Assembly (NCBI GenBank): GCA_001799275.1
Contig: MGTE01000045.1
Coordinates: 549-45,445, forward strand
Direction of reading: 5' to 3'
DNA: 44,897 nucleotides
DNA from: Deltaproteobacteria bacterium RIFOXYD12_FULL_57_12
GTDB taxonomy: Bacteria > Desulfobacterota > Desulfobulbia > Desulfobulbales > BM004
The notes under the pieces were generated by a model, which saw nothing but the letters and a program-made list of their open reading frames with translations, was not told where the DNA came from and did no database searches. The stretch's first letter is position 1, and each line of letters opens with the position of its first letter. The position numbers and the translations under genes were made by a program. Positions 1 through 44,897 of this stretch are shown here, one piece after another.

Positions 1-1
1 C

Positions 2-517
2 TTGAGCGCTCTCGGCATCAAGCATGTGGGCGAAGAGATCGCGGCCCTGCTGGAATCCCACTTTCAGAATCTTGACGCCCTGGCCGGGGCGACCCGGGAC
101 GAATTGCTGGAAATTGAAGGTATTGGCGAACAGATCGCCGGCAGCATCTGCGAGTTTTTCAAGGAGCCCCGGAACAAAACCTTGCTGGCCAGCCTGCAGG
201 AGCTGGGGGTTACGTGCACGGCAGGACCCGACCAGAGCAGCGGCGCCTTGGCCGGCCAGGTTTTTCTCTTCACCGGCACCCTCGCCGCCTTTTCCCGCGA
301 CGAGGCCAAGGCCCGGGTCAAGGCACTGGGCGCGCAGGTGGCCTCGACGATCAACCGGAAAATCACCCATGTGGTGGCGGGCGACAAGCCGGGAAGCAAG
401 GTGAAAAAAGCGGCGGAACTGGGCCTGGCGATCCTCAACGAAGAGCAGTTCAAAAGGCTGCTGACGCCGGTTGTCCAGGCTGCCGGAAGTAGACCACGGC
501 AGTTGTCGATGTTTTAG
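2..517 (+). CDS. ligA: NAD-dependent DNA ligase, C-terminal part
   Basis: This is the C-terminal part of bacterial DNA ligase LigA, which seals nicks using NAD+. The window begins inside the gene, so the catalytic and OB-fold domains lie upstream. The first 50 or so visible residues carry helix-hairpin-helix repeats (GIKHVGEEIA and IEGIGEQIAGSI). Residues about 80-160 form a BRCT domain (the stretch from GQVFLFTGTL to THVVAGDKPGSK). The protein ends in QLSMF. The acylphosphatase gene begins 25 bp downstream on the same strand. The family assignment is secure because the HhH-BRCT order is typical of LigA. Confidence 0.93.
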   Translation: MSALGIKHVGEEIAALLESHFQNLDALAGATRDELLEIEGIGEQIAGSICEFFKEPRNKTLLASLQELGVTCTAGPDQSSGALAGQVFLFTGTLAAFSRDEAKARVKALGAQVASTINRKITHVVAGDKPGSKVKKAAELGLAILNEEQFKRLLTPVVQAAGSRPRQLSMF

Positions 518-542
518 AAAAAGGGTGCCGGGAGAAAGACCC

Positions 543-824
543 ATGTCGCAGAAACGTGTACACGTTGTTGTGGAAGGCCGGGTACAGGGGGTTTATTTCC
601 GGGCCTACACCCAGGAGGAAGCAATCAGGCTGGGCCTTTCCGGCTGGGTCCGCAACCGGCCCGATGGTTCGGTCGAGGCCGTGGCCGAAGGAGATGCCGA
701 GGCCGTGGCGCGCCTGCTCGATTGGTTCTGGCAGGGTTCACCCTTATCCCTGGTCTCCCGGGTGCGGGTAAACGAAGAGGCGCCGATCGGCGAGACAAAA
801 GGCTTTGAGATTCACTATGGCTGA
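543..824 (+). CDS. acyP: acylphosphatase
   Basis: Small cytosolic enzyme of 93 residues that hydrolyses acyl phosphates such as carbamoyl or acetyl phosphate. The family signature GRVQGVYFR is at residues 12-20 and contains the catalytic Arg20. The catalytic Asn38 lies in GWVRN. The length matches the family norm of 90-100. The reading frame is open upstream to 471, inside ligA, but the ATG at 543 is preferred: it follows a GGGAGA ribosome-binding site and starts the conserved fold. It is probably co-transcribed with ligA. Confidence 0.93.
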   Translation: MSQKRVHVVVEGRVQGVYFRAYTQEEAIRLGLSGWVRNRPDGSVEAVAEGDAEAVARLLDWFWQGSPLSLVSRVRVNEEAPIGETKGFEIHYG

Positions 825-884
825 GATACCGACCTGCCGGGCCGGCCTAAAAAAAAATCAATGCCCGCCTAACGGTGAACAGGG

Positions 885-913
885 TTGACAATTTCATCAC
901 TCTACCGTAGAGT
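885..913 (+). promoter_or_regulatory. promoter with overlapping inverted repeat
   Basis: A perfect -35 TTGACA at 885-890 is followed after 17 bp by TAGAGT at 908-913. A perfect 7-1-7 inverted repeat, ACTCTAC-C-GTAGAGT, occupies 899-913 and covers the -10. It would therefore suit a repressor operator. The transcript would lead into the zinc-ribbon gene at 985. No regulator family is recognised from the half-site. Confidence 0.55.
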
Positions 914-984
914 AGCGAGCCGTTCACAAAAATTATTTCGGCTGTTACCTCCCAACCTCCAACATTAAAAAATATCCATAATCC

Positions 985-1221
985 GTGATCGCCATTCAAA
1001 GCAGTAGACACATAATTTGCCCGGAATGCGGCAATGACAAGGAATTTCTGGAGGTTGCCGAGGGGGCGGTTCTCACCACCCGCTACATCCAGAACAGTGA
1101 CGGCAGTTTCAGCCAGGAGCTAGACGACTCACAGATCCTCGGCGAGGTGAAATTCTACTGCGGCGAGTGCGGGGAAGACCTCACCCAGCATTACAGCCGC
1201 TTTCTTGAAATGCTGTTTTAG
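985..1221 (+). CDS. small zinc-ribbon protein of unknown function
   Basis: A 78-residue protein with two CxxC pairs, CPEC at 12-15 and CGEC at 59-62, spaced as in a zinc ribbon. The middle is acidic and polar and has no membrane segment. No specific family is recognised. The GTG at 985 is the only start that keeps the first knuckle with a short lead, but no clear Shine-Dalgarno sequence precedes it, so the start is uncertain. Support for a real gene comes from the promoter-like sequence 70 bp upstream and the hairpin just after the stop. It could be a nucleic-acid-binding or redox-sensing protein, but function cannot be read from sequence. Confidence 0.6.
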   Translation: MIAIQSSRHIICPECGNDKEFLEVAEGAVLTTRYIQNSDGSFSQELDDSQILGEVKFYCGECGEDLTQHYSRFLEMLF

Positions 1222-1228
1222 TACCTAA

Positions 1229-1267
1229 GAAATAATATTCTGCGCGTTTTTGGCAGAAAATTATTTC
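1229..1267 (+). terminator. 15-bp stem hairpin after the zinc-ribbon gene
   Basis: An inverted repeat pairs 1229-1243 with 1253-1267, with one mismatch in 15 and a 9-base loop. It lies 7 bp after the stop codon. It is A/T-rich and has no following run of T, so it may work poorly as an intrinsic terminator. It could protect the 3' end of the mRNA or be a further palindrome beside the mobile element that starts at 1299. Confidence 0.4.
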
Positions 1268-1298
1268 GTGAAGGTGCTTATCCCGTTTATCGGGGTTA

Positions 1299-1532
1299 GG
1301 GACTCAGAACATAGTAATATACCTGGATCGCGCCCGGATTGTCGGCATACGAACCTGCCGACGATTGACAGGGGTCAGATTTGGCTGGGCCGATTGAGCA
1401 CCCCAAGGGTATTTGCTGCGCGGCACAAAACCGCAGGCGTAGCAGCGCTGTCGAGGATTTTGCAATTAAGGCGCGGCCAAAGATGGGCCTGAGACGGGAT
1501 GCGTTATGGTATATTAGTATTTTCTGAGTCCC
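1299..1532. mobile_element. MITE-like element with 25-bp terminal inverted repeats
   Basis: A 234-bp non-coding stretch is bounded by terminal inverted repeats at 1299-1323 and 1508-1532. They begin GGGACTCAGAA and match at 23 of 25 positions by hand alignment. The trinucleotide TTA occurs directly outside both ends (1296-1298 and 1533-1535), as expected of a target-site duplication. Inside are a smaller hairpin (GTCGGCA at 1341-1347 with TGCCGAC at 1356-1362) and a GACAGGGGTCAG string. No transposase is encoded, so this is a non-autonomous element. The mobilising family is unknown. It fills most of the gap between the zinc-ribbon and ATP-grasp genes. Confidence 0.7.
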
Positions 1533-1554
1533 TTAACTGTCAAGGAGCCAAGAC

Positions 1555-2325
1555 TTGGGTGCCCCGCCACGGATCATCACGGACAACGACACACTCCGTG
1601 CCCAATACCACACCCTGACCAGTGGCGATATCGTCACTGGCCGCGTCCGCTTGAAGCCTGGCGAAGAACCGCTGCTCCTCGATCTGCTCGACCGGGGAGT
1701 TCTCCTGATTCCGTCGGCCCTGAGTCAACTGGCCAGTCGCCTGAAAAGCTTTCAGACCAAACTCTTTACTTCCTTCCTGCCACCGCTGACCCTGGCCATC
1801 CATGACCTGCACGAACTGACCGACGCCATCTCCGTCTACGGTAGGAAGGCAACCGAGAAGGTGGTGACCAAACACGACCGCCGCAACGCCGGCATGGGCG
1901 TCCACCTCTGGAGTTCGATCGAAGAGGTCTATACCCAGGCCTCCTTCGGCGTCATCCCCTTGCCGTTCGTGCTGCAGCCGTTTTATCCCGACTGCCGGGA
2001 CATCCGGGTCGTCATCCTCGATGGGTATGAAGAGGCCTACCAGCGTCACAACCCGCACAATTTCCGCAACAACCTCCACTGCGGCGGCAAAAGCGCACCC
2101 TGCGAACTGAGCCGAGCCCAGCGCGACCTCTGCCGGCAGGTCATGGAGCGGGGCAAATTCCCCTATGCCCATATCGACCTGATGGTCATGGCGGACAACA
2201 GCACCTTTCTGGGAGAGATAAACCTGCGGGGGGGAATTAAAGGGGCGAGTATCACCCCGGCGGAATATGGGACAAGAGTCGCGGCCATCCACCAAAAATG
2301 CCAGCAAGAGGCGCTGGCCGGCTGA
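1555..2325 (+). CDS. ATP-grasp family ligase-like protein
   Basis: A 256-residue protein with the layout of an ATP-grasp carboxylate-amine ligase, a group that includes RimK and glutathione synthetase. Visible parts are VVTKHDRRNAGMGV (ATP lysine and flexible loop, about 102-115), LPFVLQPF (hinge), DIRVVILDG (about 143-151), the HNFRNN segment followed by HCGG, and LGEINLRGG near residue 223 (metal-binding Glu and Asn). The substrate is unknown. TTG at 1555 is chosen because it is the first start after the mobile element ending at 1532 and follows AAGGAGCC at 1541-1548. The N-terminal pre-ATP-grasp domain is short, so truncation by the element is possible. A strong bidirectional terminator follows. 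Confidence 0.75.
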   Translation: MGAPPRIITDNDTLRAQYHTLTSGDIVTGRVRLKPGEEPLLLDLLDRGVLLIPSALSQLASRLKSFQTKLFTSFLPPLTLAIHDLHELTDAISVYGRKATEKVVTKHDRRNAGMGVHLWSSIEEVYTQASFGVIPLPFVLQPFYPDCRDIRVVILDGYEEAYQRHNPHNFRNNLHCGGKSAPCELSRAQRDLCRQVMERGKFPYAHIDLMVMADNSTFLGEINLRGGIKGASITPAEYGTRVAAIHQKCQQEALAG

Positions 2326-2359
2326 CTCGATTCTGGGTAGTTGCCTGCGACAAACGGAC

Positions 2360-2399
2360 AAAAAAGGGGGGAACAGGCAAACGCCTGCTCCCCCCTTTT
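2360..2399. terminator. bidirectional intrinsic terminator
   Basis: A run of A and six G (2360-2371) faces six C and four T (2390-2399) around a CAGGC-AAAC-GCCTG core, with one internal mismatch. It is T-rich on the exit side in both directions. It lies between the convergent ATP-grasp and dsrC genes and probably ends both transcripts. Confidence 0.85.
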
Positions 2400-2422
2400 C
2401 CATTCATTCTACTACAGACAAC

Positions 2423-2743
2423 TTATACGCAACCCGTCGGTTTCGGCAGGCCGGCCATTTTACAGGCTCCTTTGCCAGGACCAGAGGGGAAGAGTTCGTA
2501 GATTCTCTTCAGCGGGAAACCGGTGGTCTTGGAGAGGATACGGACCATCGGGGCGATGCCGTTCTTCTTATAGTATTCCTGAAGAGCATCGATAACCTTG
2601 CGATGCTCTTCGGTCAACTCAGTAATACCTTCGATGCTTTTTACGTAGTCAACCCACTCCTCGTTCCATTCGGTCATACCCTTTGCCAAGAAGCCGTCTT
2701 CATCAACTTCAAAGGATTTACCATTATGTTCGATCGATGCCAT
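2423..2743 (-). CDS. dsrC: DsrC sulfur-carrier protein
   Basis: A 106-residue DsrC/TusE/RspA-family protein. In sulfate reducers, DsrC carries sulfite-derived sulfur between dissimilatory sulfite reductase and the DsrMKJOP membrane complex as a trisulfide. The C-terminal arm holds both redox cysteines, Cys94 and the penultimate Cys105, 11 residues apart (GACK...TGCV). That pattern marks true DsrC; TusE and RspA lack one or both. The start is firm: AAGGAGGAA lies just upstream of the ATG. It stands alone, away from dsrAB, with its own promoter and terminator, which fits the high independent expression reported for dsrC in such organisms. Confidence 0.95.
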   Translation of the reverse strand: MASIEHNGKSFEVDEDGFLAKGMTEWNEEWVDYVKSIEGITELTEEHRKVIDALQEYYKKNGIAPMVRILSKTTGFPLKRIYELFPSGPGKGACKMAGLPKPTGCV

Positions 2744-2834
2744 GCTGTTCCTCCTTAAGATTTCAGAATATTATTGTTGATCCCACTCTGTTGCTTACAC
2801 GCATGTGATAGATACCTTATAAAATGAATACTGC

Positions 2835-2863
2835 TTCATAATATAGGCCGCAAGCTTTGTCAA
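2835..2863 (-). promoter_or_regulatory. probable dsrC promoter
   Basis: On the minus strand TTGACA (2858-2863) is followed after 17 bp by TATGAA (2835-2840), with an A/T-rich stretch downstream towards dsrC. An alternative -10, TATTAT, sits slightly closer. The leader to the ATG is about 85 nt. The exact -10 is uncertain. Confidence 0.5.
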
Positions 2864-2913
2864 CAACTCATTATCGTTTTTTTTTGGACGCCCGCCCTTC
2901 CCTTGCCGAGCGA

Positions 2914-3597
2914 CTATGCCACAATGCTTTGTAATCTATCAAAATCCTCGCCGGAAAAGGGGGGCGAGCAGCCAAATTCCGCCACCAATGTGGCACGAGG
3001 ATTGAAATTCTGCAACTTCAGACGAGTTGCAGTGGCCCGGTTCGGCCGCAGCTGGTCGGCCCAGTTGCCAATGTCATCTTCCGTGTGGAGCAGTGGCATT
3101 ACGGTCATGCGAAATTCATGGGCGATCCCGCTCTGCCGGATAAGGGAAATGGTTGCCGCAAGATGTTCGAGATTCACCGGGGTGCCGGCGCAGCGATTGT
3201 ATTTTTCCTGGTCAAGCGGGGCCTTGACATCCATGGCCACCATATCGACCAGGTCTTCGGCCAGCAGTTGAGCCAGCACCCGCGGCCTGGTGCCGTTGGT
3301 GTCCAGCTTCACGGCCCAGTTTTCGCGTTTCAGCCGCTGCAGCAGGCCGGGCAGTTCCCGGCTCAGGGTCGGCTCGCCGCCACTGACGCACACCCCGCCC
3401 AGCCACGCGCGGTATGGCGCCAGCCGCGCCAGAATCGCCTCGACGGGAATGTCGGGAAATTTCTCCGACTCGGTCACCAGCGAAGCGTTATGGCAGAACG
3501 GACACCGCAGGTTGCAGCCGCCCAGAAAGACAACCGCGCAGACCCGGCCGGGCCAGTCAACAAACGAGGTTTCGAGAAAACCCTTTATGCCGGACAC
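2914..3597 (-). CDS. nrdG: anaerobic ribonucleotide reductase activating protein
   Basis: A radical-SAM enzyme of 227 residues that installs the glycyl radical on NrdD. The cluster motif CNLRCPFC (Cys28, Cys32, Cys35) binds the 4Fe-4S cluster that cleaves S-adenosylmethionine. GGEPTLS is the SAM-binding motif and LDTNG follows. The N-terminus (GFLETSFVDWPGR) is typical of the NrdG/PflA class. The start is GTG, with no strong Shine-Dalgarno sequence. It lies 25 bp after the glutaredoxin-like gene, so translation is probably coupled in the nrdD-grx-nrdG operon. Confidence 0.94.
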   Translation of the reverse strand: MSGIKGFLETSFVDWPGRVCAVVFLGGCNLRCPFCHNASLVTESEKFPDIPVEAILARLAPYRAWLGGVCVSGGEPTLSRELPGLLQRLKRENWAVKLDTNGTRPRVLAQLLAEDLVDMVAMDVKAPLDQEKYNRCAGTPVNLEHLAATISLIRQSGIAHEFRMTVMPLLHTEDDIGNWADQLRPNRATATRLKLQNFNPRATLVAEFGCSPPFSGEDFDRLQSIVA

Positions 3598-3622
3598 GAT
3601 AATGCCATACGCAGAAAAACCA

Positions 3623-3937
3623 TCAATTCATGCGACACTGGCCGGATTCGCAGCCCGGCCGGGGGCTCGGCGGCCGAAAAACAACACCATACTGGATGGC
3701 CCGCCTGGTGAGCAGATGCTCGATCCGGCCGAAATCGGCCTCGGTGGAACTGTCGTCCAGCACCAGAACCGGCAGGTTCTTGCGGGCTACTTCCACCAGG
3801 CTGTGCCAGGCCAGATGCGCCAGGGCGCTCGAATTGGTATCGTCCAGCACCTCGACGCGCACCTCCATGGCCGCCAGATTGAACTGCCTCTTCAGCCGTG
3901 CGCAACGCACGCAGTCGTCCTTGGTAAACAGCGTCAT
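3623..3937 (-). CDS. glutaredoxin-like protein in the nrd operon
   Basis: A 104-residue thioredoxin-fold protein. The N-terminus MTLFTKDDCVRC has the glutaredoxin/NrdH-like CxxC (Cys9, Cys12), followed by a beta-alpha-beta core and LPVLVLDD, where the cis-proline loop is expected. A GGAGGAAA ribosome-binding site supports the ATG. The position between nrdD and nrdG suggests it supplies electrons to the class III reductase, or reduces cysteines in NrdD or NrdG; this is inference. The tail carries a second cysteine pair, CESGQC (Cys96, Cys101), unusual for a plain glutaredoxin. Confidence 0.85.
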   Translation of the reverse strand: MTLFTKDDCVRCARLKRQFNLAAMEVRVEVLDDTNSSALAHLAWHSLVEVARKNLPVLVLDDSSTEADFGRIEHLLTRRAIQYGVVFRPPSPRPGCESGQCRMN

Positions 3938-4014
3938 TTTCTTTTCCTCCGTTCCTTGTTACAGCAGGAGCCGGGGCAGACGAGGGGGGGGAACGCCTGC
4001 CCCTGGCTCCCCGA

Positions 4015-6165
4015 TTACGCCTCTGCCCCTGTCCCGAACTGGTTGACGTTCCGGTAGCGGTCCCGCAGTTCGGCGAGTTTCCCCTTGTTCCAACTCGACA
4101 CCTTGGTGAAATAGCCCGTGATCCGGGTGATGCCGTCTACATGCGCCGAGCCGCAGGAGGCGCATTTTTCCCGCAGGCCCCGGCTCGTCCGGCCGCAATC
4201 CAGACAGGAGGTGAACTCCGGCGAAAAGGCCACCTGGTCGTTCTGGGTGTGCCGGAAAATATTGATCACGAAGGAGGCCAATGCCTCCTTGTCGGGTCGG
4301 GCCTCGCCCAGCCAGATATGGGTGAGGGAGCCGGCCTCGATCAGCGGATGGAACAGTCCCTCCCGCAGAACCCGGTCAATGGGATTCATGACCGCACCCA
4401 CGTTAAAGAGGGTCGAATTGGTATAATAGACGTCACCAGTTTCAACATTGCCCTGCAGCACCGGGCGGGCCTGCTCTCGAAAATGGGCCATGTCCAGCTT
4501 GGCGAAGCGGTAGGCCGTGCTCTCGGCCGGCGTCTGCTCGAGCACGAAGCGCATGCCCGCCTCTTCGCTCAGCTTCCGGCAGAGAAGATTCATGTGGGCA
4601 ATAACCTTGAGCCCGAACTTCATGGCCTCGTCGGAGGCGTGAATCTCCTGGCCCATATGAACCCTGACCAGTTCGTTTAAGCCAACCATGCCGATTAAAT
4701 AGGTGCAGCGGTGCAGCCGCAGATAGGCCTGGCCGTCCAGCTGCATGGCCAGCAGGGAAAGGGGGCCATTCTCGCCGTGAGCCATGAGTTTTTCAATGAA
4801 TTTCTTTTTCTGCTCGTGGCCTTTAACCGCCAGCATCATCCGTTCGGTCAGCAGGGAGAAGAGTTCGGTGTCATCGCCCTTGGCTCGGTAGGCCAGGCGC
4901 GGCAGGTTGATGGTGATGTTCTGCAGGGCTGAATAGCGCATGCGCCAAGGCTTCTTGGCATCCTCGAAATCCGAGGCTTCCAGCTTGAAACTCAACCGGC
5001 AGCACTCGGAAATCTTGGCGGTGTCACCCCGGTCAAAGACAAAATAGGTGTTGCCCTTGTCCGCCGCCACGTCGCAGATGTGGTGCAGGAAATCCATGTG
5101 GCCGGCGGTCTGGAAAAACTTCTCGGTGATATGGACGAGCGGCTTGGGAAAGAAGAACGGCCGGCCGCTGGCATCGCCCTCTTTATAGACATCGAACAGG
5201 GCCCAGGCAAACCGCTGCGCCTGCTTTTCGTATTCCCGGTAGGTCTTGCCGGTATATTTGCCACCCGGTCCGATGGCCGGCACATCTTCAAAATGTTTGG
5301 GCACCTCCCAATATATATTGATATCGGAAAAGATCGCCTGGCCGCCCCTAGCCACGGCCTGCTGGGAAAATTCGAAAATAAGCATCTGGGCAAGCTGTCT
5401 TACCTGCCGGTCGCTCAACTCCTCAAGATACGGCGCATAGAACAGATTGACCGCATCCCAGCCGATGGCGCCGGCAAAATGGCTCTGCAGGGCCGCGGCG
5501 AATTTAACCATATGGGCCAGAAGCACCTCGGCATGCTTGGCCGGCGCCGCCATGGACAAGGCATGGGGCAGATTGAGACCGAATTTCTTGATGTACTCGA
5601 GAGACTGGCCGGAACAGTAGGGCCGGTCAATAAAGCCCAGATCGTGCATGTGCAGATCGCCGCTCAGATGCGCATCGGCCACCTCGGGAGAAAAGACATG
5701 GAGCAGGGCGTATTCCTTCTTGATGCCCTCGGCCAGGGTCAGGTTGGTGGCTTCGGGGCCGTGTGGCACATTGGCGTTTTCCTTGTTGGGGTGGACCAGA
5801 AGCTGGTCCACGTCGTAGAGCGGTACGCCAAGCCGGGTGTGCATGCGGCGGGCCTGCTCCAGGCCAAGCTCCAGCAGCTTGGCATTCACCAATTCCCGGA
5901 TCAGCGGGCCGGTGACGGTCTTAATCTTGCCGCTCGCCACGGTCTGCTCAACCTCCAGGCTGATCCGCTCGGCAGTATCCAGATCGACAAAGGTCTCACG
6001 CAGCAAGGCGTCAACGATCCGCTGCCGGTTCCAGCCAGTCATGTCCTCCTGGGAGGTCCGGACAAAGAGAGCAAGATCCGTGGGATCGCCCTGGGCCTGG
6101 ATGCTGCCTGTTGTTGTAACGCCTTTCGTCTTTTCCTCCGCCTTGATCGGCATCACCAGCCCCAT
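4015..6165 (-). CDS. nrdD: anaerobic (class III) ribonucleoside-triphosphate reductase
   Basis: A 716-residue oxygen-sensitive glycyl-radical enzyme that makes deoxynucleotides. The N-terminus (about 25-125) is an ATP-cone, the allosteric domain. The catalytic barrel follows and includes the cysteine-containing SECCRLSF segment. The C-terminus has the zinc site (Cys654, Cys657, Cys668, Cys671) and the radical loop RITGYF, with Gly684 as the radical residue. The frame is open to 6375, but the ATG at 6165 is chosen because it follows GAGGAGGGG at 7-8 bp and everything upstream is promoter sequence. It is the first gene of an operon with the glutaredoxin-like gene and nrdG, preceded by two NrdR-box-like palindromes. 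Confidence 0.95.
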   Translation of the reverse strand: MGLVMPIKAEEKTKGVTTTGSIQAQGDPTDLALFVRTSQEDMTGWNRQRIVDALLRETFVDLDTAERISLEVEQTVASGKIKTVTGPLIRELVNAKLLELGLEQARRMHTRLGVPLYDVDQLLVHPNKENANVPHGPEATNLTLAEGIKKEYALLHVFSPEVADAHLSGDLHMHDLGFIDRPYCSGQSLEYIKKFGLNLPHALSMAAPAKHAEVLLAHMVKFAAALQSHFAGAIGWDAVNLFYAPYLEELSDRQVRQLAQMLIFEFSQQAVARGGQAIFSDINIYWEVPKHFEDVPAIGPGGKYTGKTYREYEKQAQRFAWALFDVYKEGDASGRPFFFPKPLVHITEKFFQTAGHMDFLHHICDVAADKGNTYFVFDRGDTAKISECCRLSFKLEASDFEDAKKPWRMRYSALQNITINLPRLAYRAKGDDTELFSLLTERMMLAVKGHEQKKKFIEKLMAHGENGPLSLLAMQLDGQAYLRLHRCTYLIGMVGLNELVRVHMGQEIHASDEAMKFGLKVIAHMNLLCRKLSEEAGMRFVLEQTPAESTAYRFAKLDMAHFREQARPVLQGNVETGDVYYTNSTLFNVGAVMNPIDRVLREGLFHPLIEAGSLTHIWLGEARPDKEALASFVINIFRHTQNDQVAFSPEFTSCLDCGRTSRGLREKCASCGSAHVDGITRITGYFTKVSSWNKGKLAELRDRYRNVNQFGTGAEA

Positions 6166-6247
6166 TCCGCCCCTCCTCTGTCGTTCTTCCAAAGAAAACT
6201 CCGCTGCCGGACACCAGCAATCGCGAAGCGCCCTTGCCTGCACAAAA

Positions 6248-6263
6248 ACACAACATATTGTGA
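6248..6263 (-). promoter_or_regulatory. NrdR-box-like site 1 (proximal)
   Basis: The palindrome CACAA-CATA-TTGTG (6249-6262) resembles the 16-bp NrdR box, whose consensus is roughly ACACWATATATWGTGT. It lies downstream of the predicted -10 of the nrdD promoter. Its centre is 32 bp from that of site 2, three helical turns, the phasing reported for tandem NrdR boxes. Confidence 0.7.
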
Positions 6264-6273
6264 TGTAAAAAAA

Positions 6274-6302
6274 TAGATACCCCCTATATAGTGGGTTGTC
6301 AA
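6274..6302 (-). promoter_or_regulatory. nrdD promoter
   Basis: A perfect TTGACA on the minus strand (6297-6302) is followed after 17 bp by TATCTA (6274-6279). The -10 match is weak, common in repressed promoters. NrdR-box-like site 2 fills the spacer, so a bound repressor would block RNA polymerase directly. Confidence 0.6.
6279..6296 (-). promoter_or_regulatory. NrdR-box-like site 2 (distal)
   Basis: The palindrome ACCCCCTATATAGTGGGT has a CTATATAG core and matching ACCC/GGGT arms. It is a variant of the NrdR box lying between the -35 and -10 of the nrdD promoter. NrdR, a zinc-finger ATP-cone repressor of ribonucleotide reductase genes, normally binds two such boxes together. The nrdR gene is not in this window. 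Confidence 0.7.
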
Positions 6303-6526
6303 CGACTATTTTCCCCAGCGTACCACGGCGTCCGGTACTGCAAAAAACCGGGGCGCGGCTGGATATTGCGCACAACCCAGGCCATTACGCCGGCCGTCCT
6401 TATGTTCCGGCAAGTTTTTTCAGTAGCCAAGGAAGATTCGTTTGGGTATTTTGGCAGGGATTCGTATTCGTGACTGCCAGGGGCCGGTGGCAGACATGGC
6501 TGCGGCTGTTGAGCGAGACGGCTAGA
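6303..6526. other. non-coding stretch upstream of the ppiD-side repeat
   Basis: This lies between the nrdD promoter and the partial dispersed repeat. Short frames here have no family resemblance and no ribosome-binding site. A short inverted repeat, TGCCA with TGGCA, occurs near 6476-6493. Nothing else is recognised. Confidence 0.4.
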
Positions 6527-6634
6527 CCGTTAGGCAAGAAATGGCCGCCTCGGCAAGGCCCAAGCCGGCCTCATCTTGTAATTTCCCACAACTAATAGAC
6601 TAAACACCTACAGACTATCCACCTGAGTAGTTAC
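6527..6634 (+). repeat. dispersed MITE-like repeat, left-truncated copy A
   Basis: This 108-bp segment aligns without gaps to 43130-43237, with 94 of 108 identical bases by hand count. The right two thirds are almost invariant (for example CTCATCTTGTAATTTCC and GACTAAACACCTACAGACT). It ends in the right terminal repeat (CTACAGACT...GTAGTTAC). The left terminal repeat seen in copy B (43101-43128) is missing. The element ends 7 bp before the ppiD ribosome-binding site, so it forms the immediate leader of ppiD. Confidence 0.75.
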
Positions 6635-6656
6635 AAAAAAAGGAGCTATTTTTGCC

Positions 6657-8579
6657 ATGCTGGACATATTTCGAAGAAAGGCGCAGTCGAAAATCATACA
6701 GGGCACGGTCCTCATCATTGCCATTGTCTTCATCTTCTGGGGTGTCGGGGGCAAAACGCGGACCGGCAGCAATGAAATCGCGCTGGTCAACGACGAAACC
6801 ATTCCCTATCAGGAATACCGGCGCACCCTTGAACAACTCACCTCGACCTACCGCGATCAACTGGGCGGCAGCCTGTCCGAGGAGATGATCAAGACGCTCA
6901 ACTTGAAGGAGCAGGCGGTTGAGCAGTTGGTTCAGACCGTGCTGCTCAGGCAGGGCGCCGCGGAGATAGGGCTGTTGACCAGCAAGCTGGAAATAAAACA
7001 GACCATTGAGCAGATGGCGGCCTTTCAAAACAATGGCTCCTTTGATATGGATCAGTATAAAGCGGCGCTGGCCACCTCCCGGATGACACCGCCCACATTC
7101 GAGGCCTCGTTGCGCAGCGATCTCATCGCCAAGCAGGTGGTGGCGGCGATCGGCAGAATCGCCAAAGTCTCGCCAGCCGCGGCCCGGGACCGCTTCCGCT
7201 ACGAAAACAGCGAAAGCAATCTGGAATATGTCCGGTTTGCTGCCGACGATTTCAAGGAGAAGGCTCGCGGCACCGAGGAAGAACTGACCGCCTATTACGA
7301 AAAAAACAAGGAAAACTATAAAACCGAACCCCAGATCAAGATCAACTATCTTACCTTTCTCGTGCAGGACGATGAGGCCGACGTCCAGATCGCCGACGAT
7401 GAGGTTACGGCATTTTACCAGCAGAACATGGACCGCTATTCCGTACCGGAACAACGCGCCGTCCGCAACATTCTGATTAAAGTCGAGCCCGACGCCGCGG
7501 CGCAAGTCGTTGACACCAAGCGGCGCCTGGCGGAAGAGGTCCTGGCAAAGGTGACCGCGGGCCAGGATTTTGCGGAACTGGCAAAACAGTATTCCGAGGG
7601 CCCCGCCGCCGCGCAGGGCGGCGGTCTCGGTACCTTTTCCAGGGGGCGGCTGATGAAACCCCTCGACGACGCCCTCTTTGCCCTGACGGCAGGCGCGGTC
7701 AGCGATCTGATCAAAACAAACTTCGGCTTTCATATCCTCAAGGTGGAAAAAATTCTGCCGGGCCAGACCAGGCCCCTTGAAGAGGTACACAAAGAGATCG
7801 TGGCGTCGCTTAAGCAAAACAAGGCGGGCAATCAGACCGTTGCCCGGGCCAACAAGGCTTACGAGGAAATAATTCTGGCCGGCAGCCTGGCAAAATATGG
7901 AGAAACCGCCAAGGTTGAAGTGGCGAAGACCGACTTCTTTCAAAAGAATTCCCCCCCTGCCACGGGCAATTCGCCGGCCATCCTGAAAAATCAGGCTTTT
8001 CTGGATGCGGCTTTTGCGCTGAAAAAGGGGGAACTCAGCTCTTTAGTCAAGCTCGATCAGGGATATGCCATCATCTTTGCGGAGGACAGCAAAACGCCGG
8101 AAACGCAGGCGCTTTCCGTGGTAAAGGATAAGGTTGCAGCGGATTATGCAGGCGAACGGATGGGAACACTGGCCCGGGAGGCGGCGGAAGCCCTCCTGGC
8201 CGCAGGCAAGGCAGCACCGCAGCACGAGGCCTGGGTAATGGAGATCAAAAAAACCGGCAAAACCCTTGCCGAAACCGGGTTTATTTCACGGACCAATCCC
8301 GGCACAACGGCGACACAGACGCTGCCCGCGCCACTCCTGGAAAAGGGCCTGCGGCTGTCGCCGGCAAATCCCTATCCGGAGACGATCGAGGTCAAAGATA
8401 CAACCTTTTACGTCTACCGGCTCAAGGAGAAAAAGGAGCCGACCGACGACGCCTTTGAGGAACAGCGAGCGAACATTGAAAAACAGCTTCTGGAAGGGGA
8501 AAAAATGACCCTCTTGGCCGGCTGGTTGAAAAATATGAAAAGCAACGCTAAAATCGTGATCAACGACAAGCTGCTATAG
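6657..8579 (+). CDS. ppiD: PpiD/SurA-type peptidyl-prolyl isomerase, membrane-anchored
   Basis: A 640-residue periplasmic folding factor. Residues about 14-32 form one hydrophobic anchor (GTVLIIAIVFIFWGVGG) after a basic start, as in PpiD. A SurA-like N-terminal chaperone region follows. A parvulin domain spans about 263-362 (VRNILIKVEP, AKQYSEGPAAAQGGGLGTF, FGFHILKVEKI). A second, degenerate parvulin-like part may follow at about 430-560. PpiD acts at the SecYEG exit to help newly exported outer-membrane proteins fold. AGGAG at 6641-6645 serves the ATG with a long 11-bp spacing. It is convergent with, and only 4 bp from, the gene at 8584. Confidence 0.9.
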   Translation: MLDIFRRKAQSKIIQGTVLIIAIVFIFWGVGGKTRTGSNEIALVNDETIPYQEYRRTLEQLTSTYRDQLGGSLSEEMIKTLNLKEQAVEQLVQTVLLRQGAAEIGLLTSKLEIKQTIEQMAAFQNNGSFDMDQYKAALATSRMTPPTFEASLRSDLIAKQVVAAIGRIAKVSPAAARDRFRYENSESNLEYVRFAADDFKEKARGTEEELTAYYEKNKENYKTEPQIKINYLTFLVQDDEADVQIADDEVTAFYQQNMDRYSVPEQRAVRNILIKVEPDAAAQVVDTKRRLAEEVLAKVTAGQDFAELAKQYSEGPAAAQGGGLGTFSRGRLMKPLDDALFALTAGAVSDLIKTNFGFHILKVEKILPGQTRPLEEVHKEIVASLKQNKAGNQTVARANKAYEEIILAGSLAKYGETAKVEVAKTDFFQKNSPPATGNSPAILKNQAFLDAAFALKKGELSSLVKLDQGYAIIFAEDSKTPETQALSVVKDKVAADYAGERMGTLAREAAEALLAAGKAAPQHEAWVMEIKKTGKTLAETGFISRTNPGTTATQTLPAPLLEKGLRLSPANPYPETIEVKDTTFYVYRLKEKKEPTDDAFEEQRANIEKQLLEGEKMTLLAGWLKNMKSNAKIVINDKLL

Positions 8580-8583
8580 GAAC

Positions 8584-9348
8584 CTACAGGACGACAATAT
8601 CGCCGGCTACGGGCAGCAGCACCTCAAAGTCCGAGGTCTTGCCCGCCAGCCGGCGGATCTCCCCGGCAAAACAACGCCGTTCCTCCCGCTGGATGTGGAC
8701 CAGCGCCAGGCGAACGGCCTGGGCCAGCCGGGTGAACTCGAGACAACCGGCCACCGAGCCGTGCCCCGGCGTCTCCCCCTGCCAGCGAAAGGCCTCATGA
8801 ACCACCAGATCGCAGCCTGCCGCCAGCTTGACCGTCGCCGGCGTCGGCCGGCCGTCGCCGCTGTAGAACAGCGTCCTGCCGCCCCCTTCCAGCCGAACCG
8901 CCAGGCTGGCGAGCGAATGGTCGGTTGCGGCCGCCAGCCAACGGAAGCCGACGGCTTCCACCTCATGACCAGGTATCACTTCCATATACTCCAGGGAAAA
9001 GGAAAAGCGCTCCCGCATGCCGGGATACGCCAGATCCATGGCCGCCAGAACCCGCGCCTCGCCGCCGGCCGGGCCGAGGATGACGAACGGTTGCGTGCGC
9101 CCCGCCTCCCAGAACCGCAGCAGCAGCAGCGGCACTCCGAAAAAATGATCACCATGAAAATGGGAGATCCACAGCCCGTCCAGTGCATGGCCGGCGGCAA
9201 CCCGGAAATAGTCGTGCGCCGCGGTAAAGCCGCAGTCGAGCAGCACCTGCTGCTCTGTGGTGCCGTTGTCGTGACGCACCAGGAGCGAGGTATTTGACTG
9301 ACCCGGATCGCAGGCCTCGCCCACCCCCAAAAAAACGACTTCCATCAT
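8584..9348 (-). CDS. RNase Z-like metallo-beta-lactamase-fold hydrolase
   Basis: A 254-residue MBL-fold protein. Motif HFHGDH at 63-68 provides the dinuclear zinc ligands, preceded by LLDCG. SGDGRPT and DLVVHEAF carry later ligands, and GHGSV with LVHIQRE matches the C-terminal histidines of the RNase Z/ElaC branch. True RNase Z processes tRNA 3' ends. This protein is shorter than the usual 300 residues and the exosite arm is not obvious, so it may instead be a related hydrolase. It starts 29 bp after the hybrid histidine kinase and is probably co-transcribed with it. Confidence 0.8.
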   Translation of the reverse strand: MMEVVFLGVGEACDPGQSNTSLLVRHDNGTTEQQVLLDCGFTAAHDYFRVAAGHALDGLWISHFHGDHFFGVPLLLLRFWEAGRTQPFVILGPAGGEARVLAAMDLAYPGMRERFSFSLEYMEVIPGHEVEAVGFRWLAAATDHSLASLAVRLEGGGRTLFYSGDGRPTPATVKLAAGCDLVVHEAFRWQGETPGHGSVAGCLEFTRLAQAVRLALVHIQREERRCFAGEIRRLAGKTSDFEVLLPVAGDIVVL

Positions 9349-9377
9349 GACTCTCCGAAAAGCAAACGACCAGGCGG

Positions 9378-12300
9378 TCAGGCCGCTTGCCCCGGCGGCA
9401 ACGGCGATGCACCGCCCGCGCCAGGGTGCGGGGCATCAAGAACCTCGCGCAGCTTCGTGGCCAAAGTCCTTGGCGTCAGCGGTTTTTGGATAAAATTCAC
9501 CATCGGCAGCAAGACCCCGTGCCGGGCAATGGCTTCGTCGGTATAGCCGGACATGAATACCACCCGGAGTTCCGGCCGGGCCGCCACCAGGGTATCGACC
9601 AGTTTGCGGACGGGAAGGCCCGGCATGACGACGTCGGTCAGGAGCAGATCGATACGGCCGGTATGACCGGCACCGAGCCGCAGGGCCTCTTCACCGTTTG
9701 CCGCCAACCGCAGGTGGTAGCCCAACGGTTCGAGGATCTTGGCGATCACCATCCTGACCGCCTGGTCGTCCTCGGCCACCAGCACGGTTTCCTTGCCGTG
9801 CAGTGTGACCAGGCTTTGTCGGTCCGCGCTGTATTTGTCAGCCTGCTGCATGGTGACCGGCAGATAGACCGTGAAGGTCGTGCCGGCGCCTACTTCACTG
9901 GCCACGGTAACGACGCCGCTGTGCTGTCGGACGATGCCAAACACCGTTGCCAGGCCAAGCCCGGTGCCCTTGCCGGCTTCCTTGGTTGTAAAAAACGGCT
10001 CGAAGATATTCTGCAGAATCTCGGGGGCGATGCCGGCGCCGCTATCCTGCACCGCCATCGTGACAAACTCACCGGGACTCACGCCCTCCTGGCCCCGAAT
10101 GTCCTCTTCACCCAGCACCACATTGGCCGTCTCAATAACTAAACGCCCGCCGTGCGTCATGGCATCGCGGGCATTGACCGCCAGATTCATCAATACCTGC
10201 TCCATCTGCCCCGGGTCGGCCATGATATTTCGCAAATCGTCTGCCTTGCGGATCTCGATCTGGATGTCTTCGCCAATAACCCGTTTCAGGATCTTACCCA
10301 TCCCTTCGATGGTGTCGTTCAAGCTGACCACCTTCATCTCCAGCACCTGCCGCCGGCTAAAGGCCAGCAACTGTCTGGCCAGCGCCGCCCCTTTGATGCC
10401 GGAATCATGGATGGTCTGGAAATGTTCAAAATGGGAATGGCTGGAATCGATTTCGTCCAGGGCCAGTTCACTGAAGCCGATAATGGCGGTGAGCACATTG
10501 TTGAAATCATGGGCTACGCCGCCGGCCAGTCGGCCCACGGATTCCAGCTTCTGGGAAAGCAGCAGTTGGGCGTTCAATTTTTTCTGTTCGACCTCGGCCA
10601 GCTTGCGATCGGTGATATCGCGAACCACATGCACAAAACCGACCAGGCGGCCCATGGTATCGAGACGCGGCAGGGCTTTTTCCTCAAGATATCTGCCCAG
10701 ATGCGGATCGTAGCGCTCGACAATCGCTGGTTTGCCGCTTTGCAGCGCAACACGGGCCGGGCAACCGGCCGGCGGCTTGTCGCCGCAGTGAAAGGCCTTG
10801 TAGCATTTTCCGTGCAGAATGTCGGTTATAGGCAACCCGAGAAGATCGGCAGCCGCCCGGTTGATGCGGATGATATTGAAATCAGCATCATGCAGAGTAA
10901 TGGCATCGTTTATGGTGTCAAAGGCTTCTTCCCACTCCTGCTTGGCCAGGATGAGCAGTTCCTGAATCCGCTTCTGTTCGGTCACGTCGTGATGCATGAT
11001 GACCACCTCTTCGACCCGGCCTTCGACATCCCTGATGGGATAACAAACCGAACCGACAAATCGCTTGCCGCCATGCGCCGCTACGGCCGAGGCATCATAG
11101 GCCGTGGCCGGGATCTCGCAGGCCTTGCCGGTAAAGGCCCCTTTTATAAAGGGTATGACCCCCAGACTGACCAACTGGGCGTCCTGCAGAATGTTATAGC
11201 CGGCAAGATCCGGCAGGGAGAGGCCCCACAATTTCTCAAAGGCCGGATTCACCGCCTTGGTCACGCCGTCCGGCGCCAGCATCTGGATGCTGTAAGGCGA
11301 CTGCTCGAACATGGCGCGGAAGCGAGCTTCACTCCGCTGCAGGACTTTTGCCGCCCGGTCACGCTCCGAAATATCCCGGATAATGGCCGTGGCCATACAG
11401 GCCTTACTGGCCTTCGAGCGGGACAGGGTCAACTCTACCGCCAGCTGGCGGCCATCCCGGTGGAGGGCCGCCAGTTCAAAAATCTCGCTGCCACCGGTCG
11501 AGCAGGCAAGATCCCGGCAGAGCACCGTCACCCGCTCCCGAAAGCCCAGTTGAGAGGAATCGGCAATGAGCAAAGAAATCGGCTGGCCGAGTACCTCGGC
11601 CTCCTCATAGCCGAACAACCGCAGCGCCGCCTGATTGATCATCAAAATTCGCTGCTGGCAATCAAAGGAAATGATGCCATCCTGGGCCGCCCGCACCAGG
11701 TGGCGGAATTTTTTTTCCGACTCGTCGAGTTCTTCGTTCCGGGCCACGAGCTGCCGTGAGGCCGAGCGGACGATCCCAAAGAACAGACCATACAGACAGG
11801 CCATGCCCACGGCCGTCGCCAGCCAGATGATCCGGTTGTGGCGAGAGACTGCATGGTCGATGCCGGTGGTGGCGTTGCGGACCTCCAGGACATTGTCCAC
11901 CTGACCCTGCGGCTGAAACCGAATTGGCACAAAGATGGTCTGCATCTTCGGGATGTGTTTTGCTTCACCGGGATCGTTCTTCAGCGAATACTCGGCTGGA
12001 GATGCCAGCACAACGGTTTCTCCGGCCAGGGCGCGCTGCAGTTCGCGGTTTGCCGGCAGGCCGGCAGAGCCGATCAGCCGCATATCCTCGGCCCAGACCA
12101 GTGCGCCCTCCCGGCTCCAGATCGTGATCTGCCTGACATCGGCACAGAAGTTGAGGTGCTTGATCTTTTTGAGAAGAACCGGATAGCTCGAACCGGTGAC
12201 GGGCGTCCGCAGTTCGCTTTCCTGAAACTCCTTCTGGAACTCCCGGCTCAGGCTGGCGGAGCAGGTTTCCACGGCATGCGCCCGCATGTCCCGCTCCATG

Positions 12301-12395
12301 GCCGCCGTCACGATCCGGTCAAAAACCAGCCCGAAAACGACCAGCGCCAGCAGGGAGGCGAAAGAAAATTTCTGGAGGAGGGTAAGTCTTACCAT
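9378..12395 (-). CDS. hybrid sensor histidine kinase with three PAS domains
   Basis: A 1005-residue inner-membrane sensor. TM1 is at about 9-28, a periplasmic sensor of about 155 residues follows, and TM2 is at about 187-209. Three PAS domains lie at about 230-345, 355-470 and 490-600. The HisKA domain has the VAHDFNN motif with phospho-acceptor His629. The HATPase core shows NLAVNARDAM, DSGAGI, FFTTK and GTGLGLA. A C-terminal receiver domain has phospho-acceptor Asp921 in TDVVMPG. The third PAS is cysteine-rich (CYKAFHCGDKPPAGC), suggesting a redox or metal ligand. The frame is open to a TTG at 12443, but the promoter at 12444-12472 makes the ATG at 12395 the better start. No separate response regulator is adjacent. 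Confidence 0.9.
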   Translation of the reverse strand: MVRLTLLQKFSFASLLALVVFGLVFDRIVTAAMERDMRAHAVETCSASLSREFQKEFQESELRTPVTGSSYPVLLKKIKHLNFCADVRQITIWSREGALVWAEDMRLIGSAGLPANRELQRALAGETVVLASPAEYSLKNDPGEAKHIPKMQTIFVPIRFQPQGQVDNVLEVRNATTGIDHAVSRHNRIIWLATAVGMACLYGLFFGIVRSASRQLVARNEELDESEKKFRHLVRAAQDGIISFDCQQRILMINQAALRLFGYEEAEVLGQPISLLIADSSQLGFRERVTVLCRDLACSTGGSEIFELAALHRDGRQLAVELTLSRSKASKACMATAIIRDISERDRAAKVLQRSEARFRAMFEQSPYSIQMLAPDGVTKAVNPAFEKLWGLSLPDLAGYNILQDAQLVSLGVIPFIKGAFTGKACEIPATAYDASAVAAHGGKRFVGSVCYPIRDVEGRVEEVVIMHHDVTEQKRIQELLILAKQEWEEAFDTINDAITLHDADFNIIRINRAAADLLGLPITDILHGKCYKAFHCGDKPPAGCPARVALQSGKPAIVERYDPHLGRYLEEKALPRLDTMGRLVGFVHVVRDITDRKLAEVEQKKLNAQLLLSQKLESVGRLAGGVAHDFNNVLTAIIGFSELALDEIDSSHSHFEHFQTIHDSGIKGAALARQLLAFSRRQVLEMKVVSLNDTIEGMGKILKRVIGEDIQIEIRKADDLRNIMADPGQMEQVLMNLAVNARDAMTHGGRLVIETANVVLGEEDIRGQEGVSPGEFVTMAVQDSGAGIAPEILQNIFEPFFTTKEAGKGTGLGLATVFGIVRQHSGVVTVASEVGAGTTFTVYLPVTMQQADKYSADRQSLVTLHGKETVLVAEDDQAVRMVIAKILEPLGYHLRLAANGEEALRLGAGHTGRIDLLLTDVVMPGLPVRKLVDTLVAARPELRVVFMSGYTDEAIARHGVLLPMVNFIQKPLTPRTLATKLREVLDAPHPGAGGASPLPPGQAA

Positions 12396-12443
12396 ATTCA
12401 CCTGCTGCACGGTTTTGAATGAATAGCTATTCAATATTAACAA

Positions 12444-12472
12444 TAATTATCAGCCGGCAGCGCCGGTGTCAA
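12444..12472 (-). promoter_or_regulatory. promoter of the hybrid kinase gene
   Basis: On the minus strand TTGACA (12467-12472) is followed after 17 bp by TAATTA (12444-12449); GATAAT at 15 bp is an alternative. The spacer contains a GC-rich inverted repeat (CCGGCGCTGCCGG). The transcript would begin near the TTG at 12443, which argues for the ATG at 12395 as translation start. Confidence 0.5.
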
Positions 12473-12491
12473 CAAAAAAAAATACCTACCG

Positions 12492-12505
12492 TAATGATAT
12501 CATTA
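12492..12505. promoter_or_regulatory. 14-bp perfect palindrome upstream of the kinase promoter
   Basis: TAATGATATCATTA is a perfect palindrome about 20 bp upstream of the kinase -35. It could be an activator or repressor site. No regulator is assigned. Confidence 0.3.
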
Positions 12506-12581
12506 TGTTTTTCGACTAACAAAAAAGACGGAATTACGGCTGGTTCTGGGGGGAGGACAATGGCAGGAAAACACGACCGGA

Positions 12582-12606
12582 CCGGTGCGGCAATCTGCCG
12601 CACCGG
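12582..12606 (-). terminator. intrinsic terminator of aspS
   Basis: A perfect 11-bp stem, CCGGTGCGGCA with its complement around a 3-base loop, lies 25 bp beyond the aspS stop. The downstream run on the minus strand is short (GTGTTTTC), so termination may be incomplete. Confidence 0.6.
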
Positions 12607-12630
12607 GAGTATCGAGGACAGCGCGGCTGC

Positions 12631-14412
12631 CTACTTCCAGTCAGGCCGCAGGGAAAGTTCGGTGAGCTGCTTGCGAGCCACCTCGGACGGGGCATCGGTA
12701 AGCGGGCAGGTGGCTTTCTGGGTCTTGGGAAAGGCGATGACGTCCCGGATGGTGTCCCGGCCGGCCAGGATCATGAGCAGCCGGTCCAGGCCAAAGGCGA
12801 TACCGCCATGAGGTGGCGCCCCGAACTCCAGGGCCTGGAGCAGAAAGCCGAATTTTTCCGCTGCTTCGTCGGCATTGATGCCTAAAGCGGCAAAGACCCG
12901 CTCCTGAATATCCTTGCGGTGGATCCGGATGCTGCCGCCGCCGATTTCGGTGCCGTTCAGCACCAGATCATAGGCCCGGCTGCGAACCCGGCCGGGTTCA
13001 GTCGCCAGCAGCTCCAGATCCTCTTCCTGCGGCGCGGTAAAGGGATGATGCACAGCGGCGTAGCGTTTTGCCTCCTGGTCGTATTCAAGAAGCGGAAAAT
13101 CAGTCACCCAGACAAAACTGTACTGCCGGCTGTCGAGCAGCTTGAGCCGCCGGGCCAGTTCCAGGCGCAGCTCGGATAGGGCCTGGTGGACAACGGCTGG
13201 CTGATCGGCCACAAAGAAGAGGAGATCGCCCGGCGCCGCAGTCAGGATGCCGGCCATGCCGGCCCGTTCCTCGTCGGTAAAAAATTTGGCAATGGGCGAC
13301 TGCCAGTCGCCGTTTTCCTTAATCTTGACCCAGGCAAGACCCTTGGCGCCGAACTGGGCGACATGGGCGGTCAGATCGTCCAGGTCCTTGCGGGAAAAAT
13401 CCCCGCAGCCGCTGGCGTTGATCGCCTTGACCAGACCGCCTTTTTCCACCACCTGCCTGAAGACCTGAAAGCCGCAGTTCCGCACCGCCTCGGTCAGCGC
13501 CACCAGCTCGAACCCGAACCGGGTGTCGGGCCGGTCGGTGCCGTAACGGCCCATGGCCTCGGCATAACTCATGCGCGGAAAGGGCGGGGCCAGCGCCACG
13601 CCAATCGTCTCCCGGAAAAGGGTCGCCATCATGCCCTCGATCAGGGCGTAGATCTCCTCCTCTTCCACAAAGGAGAGTTCCATGTCCACCTGGGTGAACT
13701 CCGGCTGGCGGTCGGCCCGCAGGTCCTCGTCCCGGAAACACCGGACCACCTGGTAATAGCGGTCCATGCCGGCTACCATCAGCAACTGCTTGAAGAGCTG
13801 CGGCGATTGGGGCAGGGCGTAGAACTTGCCCGGATTGACCCGGCTGGGCACCAGATAATCGCGCGCCCCTTCCGGGGTGGACTTGGTCAGCACCGGGGTT
13901 TCGATATCGAGAAAATCATGGCTGTTCAGATAGGCGCGGATGGCCTGGACCGCCTGGTGTCGCAAGATCAGATTGGCGGCCATGGCCGGCCGCCGCAGGT
14001 CAAGATACCGGTATTTCAGGCGCAGATTCTCAGAGACCTCCATCTCTTCGTCAAGGGGGAAGGGCGGGGTCTGGCTGGCATTGAGCAGCCGGAGTTCGTC
14101 AGCCAATATCTCGATGGCGCCGGTCGCCAGATTGGGGTTCTCCATGGTTGCCGGCCGCCGGCTCACCCGGCCCCTGACCGCGATGACCCATTCACTGCGC
14201 AGCCTATGGGCCTTGGCATGCACCGGCTCGTTTACCTCCGGGCTGAAAACCACCTGCGTGATCCCCCGCCGGTCCCGCAGATCTATGAAAATGACGCCGC
14301 CATGGTCTCGGCGCCGCAGCACCCAGCCCATCAGCGTTACCTCCTGGCCGACCAGTTCCGGCCCGAGATCATTGCAGGAATGACTCCGTTTGAGTCCTCC
14401 CATGGATTCCAT
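12631..14412 (-). CDS. aspS: aspartyl-tRNA synthetase
   Basis: A bacterial-type AspRS of about 593 residues that charges tRNA-Asp. The N-terminal OB-fold anticodon domain shows LMGWVLRRRDHGGVIFIDLRD. The class II core follows: the motif 2 region with FRDEDLRADRQPEFTQ, the bacterial GAD insertion in the middle, and motif 3 (GIAFGLDRLLMILAG) near the C-terminus. In this lineage it is probably the non-discriminating form that also charges tRNA-Asn; that is inference. ATG at 14412 is given; an adjacent GTG at 14415 with the same AAAGGAG site is equally possible. It lies 75 bp after hisS in the same direction. Confidence 0.96.
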   Translation of the reverse strand: MESMGGLKRSHSCNDLGPELVGQEVTLMGWVLRRRDHGGVIFIDLRDRRGITQVVFSPEVNEPVHAKAHRLRSEWVIAVRGRVSRRPATMENPNLATGAIEILADELRLLNASQTPPFPLDEEMEVSENLRLKYRYLDLRRPAMAANLILRHQAVQAIRAYLNSHDFLDIETPVLTKSTPEGARDYLVPSRVNPGKFYALPQSPQLFKQLLMVAGMDRYYQVVRCFRDEDLRADRQPEFTQVDMELSFVEEEEIYALIEGMMATLFRETIGVALAPPFPRMSYAEAMGRYGTDRPDTRFGFELVALTEAVRNCGFQVFRQVVEKGGLVKAINASGCGDFSRKDLDDLTAHVAQFGAKGLAWVKIKENGDWQSPIAKFFTDEERAGMAGILTAAPGDLLFFVADQPAVVHQALSELRLELARRLKLLDSRQYSFVWVTDFPLLEYDQEAKRYAAVHHPFTAPQEEDLELLATEPGRVRSRAYDLVLNGTEIGGGSIRIHRKDIQERVFAALGINADEAAEKFGFLLQALEFGAPPHGGIAFGLDRLLMILAGRDTIRDVIAFPKTQKATCPLTDAPSEVARKQLTELSLRPDWK

Positions 14413-14490
14413 CACGTTGTGCTCCTTTCTATTGCAAGTATATCAAAATTGAACCGCGCCGCCATGTACCGCTATGCGCGGCGCCATCGT

Positions 14491-15768
14491 CTACTGTTCC
14501 TGCCTGAATCTGCTGGCCAGGGCCGCGGACCAGGCCGCCACCTCGCCGGGCAGCGGTAAGGTTTCCTGGGAGCCGACTAGCATGTCCTTCAACAGCCCGG
14601 CGCCCGCGGCCAGTTCATTGTCGCCGATAATGAGGGTGCGGCGCGCCCGCAGCTTGTCCGCCTGTTTCATCTGGCTCTTCAGGCTGCGGCCCTCATGGTC
14701 CATGGCCACCCGCAGACCGCAACTCCTGAGTCCATGCACCAGTCGCAACCCCGTGGCCAAGGCCGCCTCGCCGAGCGCCACCAGAAAGAGCTCCGGCTCA
14801 TTGCCGCTGGCAACGGCTTCCTGCTGGCTGCTCAAAAGCACCAGCCGCTCAACGCCCATGGCAAAACCGATGCCCGGCAGATCCGGCCCGCCCAGCTGCT
14901 GCACCAGGCCGTCATAACGGCCGCCGGCCCCCACCGCGCTCTGGGCGCCAAGGGCATCGGTCAGCAGTTCAAAGGTGGTGCGGGTATAGTAATCCAGGCC
15001 GCGCACCATGAAGGCATTGACCGCATAGGGGATGCCCAGGCTCACCAGACCATCGGTAGTGGCGCGAAAATGGTCGGCACAGCCCGCGCAGAGATGCTCG
15101 AGAATAACGGGTGCTTGCCGGTAGTGCTGCTGGCAGTGTTCGCTTTTGCAGTCCAGAACCCGCAGCGGGTTGGTGTGCCGCCGCCGCTCACAGTCGGCAC
15201 AGAGCCCGCTGCCCAGCCCTTCCAGGAACCCGACCAGCTTTTCCTTGAAGACAGGCCTGCACTGCGGACAGCCCAGAGAATTGATCTGCAGGCTAACCGA
15301 GAGCCCCAGCTCCTGCAGGAGAAGCCAGGCCATGGCCATAAGCTCGGCATCGACGCTTGGCTTGTCAGTGCCGACCACCTCGACGCTCAACTGATGAAAC
15401 TGCCGGAGCCGGCCCTTCTGCGGCCGCTCATGGCGGAACATGGGGCCGATGGTGTACAACCGGTTCACGGGCTGCTTCGCATGCAGGCCGTGCTCGATAA
15501 AGGCCCTGAGCACCGAAGCGGTCCCCTCCGGCCTCATGGTGACCGAGGCGCCGTTGCGGTCGACAAAGGTGTACATCTCCTTTTCCACGATATCGGTCGC
15601 CTCGCCGATGGAGCGCACAAAGAGTTCGGTCTTTTCGAGCACCGGCACCTTGATTTCGGCAAAACCGAAACGATGGAAGATATCTCGAGCAATCCGCTCA
15701 ATCCGCTGCCAGACATGCACCTCGTCGGGCAGAATATCCTTGAAGCCTTTCAGGGCCGTAACCGTCAA
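14491..15768 (-). CDS. hisS: histidyl-tRNA synthetase
   Basis: A HisRS of 425 residues, the usual length. It shows the motif 1 region with KGFKDILPDE at the N-terminus, motif 2 (PMFRHERPQKGRLRQFHQ), the histidine-specific signatures VRGLDYYTRTTFE and AVGAGGRYDGL, and a C-terminal anticodon domain. A cysteine-rich insertion (CPQC, CADC, and further Cys-His pairs, about 186-250) suggests a zinc-binding insert. The frame is open to 15801, but TTG at 15768 follows GAGAGAGGA and starts the conserved sequence (TVTALKGF), so it is preferred. Confidence 0.95.
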   Translation of the reverse strand: MTVTALKGFKDILPDEVHVWQRIERIARDIFHRFGFAEIKVPVLEKTELFVRSIGEATDIVEKEMYTFVDRNGASVTMRPEGTASVLRAFIEHGLHAKQPVNRLYTIGPMFRHERPQKGRLRQFHQLSVEVVGTDKPSVDAELMAMAWLLLQELGLSVSLQINSLGCPQCRPVFKEKLVGFLEGLGSGLCADCERRRHTNPLRVLDCKSEHCQQHYRQAPVILEHLCAGCADHFRATTDGLVSLGIPYAVNAFMVRGLDYYTRTTFELLTDALGAQSAVGAGGRYDGLVQQLGGPDLPGIGFAMGVERLVLLSSQQEAVASGNEPELFLVALGEAALATGLRLVHGLRSCGLRVAMDHEGRSLKSQMKQADKLRARRTLIIGDNELAAGAGLLKDMLVGSQETLPLPGEVAAWSAALASRFRQEQ

Positions 15769-15800
15769 CTTACCGTCCTCTCTCGCACTGCTTGTTTGCA

Positions 15801-15806
15801 ATTATA
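15801..15806 (-). promoter_or_regulatory. possible -10 element of hisS
   Basis: A perfect TATAAT on the minus strand lies about 30 bp upstream of the hisS start, but no good -35 is found at 16-18 bp. The site is near-palindromic, so its direction is ambiguous. Confidence 0.3.
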
Positions 15807-15932
15807 TAATAGTAGAAGCTGCCATCCGGCTGTTTTCTTGAGAAGCAAGCGAGTTTACTCCCTCATGGCAGGAAAAGTCAAGCCGCTGGCATGCAATTCG
15901 GCGGAAGAAGGACTGAAATTCAGAAGCTTCGC

Positions 15933-15961
15933 TTGACAAACAGGGTGAAGCCGGTCATATT
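15933..15961 (+). promoter_or_regulatory. promoter of the 16.0-21.2 kb gene series
   Basis: TTGACA (15933-15938), a 17-bp spacer, then CATATT (15956-15961). It lies 46 bp before the nitronate monooxygenase-like gene and may drive that gene, pcnB, bioF and the bioH-bioC fusion. Confidence 0.5.
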
Positions 15962-16007
15962 CGTTCGGATCAGAAATGCAACTATTTTCGGAGAATAATA
16001 TTTTCAA

Positions 16008-16982
16008 ATGAAACTACCCCCACTGACCATCGGCCCCTTTACCGCACCAATCCCCTTAATCCAGGGCGGCATGTCCATCCGGGTTTCCACCTCCGCCCTG
16101 GCCGTGCCGGTGGCGGAGTGCGGCGGCATCGGTACCATCGGCGGCTCGTCCATTCCCACCGAAGATTTGAAAGCGGATATCCGTAAGGCCAAAAGCCTCA
16201 CCAAGGGCATCATCGCTGTCAACATCATGTACGCCATGAAAAATTTTTACAATCTGGTCATGGCATCCATCGAGGCCGGGGTCGATATGATCATCACCGG
16301 CGCCGGATTCTCTCGCGACATTTACAAAATAGGCCGAGAAACCAACACGCCCATCGTCTCCATCGTTTCCTCGCCGGCCTTTGCCAAACTGGCCGAAAAA
16401 ATGGGGGCCGCCGCCATCATTGTCGAGGCCAAGGAGGCGGGCGGTCATCTGGGCACCGATGTGGCCCTGCGCGATCTGTTTCCCAGCATCCGAGAGGTGG
16501 TGCGCAAGGTGCCGCTCATTGCGGCGGGCGGCATCACCAACGGCTACGAAATGGCTGAACTAATGGATAAATACGGAGCGGACGGGGTACAGATCGCCAC
16601 TCGTTTCGTGCTTACCAAGGAATGCTCCGTATCCGACGCCTTTAAGCAGACCTATCTGAATGCCAAAAAAGAGGACGTGGTGTTGATCCACTCGCCGGTC
16701 GGCATGCCGGGCCGAGCCATCAGGACGCCTTTTGCGGAAAAACTGCTGCGCGGCGACGACCTGAAGGCCAAGGAATGTCAATTTAAGTGCCTGAAAAAAT
16801 GCGACCATTATTACTGCATATCCGACCGCCTTATCAAGGCCCATGACGGCGATATTGAAAATGGGCTCGTGTTCACCGGCGAAAATGTCTATAAAATGAA
16901 AGAAATCCTGACGGTTCGCGAGGTGTTCGACATGTTTGTCTCCCAGGCCGAATCGGTCTACAAAGAACCTGTCATTTCCTGA
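16008..16982 (+). CDS. nitronate monooxygenase-family flavoprotein
   Basis: A 324-residue FMN-binding TIM-barrel protein of the nitronate monooxygenase/FabK-like group. Visible parts are IQGGMSIRVST, GGIGTIGGSSI, the ITGAGFSRD segment, EAKEAGGHLGT with the family histidine, and the phosphate-binding PLIAAGGITNG and ADGVQIATRFV. Family members oxidise nitronates or reduce enoyl-ACP; substrate preference cannot be decided here. In an obligate anaerobe an oxygen-using role is doubtful. A C-terminal cysteine group (CQFKCLKKCDHYYC, about 260-273) is not part of the minimal fold and could bind a metal or cluster. A weak GGAG lies far upstream of the ATG. Confidence 0.85.
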   Translation: MKLPPLTIGPFTAPIPLIQGGMSIRVSTSALAVPVAECGGIGTIGGSSIPTEDLKADIRKAKSLTKGIIAVNIMYAMKNFYNLVMASIEAGVDMIITGAGFSRDIYKIGRETNTPIVSIVSSPAFAKLAEKMGAAAIIVEAKEAGGHLGTDVALRDLFPSIREVVRKVPLIAAGGITNGYEMAELMDKYGADGVQIATRFVLTKECSVSDAFKQTYLNAKKEDVVLIHSPVGMPGRAIRTPFAEKLLRGDDLKAKECQFKCLKKCDHYYCISDRLIKAHDGDIENGLVFTGENVYKMKEILTVREVFDMFVSQAESVYKEPVIS

Positions 16983-17020
16983 CCGGCAACGCGTGTCCCG
17001 AAACATTGATAAAACAAGCC

Positions 17021-18391
17021 ATGCCCGCTGCGCCTGAAAACGGCTGCCTGCCGGTCGTTGACCCTGTTCCCCGGATCATTCCTCGATCGGAACATGCCAT
17101 CTCCAGAAAGAATATCGATCGGGAGGCCCTCAAGGTCCTGTATCGCCTGCGGGACGCCGGCCATACCGCCTATCTGGTGGGCGGCGGCGTTCGCGATCTC
17201 TATCTCGGTAAAACCCCGAAGGATTTCGACATCAGCACCGATGCCCGGCCCGGCCAGCTCCGCAAGATTTTCCGCAACAGCCGCCTGATCGGCCGCCGCT
17301 TTCGTCTGGTACAAGTTTTTTTCCCCGGCGGCAAGATCATCGAGGTTTCCACCTTCCGGCGTCGCAACGAGTACGATGAGGCTGGCAACGGCGATTCCCG
17401 TGAGGCGGTACTGGCCGCCGACAACACCTTCGGCAACCCGGCCGAAGACGCCTTTCGCCGGGATCTGACCATCAACGCCCTGTTCTACGAGATCGAAAAT
17501 TTTTCGATTATCGATTACACCGGCGGGGTAGATGATCTGAACCGCGGCATTATCCGGATGATCGGCGATCCGGACCGGCGTTTTGCCCGTGATCCGGTGA
17601 GAATGTTACGGGTCATTCGCCATGCGGCCCGCAACAATTTCATGGTCGAGGAAAAAACCTGGCTAGCCATGGCCCGGCATTGCCAGGAACTCACGCTCTG
17701 CCCGGTCTCCCGTATCCGGGACGAATTTTTCCGGGATCTGCACGGCAGCGCCAGCCAGCCCTGGGCCCGGCTGGCCATGGACAGTGGCATTTTTGTCGTC
17801 CTCCTGCCCTTTTATAAAAAATATCTCCTTGATGATGCCGCAGACACCACCCGTGTCCGGCTCCTCGCCAACCTTGGGATCATTGACCGGATTCATGGGC
17901 AGGGCGCCCTGCTGCCCGATCACCTGCTGCTGGCCCTGCTTCTCCTGCCATGGGCCAAAGCGGAACTGAACCTGGCGGCCGCCCCCCAGAAGGGGCCACA
18001 GGCCCATCAGTTCTCGCGGCTGCTGCGTGCCCGGATCGATGAAATTCTTGTGCCGCTCAACATCAGCCGGGCCGTCAAGGAAGTAGTCGCCTTGTTGCTT
18101 GCCAACCTGCCCCTCTTCGAACAAGAGGATCGAAAAGGCAGCGAAGGCGGCTGGCCGAAATGGCTCAAGAAAAAAAGCTACTTCAAGGACTGCGAACGTT
18201 TTTATCGTCTCCTGCACGAAGTTGACCGCAGCCCGCAGCCGCTCGCCCCCATCGATCCGGAACTGGTCAACGAGATTACCCGGCCGGCCTCACGGAAATC
18301 CGCCAAGCGGCGGCCGTCCCATCGCGGTAGCCGCGGTCCCGCCTTTGCCTCGAACAGCGGTGGCGGTATCTTCGGTCTGAAAAAAAGATAA
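17021..18391 (+). CDS. pcnB: poly(A) polymerase/CCA-adding-family nucleotidyltransferase
   Basis: A class II nucleotidyltransferase of about 456 residues. The active-site motif LVGGGVRDLYLGKTPKDFD (about 52-70) supplies the metal-binding aspartates of DFD. Next come IGRRFRLVQV, the RRDLTIN motif, and RMIGDPDRRFARDPVRMLR with the nucleotide-binding arginines. The basic C-terminal tail (KSAKRRPSHRGSRG) and the GRRFRL type of motif favour PcnB, which polyadenylates RNA for decay, over the CCA-adding enzyme. A TTG at 17006 is an alternative start; neither has a good ribosome-binding site. It begins 38 bp after the flavoprotein gene and precedes bioF. Confidence 0.88.
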   Translation: MPAAPENGCLPVVDPVPRIIPRSEHAISRKNIDREALKVLYRLRDAGHTAYLVGGGVRDLYLGKTPKDFDISTDARPGQLRKIFRNSRLIGRRFRLVQVFFPGGKIIEVSTFRRRNEYDEAGNGDSREAVLAADNTFGNPAEDAFRRDLTINALFYEIENFSIIDYTGGVDDLNRGIIRMIGDPDRRFARDPVRMLRVIRHAARNNFMVEEKTWLAMARHCQELTLCPVSRIRDEFFRDLHGSASQPWARLAMDSGIFVVLLPFYKKYLLDDAADTTRVRLLANLGIIDRIHGQGALLPDHLLLALLLLPWAKAELNLAAAPQKGPQAHQFSRLLRARIDEILVPLNISRAVKEVVALLLANLPLFEQEDRKGSEGGWPKWLKKKSYFKDCERFYRLLHEVDRSPQPLAPIDPELVNEITRPASRKSAKRRPSHRGSRGPAFASNSGGGIFGLKKR

Positions 18392-18435
18392 CCAGCAGCA
18401 CCTGGATTTCTTCTTTTGCCAATGTTGGAAATTCC

Positions 18436-19605
18436 GTGCCAATGAAGCGTCTCCGCTCCTTATTACAAAAAAAAATTACGGCCGGCACCCTGCGCGAACT
18501 TACCTGGCTTGAGCGACTTGGGCAAGGCCGGGTAAAAATTGTCGGCCAGGCGGCCGGCCAGGAGTGCGACGATTTTTCGTCAAACGACTATCTGGCCCTG
18601 ACCGAACACCCGATGGTCATTGCCGAAAGCCGCCGTTTTCTGGAGCTCCTCGGCGCTGGCGCCGGCGCCGCGCGACTGATGAGCGGCAATCTGGAGTTGC
18701 ACCGGCGGCTGGAGGAGGAGATCGCCTGCCTCAAGGGTAAGGAGGCGGGCCTCATCTTCGGCAGCGGCTATCTGGCCAACATCGGCGTGATTCCGGCCCT
18801 GGTCGGCCGCAACGATGCGATTTTTACCGACCGGCTCAACCATGCCAGCATCTACGACGGCTGCCGGCTCGCCGGCGCCAGCGTCATCCGCTTCCGGCAC
18901 AACGATCCGGACCATCTTGAAGCCCTGCTTGCCCAGAAACGCGGCCGCTTCCACCAGGCGCTCATCGTAGTGGAGTCGATCTACAGCATGGACGGCGACC
19001 GCTGTCCGCTGCCCGCCATCGCCTTTCTCAAAAACCGTTACGACTGCCTGCTCATGGTGGACGAGGCCCACGCCACTGGCATCTTCGGGGCGAACGGCGG
19101 CGGCATCATCGAGGAAGACGGGGTCGGCAGTCAGGTGGATATCGCCATGGGGACCTTTGGCAAGGCCCTGGGCAGCTACGGCGCCTATGTGGCGGCCAGC
19201 CGGGAGCTGGTGCATTATCTGATCAATCAGGCCCGCAGCTTCATCTATGCTACCGCCCTGCCGCCGGCCGTGCTCGGCGCCTCCCTGGCGGCCCTTGAGC
19301 TAATCAGAACCGAACCGGGCCTGCGGCGGGAACTGCACGAAAAGGTCACCCTGTTTAAAAACTGCCTGCAGGCCGGCGGGTTTGTCGGCGACCTCGGCCC
19401 CTCGCAGATTGTGCCGGTCAGAATCGGTGACAGCCGCCTGGCCCTCGAAATCGCCTGCCTGCTCCGTGCGCAGGGCATCTTCGCGACTGCGGTGCGCCCC
19501 CCCACCGTTCCGAAGGGGACTGCCCGCCTGCGCTTTTCCATCACCCGCCATCACCAGCGGGCCGTCCTGGAAAAAACCGCCCGCCTTCTTCTCGCGCTGC
19601 TCTGA
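18436..19605 (+). CDS. bioF: 8-amino-7-oxononanoate synthase
   Basis: A 389-residue PLP-dependent alpha-oxoamine synthase that condenses pimeloyl-ACP (or -CoA) with L-alanine, the first step of biotin ring assembly. Signatures are FSSNDYLAL, GAGAARLMSGN, His136 stacking on PLP, VDEAHATG (Asp209, His212) and the Schiff-base lysine in TFGKALGSYG (Lys243). Length and motifs favour BioF over the related KBL or HemA. GTG at 18436 has the better spacing to GGAA; an ATG lies two codons later. The next gene supplies the pimeloyl-ACP precursor steps, so the two form a biotin unit. bioA, bioD and bioB are not in the window. Confidence 0.92.
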   Translation: MPMKRLRSLLQKKITAGTLRELTWLERLGQGRVKIVGQAAGQECDDFSSNDYLALTEHPMVIAESRRFLELLGAGAGAARLMSGNLELHRRLEEEIACLKGKEAGLIFGSGYLANIGVIPALVGRNDAIFTDRLNHASIYDGCRLAGASVIRFRHNDPDHLEALLAQKRGRFHQALIVVESIYSMDGDRCPLPAIAFLKNRYDCLLMVDEAHATGIFGANGGGIIEEDGVGSQVDIAMGTFGKALGSYGAYVAASRELVHYLINQARSFIYATALPPAVLGASLAALELIRTEPGLRRELHEKVTLFKNCLQAGGFVGDLGPSQIVPVRIGDSRLALEIACLLRAQGIFATAVRPPTVPKGTARLRFSITRHHQRAVLEKTARLLLALL

Positions 19606-19662
19606 GTTTCCGGCCAACCCACGACCGGACCTATTCGCTTGCTTCCGGGAGTAAGAATCTAT

Positions 19663-21168
19663 ATGTTCTCTGCCATGCATCATTTTAGTAAACACGCCGC
19701 ATCGGCCGATCTGGCTATTGTTTTTTTACCGGGCTTGGGCTTTGACGGCCGGATCATCCGGCTCGTTGCGCCCAAAAAACCCGCCTGGATCCACCCGGAC
19801 ACCTTGCTTGATCCCGACACGCTGGTCCATGATCTCCGCACCTTTCTGGATCGGGAAGGCATCCGGCAAATCGCCCTGGTGGGCTGGTCCATGGGCGGCT
19901 ATCTGGCCCTTGACTTTGCCCGGGCATATCCCGAGGCCGTGCGCCAACTAACGCTGGTGTCAATTCGCCGGCAATGGCCGGCAGCTGAAATCCGCCACCT
20001 CCGAGCCGCGCTTACCACGGACCCGGCGGGCTTTCTGACGGAATTTTACCGGAAATGCTTTATCGGTCATCGGTCAGCATTCAGAGTCTTTGCAGCCGGC
20101 CTGCAAAGGGAATACCTGCAGAATCTTACGCCGGCAACCGTGGCTCTGCTGCAGCGCGGGCTCGACTATGTGGCGCAGGCGGACAACCGTCCGATTGCCG
20201 GGATAAACACCTTGCTGATCCACGGTCGCCAAGACATCATCTCCCCGGTAAACCAGATGCCAGACACCAACGACACCATTGCCGTTGAACTGCTCAACAA
20301 CTGCGGACACCTGCCATTTCTGGCGCGGCAATGTTCGCTTGTTCAGGACCTGCAGAAGGAAAAAATCCGCAAAAAATTCTCGCGGGCCGCTGTAACCTAT
20401 GACAGCCATGCCCTTATCCAGCAGGAAACAGCACGGCAAATGGCTGAATTGGCGGCAAAAAACGCCGAATCCGCTCCCTTCCGCAACATCCTGGAATTAG
20501 GCTGCGGTACCGGCAACTATACCCGGATGCTGGCCGAACGATTCCCAACCGCTCGCATTCTGGCCATTGATTTTTCCGAGGAGATGCTTGCCGCGGCCCG
20601 CGTAAAACTTGCCGCCTTTTCCAATACAGTCTTTCTGCGGGCGGACTGCGAACGCTATCTTGAGATGGCCTGTTGTAAAACATCAGAGTCATGGCACCTA
20701 ATCACCGCCAACGGCACCCTGCAGTGGTTCAGCAACATTGAGAAAACCCTTACCAACATCAGCCGGCTGCTCGCGGCCGACGGCCTCTTTACAGGAACGA
20801 TCTTCGGGCCCCGCACCCTGGAAGAATTAGGCCGGGGCGTCAGTCAGGTTTTCGGCAGAAAAATCGACACCGCGGCGGAATTCTTCATAGACAAAACACC
20901 GCTCCGCCGAATTCTGGCCAACAGCTTTACCGTGTCATCACTCAGGGAGCACTCCACGATTAAACAGTACAAATCCTGCCGCCACCTTCTGGACAGCATC
21001 AGGAAAACCGGCACCGGCGGCTGGCACCAGGCCGAGCCGCCGGTTTTCACTCGCGCGCGGCTCACCCAGCTGGACCGTTGGTTTCAAGACAACTGCGACG
21101 GCTGCCGGACTACATACCAAACATTCATGCTCCACGGAGCCAACCGATCGATTTTATTAAAAAAATAA
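19663..21168 (+). CDS. bioC: fused pimeloyl-ACP methyl ester esterase (BioH-like) and malonyl-ACP methyltransferase (BioC)
   Basis: A 501-residue two-enzyme protein. Residues 1-230 are an alpha/beta hydrolase: FLPGLGFDGR for the oxyanion region, nucleophile Ser76 in GWSMGGY, Asp191 in HGRQD and His216 in CGHLPF, matching the BioH-type triad. Residues 235-501 are BioC: the KKFSRAAVTYDSHA start typical of BioC, the SAM-binding LELGCGTGNY (277-286), and the ANGTLQWF segment. BioC methylates malonyl-ACP to begin disguised fatty-acid elongation, and BioH/BioG removes the methyl group at pimeloyl-ACP. Fusion places the first and last steps in one protein. ATG 19663 is used, after GGGAG; an earlier TTG (19639) lacks a ribosome-binding site. 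Confidence 0.88.
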   Translation: MFSAMHHFSKHAASADLAIVFLPGLGFDGRIIRLVAPKKPAWIHPDTLLDPDTLVHDLRTFLDREGIRQIALVGWSMGGYLALDFARAYPEAVRQLTLVSIRRQWPAAEIRHLRAALTTDPAGFLTEFYRKCFIGHRSAFRVFAAGLQREYLQNLTPATVALLQRGLDYVAQADNRPIAGINTLLIHGRQDIISPVNQMPDTNDTIAVELLNNCGHLPFLARQCSLVQDLQKEKIRKKFSRAAVTYDSHALIQQETARQMAELAAKNAESAPFRNILELGCGTGNYTRMLAERFPTARILAIDFSEEMLAAARVKLAAFSNTVFLRADCERYLEMACCKTSESWHLITANGTLQWFSNIEKTLTNISRLLAADGLFTGTIFGPRTLEELGRGVSQVFGRKIDTAAEFFIDKTPLRRILANSFTVSSLREHSTIKQYKSCRHLLDSIRKTGTGGWHQAEPPVFTRARLTQLDRWFQDNCDGCRTTYQTFMLHGANRSILLKK

Positions 21169-21200
21169 TGCGAGCCGCGCGATTGGCAGGTATTTTACGC

Positions 21201-21229
21201 TTGACTTTTATGGCACCTTCCCCCTTAAT
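21201..21229 (+). promoter_or_regulatory. candidate promoter upstream of the 21512 gene
   Basis: TTGACT (21201-21206), 17 bp, CTTAAT (21224-21229). The transcript would have a leader of about 275 nt containing a short ORF start (AAGGAAG, then ATG at 21286) and a terminator hairpin (21321-21359) before the gene at 21512. Confidence 0.4.
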
Positions 21230-21320
21230 CAAAGAAGAGAACAGCTGCTTGCTCATCCTCAATGCACTTTATAAGGAAGCAAGTCATGAAACAAAGCTCC
21301 TTTTCGCCAACGATCTTAAG

Positions 21321-21359
21321 CGGCCCCGCCAGGGAAAACCTTGTGCCCAGGCGGGGCCG
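21321..21359 (+). terminator. intrinsic terminator or leader attenuator
   Basis: A perfect 10-bp GC stem (CGGCCCCGCC with GGCGGGGCCG) and a 19-base loop are followed by TTGTTTTC. It can end the bioF-bioHC transcript. If the promoter at 21201 is real it could also attenuate transcription into the gene at 21512. Confidence 0.65.
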
Positions 21360-21511
21360 TTGTTTTCTCTGGCCATCACCAGTCACCGCCCGGTTTTTTC
21401 TTCCCGCCGGAAGCACTCCCCTTCATGCTCCGGCAAACCTCCCGCCCCTTGACATGTCCGAACAAAATCGCGGACGGACGACAAGCAACATATTTTATCA
21501 GGAGGCCCCCC

Positions 21512-21883
21512 ATGACCATGCAATTTTCCTTCACCAAGCAGGAACATGAAATTCTGCCGGAATTTCGTCAAAAAATTAACATCTCGGAATCCACCGCCGA
21601 CGTAAAAAAATTCTTTGTCTATACAGTAACGAGCTTATTTGACAAGGTTTTTGCGGGAGAGATTGATTTTGGCTATGAAGATATAGCCCTTATGCCCGGC
21701 AGTGACCCGCCGTACAGGGTGGCGTCCCGCCTGCTGGACTCGACGGCGGTCAGCCCGGTCTGGAAGAATTCCGATCTGCCACAGGTGATCGAGCGCCTGG
21801 CAAAAACCGCCATGAACCGCTATAACCACCTTGAAAAAAAGCCGGAAAAGACTGATGCCAAGATCAGGAGAAAGCAAGCATGA
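21512..21883 (+). CDS. conserved-looking protein of unknown function
   Basis: A 123-residue soluble protein, not recognised. The start is firm: GGAGG at 21501-21505, six bases before the ATG. The N-terminal half is mixed alpha/beta with a VKKFFVYTVTSLFDKVF segment. The middle has ALMPGSDPPYRVA, and the end is a basic, lysine-rich helix (LEKKPEKTDAKIRRKQA). There is no signal peptide, membrane helix or cysteine pattern. It stands alone between the biotin genes and the Usp/TauE operon, which is read in the opposite direction. Confidence 0.65.
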   Translation: MTMQFSFTKQEHEILPEFRQKINISESTADVKKFFVYTVTSLFDKVFAGEIDFGYEDIALMPGSDPPYRVASRLLDSTAVSPVWKNSDLPQVIERLAKTAMNRYNHLEKKPEKTDAKIRRKQA

Positions 21884-22051
21884 ACCTCGCTGGTCGGTTG
21901 TGCTTTTCAGGCCCGGCTGGTTGAAAGGATTGTTGTTCAGCGGCGGTGGGTCTTATGCGAGGTTGGGGCAGAAATGCCCGGCGCGCGGGCCCTTGCAGGG
22001 GAGGGGACTTGGAGCGACGGCGTCATGCAGGTTCTGCAGCCTTAAATAAAG

Positions 22052-22098
22052 CCGCCGCTGGAGTGTGTGTGGCTGAACGCGACACACTCCAGCGGCGG
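22052..22098 (-). terminator. 17-bp stem terminator of the Usp/TauE operon
   Basis: A perfect 17-bp inverted repeat (starting CCGCCGCTGGAGTGTGT) with a 13-base loop lies directly after the stop of the last operon gene at 22108. On the minus strand it runs into CTTTATTT, a weak T-run. The long stem suggests efficient termination or mRNA protection. The remaining 170 bp up to the gene ending at 21883 holds nothing recognisable. Confidence 0.7.
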
Positions 22099-22107
22099 AA
22101 CACCGTC

Positions 22108-22956
22108 TCACATCTGGTAGTGGCTAATCAGAACAGGGCACGGGGCAAAACCGATCACCCTTTCGGTAACGCTGCCCATGAGCAATCTGGTCAGGCCTTT
22201 TCTGCCATGCGACCCCAGGATAATCAGGGTCGCGCCGATTTCAGCGGCTAATTCGGTGATCGCTACATGGGGCTCACCTTCCTTGACCACCGTCCGCGTT
22301 GTGATGCCTGACACGTCTGCTCTGACCTTGATTTCTTCGAGCAGGGCATGAGCTTTGCCGGTGAGTTCGTTCACCGCCGCAGGCGCCTGGGCAGAAAATT
22401 CATCGTTGACATCGACGACAGAGATCAAATTCAGTTTCGCCGAGTGTTGCCGGGCAAGCTCCAGAGCTCGTTCGACAGCGGCGGAGCTGTATTTCGAACC
22501 ATCGGTGGCCAGCAGGATTTCTCCCCAGGCAAAGTGCGTGTTTTCCGGCACCACCAGGACATCCTTGCTGGTATGGCCGATAACCCTCGCCGTGACGCCG
22601 CCCATCAGTTCCCGTTCCAGTCGGGAGTGGCCTCTGCGGCCCATGACGATGAGGTCACAATTTTCCTCGGCCGCCACCTGAACAATCCGCTCATACGGTT
22701 CACCCTGTTCGAGATCGGTGAGGATGTTCATTTTTTCGGCCTGGGCGATCTCCTTGGCCTCGGCCAGCAGTTTCTGGCCGGGACCAAGGATCACTTCCTT
22801 AATATTACTGATCCCGGTCAGATCAAGATCACCCATGTAGTCCGGGATTACGGCGACAACTTTTATCCAATTTGCCAGGGTGAATGCCTGTCTGAGCGCA
22901 TTGCGGCTGGAAGGCGATCCGTCGTAGGCAACAAGAATCTTTCTGTAATTATCCAT
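22108..22956 (-). CDS. tandem universal stress protein
   Basis: A 282-residue protein with two Usp domains. Domain 1 (about 1-140) begins KILVAYDGSPSS and carries MGRRGHSRLERELMGG. Domain 2 (about 145-282) begins ILLATDGSKYSS and carries the full ATP-binding motif LGSHGRKGLTRLLMGS (G-2x-G-9x-G-S). Domain 1 has G in place of the last S/T, so ATP binding may differ. Usp proteins respond to starvation and redox stress, usually as dimers; tandem forms act as internal dimers. It is the last gene of the sigma-54 operon and overlaps the exporter gene by 8 bp, so translation is coupled. Confidence 0.9.
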   Translation of the reverse strand: MDNYRKILVAYDGSPSSRNALRQAFTLANWIKVVAVIPDYMGDLDLTGISNIKEVILGPGQKLLAEAKEIAQAEKMNILTDLEQGEPYERIVQVAAEENCDLIVMGRRGHSRLERELMGGVTARVIGHTSKDVLVVPENTHFAWGEILLATDGSKYSSAAVERALELARQHSAKLNLISVVDVNDEFSAQAPAAVNELTGKAHALLEEIKVRADVSGITTRTVVKEGEPHVAITELAAEIGATLIILGSHGRKGLTRLLMGSVTERVIGFAPCPVLISHYQM

Positions 22957-24298
22957 TGGTTACCACATGTGCTAACTGTTGTGCTTCGCGTTCGTGTTTT
23001 GCCTGTAGCATGCCTTTCGTCATGGCAATGGTAATGATCAGGGCGGCGGAGCCCAGGGCCGTGACCAGCGCCCAGAAGCTTATCTGTTCAAGAGCAGCTG
23101 TGGTCTGGCTTTGGAGAACCGGAATCAGGTCGAGATCGGCCAGATAGCCCGGAACCTTGGCACCGCGGCTGACGGCAACAATCAGCATGGTGGAGGCCAT
23201 GACGATTTTGATCATATAATCCTTGACATAGGTGGTGCCCAAGGCGCCCAACTGCACACCGATCAGGGAGCCGGCGAGGATAAGCAGGGTCAGCCTGATG
23301 TCGATAAGGCCGCTTAACCCCCACTGGATGGAGCCCCACGCCCCCATGACGAAAGCAATGATCAATTCGGTGGCCGAGGCCACGACCGCCGAGGCACCCA
23401 CAACGTAAATCATACCGGGAACACCGATAAAACCGCCCACCGCAATGGTGGCCGCCAGCATCCCGGTCAGAAGACCGACCGGGATGGTGACCCAGGCGGA
23501 GATCGTGACCTTGGCGACCTTGAAGTGCATCATCGGCGGAAGATTGATTGCCTGCAGACGGAGGGCCAGCTTGGACACCGTGGCTTCACCCTTGCCCTTG
23601 GCCAGTTTATAGGCATCATATAACACATACCCACCGACCAGCACCAGCACAACCATGAAGACAAAGCTTACGTAAAGGTTGGAACCGGCATTTCCAAAGT
23701 GGTTGAGGATATATTTCTGCATCTTGATGCCGATCTGCACGCCGATGATGGCGGTCGCTGCCATGACCAGGCCGAGTTTGATGTCTGCCTGGCCGTATTT
23801 GTAACGCTTATAGGCTCCGACCATGGCCTTCGGGAACTTGTGGCACATATTGCTGGCCACGGCCACGGCACCGGGAACACCCAGGGACATCATGGCCGGC
23901 GTCAGCACAAAGGCGCCGCCCGAGCCGATAAAACCGCTCAACAGCCCGCCGATCAGCCCCACCACCAGCAGGGTGATAATCCTGGTAAGGGTCATATCCA
24001 TGAACATGATCGAGATGTCCTTGATCACCCCTTCGCCGGCATGCTTGTCAAGGCTCACAAGGACCTTTTTGTTCAATCTGACGTCCTCGGCCTTCATTGC
24101 CGCAGGCAGGATCAGGGTAACGATTTCCTTGGTGCCATCCTTTTCAAAGGTGATGGAATGGGCCTCCGGTTGCACCTGGGTAATGATGCCTTTCAGCATA
24201 TCCTTGGGCGGCCCGTCGCCGCCGCCGGCTAAGGCCGCAGAGGCTAGAGGCAGGGAGATGAGCGTGAGCAGCAGCATAAACAGTAATTTGCGATACAT
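22949..24298 (-). CDS. TauE/SafE-family anion exporter with N-terminal periplasmic domain
   Basis: A 449-residue membrane protein. A signal-like helix (about 4-24, ending SAALAGG) is followed by a soluble segment of about 75 residues (GIITQVQPEAHSITF to GVIKDI) that looks like a small beta-barrel. TauE/SafE transport repeats then run from about 108 to 445, with GLLSGFIGSGGAFVLTPAM as the first repeat and GMLAATIAVGGFIGVPG as the second. Relatives export sulfite, sulfoacetate or other sulfur anions; the substrate is inferred, but it suits a sulfur-metabolising host. ATG at 24298 is preferred to an upstream TTG because AAGGAG lies 10 bp before it. Confidence 0.87.
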   Translation of the reverse strand: MYRKLLFMLLLTLISLPLASAALAGGGDGPPKDMLKGIITQVQPEAHSITFEKDGTKEIVTLILPAAMKAEDVRLNKKVLVSLDKHAGEGVIKDISIMFMDMTLTRIITLLVVGLIGGLLSGFIGSGGAFVLTPAMMSLGVPGAVAVASNMCHKFPKAMVGAYKRYKYGQADIKLGLVMAATAIIGVQIGIKMQKYILNHFGNAGSNLYVSFVFMVVLVLVGGYVLYDAYKLAKGKGEATVSKLALRLQAINLPPMMHFKVAKVTISAWVTIPVGLLTGMLAATIAVGGFIGVPGMIYVVGASAVVASATELIIAFVMGAWGSIQWGLSGLIDIRLTLLILAGSLIGVQLGALGTTYVKDYMIKIVMASTMLIVAVSRGAKVPGYLADLDLIPVLQSQTTAALEQISFWALVTALGSAALIITIAMTKGMLQAKHEREAQQLAHVVTNG

Positions 24299-24383
24299 TT
24301 CCTTCAAACTCCTTATTTTAGGGTGATTTCGTTATTTTTTTGGCGAACAGCCATCAATCTAAACACCGACGTACTGTTCCCCT

Positions 24384-24746
24384 TCATTTTTTGGCTTCAA
24401 GGCCCAGCACATTCAACAGGTTGCTGGCAAAGGCGCCATGGATGAAAGAAAAAAGAAAAGCGCCGCCAACCGGCAAAACCGTATACCAGCCACCCATGGT
24501 AAAGGTGTTTGTCACCAGTTGTTCGTTCGAGAAAAGGATGACATAAAGGGAGATTGAGACCAGGCCGAATCCGATGGCCGGCAGATACGGTTTCTTCTTC
24601 CGGAGCGGCGCGGCGCCTCTTGCCGGTTGCGAAGCATTTCCCCGCTGTGCAGTTTCATTGTGTAACATTCCCCTTGCGGTTTCAAATTCGCCAGCTTCGG
24701 CAAAAGCCACCGCCGACATGTTTTTGTCAAAATTCGATACGTTCAT
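24384..24746 (-). CDS. two-helix membrane protein with N-terminal FAE motif
   Basis: A 120-residue protein of unknown function. Residues 6-24 (FDKNMSAVAFAEAGEFETA) share a motif with the next two upstream genes. A basic linker (RKKKPYLP) leads to two hydrophobic helices (about 56-74 and 84-108). The start is the ATG at 24746, after GGGAG; the frame is open further upstream. It lies between a Usp-like gene and the TauE/SafE exporter in the sigma-54 operon, so a role as small partner of the exporter is plausible but unproven. Confidence 0.75.
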   Translation of the reverse strand: MNVSNFDKNMSAVAFAEAGEFETARGMLHNETAQRGNASQPARGAAPLRKKKPYLPAIGFGLVSISLYVILFSNEQLVTNTFTMGGWYTVLPVGGAFLFSFIHGAFASNLLNVLGLEAKK

Positions 24747-24780
24747 GGTTCGCTGTTTCTCCCTCTGTAATTGGTTGATA

Positions 24781-25326
24781 TTATAGTGAGTACGCCTCAA
24801 CTGCGTCTTCGTAGACCACGATCGGACAGTGCAGCCTCTTAAAGATATCGATCGTGACGCGGCTGTCTTTTATTTGCCTGCCGACCTTACTCTTACCCCG
24901 GGTGCCGAGTACAACGAGTAGAATGTCCCGGCGCTTGGCAACGTGGGCGACAAGCTCCTTCTCCAGCGTGTCGTTGGACATTATCGGATTGTAAACAACG
25001 CCCATCCGTTGGAGCGCAATCTGTTGATTCCCGGCTGATCTGCTCGTGGCGCGGGCAGCCTCGGCCGACACAGAACTATCTTCCTCATTCTTTTTCACAA
25101 GATGGAAGATTTCCAGGCCAGCCTCCACGCGCTGGCAGAGCTTGATCGCATACCCGATGATTTTCAGATCAATCTCTTGTTCGTCAATGCCCAGCAGCAC
25201 CCTTTTCCGGGATTTTTCCCCATGCTGCAGGATCTGCCTGGCCATGTCAAATTCGCCTTCTTCAGCGAATGCGGCGGAGGTCATCGCCTCCTCAAATTTC
25301 TTTAATAATTCTGGCAGGTTAATCAT
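24781..25326 (-). CDS. Usp-like protein with N-terminal FAE motif
   Basis: A 181-residue protein. Residues about 11-31 (FEEAMTSAAFAEEGEFDMA) match the motif of the neighbouring gene products. A Usp-like domain then begins at KRVLLGIDEQ (about 41) and ends with IFKRLHCPIVVYEDA. The glycine motif is altered (LGTRGKSKVGRQIKDS, with D where the third glycine is expected), so nucleotide binding may be lost. It probably senses stress or pairs with the tandem Usp encoded at the end of the operon; this is inference. It lies 17 bp after the 63-residue gene. No strong Shine-Dalgarno sequence precedes its ATG. Confidence 0.82.
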   Translation of the reverse strand: MINLPELLKKFEEAMTSAAFAEEGEFDMARQILQHGEKSRKRVLLGIDEQEIDLKIIGYAIKLCQRVEAGLEIFHLVKKNEEDSSVSAEAARATSRSAGNQQIALQRMGVVYNPIMSNDTLEKELVAHVAKRRDILLVVLGTRGKSKVGRQIKDSRVTIDIFKRLHCPIVVYEDAVEAYSL

Positions 25327-25343
25327 TTGATTGCCCGTTTGGC

Positions 25344-25535
25344 CTAGGCGTTGGCCTCGGTGGAGGCCATGCCATGGGACAGTGTGTTTGTGGTATCCTT
25401 CTTGTCCAGCAAGGGTCGACCGGAACAGCCTGCTGTGCTTAGCGGCCCGAACTCCGGAACCGTGCCAGCTGCATTTGCTTCCGCAAAGGTGACGGTGACC
25501 ATCAGCTTGTCGAAAAAGGAAAGATTGGTTTTCAT
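25344..25535 (-). CDS. 63-residue protein with N-terminal FAE motif, first gene of the sigma-54 operon
   Basis: A small protein of unknown function. The start ATG at 25535 follows AGGAG at 8 bp. The N-terminus (FFDKLMVTVTFAEA, residues 7-20) shares the F-[DE]-[KE]-x-M...FAE motif with the products of the next two genes. The rest is polar and low-complexity (SGRPLLDKKDTTNTLSHG), with one cysteine. There are no membrane helices. The leader from the predicted sigma-54 start is about 60 nt. Confidence 0.7.
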   Translation of the reverse strand: MKTNLSFFDKLMVTVTFAEANAAGTVPEFGPLSTAGCSGRPLLDKKDTTNTLSHGMASTEANA

Positions 25536-25607
25536 GGCAATTACTCCTGTTGCTCTTGAGTTATGTGTTCGTTTGCATTCGATTAAGAACATGTTCGCCC
25601 AAGGAGT

Positions 25608-25623
25608 TGCAGGGGGCGTGCCA
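25608..25623 (-). promoter_or_regulatory. sigma-54 promoter of the Usp/TauE operon
   Basis: On the minus strand TGGCAC-GCCCC-CTGCA has the invariant GG at -24 and GC at -12 with exactly ten bases between, close to the consensus TGGCAC-N5-TTGCW. Transcription would start near 25597 and first reach the 63-residue gene. The adjacent divergent genes encode a histidine kinase and a sigma-54 activator, so the context fits. Confidence 0.8.
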
Positions 25624-25711
25624 CAGGTGGAATAATTTAAAATTGCTTTTATTTCAGCCAGATAGCTGCATGGCCACCAACAGCCCCGGTGTTGCTAAAT
25701 GAAACAGTCGA

Positions 25712-25724
25712 GGCCAGTATGGCC
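25712..25724. promoter_or_regulatory. inverted repeat, candidate activator site 1
   Basis: GGCCA-GTA-TGGCC is a perfect 5-3-5 inverted repeat about 115 bp upstream of the predicted operon start, the usual distance for a sigma-54 enhancer. It overlaps a perfect 12-bp palindrome, GTATGGCCATAC (25718-25729). Confidence 0.4.
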
Positions 25725-25779
25725 ATACAAGGCGTGGTGAGTAAGGAAAGACGCTTTCTGTTGCAGAAAAATTATTGAT

Positions 25780-25794
25780 GTTGCAGTATGCAAC
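25780..25794. promoter_or_regulatory. inverted repeat, candidate activator site 2
   Basis: GTTGCA-GTA-TGCAAC is a perfect 6-3-6 inverted repeat with the same GTA spacer as site 1. The half-site GTTGCAG recurs at 25760-25766. It lies just upstream of the -35 of the kinase promoter and about 185 bp from the operon start, so one site could serve both directions. Confidence 0.45.
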
Positions 25795-25797
25795 TCG

Positions 25798-25826
25798 TGG
25801 ACATTTGTGCGGCTTGGGAGTATCCT
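25798..25826 (+). promoter_or_regulatory. promoter of the kinase/activator pair
   Basis: TGGACA (25798-25803), 17 bp, TATCCT (25821-25826), giving a leader of about 75 nt to the kinase ATG at 25908. Confidence 0.45.
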
Positions 25827-25907
25827 CACTGAATCGATTTGAGACTGACGCGCTGCCGATGGTTCTGCCGGCAGGTTGTTTGGGCCTGGACACCCGGGTG
25901 GATTAAG

Positions 25908-27374
25908 ATGAGGTTTTTCAAAAGCGAATTAAGTATCAGGCGGAAAATCACTTTCAGTTTCTATCTGCTGCTCATCGTCATTATGGGTACGGCTCTCGTC
26001 ACCTATGGCATTGTGTGGCGGGTGGAGCAGAAAGTCGAACAGGTCGGGCTGATTGACGATTTTTTCAACCTCACCCTCGAACTACGGCGGTTTGAGAAGA
26101 ATTTTTTTCTCTACGAGCAGAAAAAGGATTATGACGAAAACATCGATTACGGCGAAAAGCTCAAAGAGATGCTGCAGCAGAACAAGGAAACATTCTGTTC
26201 TCTGGCGCCGGTCGAAGAGGTGGAACACGCCCAGGAAATCCTGGATCATTACAGCCAGTACATGCGCAAGCTCGATCCCTTTAACAAAGGAGAGGGGGGG
26301 GAGAAGAATAACTGGCGGGAGTGGCACACCCTGCTGGATTTCATCCGCGCAAATGGCAAGGATCTCACCTCGTTCGCCGAAAAAACAGCCCGGGTGCAAA
26401 AAAAATATATTAATGCCCTGTTGCGCACCACGCGGCAGGTTCTTGTCTTTTCCCTGTGCGCCTTGTTTGTGCTCTCAATCACCATGGCCAGATTCCTGGC
26501 CAGTCGGGTAGTGCTGTCGCTCAAGCAGCTCGAGAATTATACCTGGAGACTTTCGCATGGCCAGTTGCTCGACATTCCCATCGAGGACGCCGAAAAAGAA
26601 ATTCTTTCTATCTATCAGGCATTTAACAGAATGACGCATCAATTGAAGATTCATCAGCAGCAATTGGTCCAGTCGGAAAAGCTGGCGGCCTTCGGCACCC
26701 TGCTGGCCGGGGTTGCCCATGAGTTGAACAATCCGCTTTCCAATATTTCCACCTCGGCGCAGATTCTGGCGGAAGAGATTGAGGGTGATGACATCGAATT
26801 CAGAAAAAATCTGGTCAGTCAGATTGATGAGCAGTCTGACAAGGCCCGCGACATTGTCCGCAGTCTGCTTGAATTTTCGCGAACCAAGGAATTTGAGAAA
26901 AAAGAGCTTGAACTAAATAAACTCATTGGGGAGACGATCAGGCTTATCCGCGGACAGGTGCCCACCAAGGTGAACATTACGGTGGAAGTGCCGGAAGATC
27001 TCACCATTGTTGCGGATAAGCAGCGAATCCAGCAGGTCTTCCTCAATCTCATAAAAAATGCGGTTGATGCTCTGGACGAAAATGGCCGGATCTGGATCTC
27101 CGCCCGCCGATCATTGTCACGGAAGGATGACCCGGAGGAGGTGGAGATCATGGTCGAAGACAATGGGCCGGGTATTGAGCCCGAAAATATCAAGCGAATT
27201 TTCGATCCATTTTTTACAACCAAAGACGTAGGAAAGGGGTCAGGGCTTGGATTGTTCGTGGTGCATGACATCATCGAGGCCCACGGGGGAACCATCCGGG
27301 TTGACAGCAACCTCGGCCAGGGAACAACCTTTACCATCTGGCTCTCCAATGATAAGGAGAAACGTCATGCGTAA
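25908..27374 (+). CDS. NtrB-type sensor histidine kinase
   Basis: A 488-residue membrane sensor. TM1 is at about 17-39. A periplasmic helical domain of about 130 residues is rich in charged residues (LRRFEKNFFLYEQKKDYDE), like the four-helix or HBM class. TM2 is at about 172-195, then a HAMP linker. The HisKA domain has His271 in GVAHELNNPLSN. The ATPase core shows NLIKNAVDAL, DNGPGI, FFTTKDVGKGSGLGL. The ATG at 25908 is chosen because the earlier open frame lacks a ribosome-binding site. The gene overlaps the response-regulator gene by 8 bp, so the pair is coupled, and it is divergent from the sigma-54 operon it probably controls. Confidence 0.93.
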   Translation: MRFFKSELSIRRKITFSFYLLLIVIMGTALVTYGIVWRVEQKVEQVGLIDDFFNLTLELRRFEKNFFLYEQKKDYDENIDYGEKLKEMLQQNKETFCSLAPVEEVEHAQEILDHYSQYMRKLDPFNKGEGGEKNNWREWHTLLDFIRANGKDLTSFAEKTARVQKKYINALLRTTRQVLVFSLCALFVLSITMARFLASRVVLSLKQLENYTWRLSHGQLLDIPIEDAEKEILSIYQAFNRMTHQLKIHQQQLVQSEKLAAFGTLLAGVAHELNNPLSNISTSAQILAEEIEGDDIEFRKNLVSQIDEQSDKARDIVRSLLEFSRTKEFEKKELELNKLIGETIRLIRGQVPTKVNITVEVPEDLTIVADKQRIQQVFLNLIKNAVDALDENGRIWISARRSLSRKDDPEEVEIMVEDNGPGIEPENIKRIFDPFFTTKDVGKGSGLGLFVVHDIIEAHGGTIRVDSNLGQGTTFTIWLSNDKEKRHA

Positions 27375-28728
27375 TATTCCGAAGATTCTGGTGGTGGATG
27401 ACGAAGCCATCGCCCTGAAAAACCTTTCTCATGTGTTAACAAAGGAAGGATATGAAGTCATTGCCGTACAGAGCGGCCCCGAGGCCTTGGAGCTGCTGGA
27501 ACAGCAGGAATTCGCCCTGGTGATCACCGATCTGAAGATGGAAAAGGTGGATGGCCTGCGCATCCTGGAGAGATCCAAGGAGCTCTACGCCGACACCGAA
27601 GTCATCATGATCACCGGCTATGCCACCGTGGATACCGCCATCCTCGCCATGAAATCCGGGGCCTACCATTATATTGCCAAGCCGTACAAGCTTGACGAGG
27701 TGCGCAAGGTCGTCAAGGAGGCGCTGGAAAAGCACAGCCTCAAAAAGGAAAACATTCAACTCAAGGAGCATCTGCAGGTCGTACGGGGCAGCAATGAAAT
27801 TATCACCGTCAACCTGAAGATGAAGAAATTACTGGAAATGGCGCGCCAGGTGGCCACAACTGACAGCAACGTGATGATCAGCGGCGAGTCCGGCACCGGC
27901 AAAGAACTTCTCGCCCGTTATCTGCACACCTGCAGCCGCCGCAAGAACGGGCCCCTGCTGTCAATGAACTGCGGAGTATTTAACGAGGAGTTGCTGGCCA
28001 ATGAACTCTTCGGCCATGAAAAGGGGGCCTACACCGGCGCCACCGAGATGAAAAAAGGCCTGGTCGAGATGGCGAACGGGGGCACGCTGTTTTTGGATGA
28101 GATCACCGAGATGTCACCTGCCATGCAGGTAAAATTTCTGCGGGTAATTCAGGAGAAAGAGGTAACGCTGGTTGGCGGCACCCAGCCGGTCAAGGTCGAT
28201 GTGCGCTTTATTGCCGCCACCAATCGCAACCTGCAGGATGAGGTGAAAGAAGGCCATTTCCGACAGGATTTATTCTTCCGGATCAACGTGGTTGCTTTAA
28301 CCATCCTGCCGCTGGCGGACCGCAAGGATGATCTTCCCCTGCTCATCCAGCATTTTATAAAGAAATTCGCCGCGGTCATGCAAAAAAACATCAAGGATGT
28401 GAGCCCGGCGTTTGCCAATATCCTGATGCGTTATGATTTCCCCGGCAACGTGCGGGAATTGGAAAATATTATTGAACGCGGCGTGGCACTCGCCACTGGC
28501 GAAACCCTGGAGGTCGATCAACTGCCGGAGGATCTGCGCGGCATGCTGTTGCAGACCTTCAGAAAACGTGACGGCCAATTTCCGTCCCTGGCCGACCAGG
28601 AGAAATCTTATATCGAATGGGTGCTTTCGGAAACCGGAGACAACAAGACACTTGCCGCCCAGATTCTGGGCATTGATCGAGTCTCCCTCTGGAGAAAACT
28701 GAAGAAGTACGACCTGGATGAAACCTGA
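27367..28728 (+). CDS. NtrC-family sigma-54-dependent response regulator
   Basis: A 453-residue three-domain activator. The receiver (about 1-120) has Asp55 in VITDLKM. The AAA+ domain shows Walker A GESGTGKE (from 173), the sigma-54 contact loop GAYTGA (220-225, Tyr in place of the more common Phe), Walker B GGTLFLDEI and the FRQDLFFRINV sensor region. The C-terminal Fis-type helix-turn-helix is AAQILGIDRVSLWRKLKK. AAGGAG precedes the ATG. With its kinase it forms a pair facing a sigma-54 promoter 1.7 kb upstream, the most likely target. Confidence 0.95.
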   Translation: MRNIPKILVVDDEAIALKNLSHVLTKEGYEVIAVQSGPEALELLEQQEFALVITDLKMEKVDGLRILERSKELYADTEVIMITGYATVDTAILAMKSGAYHYIAKPYKLDEVRKVVKEALEKHSLKKENIQLKEHLQVVRGSNEIITVNLKMKKLLEMARQVATTDSNVMISGESGTGKELLARYLHTCSRRKNGPLLSMNCGVFNEELLANELFGHEKGAYTGATEMKKGLVEMANGGTLFLDEITEMSPAMQVKFLRVIQEKEVTLVGGTQPVKVDVRFIAATNRNLQDEVKEGHFRQDLFFRINVVALTILPLADRKDDLPLLIQHFIKKFAAVMQKNIKDVSPAFANILMRYDFPGNVRELENIIERGVALATGETLEVDQLPEDLRGMLLQTFRKRDGQFPSLADQEKSYIEWVLSETGDNKTLAAQILGIDRVSLWRKLKKYDLDET

Positions 28729-28754
28729 ATCCCGCAACCGGTGAGTGGATTGAC

Positions 28755-29453
28755 CTATGGGACGATCAATTCCTTGAAATAGACAATGGAGGGGAAATCC
28801 CTGGAATACCTGATCGGTCCCGTGCTGCTGGGCCGGGCCACGTAAATGAGCACGCCCATGCCGTACTGACGGGCGGAAAGCAGGACCTTTTCCGTATCAT
28901 CGGCAAGCAGGGTTCTTTTGGGTTCAAAGTCGAGTAGTTTCTCGAGCCGCTGCCAGAATACCGGGTCCTCCTTGGCCATTCCCACCTCCTCGGCGCAGAC
29001 GATCCGATCAAAGTGCTCGCCAATGGCGGTCTTGCGCATCTTGATTTCCAGGGTCTTGGAATGGGCATTGGTGACCAGATGGATCTTTTTGCCGATTGCC
29101 CGGCAGAATTTCAGAAAATCAATCACATATGGATGGACATCAATGAGATGCTCTATCTTTATTTTAAGGGCCGGAATGTCGAGGCCCAACTCTTGGGACC
29201 AGTAATCCAAGTCGGTCCACGCCAGGGTCCCTTCAGTCTTCTTGTAGGTGGCGAGCAACTCCCGGCGGGCCAACTCAACGGTTACGTCGTTCTTGGCCGC
29301 ATAGACCTCCGGCACAAAATGCTCCCAGAAATAATCGTCAAAATGCCGGTCCAGCAGGGTGCCGTCCATATCGAGCAGGACCGTGTCCACCGTGCGCCAG
29401 TCCACCTCCCAGAAGAGCGGCGCCCTGTTTTCAATGGATATCTCTTGCAACAA
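28755..29453 (-). CDS. yrfG: HAD-superfamily nucleotidase, YrfG-like
   Basis: A 232-residue HAD phosphatase. Motif I DMDGT gives nucleophile Asp28 and acid Asp30. Motif II is LVTNAH, the motif III lysine is in GMAKEDP, and motif IV is LLADDTE. The block from VDTVLLDMDGTLLD to YFWEHFVPE closely resembles E. coli YrfG (GMP/IMP nucleotidase), so dephosphorylation of purine monophosphates is likely. The TTG at 29453 follows AAAGGAGAAG and is accepted as start. It is convergent with the NtrC-type regulator gene (26 bp gap) and divergent from thpR. Confidence 0.83.
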   Translation of the reverse strand: MLQEISIENRAPLFWEVDWRTVDTVLLDMDGTLLDRHFDDYFWEHFVPEVYAAKNDVTVELARRELLATYKKTEGTLAWTDLDYWSQELGLDIPALKIKIEHLIDVHPYVIDFLKFCRAIGKKIHLVTNAHSKTLEIKMRKTAIGEHFDRIVCAEEVGMAKEDPVFWQRLEKLLDFEPKRTLLADDTEKVLLSARQYGMGVLIYVARPSSTGPIRYSRDFPSIVYFKELIVP

Positions 29454-29578
29454 ACTCTTCTCCTTTGCGACCAGCCCTGCTGTTCCGGTCCTTAAGCTGG
29501 AAAAATCTATGGCTGAAAACCGGAAAAAACACGTATATTCCCTTAAAGACTTACCCCAACAAACAAGGCTGACAAAAA

Positions 29579-30115
29579 ATGTACCGACTGTTCGTGGCCA
29601 TAGATCTGCCGGACGATGTCCGGGCAGGGCTGGCTGATCTCTGTTTCGGCATCCCCGGAGCGAAGTGGGTGCCGCCGGAGCAGATTCATCTTACCCTGCG
29701 CTTTATCGGTGAGGTGGACGGCGCCATATTTCAGGATATTTCCGAGACCCTTGCCGATCTCCGCACACCGGGCTTTTCCCTCCGCCTGAAAGGGGTGGGG
29801 CATTTCCCGCCCCGCAAGCCGCCGCGGGTTCTCTGGGTGGGCGTCGAGCCGCAACCGGTTTTAATCCAGCTCAGAAACAAGGTAGAAACCGCCCTGATCC
29901 GGCTTGGCCTGCTGCCGGAAGGCAGAAAATTTGCGCCGCACATCACCCTGGCCCGGCTGCACAACACACCGCTCAACAAAATCGGCAACTTCCTGGCCGG
30001 CAACAGCTTGTTTGAATGCCCGCCTTTTCCGGTGGCCACATTCCAGCTTTACTCCAGCGTCCTCACCCCAAAGGGGGCGATCCACACCATCGAGACCGTC
30101 TATCCCCTTGGCTGA
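29579..30115 (+). CDS. thpR: RNA 2',3'-cyclic phosphodiesterase
   Basis: A 178-residue 2H phosphoesterase (LigT/ThpR family). The two catalytic motifs are HLTLRFIGE (His37) and HITLARL (His121), at the usual spacing. The enzyme opens 2',3'-cyclic phosphate ends of RNA; in E. coli it also joins tRNA half-molecules in vitro. The N-terminus MYRLFVAIDLP is the family start, so the ATG is secure. The next gene is convergent, 27 bp away. Confidence 0.93.
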   Translation: MYRLFVAIDLPDDVRAGLADLCFGIPGAKWVPPEQIHLTLRFIGEVDGAIFQDISETLADLRTPGFSLRLKGVGHFPPRKPPRVLWVGVEPQPVLIQLRNKVETALIRLGLLPEGRKFAPHITLARLHNTPLNKIGNFLAGNSLFECPPFPVATFQLYSSVLTPKGAIHTIETVYPLG

Positions 30116-30142
30116 ATCGGTCCCTGCGCTGCTTGATTCGCG

Positions 30143-31330
30143 TTATTTCGATTCCATGAGGACGACGGCGTAGGCCGCGATGCCCTCCTCGCGGCCGGCA
30201 AAGCCCAGCTTCTCGGTCGTTGTTGCCTTGCAGTTGATGACGGTCGGCGACACCCGGCAGGCGGTCGCGAGATTGGCGGTAATCTGCGGCAGAAAGTCGG
30301 CCAATCTGGGCCGCTGCGCCACCACGGTGATGTCGGCGTTGACCAGCATATATCCCCGCTGCGCGGCCAGCTCAACCACCTGCTCCAGGAGCCGCAGGCT
30401 GCAGATTCCCTTATAGGCATCATCCGAATCCGGAAAATGACGGCCGATATCACCGCCGCCCACCGCCCCCAGAATAGCATCGCACAGGGCATGAGTGAGG
30501 ACATCGGCATCGGAATGACCCGCAAGCCCCAGATGGTGCGGGATCGTTACCCCGCCCAGCACCAGGGGCCGTTCCGGCACCAGGGCATGGACATCATAGC
30601 CGTGACCGACCCGCAGGCCGGCCAACGGCTGACAGTGCATTGTTTCGTGCATAAGCAGGGCCTCGGCAAGCTCCAGATCTTCGGGTCTGGTAATTTTGAT
30701 GTTTCGCTCGGAGCCCGGGACGACGGAGACAGGCGCGTTGATATGTTCCAAAAGCGCTGCCTCGTCCGTACCGACAAAGCCGTCCTGTGCTGCCGCGGCA
30801 AAGGCCTTTTGCAAAAGATCCGTCCGCATGGCCTGGGGGGTCTGCGCCTGCCAGAGTTGCTGCCGGTCAACCGTGTTGAGGATCAGTCCATCCTCGGCGA
30901 CCGCCTTCAGGGTATCTTTGACCGGGATGGCGGCCATGGCGGCGCCGATCTTGGCCGCTTCCCGCAGGCAGGCCCTGATCAAGGCAACCGGCACCAAGGG
31001 CCGAGCCCCGTCATGCACCAGAACAATTTCAGTGGTCGCCGGCAGAGAATCAAGGCCTGCCTTGACCGAATCCTGGCGCAGCCGACCGCCGGCCACCACC
31101 CCGAGGATCCGGGTCAACCGGTAACGGGAGACCAGTTCCTCAACCTGCGCCCGGTGCCCGGCCGGCACCACCACCACAATTCCGCCAAGTTCCTCGACCA
31201 GTTCCAGGCGGCGGAGAGTATGAATGAGGATTGGCAGTCCGGCCAGTTCATGGAACTGCTTGGGAACGGCAAGTCCCATCCGGGAACCCGTGCCGGCGGC
31301 CGGTACAATCGCGACCGCTAGGGAAGACAT
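30143..31330 (-). CDS. ispDF: bifunctional IspDF (MEP pathway)
   Basis: A 395-residue fusion of two enzymes of non-mevalonate isoprenoid synthesis. Residues 1 to about 228 are IspD (MEP cytidylyltransferase), with PAAGTGSRMG and PKQF for CTP binding, VLVHDGARPLV, and the TDEAALLE segment. From about 236 on is IspF (MEcPP synthase), with GHGYDVHAL (zinc Asp and His), GHSDADVLTHALCDA, FPDSD and the C-terminal KATTTEKLGF. IspE is not part of the fusion. Such IspDF fusions are known in several proteobacteria. The gene lies downstream of rnpB, facing thpR. Confidence 0.96.
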   Translation of the reverse strand: MSSLAVAIVPAAGTGSRMGLAVPKQFHELAGLPILIHTLRRLELVEELGGIVVVVPAGHRAQVEELVSRYRLTRILGVVAGGRLRQDSVKAGLDSLPATTEIVLVHDGARPLVPVALIRACLREAAKIGAAMAAIPVKDTLKAVAEDGLILNTVDRQQLWQAQTPQAMRTDLLQKAFAAAAQDGFVGTDEAALLEHINAPVSVVPGSERNIKITRPEDLELAEALLMHETMHCQPLAGLRVGHGYDVHALVPERPLVLGGVTIPHHLGLAGHSDADVLTHALCDAILGAVGGGDIGRHFPDSDDAYKGICSLRLLEQVVELAAQRGYMLVNADITVVAQRPRLADFLPQITANLATACRVSPTVINCKATTTEKLGFAGREEGIAAYAVVLMESK

Positions 31331-31462
31331 GAAACCGCAAAATGAGGAGAGGGGGCCGCGATTGTTTTGCGGAATTGCACATCCTTCAAGCGCGTCATTG
31401 CAGCCATACCGACGTTTTCTCCTGCCTTGGCGGGATTCCAGGTCTGGCCGCCAGAAAAAAAA

Positions 31463-31818
31463 TTTGGAGCGGGTTATAAGCCGAATTCTGTACCCTGGAA
31501 AACCAGGGCCATGATCATTTATCTAGGATGCCGGTCGCCCGGCACCTCACGCGACCTACCCGAAAACATCGGACGGGCAGCCCTCAGACGTTTTCCTATT
31601 TGGTCTTGCTCCGGGTGGGGTTTGCCCTGCCTTTCATGTCGCCATGAAAGCGGTGAGCTCTTACCTCGCCTTTTCACCCTTACCGACATGCGGCGGTATG
31701 TTTTCTGTGGCACTTTCCCGGAATCGCTCCCGGTTCGCGTTACGAACCACCCTGCCCTGCGGAGTTCGGACTTTCCTCTGACCGTAAAAACGGCCAGCGA
31801 TCATGCACCCGCTCCAAA
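31463..31818 (-). ncRNA. rnpB: RNase P RNA, class A
   Basis: The catalytic RNA that trims the 5' leader of tRNA precursors. On the minus strand the conserved GAGGAAAGTCCG (31767-31778) follows the 5' end, with GCAGGGCAGGGTGGT next. The 3' end has ACAGAATTCGGCTTAT (31472-31492 region). Helix P1 pairs TTTGGAGCGGGT near 31818 with ACCCGCTCCAAA near 31463. A run of eight T follows the 3' end (31452-31461 on the reverse strand) as terminator. The ends are placed from P1 pairing and are good to a few bases. Short frames across this stretch are not genes. Confidence 0.95.
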
Positions 31819-31923
31819 ACTGCTCCTGTTGTTTCGCTCTTGCTGCACAACAGAAATCTCTTCTACCCCGGCCCAGCATACCGGTTGCCATCTACTCAAG
31901 GACGACTGCTTACCTGCCGCTGC

Positions 31924-32643
31924 TCACCCTTCCTTTTTTTCCGGCAGATGAAACAGAATGCGCTGGCAGGTCGGACAGAACAACATCTTATCACCTTTCA
32001 GCAGATCATTGTACTGCTGCGGCGGGATGCTCATGAAACAACCCTGGCACACCCCACCCGTGACGCCGACTACCGCCCTGCCATTCCGCCGCAGCCGCAG
32101 CATATCGTATTTTTTGATCAGACTCGCGTTGAAACCCTGGGCCATCGCCGTTCTTTTCTTCTCGATGACAGCCTTCGCGGCGGCTAGCGAGGCCTTTCGA
32201 CTCTCCGCTTCCTTTGTTTCATCGCTGATCAATGAGGTTTCGTCAACGCTGAGGTTGGCCTGCTCGCTCCCGATTTTCTCGAGGGATTCGATCTGCTCCA
32301 TGAGTCGCACCATCTCTTCTTCGCGGCTCTTGTTGGCTTTCTTGCCGTCTTCAATTTCTTTCAAGATGCTCTGGTATTCGCGATTGGTCTGCACCTGCAT
32401 CATTTTGGTTTGCCGGTCCTTGAGCCGGTTCAGTTCATCGGCAAGCTCCGCTTCCAACTCCCGCCGCCTGGCCTCGATTGTCTTTATCCGCCCCTGAAGC
32501 TCGACAATGGATTCCTGGCGTTCATTGTAGGCCTGAAGTCGTTTATCAATCTTGGCCTGCGCCGCTGACATTTCAATATCCAGCTTGGCGATTTCAAGAT
32601 CGATGACCTGCAACTCTGTTAGTTGTCTGATTTCCTCATTCAA
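31924..32643 (-). CDS. coiled-coil protein with C4 zinc ribbon (zf-RING_7 family)
   Basis: A 239-residue cytosolic protein. Residues 1 to about 180 are a long charged coiled coil (heptads rich in E, K, R and L). The C-terminal zinc ribbon has CQGC (about 200-203) and CPTC (about 224-227). The combination matches the conserved bacterial CT398/zf-RING_7 family. Function is not established; links to sigma-54 and to nucleic-acid binding have been proposed for relatives. It is often found beside a nif3-like gene, as here (115 bp away), and just upstream of rnpB. Confidence 0.88.
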   Translation of the reverse strand: MNEEIRQLTELQVIDLEIAKLDIEMSAAQAKIDKRLQAYNERQESIVELQGRIKTIEARRRELEAELADELNRLKDRQTKMMQVQTNREYQSILKEIEDGKKANKSREEEMVRLMEQIESLEKIGSEQANLSVDETSLISDETKEAESRKASLAAAKAVIEKKRTAMAQGFNASLIKKYDMLRLRRNGRAVVGVTGGVCQGCFMSIPPQQYNDLLKGDKMLFCPTCQRILFHLPEKKEG

Positions 32644-32682
32644 TTGGTGGTCTCCTTCAAGAAGTTATCTCTACAGATGATC

Positions 32683-32699
32683 AGTCAAATCATTTGACT
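32683..32699. promoter_or_regulatory. 8-1-8 perfect inverted repeat
   Basis: AGTCAAAT-C-ATTTGACT lies between nif3 and the zinc-ribbon gene, 40 bp upstream of the latter. The minus-strand TTGACT within it could be a -35, but no good -10 follows at 17 bp. It is a possible operator. Confidence 0.35.
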
Positions 32700-32758
32700 C
32701 CTGAACCAAACGCGCTGCGGTCGGCTCAATTTCCTCTATGTCAAACCTATGCCTTGCA

Positions 32759-33592
32759 TCAATCAGCAAGGCGATGGAAGGCAAAAGGAGATTTCTGGTT
32801 TTCCGCGGCCCCGACCGCAACCCCCCAGTCTTTCTCCTTGGACGCCTGCTGGAGCAAAGCCTCCAGGGCCGGCACTACCGGATACTCGGTGGCAAAATGC
32901 CCGGCATCAACAACACAGAAACCGCTGGCCTCAGCCCATCGGGCCGTGCTGTGCTTGACCTCGCCGGTGATATAAACCTGCGCGCCTTCCGCATGGGCGG
33001 TTTCGGCAAAATCGGAACCGCTGCCGCCGCAGAGGGCCACGGTCCGGATCGTTGCCGGCAACTGCCCGGCTACGGCCAGAACCGGCAGAGCCAGTACCTC
33101 TGCCAGACGCCGTAAAAATTGAGAACCGTCGAGTATATCAGCCAAGTGTCCTATGCGACCAAAGCCGACCCCATTCCCCATACCTTGAAACCCGGGTTTC
33201 AAAACCAGCGGCCTGACCTGTTGAAGGCCCAAGGCGGTGGCCAGCACATCATTCACCCCGCCTGACGCCTGATCAAGATTGGTGTGGAGGCTTACCACGG
33301 CAATCTCATGCGCCATGGCAAGCTGCAGAAACCGGCCGACGGGTGAATCGGTATTTACTGTTTTGAGGGGATGAAAAATCAACGGGTGGTGGGTAACAAG
33401 GACATTGGCTCCGCGGTCAATCGTCTCGGCCAAAACTTCTGCGGTGGGATCAAGGGCTATCAGGATGCCCGAGATCCGGTGCCCGAGGTTGCCGACCATC
33501 AGGCCGACATTATCCCAAACTTCGGCCAGGGCAACTGAGGCAATTTCATCAAGATATGTGAGCAGATCTTTTACTGTCGGGCATTGCGCCAT
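32759..33592 (-). CDS. Nif3-like dinuclear metal protein
   Basis: A 277-residue member of the NIF3/YbgI (GTP cyclohydrolase I type 2) family, which forms hexameric rings with a two-metal centre. Metal-binding motifs are VTHHPLIF (about 66-73), SLHTNLDQ (about 101-108) and the C-terminal ITGEVKHS with DAGHFATEYP. The length is that of the short form without the PII-like insert. Physiological function is unclear. The pairing with the zinc-ribbon coiled-coil gene is a common bacterial arrangement. No strong Shine-Dalgarno sequence precedes the ATG; the gene overlaps a small upstream frame. Confidence 0.93.
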   Translation of the reverse strand: MAQCPTVKDLLTYLDEIASVALAEVWDNVGLMVGNLGHRISGILIALDPTAEVLAETIDRGANVLVTHHPLIFHPLKTVNTDSPVGRFLQLAMAHEIAVVSLHTNLDQASGGVNDVLATALGLQQVRPLVLKPGFQGMGNGVGFGRIGHLADILDGSQFLRRLAEVLALPVLAVAGQLPATIRTVALCGGSGSDFAETAHAEGAQVYITGEVKHSTARWAEASGFCVVDAGHFATEYPVVPALEALLQQASKEKDWGVAVGAAENQKSPFAFHRLAD

Positions 33593-33888
33593 TCTGTCAT
33601 ACCGGCACTAATAAAACAAAAAAGGCACACCTCTGTTACTGGTGCACCTTTTCTCTGGACACTGACCCGGCCGCTCCTGTCTCCTCCCAGAAAATAAACC
33701 TCCTGGGCCTCGATGGTTGACGGACGAACCAATGTAATCGCGCGTTTTCTGTAAAACCTATCCTTTTCATCATACTCAAAACGAGCCCCGATCCCCATGA
33801 GTCGCCCAGGCAATTCCGCCTGTGCAAAACAACCGGACTCTCGCAATATAACATTTTCCTGCCGTATCACCTTCGCAATTTCGGGCAA
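33571..33888 (-). CDS. possible small protein between the tRNA and nif3
   Basis: A 105-residue frame, not recognised. It includes RLMGIGARFEYDEKDRFYRKRAI and GDRSGRVSVQRKG, which look like short beta strands, and codon use is plausible for a gene. TTG at 33888 follows GGAG by 5 bases. The frame is open a further 36 bp to the tRNA 3' end, where no ribosome-binding site fits. It overlaps the nif3 start by 22 bp, which suggests translational coupling and would explain the missing Shine-Dalgarno sequence of nif3. Confidence 0.4.
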   Translation of the reverse strand: MPEIAKVIRQENVILRESGCFAQAELPGRLMGIGARFEYDEKDRFYRKRAITLVRPSTIEAQEVYFLGGDRSGRVSVQRKGAPVTEVCLFCFISAGMTEWRNARQ

Positions 33889-33926
33889 TATCACTCCGCA
33901 ATACTTGTTTTCGGCTGGCAGCAAGC

Positions 33927-34003
33927 TGGTGGGCCCACCTGGACTCGAACCAGGGACCGACCGGTTATGAGCCGGTGGCTCTAGCCAACTGAGCTATAGG
34001 CCC
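33927..34003 (-). tRNA. tRNA with CAU anticodon (Ile2 or elongator Met)
   Basis: A 77-base tRNA with encoded CCA. On the minus strand it begins GGGCCTATAGCTCAG, the anticodon loop is CTCATAA (CAU), the T arm is GGTTCGAGTCC, and the 3' end is GGGCCCACCA. The full 7-bp acceptor stem pairs. CAU can be elongator Met or Ile2 with lysidine at C34. The CCTGG-type T arm recalls Ile2 genes, but this cannot be settled by eye. The initiator form is unlikely, because the 1-72 pair is G-C. Confidence 0.93.
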
Positions 34004-34023
34004 TTCCGCATGGTTAATTTTAT

Positions 34024-34053
34024 ATAATAAACCACCACAAAATTGTTTGTCAA
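34024..34053 (-). promoter_or_regulatory. tRNA promoter
   Basis: Perfect TTGACA (34048-34053 on the minus strand), 18 bp, TATTAT (34024-34029), then 20 bp to the tRNA 5' end. Confidence 0.7.
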
Positions 34054-34167
34054 CGACAAACTCCATATCGATCCCCAGAAAAAAACCTGCCAAAGAAACA
34101 ATCTCTAGTCTCAGCTGGCTGTTTTACTTGACCCAAGCCGCCCAGGTCGATATATTTTTTCTTCACC

Positions 34168-34254
34168 TTAATCCGCAGGATTTCTGTTCCGAGCTCCTGC
34201 TGCACTCTCTTTAAAATAAGCTCGAAGGCTCGCAACCAACTCTTCTTTCTTCAT
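34168..34254 (-). CDS. possible 28-residue ORF
   Basis: The gap of about 350 bp between the tRNA and the M48 gene holds little. A frame of 28 codons begins MKKEELVASLRAYF with AAGG seven bases upstream. It has a helix-like acidic start but stops early; a second frame continues the stretch to 34050, so it may be the frameshifted remains of a larger gene. No family is recognised. Confidence 0.2.
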   Translation of the reverse strand: MKKEELVASLRAYFKESAAGARNRNPAD

Positions 34255-34357
34255 CAGACAACCTTCATCCGTCATTGCGGGCATTCGGCAGCAAGAACCA
34301 CCGCATAATCGGCCTTTTTCTGCCACTCCGGGACCACCCGGAAAAGGAACTGCTCTA

Positions 34358-36187
34358 TTGATCTACAATAATCTCCTTTATTTGCTTGTTGTCGTTCTTA
34401 TCCTCTCCACCGGCAGCGTCCCGAAGCAGCCGTCTCTCCCCCTGGTCGATGGTCTTCTCTTTTTTCTGCTCAAGGCCTTTGTCTATCATGCTCTGCTGAG
34501 CCGTGCCCACCGGGGTACCCGCAGCAAAAACAGCCGGGCATATTTTGCCACGGAACAGCATTTTTCCATCCTGGCTGTTCTTTCCTTGGCGGTTGATGTC
34601 TATCTGCTTGACTGCAAATACTATTTCGCCCACATTCCCCTTGCCGCCCAGCTGCCGGTCCTTACCGACCTGGCCGGTATCAGCCTTTTTTTCTGTTATC
34701 TGGCCATGCTCTGGGCACGAGCCCGGCGGAGCTACCTGATTGTTTTTGAAAGGTTCTATACGGCCAAGGCCTTTATTCTCTCAAACCTCAAGACCAACCT
34801 GCCTCTCATTTTACCCTGGCTGTTGCTTTCCCTGCTGCTCGACATCCTGCAGTTGATTCCCCTGCCATCCCCTTGGCGTCTGCAGCTTTCCCAGTGGGGA
34901 GAACAGGCTATCCTGCTGTTTTTTTTCGTGCTGCTCGCCGCGGTTTTTCCGGCGTTAATCCGACGGCTCTGGGGTTGTACCCCCCTGCCGGCCGGCTCTT
35001 TCCGCAGCCAGATTGAACGGTTCTGCCACCAGCAGAACTTTGCCTATACCGAAATCATGCTCTGGCCATTGTTCGAAGGTCGGGCGCTCACCGCGGGCGT
35101 AATGGGAATTTCAAAAAAACTGCGCTACCTGCTGGTTACGCCAGTACTGCTCGAAACCCTGACAACGGACGAACTGGAGGCGGTCATGGCGCACGAGATC
35201 GGCCATGTGAAAAAATACCATCTCCAACTCTATCTCGTCCTCTTCCTGGGTTTCTCTCTTCTGATCGGCATGATTGCCGACCCGCTCCTCTATCTGCTGC
35301 TCAGCTCCAATCTTTTTTATAAGATAACCAGCTTCACCCATACCGACGCCGAGGCAGCCCTGGCTTTCTGGGGCACGGTGCCGCTGCTGCTCATCATGAT
35401 TCTCTATTTCCGCTATGTATTCGGTTTTTTTATGCGCAATTTCGAACGGCAGGCTGACCTCCATGTCTTTACAGCCACCGGCAACAGTGAACCCCTGGTC
35501 CAGTCACTTGAAAAAATCGGCTGGCTGAGCGGAAACATTCGCGATCTGCCCAGCTGGCATCACTTCGGCATCGGCCAACGCGTGGACTTTCTGAACCGCT
35601 GCCGAATCAACCCCGGCCTGATAAAATGGCACGACCTCAAAATTTACGGCGCCCTTCTTCTCTATCTGGTTGTCCTGGGAGGCAGTGCCGGGCTGTTGCA
35701 AATCATGCCGATGGATATTCTTAAGGCAAACTCGGCCAACAAATTCGTCGAAGCGGTGCTAAAGCAAAAAATCAGACAAGAACCTGACAACGCACTCTGG
35801 TACCGACTCATGGGCGATCTCAAGCAGGAGAACAAACAGGATGCCGAAGCCAGGAGTGCTTACGAAAAGGCCCTGACCCTGAAGCCGACCAATCCGGAAA
35901 TCATGAACAACTTGGCCTGGCTGCTGGTCATGTCCGAGAAACAGGATGTCCGTGAGCCGGCAACGGCTTTGCGCCTTGCCCAAACGGCCGCCGACATTGA
36001 ACCGGCCGGGTATATCCTCGACACCCTGGCCACCGCCTACTGGGTAAACGGCTTCATCAAAGAGGCCATCGCGACGGAGCAGGAGGCAGCGGCCAGGGAT
36101 CCGGCCAACCGGCAATACTACCGGCAACAGATTGAGGCCTTTACAACAAACAACCCGCCGCCACGACCAACCCAAGGAGATCAGTGA
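34358..36187 (+). CDS. M48-family membrane metallopeptidase with TPR tail
   Basis: A 609-residue inner-membrane protein. About four hydrophobic helices precede the peptidase domain. The zinc motif is HEIGH (279-283), and the third ligand is probably Glu363 in NFERQAD. More helices lie between and after (about 293-320, 340-358 and 425-443). From about 470 to 590 there are tetratricopeptide repeats (LWYRLMGDLKQENKQDAEARSAYEKALTL and two further units) for protein contacts. M48 relatives (HtpX, BepA, Ste24) degrade or assemble envelope proteins. Start TTG 34358 follows AAGGAA at about 8 bp. The stop overlaps the surE start, so the two are coupled. Confidence 0.87.
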   Translation: MIYNNLLYLLVVVLILSTGSVPKQPSLPLVDGLLFFLLKAFVYHALLSRAHRGTRSKNSRAYFATEQHFSILAVLSLAVDVYLLDCKYYFAHIPLAAQLPVLTDLAGISLFFCYLAMLWARARRSYLIVFERFYTAKAFILSNLKTNLPLILPWLLLSLLLDILQLIPLPSPWRLQLSQWGEQAILLFFFVLLAAVFPALIRRLWGCTPLPAGSFRSQIERFCHQQNFAYTEIMLWPLFEGRALTAGVMGISKKLRYLLVTPVLLETLTTDELEAVMAHEIGHVKKYHLQLYLVLFLGFSLLIGMIADPLLYLLLSSNLFYKITSFTHTDAEAALAFWGTVPLLLIMILYFRYVFGFFMRNFERQADLHVFTATGNSEPLVQSLEKIGWLSGNIRDLPSWHHFGIGQRVDFLNRCRINPGLIKWHDLKIYGALLLYLVVLGGSAGLLQIMPMDILKANSANKFVEAVLKQKIRQEPDNALWYRLMGDLKQENKQDAEARSAYEKALTLKPTNPEIMNNLAWLLVMSEKQDVREPATALRLAQTAADIEPAGYILDTLATAYWVNGFIKEAIATEQEAAARDPANRQYYRQQIEAFTTNNPPPRPTQGDQ

Positions 36188-36954
36188 AAAAAATGCCCCT
36201 GATTCTGGTTACCAACGACGACGGCATTTACGCCCCGGGTCTGCATGCCCTTTTCCGGGCCATGCAGCAGATCGGTCAGCCGGTTATCGTTGCGCCCATA
36301 CAGGACAACAGCGCCGTCAGCCACTCTCTGACCATGCATCGACCGCTCAGGGTCACCAAGGTTGACGATTACACCTTTACCGTGGACGGCACCCCAACGG
36401 ACTGCGTCACCATCGGCCTCAGCAAACTCCTGCCGACAAGACCGGCCCTGGTTGTTTCCGGCATCAACCCGGGCGCCAACCTCGGCGACGACATCAGCTA
36501 CTCGGGAACCGTTTCCGCGGCCATCGAGGCCACCATGCTGGGCATACCCTCCATGGCGGTGTCCCTGGCCGGCACCGCGCCATACTTTTTTGAAACCGCG
36601 GCGCACATTGCCAAAAACCTGGCTCGAAAAATTCTTGCCGAGGGCTTGCCCAAGGATACCCTCTTAAATATTAACGTCCCCAACCTCAAGATCCAGGAGA
36701 TCAGTGGCCTCCGTTTTACCCGGCAAGGCCGGCGGCTCTATGATGACGCCATCAAGGAAACCTTTGATCCCTGGGGCAGAAAACATTACTGGATCGGCGG
36801 CGGCACCCCATCGTGGGACAATGGTCACGATACGGACTCCTCAGTCATCCAGGCCAACCAGGTTTCCATAACCCCCATTCATCTCGATCTGACCAACTAC
36901 GAGGCCCTGGCCTATCTGCAGGAGCACTGGCCTTTCTCCCTGTCTGACGATTGA
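36184..36954 (+). CDS. surE: 5'-nucleotidase SurE
   Basis: A 256-residue metal-dependent survival-protein nucleotidase that dephosphorylates nucleoside 5'-monophosphates. The signature LVTNDDG (8-14) holds the metal-binding Asp pair. Next come APIQDNSAVSHSLT (metal-binding Ser/Asn region), VDGTPTDCV, and VSGINPGANLGDDISYSGTVSAA with the third ligand Asn. The GTG at 36184 follows AAGGAGA and overlaps the stop of the M48 gene in a GTGA. An ATG three codons on is less well spaced. Convergent with the next gene. Confidence 0.96.
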   Translation: MKKMPLILVTNDDGIYAPGLHALFRAMQQIGQPVIVAPIQDNSAVSHSLTMHRPLRVTKVDDYTFTVDGTPTDCVTIGLSKLLPTRPALVVSGINPGANLGDDISYSGTVSAAIEATMLGIPSMAVSLAGTAPYFFETAAHIAKNLARKILAEGLPKDTLLNINVPNLKIQEISGLRFTRQGRRLYDDAIKETFDPWGRKHYWIGGGTPSWDNGHDTDSSVIQANQVSITPIHLDLTNYEALAYLQEHWPFSLSDD

Positions 36955-37014
36955 CAAACCGGTGCGACATCGCCTGGCAACGGAACTGACGACAGATATT
37001 TCCTGCTGCCGGGC

Positions 37015-37776
37015 CTAAAAATATGACGAAAACAGATAGCGGATGTCTTCCAGGGAATCCTTGATAGCGTAAGGCATGGTCTTGGCGTAAATATCCAGCA
37101 GGACAACGGCGTTAATCGAGGCGTCCGTCTCGGAGGCGGCCCGCAGCCTGTCGGCAATTGCCAGATTGACTTTCTGGAGTATCTTGTAGCGTTCCACAAG
37201 CCCTTCCAGGCTGAAATCCACCGCCCGCTCTTCGTTTTTTAAAAAATACTGGGCCAGCAGATACATGGAGGTTGCCCGGTAGATAGTTTCCTCCTCGCTC
37301 GCCAGTGGCAGATGAAATCGGGCCATGGGCCTCAAAAAGGTGGAATGCGGGCAGCCGCTGGTGGCGACAATCAGGCCCATCAATGAACTGATGGCCCGCT
37401 GGGCCGTAGTCCGCTGGGCGATTCTTCTTTCCTGGGTGATGACCTCCATCAGGACTTCATCGTGCGAAATTAATTTATTTGAAAACCGCATCACATCAAC
37501 GAGGTTAACCGCCAGCGCGCAACGAGGGTGGGTCAGGACGGACAAAGGACAGTTCGGACACTGATGATACGCCAGCGCGGTCCATGATGGTAGGGCATCG
37601 GGGGCCGTGTTTTGATGCAGAACCTCAAGATGCCCGTCAAGCAACAGGTCGATGGTTTCCCGGGCGCCGTCCGGCAAAGTCAAAACATATTGAATGGTTA
37701 CATTATCTGTTAACGGTTCCGTCACTCCCGACACCCCGCGGGAACTTTGTTGATAACAACCAGCGCGACAAAACAT
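37015..37776 (-). CDS. uncharacterised cysteine-containing protein (DUF6901-like)
   Basis: A 253-residue protein without a known function. After a variable start, residues about 28-62 form beta strands (IQYVLTLPDGARETIDLLL). The YHQCPNCPL motif (about 70-78) with a further Cys 12-13 residues later suggests metal binding, and a second conserved-looking segment is ATSGCPHSTFLRPM (about 138-151). The C-terminal 90 residues are helical (FSLEGLVERYKIL). It resembles the deltaproteobacterial DUF6901 group from memory, not by search. There are no signal peptide or membrane helices. The ATG at 37776 lacks a Shine-Dalgarno sequence; an internal GTG at 37725 is possible. Confidence 0.7.
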   Translation of the reverse strand: MFCRAGCYQQSSRGVSGVTEPLTDNVTIQYVLTLPDGARETIDLLLDGHLEVLHQNTAPDALPSWTALAYHQCPNCPLSVLTHPRCALAVNLVDVMRFSNKLISHDEVLMEVITQERRIAQRTTAQRAISSLMGLIVATSGCPHSTFLRPMARFHLPLASEEETIYRATSMYLLAQYFLKNEERAVDFSLEGLVERYKILQKVNLAIADRLRAASETDASINAVVLLDIYAKTMPYAIKDSLEDIRYLFSSYF

Positions 37777-37843
37777 TTCTACTTGGGTTGGCGCGCCGCG
37801 TCAACACCGAAGAAAAGACACGCCCGGGAAAAAACTATAATTC

Positions 37844-37873
37844 TTGGAGAAGCAAGCCGATAAAAGATATGAT
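37844..37873 (+). promoter_or_regulatory. candidate promoter of the 37900 gene
   Basis: TTGGAG (37844-37849), 18 bp, TATGAT (37868-37873). The transcript would start about 20 bp before the ATG at 37900. Confidence 0.4.
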
Positions 37874-37899
37874 CGTTTGTTTTCACCAAGGGAAAGAGA

Positions 37900-38976
37900 A
37901 TGGAACCACAGGGAATCAATAACATCTCCTCTTTGTTTTCACCACCGCTCACCGGCAGTGAAAAATCCGCCGCCCTGCCGAACGACCGCTCATTCCGGGC
38001 AATCCTGGCAAAGTCCTTGACTCCGGACGCCACCTTACGGCCGACCCGGACCATGCCGCGCACCAGCGCATGGCAAGAACTCCCGACCGCCTCGCCGCCC
38101 CGTCTCAGGAATAGCGCCGTTGCCAATGCCTACCAACAACAGCTTGCAAACGCCGGCCGCGAACCCGGCCGCCCCCCCAGCGGTTGGCAGAAATACAAAG
38201 ATGATCAACTGCTGAGCAACCCAGGCGGCGACCAATACTCCCTGGAACAAAAAAAAATATTGCCGGAGCCCGAACCCTCCTTTTTCAAACGCCTTGGTAA
38301 AGATCTAGGCGATGCTTTTGACAATGTGAAAAACTTTTTCAGCAATTTCCTGTTCGGCGCCACTGTCTGCCGGCGCGATGCCAACGATCAAATCCAGACA
38401 ACCAAGAACAAAGGGTTCGTCGGGTCGATTGTCGATTTCTGCAAGGATCTGGGCAGCGCGCTTTCCTTCGGCACCTGGCGGCCGGATGGCGAGGCTGCCC
38501 CCCAGGGACCGATGGCGCGCCTTGCCTTTTTCGCCGGTAAAATCAAGGAGGCGGTGCTCGGCGATCTGCTGGGCGGCATCGGCAGCAGCATCAACCACAT
38601 GGGGGAGGATCTGGTACTGGCAGGCTGGAACCTTGTGGAAGTGTTGCCCGATGCGACAATCGGCAATATGGCGGCCGGCCGGCAACTGACTTCGACCATT
38701 TTCGACAACGGTCAGGTGGCCATCGACTACCTCACGGACATCCTGCCTTTTGGCGAGGCCTGGCTGCGCGTCCACGCCCCGAATCTTAAAAGCGGCGACC
38801 TGCCCATTCTCTACAATCTTAAACTGCCGGAAAATTATCCCGAGGATGAACGCTGGCAGAACATCCGCAACACGCCGTTTAGGAAAAAAATCGAAACCGT
38901 CGGCGCCCTGCTGGCGGACATTGTCTCCCTGGGCCTGCTGGGGCAGATCACCGCAACCAGCGAAAAACGTCATTAG
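37900..38976 (+). CDS. unknown 358-residue protein
   Basis: Not recognised. The first 110 residues are polar, rich in Pro, Arg and Ser, and probably disordered. Residues about 125-330 alternate amphipathic helices and glycine-rich turns (FFKRLGKDLGDAFDNVKNFFSNFLFGATVC, KIKEAVLGDLLGGIGSSIN, LVLAGWNLVEVLPDATIGNMAAG). The C-terminus is helical (VGALLADIVSLGLLGQI). There is no cleavable signal peptide. The pattern of repeated amphipathic helices could fit a membrane-surface, pore-forming or scaffold protein; that is a guess. GGGAAAGAGA precedes the ATG. It stands alone between the DUF6901-like and GGDEF-PilZ genes. Confidence 0.72.
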   Translation: MEPQGINNISSLFSPPLTGSEKSAALPNDRSFRAILAKSLTPDATLRPTRTMPRTSAWQELPTASPPRLRNSAVANAYQQQLANAGREPGRPPSGWQKYKDDQLLSNPGGDQYSLEQKKILPEPEPSFFKRLGKDLGDAFDNVKNFFSNFLFGATVCRRDANDQIQTTKNKGFVGSIVDFCKDLGSALSFGTWRPDGEAAPQGPMARLAFFAGKIKEAVLGDLLGGIGSSINHMGEDLVLAGWNLVEVLPDATIGNMAAGRQLTSTIFDNGQVAIDYLTDILPFGEAWLRVHAPNLKSGDLPILYNLKLPENYPEDERWQNIRNTPFRKKIETVGALLADIVSLGLLGQITATSEKRH

Positions 38977-39192
38977 CCAACTCCCCGTTGATACAATTAA
39001 TGAACTGCTCGGCAGAGAAATCATTTTTTATTCCGCGCCGGACCTGTCAGGGTATTTTTTCCTTGCTTTTTTATTGGGTATTCTGGCAACAAAGTAGTGA
39101 GATAATAAAATTCACGCTCAACTGAGTAACCAACCGGGCGGAAAACCGATTACCTGCCATCGGACTTTTTGTATAACTGGATGAGGTTCCAC

Positions 39193-40359
39193 ATGAAGGA
39201 GATTCGAGATGCTGTTCTTCATTGCCTGGAAAAAAATGGCAACGAAGAACAACTGGTCAAAGAACTGGACAAAATAATCGCGAAATCCGGCGAAAGTGTT
39301 TACAGCGTCATCCTGCATGTCTTCACCCATCTCTCGCTAGAGCAAAAAGAAGCCAAGACCTACTGGCATCAGATTATCGCTCAATGGCATGATCTTGGCC
39401 GGATACTTGGCCGCCAGGTCAGCCTGCGCACGGCAATCTGCGATTATTTCTGTTCGGTGCAGAAGTCCTTGAAAAACCCGAAGGTCGTGGAAATTCAGGT
39501 TTTTGAAAAAACCATCAGAGACTCCAGGCATGATGACCTCACCGGTCTGCTGAACCGCAAGTTTTTTGATGAAACCCTGACACGGGAGGTTGCGCTGGCA
39601 AAACGGCATGGCATGGATCTCTCCCTGCTGTTTCTTGACCTGGATAACTTCAAGGAGGTTAACGACACATACGGCCACAAAACCGGCGACATGGTGCTTC
39701 GGGAGGTGGCAAAGATAATCAAGAAAGAATTGCGCGGCGAGGATATCGCCTGCCGTTACGGCGGCGAGGAACTGGTCATTGTCTTCCCGCAAATATCCAG
39801 GGAAGATGCCCTCTTTGTGGGCGAACGAATTCGGACCAGCGTGGAAAGAAAAAAAATAGCCCACAAGGGTGGGGAGTTCTCCATTACGGTGAGCGGCGGC
39901 CTTGTCTCTTTTCCGGTCGACAGCGAAGAGGCCGCCGGGCTTCTGGCCTGTGCGGATAACGCCATGTATCGGGCCAAGGGCTCCGGCAAGAATAAAATCT
40001 CCTTCTGTTCCTCGGACAAACGCCGCTATCTTCGCCTTAACGTCGAGAAAGAAATCAGGGTCAAGGAACTCGGGGTCAATGGCTCGCCGATAGAAACCTC
40101 AATAAGCAAGGATATCAGTGTCGGCGGCCTGCTCTTCGAATACAGCAGCCCGCTGGAAATCGGCACCCAGATTCAATTGGAGATCCCCCTGAAAGCAAAA
40201 AAACCGCTCTTTGTCATTGGCAGAGTGGTGCGGGTGGAATGCATCAACCAGCACCGCTATGATATTGGCATCACCATTTCCTTTCTAAAAATGGACAAAG
40301 CCGCAAAGCAGGAAATTTCAAGCTATCTGCATGAACAGCTTGCGCATGCGGCAATCTGA
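39193..40359 (+). CDS. diguanylate cyclase with C-terminal PilZ domain
   Basis: A 388-residue cytosolic c-di-GMP protein. The N-terminal 110 residues are helical with no recognised sensor fold. The GGDEF domain (about 115-275) has DDLTGLLNRKFF, LDLDNFKEVND and the active site GGEEL (190-194), so synthesis from two GTP is expected. The PilZ domain (about 277-380) has RRYLR (277-281, RxxxR) and DISVGG (307-312, DxSxxG), both c-di-GMP contacts. No RxxD inhibitory site is seen five residues before GGEEL, so feedback may act through PilZ. The ATG at 39193 follows GAGG; earlier TTG and ATG starts exist. Confidence 0.92.
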   Translation: MKEIRDAVLHCLEKNGNEEQLVKELDKIIAKSGESVYSVILHVFTHLSLEQKEAKTYWHQIIAQWHDLGRILGRQVSLRTAICDYFCSVQKSLKNPKVVEIQVFEKTIRDSRHDDLTGLLNRKFFDETLTREVALAKRHGMDLSLLFLDLDNFKEVNDTYGHKTGDMVLREVAKIIKKELRGEDIACRYGGEELVIVFPQISREDALFVGERIRTSVERKKIAHKGGEFSITVSGGLVSFPVDSEEAAGLLACADNAMYRAKGSGKNKISFCSSDKRRYLRLNVEKEIRVKELGVNGSPIETSISKDISVGGLLFEYSSPLEIGTQIQLEIPLKAKKPLFVIGRVVRVECINQHRYDIGITISFLKMDKAAKQEISSYLHEQLAHAAI

Positions 40360-40394
40360 AGATCTCGGGATTCAATCCGGTTGTGGGTAAATAA

Positions 40395-40426
40395 CAAGGG
40401 GTTATGGCGTGGGCCATAACCCCTTG
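40395..40426. terminator. bidirectional intrinsic terminator
   Basis: A perfect 14-bp stem (CAAGGGGTTATGGC with its complement) and a 4-base loop are flanked by A-rich and T-rich sequence (TTGTTTATT). It ends the GGDEF-PilZ transcript in one direction and the tRNA-Ala transcript in the other. Confidence 0.85.
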
Positions 40427-40434
40427 TTTATTCC

Positions 40435-40510
40435 TGGTGGAGATGAGGGGATTCGAACCCCTGACATCCACGTTGCGAACGTGGCGCTCTCCCAGCTGAG
40501 CTACATCCCC
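40435..40510 (-). tRNA. tRNA-Ala (CGC anticodon)
   Basis: A 76-base tRNA with encoded CCA. On the minus strand it starts GGGGATGTAGCTCAG, the anticodon stem is CCACG/CGTGG around TTCGCAA (CGC, codon GCG), the T arm is GGGGTTCGAATCCCC, and the end is CATCTCCACCA. The acceptor has one G-U pair. Position 3-70 is that G-U pair, the main identity element for alanyl-tRNA synthetase. Confidence 0.96.
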
Positions 40511-40564
40511 TGAAAACTCACCGTAACGGCCAGTTGCTTTCCGCCTTCTCCGTATCGGCTGTGC

Positions 40565-40593
40565 ATAATAGCATGATGCACAGCCGGAGACAA
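40565..40593 (-). promoter_or_regulatory. tRNA-Ala promoter overlapped by an inverted repeat
   Basis: On the minus strand TTGTCT (40588-40593), 17 bp, TATTAT (40565-40570). A perfect 11-bp inverted repeat (40556-40566 with 40576-40586, arms CGGCTGTGCAT) spans the spacer and the -10. Confidence 0.5.
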
Positions 40594-40652
40594 GCGCTCT
40601 CATTGCGCGGTTGTCCGCTTTTCCCTGAAGGTTAACCCAGCGAAGCTGGATA

Positions 40653-40747
40653 AGCCCCTTAACATCATGAACACCAGCATATCCCGCGCGGGCTGGTGTA
40701 TGAATTTTTTTGACCGCAAACCGTTAACACTCAACGCTTAAGGGGCT
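40653..40747. other. nested inverted repeats with a plus-strand T-run
   Basis: An outer 10-bp repeat (AGCCCCTTAA at 40653-40662 with TTAAGGGGCT at 40738-40747) encloses an inner hairpin (ACACCAGC at 40671-40678 with GCTGGTGT at 40692-40699). Seven T (40705-40711) follow the inner hairpin on the plus strand, giving a terminator-like shape, yet no plus-strand gene lies just upstream. It may end the lpxR-like transcript on the minus strand, or mark an unannotated small RNA. Confidence 0.4.
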
Positions 40748-41822
40748 AATAGGAAAAAGACATCGTGATGGACCCGAAGGAGTGGTATTTGTCTTGGCAT
40801 TCAAACTCCCTTGTCCGTAGCGCCTGCGCATAGGAGAGCTTGAAATTATAGAGAAGCAGGCTGATGCCGGCGGCCGCATCGGCCACGAAATGTTCCTTTG
40901 CAACACGGTGACTGTCGGCAAAGCTGTTGCCGTCGACAAAGATATCGCGGGCCACGGCACGGCCGTCCAGCGTTGAAAAAAGATGCACCCCGAACCGCGC
41001 TGAGGAAGAAAGACGGGTATCCCTGCTATCAAGCGGCGCATTGGTATCACCGGCTGGCCGGATCAATGACGTGCCGAAATCAACCGGGATGTTCCAGCCC
41101 AGCCGCAGGCAAAGCCCGGAATTGGCATAGATGGCGACATTGCCGAGGGCCGCGCCCAGATGACCGATGGCATCGGCGCCGAGGCCGGAGAGACTGGCAA
41201 TCTGCCAAAGCCGTAGCTTCCGCTCGTAGATCATCTCCAGCCCGGGCTCGTTGTCAAGCTGATGGTCCCAGCCCTGCGGCCGCTGCAGACCCCGGAGCTT
41301 ATGGACCAGATCCTGGGTCTGCTCGGCAAAGGACAGGGGACCGACCATGCCCAGCTGGAGTTCCATGGAATCCAGTCGCCGGCTGTTTTTGCTGTGAAAG
41401 GCAACGGCCCCGTACGTCCAGCCGCTGTATGGCCGATCGTCGACCGTCAGCTCCCGCCGGGAAATATCCCGCGGGGTATACATGTTCTGGCCGATGGCAA
41501 AGGCCAGGTTCCGCTTCAGGCCAGGTTCGTTGATGAACGGCAGCCGCTTGACATAGGGAAGAAACCACTTGGGCAGCCGGTCACTGCTGGCATAGCTGGT
41601 CAGATCCGGCGATATCCAGGTGAGTTTGGTGCCGTTGGTGTAATTTCGATCCGTGCCCGCAAACATATCGTTTTCAAAATAAAAACTGAATGTCCACGAA
41701 TCGGCGCGGCGCAAATCGGCCTCTGTGGCGGCGGCCGGTGCGCAGAAGAGGGCGGTGAGCAGCAGGCCGGCGCCCAGAGAAAACGGCCAGCGCTTTAATG
41801 AAAAAATTTCATACGCCGGCAC
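40746..41822 (-). CDS. LpxR-like lipid A deacylase family outer-membrane protein
   Basis: A 358-residue protein of the LpxR/DUF2219 family. The signal peptide is about 1-32 (LKRW start, LGAGLLLTALFCAPAAA, cleavage near ATEA). The mature start FSFYFENDMFAGTDRNYTNGTKLTW matches the LpxR signature, with Asn, Asp and the Thr-Asn-Gly of the active site. A beta-barrel pattern follows, and the protein ends in the aromatic SFSY, typical of outer-membrane barrels. LpxR removes the 3'-acyloxyacyl group of lipid A; activity here is inferred. The start is a GTG at 41822 inside the end of the dehydrogenase gene (14-bp overlap), without a Shine-Dalgarno sequence, so translation is probably coupled. Confidence 0.85.
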   Translation of the reverse strand: MPAYEIFSLKRWPFSLGAGLLLTALFCAPAAATEADLRRADSWTFSFYFENDMFAGTDRNYTNGTKLTWISPDLTSYASSDRLPKWFLPYVKRLPFINEPGLKRNLAFAIGQNMYTPRDISRRELTVDDRPYSGWTYGAVAFHSKNSRRLDSMELQLGMVGPLSFAEQTQDLVHKLRGLQRPQGWDHQLDNEPGLEMIYERKLRLWQIASLSGLGADAIGHLGAALGNVAIYANSGLCLRLGWNIPVDFGTSLIRPAGDTNAPLDSRDTRLSSSARFGVHLFSTLDGRAVARDIFVDGNSFADSHRVAKEHFVADAAAGISLLLYNFKLSYAQALRTREFECQDKYHSFGSITMSFSY

Positions 41823-42996
41823 AGGGGATGACCCGGGTGCGGATGACGCCGGGATGGGCCTCGATGGCGGCCACGAGATCCGCGGGAATCGGCGCCTCCA
41901 AATCGATAATGTTATAGCCGATCACGCCGTTGCTCTCGTTAAGATAGCTGACGATATTGATGCCGCGTGCGCCGATGGCCTGAGACGCAAAGCCGATCAT
42001 GCCGGGAACATCCCGGTTGATCATGATGAAACGGCTGTGGCAGTTGCCGGACGGAATGGATTCGACAACCGGGAAATTCACGCTGCGGATGACCGTACCA
42101 TACTCCAGATAGGCCTTCAACTCCTTGACCGCCAGGCGGGCACTGTTTTCCTCCGACTCCTCGGTGCTTGCCCCCAGGTGGGGCGAAACCAGAATCTGGG
42201 GATGGTCGACCGTGACGGCGGTCGGAAAATCAGCCAGATAGCCGCCAAGCTGACCGGAGTCCAAGGCCGCCAGCACTGCGGTCTCATCGACGATCTCGCC
42301 CCTGGCATAGTTGACCAGCAGGGCGCCGTGCTTCATCTGCTCGATCAGACCCCGGTTGACAAAGCCGCGCGTCTTGCTGTTCAAGGGAACGTGAATGGAA
42401 AGGATATCCGCCTCGCGGACCACCTCGGCCAGGGAACGGGCCAAGGCTACCTCGGGTGACAGCTGGTGAATGTTTTCCAGGGCCGGAAAGGGATCAAAGC
42501 CGACGGCCCGCATATGCCGCTGGATGCCGCCGTTGGCCACCAGCACCCCGATCTTGCCGAGCCCGAGGACGCCGAGGCTCTTGCCGGCCAACTCCACGCC
42601 CCGGAAGGCCGCCTTCTGCGCCTCCACGGTCCGGCTGATCTCCTCGTCGGTCCGGCCGGCCTGATTCCGGCAAAATTCAATGCCCCGGTGGATGTTGCGT
42701 ATCCAGACCCCCAGCATGGTAAAGACCAGTTCCGCCACTGCATTGGCATTGGCGCCCGGGGTGTTGAACACGCAAATCCCCTTTTCCGTAGCTCGGTCAA
42801 CCGTAATATTGTTGACGCCGGCCCCGGCCCGGGCCACGGCCAGCAAGCCGGGATACGCATCGGTATCCACCGGTGAACTCCGGACGATTATGGCCTGGGG
42901 ATCAGGGACCTCGGCGCCGACCTGATAACGCGCGCCGAAAAGCGCTAAACCTTCCTGATCGATTTTGTTGATGATTTTCACACGAAACTCTGCCAT
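41809..42996 (-). CDS. serA: D-3-phosphoglycerate dehydrogenase (SerA-like)
   Basis: A 395-residue NAD-dependent 2-hydroxyacid dehydrogenase, probably the first enzyme of serine synthesis. The substrate domain has RSSPVD and ARAGAGVNNI. The Rossmann motif is LGVLGLGKIG (about 140-149). The catalytic Arg is in NYARGEIVDE, and the catalytic His is in SPHLGAST. The C-terminal 80 residues form one ACT domain (MINRDVPGMIGFASQ). Length and a single ACT domain fit the short SerA type; another 2-hydroxyacid substrate is possible. The frame is open to 43059, but the ATG at 42996 follows AGGGG and begins the conserved sequence. Confidence 0.9.
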   Translation of the reverse strand: MAEFRVKIINKIDQEGLALFGARYQVGAEVPDPQAIIVRSSPVDTDAYPGLLAVARAGAGVNNITVDRATEKGICVFNTPGANANAVAELVFTMLGVWIRNIHRGIEFCRNQAGRTDEEISRTVEAQKAAFRGVELAGKSLGVLGLGKIGVLVANGGIQRHMRAVGFDPFPALENIHQLSPEVALARSLAEVVREADILSIHVPLNSKTRGFVNRGLIEQMKHGALLVNYARGEIVDETAVLAALDSGQLGGYLADFPTAVTVDHPQILVSPHLGASTEESEENSARLAVKELKAYLEYGTVIRSVNFPVVESIPSGNCHSRFIMINRDVPGMIGFASQAIGARGINIVSYLNESNGVIGYNIIDLEAPIPADLVAAIEAHPGVIRTRVIPCAGV

Positions 42997-43100
42997 GCGT
43001 CGCCCCTGTAAGGAAATCAAGAAGTTGGCGCGCGACCAAGCATGCCGCGCATTCTTCAAATAATACTACACTACATTCCCTGACCGCGCCGTCAAGATTT

Positions 43101-43237
43101 GTGACTACTCAGGTTGTTTAGACTGTAGTCCGTTAGGCAAAAAATGGCTAAATCTGCGGGGCCAAAGCAGGCCTCATCTTGTAATTTCCCATCACTAATA
43201 GACTAAACACCTACAGACTATCCATCTGAATAGTTAC
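43101..43237 (+). repeat. dispersed MITE-like repeat, complete copy B
   Basis: A 137-bp element with terminal inverted repeats at 43101-43128 (starting GTGACTACTCAGG) and 43211-43237 (ending CTGAATAGTTAC), matching at most positions with one gap. Positions 43130-43237 align without gaps to copy A (6527-6634). It has no coding capacity. No clear target-site duplication flanks it. Confidence 0.75.
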
Positions 43238-43438
43238 CAAAAGTTATCCTTATCAGGCCATGTGGTTACAAGCGAACACCCCGACAATGCAGGCCAAGTC
43301 AAGGCCTTGCCGGGAGCGCAAAGTCAGCCGCGCGGTGCCGGCCGGACTTCGACTTTTTGCAACGCCAGTAAGTTTGCGCTGTAAAGTCTGCCGATCCTAT
43401 GGTAAAAATGGCGGGAACTTTCATCAGGACAGGATGCA
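43238..43438. other. non-coding leader of the alanine dehydrogenase gene
   Basis: Between repeat B and ald there is no supported gene. Weak promoter-like boxes (TTGCGC near 43373 and TATGGT near 43398) lie about 40-65 bp before the ald start, with poor -35 agreement. Several short GC-rich palindromes (for example near 43326-43345) are present. No riboswitch family is recognised. Confidence 0.3.
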
Positions 43439-44542
43439 ATGATTATCGGCATACCCAAGGAAATCAAGGACCGCGAGTATCGGGTCGGCATCGTGCCGGC
43501 CGGGGTGAAAACCCTGGCCAATAGCGGGCATACCATCCTGGTGGAAACCGGTGCCGGCCTGGGCAGCGACATCACCGATGCCGAATACGAACGGGCCGGC
43601 GCCCGGATCGTCGCCGCGGCCGCCGCGGCCTACCAGGCCGACCTGGTCATGAAGGTCAAGGAACCGCAGCCGGCCGAATACCCGCTGCTGCGCGAGAATC
43701 TGATTCTCTATACCTATCTGCACTTGGCGCCGCTGCCGGAGTTGACCGCCATTCTCATGGAAAAAAAGGTTTCGGCCATCGGCTATGAGACCGTGCGGCT
43801 TGACAACGGCTACCTGCCCCTGCTTGCCCCGATGAGCGAGGTTGCCGGGCGGATGGCCATCCAGGTCGGCGCCCACTTCCTGGCCAAGGAAAATGGCGGC
43901 CGGGGGCTGCTGCTGGGCGGTGTGCCCGGAGTGGAACATGGCCATGTCACCATTATCGGCGGCGGGACCGTGGGCAGCAACGCCGCCCGGGTCGCCACCG
44001 CCCTTGGCGCCACGGTCACCGTCCTCGACACCGACCTGCACCGGCTCGCCTATCTGGAAGACATCTTCGCCGGCCGGATCACCACCCTGATGTCCAACCA
44101 GCACAATATCGAGGCGGAACTCGCCCGGGCCGACCTGGTGGTGGGCGCAGTGCTCATTCCCGGCAGCAGCGCGCCTTGCCTGGTCTGCCGGGACATGCTA
44201 AAATTGATGAAAAAGGGCGTGGTCATCGTTGATGTGGCCATTGACCAGGGCGGCTGCATCGAGACCTCCAGGCCGACGACTCACTCGAAGCCGATCTTCG
44301 AGATAGATGGCATCATTCACTACTGCGTCACCAATATGCCGGGGGCCGTGCCCCGCACCTCGACCTTTGCGCTGACCAACGTCACTCTGCCGCTGGCCCA
44401 GGCCGTCGCCGACCAGGGCCTGAAGAAGGCGGCCCTTGCAAACCCTGCCCTGCGGCGGGGAATAAACGTGTACCAGGGGAAAATCACCAACAAGGAAGTA
44501 GCGGTTTCTCAGGGGAGAAACTGGGAGGAATATCGACAATGA
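43439..44542 (+). CDS. ald: alanine dehydrogenase
   Basis: A 367-residue NAD-dependent enzyme that interconverts L-alanine and pyruvate plus ammonium. The start MIIGIPKEIKDREYRVGI is the family signature. The substrate residues are Lys74 in MKVKEPQ and His95 in TYLHLAP. The Rossmann motif IIGGGTVGSNAARVA is at about 167-181, and VDVAIDQGGCIETSRPTTHS holds the catalytic Asp. The length is that of hexameric bacterial Ald. It overlaps the next gene in an ATGA, so the pair (peptidase then alanine use) fits amino-acid catabolism. Confidence 0.96.
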   Translation: MIIGIPKEIKDREYRVGIVPAGVKTLANSGHTILVETGAGLGSDITDAEYERAGARIVAAAAAAYQADLVMKVKEPQPAEYPLLRENLILYTYLHLAPLPELTAILMEKKVSAIGYETVRLDNGYLPLLAPMSEVAGRMAIQVGAHFLAKENGGRGLLLGGVPGVEHGHVTIIGGGTVGSNAARVATALGATVTVLDTDLHRLAYLEDIFAGRITTLMSNQHNIEAELARADLVVGAVLIPGSSAPCLVCRDMLKLMKKGVVIVDVAIDQGGCIETSRPTTHSKPIFEIDGIIHYCVTNMPGAVPRTSTFALTNVTLPLAQAVADQGLKKAALANPALRRGINVYQGKITNKEVAVSQGRNWEEYRQ

Positions 44543-44897
44543 CCACGGAAATCAACCCCGAACGACTGGCAGACCTTTTTACCACCCTGTGCGAGATCGA
44601 CAGCCCGTCAAGAAAAGAAGGCCGGATGGCCGCCGAGCTTACGAAAATTTTTTCCGGCATGGGCGCCACCGTGCTGGAGGATGATTCTGCGCCGCGCACC
44701 GGCTCGGAATGCGGCAACCTGCTCGTCCGCTTTCCGGACGGCGGCCTCGATCTTGCGCCGGTCTTCTTCAACTGCCATCTGGACACCGTGCAGCCGGGCA
44801 TCGGCGTCAAGGTCGTCCGCCGCGGCGATACCTTTGCCAGCAAGGGCGACACCGTACTGGGCGCTGACGACAAATCCGGCATCGCCGTTCTCATCGA
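44539..44897 (+). CDS. M20-family peptidase (PepT-like), 5' part
   Basis: The first 119 residues of a gene cut by the window end. Start ATG 44539 overlaps the ald stop in ATGA and follows GGGAGGAA. CEIDSPSRKEGRMA resembles the N-terminus of tripeptide aminopeptidases. NCHLDTVQPG carries the first zinc His and the catalytic Asp. GADDKSGIAVLIE carries the bridging Asp. The whole pattern matches the PepT branch of M20 zinc peptidases, which release N-terminal amino acids from small peptides. Exact specificity cannot be judged from the fragment. Confidence 0.88.
   Translation, partial: MTTEINPERLADLFTTLCEIDSPSRKEGRMAAELTKIFSGMGATVLEDDSAPRTGSECGNLLVRFPDGGLDLAPVFFNCHLDTVQPGIGVKVVRRGDTFASKGDTVLGADDKSGIAVLI

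Follow-up and report, generated by a model that had tools for sequence, protein, structure and literature searches.

Three consecutive genes in a 44,897-nucleotide stretch of the genome of Deltaproteobacteria bacterium RIFOXYD12_FULL_57_12 (the window) encode proteins, here P1, P2 and P3, that share a homologous element of about 25 residues, the FAE module. It is a so far unnamed two-helix motif that occurs, in sulfate reducers and related bacteria, on many otherwise unrelated proteins linked to stress, signalling or transporters. Our best explanation, whose chances we judge to be about even, is that FAE is a single-TPR-like hairpin for protein docking in sigma-54-controlled stress and anion-transport signalling operons.

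A shared module on three different proteins

The copies (FFDKLMVTVTFAEA in P1, KFEEAMTSAAFAEEGEF in P2 and NFDKNMSAVAFAEAGEF in P3; Table 1) follow the consensus FDKxMxAxxFAEAGEHETARxML or, in a finer form, [FL][DE]KxMxA(V/A)(A/T)FAEAGE(H/F)(E/D)TARxML, so that the module extends beyond FAEAGE and includes the TARxML helix. With a motif model built without the copies of the window, P3, P2 and P1 scored 53.7, 36.8 and 19.3 bits, respectively, and all other open reading frames of the window at most 4.4 bits; among 72,000 shuffled window ORFs the top score, obtained with the full model, was 10.3 bits. The copy in P1 (contig positions 25991-26074, at an offset of 548) is the most degenerate, its second half reading NAAGTVPEFG and having lost GExxTAR, which P1 orthologues retain.

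The first-pass annotation had proposed that these three genes share a motif placed on different bodies, and both points are borne out: the motif is a homologous module, joined to a Usp domain in P2 (PF00582, 6.3e-10, 40.2 bits versus a cut-off of 24; Foldseek E 2.8e-5 against Usp structures) and to two hydrophobic stretches in P3 (residues 52-79 and 84-116). Its further statement that the motif has no named domain agrees with our finding that none of the Pfam and NCBIfam models tested describes it; a literature search for the letters FAEAGE also gave no match. In the Pfam scan P1 belonged to no family and P3 had no match above cut-off, and NCBIfam held no model for P1, P2 or P3. The description of the motif as an N-terminal tag is correct for P1, P2 and P3 but not for the family, in which the module is also found at the C-terminus, internally in Usp domains and in tandem.

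Table 1. Positions of the FAE copies and of the surrounding genes and promoter in the window
Feature	Position	Strand	Evidence
FAE copy in P1 (FFDKLMVTVTFAEA...; degenerate second helix)	25443..25526	-	motif-profile match 8.1e-10
FAE copy in P2 (KKFEEAMTSAAFAEEGEFDMARQILQ)	25222..25305	-	motif-profile match 1.2e-12
FAE copy in P3 (NFDKNMSAVAFAEAGEFETARGMLH)	24657..24740	-	motif-profile match 2.2e-15
P1, 63 aa, FAE module and variable tail	25344..25535	-	ORF
P2, 181 aa, FAE module and Usp-fold domain	24781..25326	-	PF00582
P3, 120 aa, FAE module on two-transmembrane body (FSFIHGAFASNLL)	24384..24746	-	
TauE/SafE (TSUP) family permease (P4)	22949..24298	-	PF01925 4.6e-34
Tandem Usp protein	22108..22956	-	PF00582 2e-61
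Sigma-54 type -24/-12 promoter TGGCACGCCCCCTGCA	25608..25623	-	sequence
Divergent histidine kinase (HAMP, HisKA, HATPase_c)	25908..27374	+	start codon picked by eye
NtrC-type sigma-54 activator (receiver, AAA, HTH_8)	27367..28728	+	

P1, P2 and P3 are arranged head to tail with gaps of approximately 17 and 34 nt and are followed by the genes for the permease, whose score of 118.5 bits against a PF01925 cut-off of 32.6 places it in the TauE/SafE family, and for the tandem Usp protein, the second domain of which retains the ATP-binding motif. A -24/-12 element (TGGCACG-N4-CTGCA) precedes the start codon of P1 by about 73 nt and recurs at this position in relatives, and the adjacent activator (PF00158 6e-68, PF00072 5e-27, PF02954) contains a GAYTGA loop. 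By sequence, the window thus combines the two hallmarks of a sigma-54 regulon, i.e. a -24/-12 element and a neighbouring activator with a GAFTGA-type loop.

Distribution of the FAE module

A search profile made from 32 FAE copies (threshold E 0.01) matched 38 of 96 genomes of the order, usually with several copies each, whereas a decoy profile with the same columns shuffled matched none of the 96; the expectation that a profile would outperform a shuffled control was therefore correct. Since the seed copies came partly from these genomes, the fair subset consists of the 38 genomes never used for seeds (G058-G095), 13 of which were positive. Phylum-wide, the profile found the module in 32 of 297 genomes and in 27 of 199 genera. 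The copies are clumped: a Poisson spread would leave 11 of the 96 order genomes without any copy and 24 with a single one, whereas the actual numbers are 58 and 3; at least two copies are present in 35 of the 38 positive genomes. The single copy in one of the genomes (G016) has the appearance of a broken two-copy gene.

The segment has a low-complexity character (A, E, F), and FAE proteins show weak matches to unrelated models, as would be expected if FAE were no more than a generic terminal helix rich in Ala and Glu, its similarity between proteins being due to composition or chance. We give this explanation practically no chance, because a decoy of identical composition found nothing, because shuffled ORFs stayed at or below the maximum given above, because most genomes lack any match while the others usually have several, and because the FAEAGE..TAR register is exact across phyla. 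A chance or compositional motif is thus ruled out by the decoy profile together with the shuffles.

Carriers and positions

The profile search found ten FAE copies in three loci of the source genome. One locus is the window operon, and another encodes a small two-copy protein next to a Lon protease into which a receiver domain is inserted (RR-Lon; L091). In the third, the gene of a three-copy protein precedes those of two response regulators that have FAE at the C-terminus. Across genomes, the module occurs on proteins of 50-60 residues with almost nothing else, on Usp proteins at the N-terminus or within the domain, at the C-terminus of paired receiver proteins or response regulators, and two or three times in proteins of about 100 residues with a common C-tail. 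In one Usp protein (L100:4477-4983) it is inserted mid-domain. Orthologous operons with Usp and TauE neighbours keep the motif, and a P1-type FAE gene likewise lies upstream of P2 in many relatives.

Several of these groups have conserved ends of their own. The C-tail of two-copy proteins resembles LGLRGIRMTYGVxxxE (L093, L095, L098, L099, L106, L211, L213), tiny FAE proteins of CitMHS and RR-Lon loci end in a ..RPELRV-like tail, and P1 proteins of Desulfobulbales-type operons end in ..TAH or ..AAH (short tails at L100, L101, L104, L105, L091, L227 and L111-L130). A recurrent cassette comprises a two- or three-copy FAE protein, a divergent receiver and a canonical receiver, the latter two each with a C-terminal FAE, and adjoins SLC13 or TauE transporters and a kinase (L092, L093, L095, L098, L099, L103, L213, L214).

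The sequence of the module depends on its carrier: identity is 0.70 between P3 copies and 0.63 between P2 copies, versus 0.44 between types within one locus, which is as expected of fixed partners. The Usp domain of P2 is of an unusual kind in that the ATP-binding motif G2xG9xG(S/T) is present in 0 of 33 members of the P2 family.

The body of P3 (..TMGGWYxxxPVGxAFLFSFIHGAFASNLLxxLGLEAKK) represents an undescribed small membrane protein beside TauE (window; L111-L180). With or without FAE, it adjoins TauE in Desulfobacterota, Nitrospirota, Bacillota and other groups, among them SAR324 and Magnetococcales MAGs. Another FAE gene was present in the locus of 30 of 31 P3 proteins with the module, compared to 10 of 39 without it (Fisher 6e-10, kinship ignored), and FAE-less P3 loci led to nine genomes of named organisms, all of them devoid of FAE genome-wide. 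FAE-less P3 orthologues adjoin TauE equally well, which indicates that TauE itself has no need of FAE. In several Nitrospirota and other operons P2 has the module and P3 lacks it; membrane anchoring through P3 is thus optional.

Predicted fold and similarity to TPR and FimV domains

AlphaFold modelled a two-copy protein (L173) with one helix-turn-helix per copy and the turn at AGE (mean pLDDT 83, pTM 0.47). For P2, residues 4-22 and 26-33 were predicted to form a hairpin ahead of the Usp domain, with a pLDDT of 55-72 in this region. Foldseek matches of the two-copy model in the PDB were mostly TPR or PPR proteins, none of them significant (best E 0.41). Run against a hand-compiled set of TPR consensus sequences, hhalign placed the G and A of FAE at TPR positions 15 and 20 with a probability of 11%, compared to 0.2% for the decoy. 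The TPR models of Pfam stayed below cut-off (TPR_6 with E 0.012 and 0.064; TPR_4 in 2 of 32 members, best E 0.085), as did the NCBIfam model FimV_Cterm (TIGR03504), which scored 13.5-15.9 bits in three FAE proteins (cut-off 30.65) and matched 1 of 32 module members with E 0.034. These weak, sub-threshold matches suggest that FAE is TPR-like, yet a member of neither family by their own tests. PDB sequence searches gave a chance-level match with the motif profile, namely to ParD-like antitoxins at a helix that starts with EAGEYATA (E 0.6), and no match with two-copy FAE proteins.

Taken as modelled, the module would be a helix-turn-helix hairpin resembling a single TPR, with G and A at TPR positions 15 and 20. 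In contrast to TPR proteins, it comes as a single unit with 25 instead of 34 conserved residues, and its invariant FAE lies outside the TPR consensus. With the C-terminal domain of FimV/HubP it shares the form of a small acidic helical hairpin, the (A/Y/F)xxxGxxxxA spacing and its occurrence on signalling proteins, the FimV/HubP domain being found on signalling scaffolds. However, FimV is a LysM/TM polar landmark protein with a single copy at its C-terminus, whereas FAE is carried by Usp, receiver and micro-proteins and a two-TM protein of Desulfobacterota and Nitrospirota, many of these carriers being small and cytosolic. The small TPR-type domain of FimV/HubP docks a GGDEF domain through its acidic face with a KD of about 200 nM (PMC9061725), and docking of signalling domains by the FimV/HubP C-terminal domain has been described (PMC9061725, PMC12918733).

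Genomic context, promoters and alternative roles

We read 40 further FAE clusters, which were chosen for carrying the motif; the following are raw context counts. Two-component genes (a histidine kinase, NtrC-type activator, receiver or RR-Lon) were located within 5 kb in all 40 clusters, and a TauE, SLC13 or CitMHS transporter or the P3 body in 25; no transporter of the families looked for was found in the other 15. A sigma-54 -24/-12 element, called at 10 or more of 12 matching positions upstream of the first FAE gene, was present in 53 of 82 FAE gene runs (window included), compared to 0.2% of shuffled upstream regions, and typically lies 90-130 nt before the FAE motif. Judged by these elements, most FAE genes appear to be placed behind one stress-responsive type of promoter.

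The constant presence of two-component genes could mean that FAE docks to one common partner, such as a histidine kinase, the sigma-54 activator or the transporter, with the carriers competing for a single site, and FAE is acidic like the FimV/HubP domain that docks GGDEF through its acidic face (PMC9061725). However, no neighbouring family is present at all clusters (histidine kinase in 30 of 40, NtrC in 28, TauE in 15), and fixed mutual partners would account at least equally well for the tandem copies and the type-specific sequences. We consider a single common partner unlikely, at perhaps one chance in a few.

A still less probable alternative is that FAE is a degron or adaptor handle for a protease, notably RR-Lon, which once phosphorylated would destroy the tagged proteins at the end of stress. 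RR-Lon is a Lon protease (Lon_C, AAA, Lon_lid) with a receiver domain (PF00072) between the N-terminal linker and AAA, as seen at L091:109-2133 (source genome, contig C39), L100, L141, L156 and L221. A tag placed at one or the other end of a small regulatory protein is reminiscent of a degron, and in 13 of 14 genomes having both, including the source genome (L091), RR-Lon lies within about 5 kb of an FAE gene. In addition, RR-Lon DVU3303 of D. vulgaris shares fitness patterns with its histidine kinase and EBP (PMC10102598). However, 24 of the 38 FAE genomes of the order sample have no match to a full-length RR-Lon, which was found in 32 of the 96 genomes, a further copy being truncated by a contig end, and FAE is absent in 19 of the 33 RR-Lon genomes (Fisher p 0.83); RR-Lon is thus no general reason for FAE. 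Several genomes of named organisms have RR-Lon beside TauE without FAE, and the conserved FAE residues look like packing residues of a hairpin, with type-specific sequences being kept, which is at odds with a degron. RR-Lon may still act on FAE proteins in one branch.

Docking as the putative function

We infer docking, our preferred reading, from a hairpin that is small, attached at either end of proteins or inside their domains, present in sets and kept in type-specific versions, and FAE is probably a plug that unites its carrier proteins. Set-wise co-occurrence is, however, also expected from operon inheritance and duplication. Judging from TPR units in general, a single hairpin of about 25 residues is unlikely to fold by itself. 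An isolated hairpin would be stable only when packed on another hairpin or a partner, and the FAE proteins of one cell therefore probably co-assemble, in a manner that might resemble the repeats of a split TPR scaffold.

Under this docking model, stress would cause the EBP to turn the operon on, upon which P1 and P2 (and UspT) would accumulate. FAE copies might then pack against each other or against a shared partner, P3 tying them to the TauE neighbourhood, and such contacts, including those of membrane-anchored P3 where present, would gather Usp and receiver proteins at the transporter and thereby tune its activity. More tentatively, and with a probability clearly short of even, the system might be an undescribed scaffold of single-repeat subunits, in which each of many small sigma-54-induced proteins contributes a TPR-like hairpin and the resulting hetero-assembly joins receivers, Usp proteins that do not bind nucleotides and transporter-bound membrane proteins in a single stress signalling complex in Desulfobacterota and Nitrospirota.

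The first-pass annotation had suggested a docking helix that brings stress proteins to the membrane exporter. An interaction module is still the best reading, with a hairpin in place of a single helix; because many FAE loci lack TauE, recruitment to the exporter can be one case at most.

Known systems similar to the operon

A recurrence of the gene order of D. vulgaris DVU3298-3305 was seen at one FAE locus (L221), which consists of CitMHS, an FAE-Usp-like gene, an FAE micro-protein and, divergently, RR-Lon, a histidine kinase and NtrC. DVU3298-3305 was described as a 'three-component system' of RR-Lon, histidine kinase and sigma-54 response regulator with Usp and an anion transporter as targets (PMC3333781, PMC4641369, PMC10102598). 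It is under sigma-54 control and induced by high pH, heat shock and in stationary phase, and the anion transporter, DVU3299, is required in the presence of chlorate (PMC3333781, PMC10102598, PMC4641369); RR-Lon DVU3303 has fitness patterns in common with the kinase and the EBP of the system (PMC10102598). From gene order we infer that DVU3298-3305 probably contains the module as well, and a shared module goes unmentioned in the papers on the D. vulgaris system.

TeaD, the Usp regulator of the TRAP transporter TeaABC, is another example of a Usp beside a secondary transporter, and P2 matches its structure (3hgm) with E 2e-4 to 9e-4. Unlike TeaD, the P2 family is devoid of the ATP-binding motif, and TeaD is not known to carry an FAE module.

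Implications

Naming the FAE module would link dozens of proteins of sulfate reducers to which no function is assigned at present (hypothetical micro-proteins, Usp proteins and orphan receivers), and would provide a searchable signature for a whole sigma-54 stress and anion-transport regulon. If the DVU3298-3302 proteins carry FAE, the binding hypothesis would be testable in D. vulgaris, for which a transposon library already gives fitness effects for a system of such layout.
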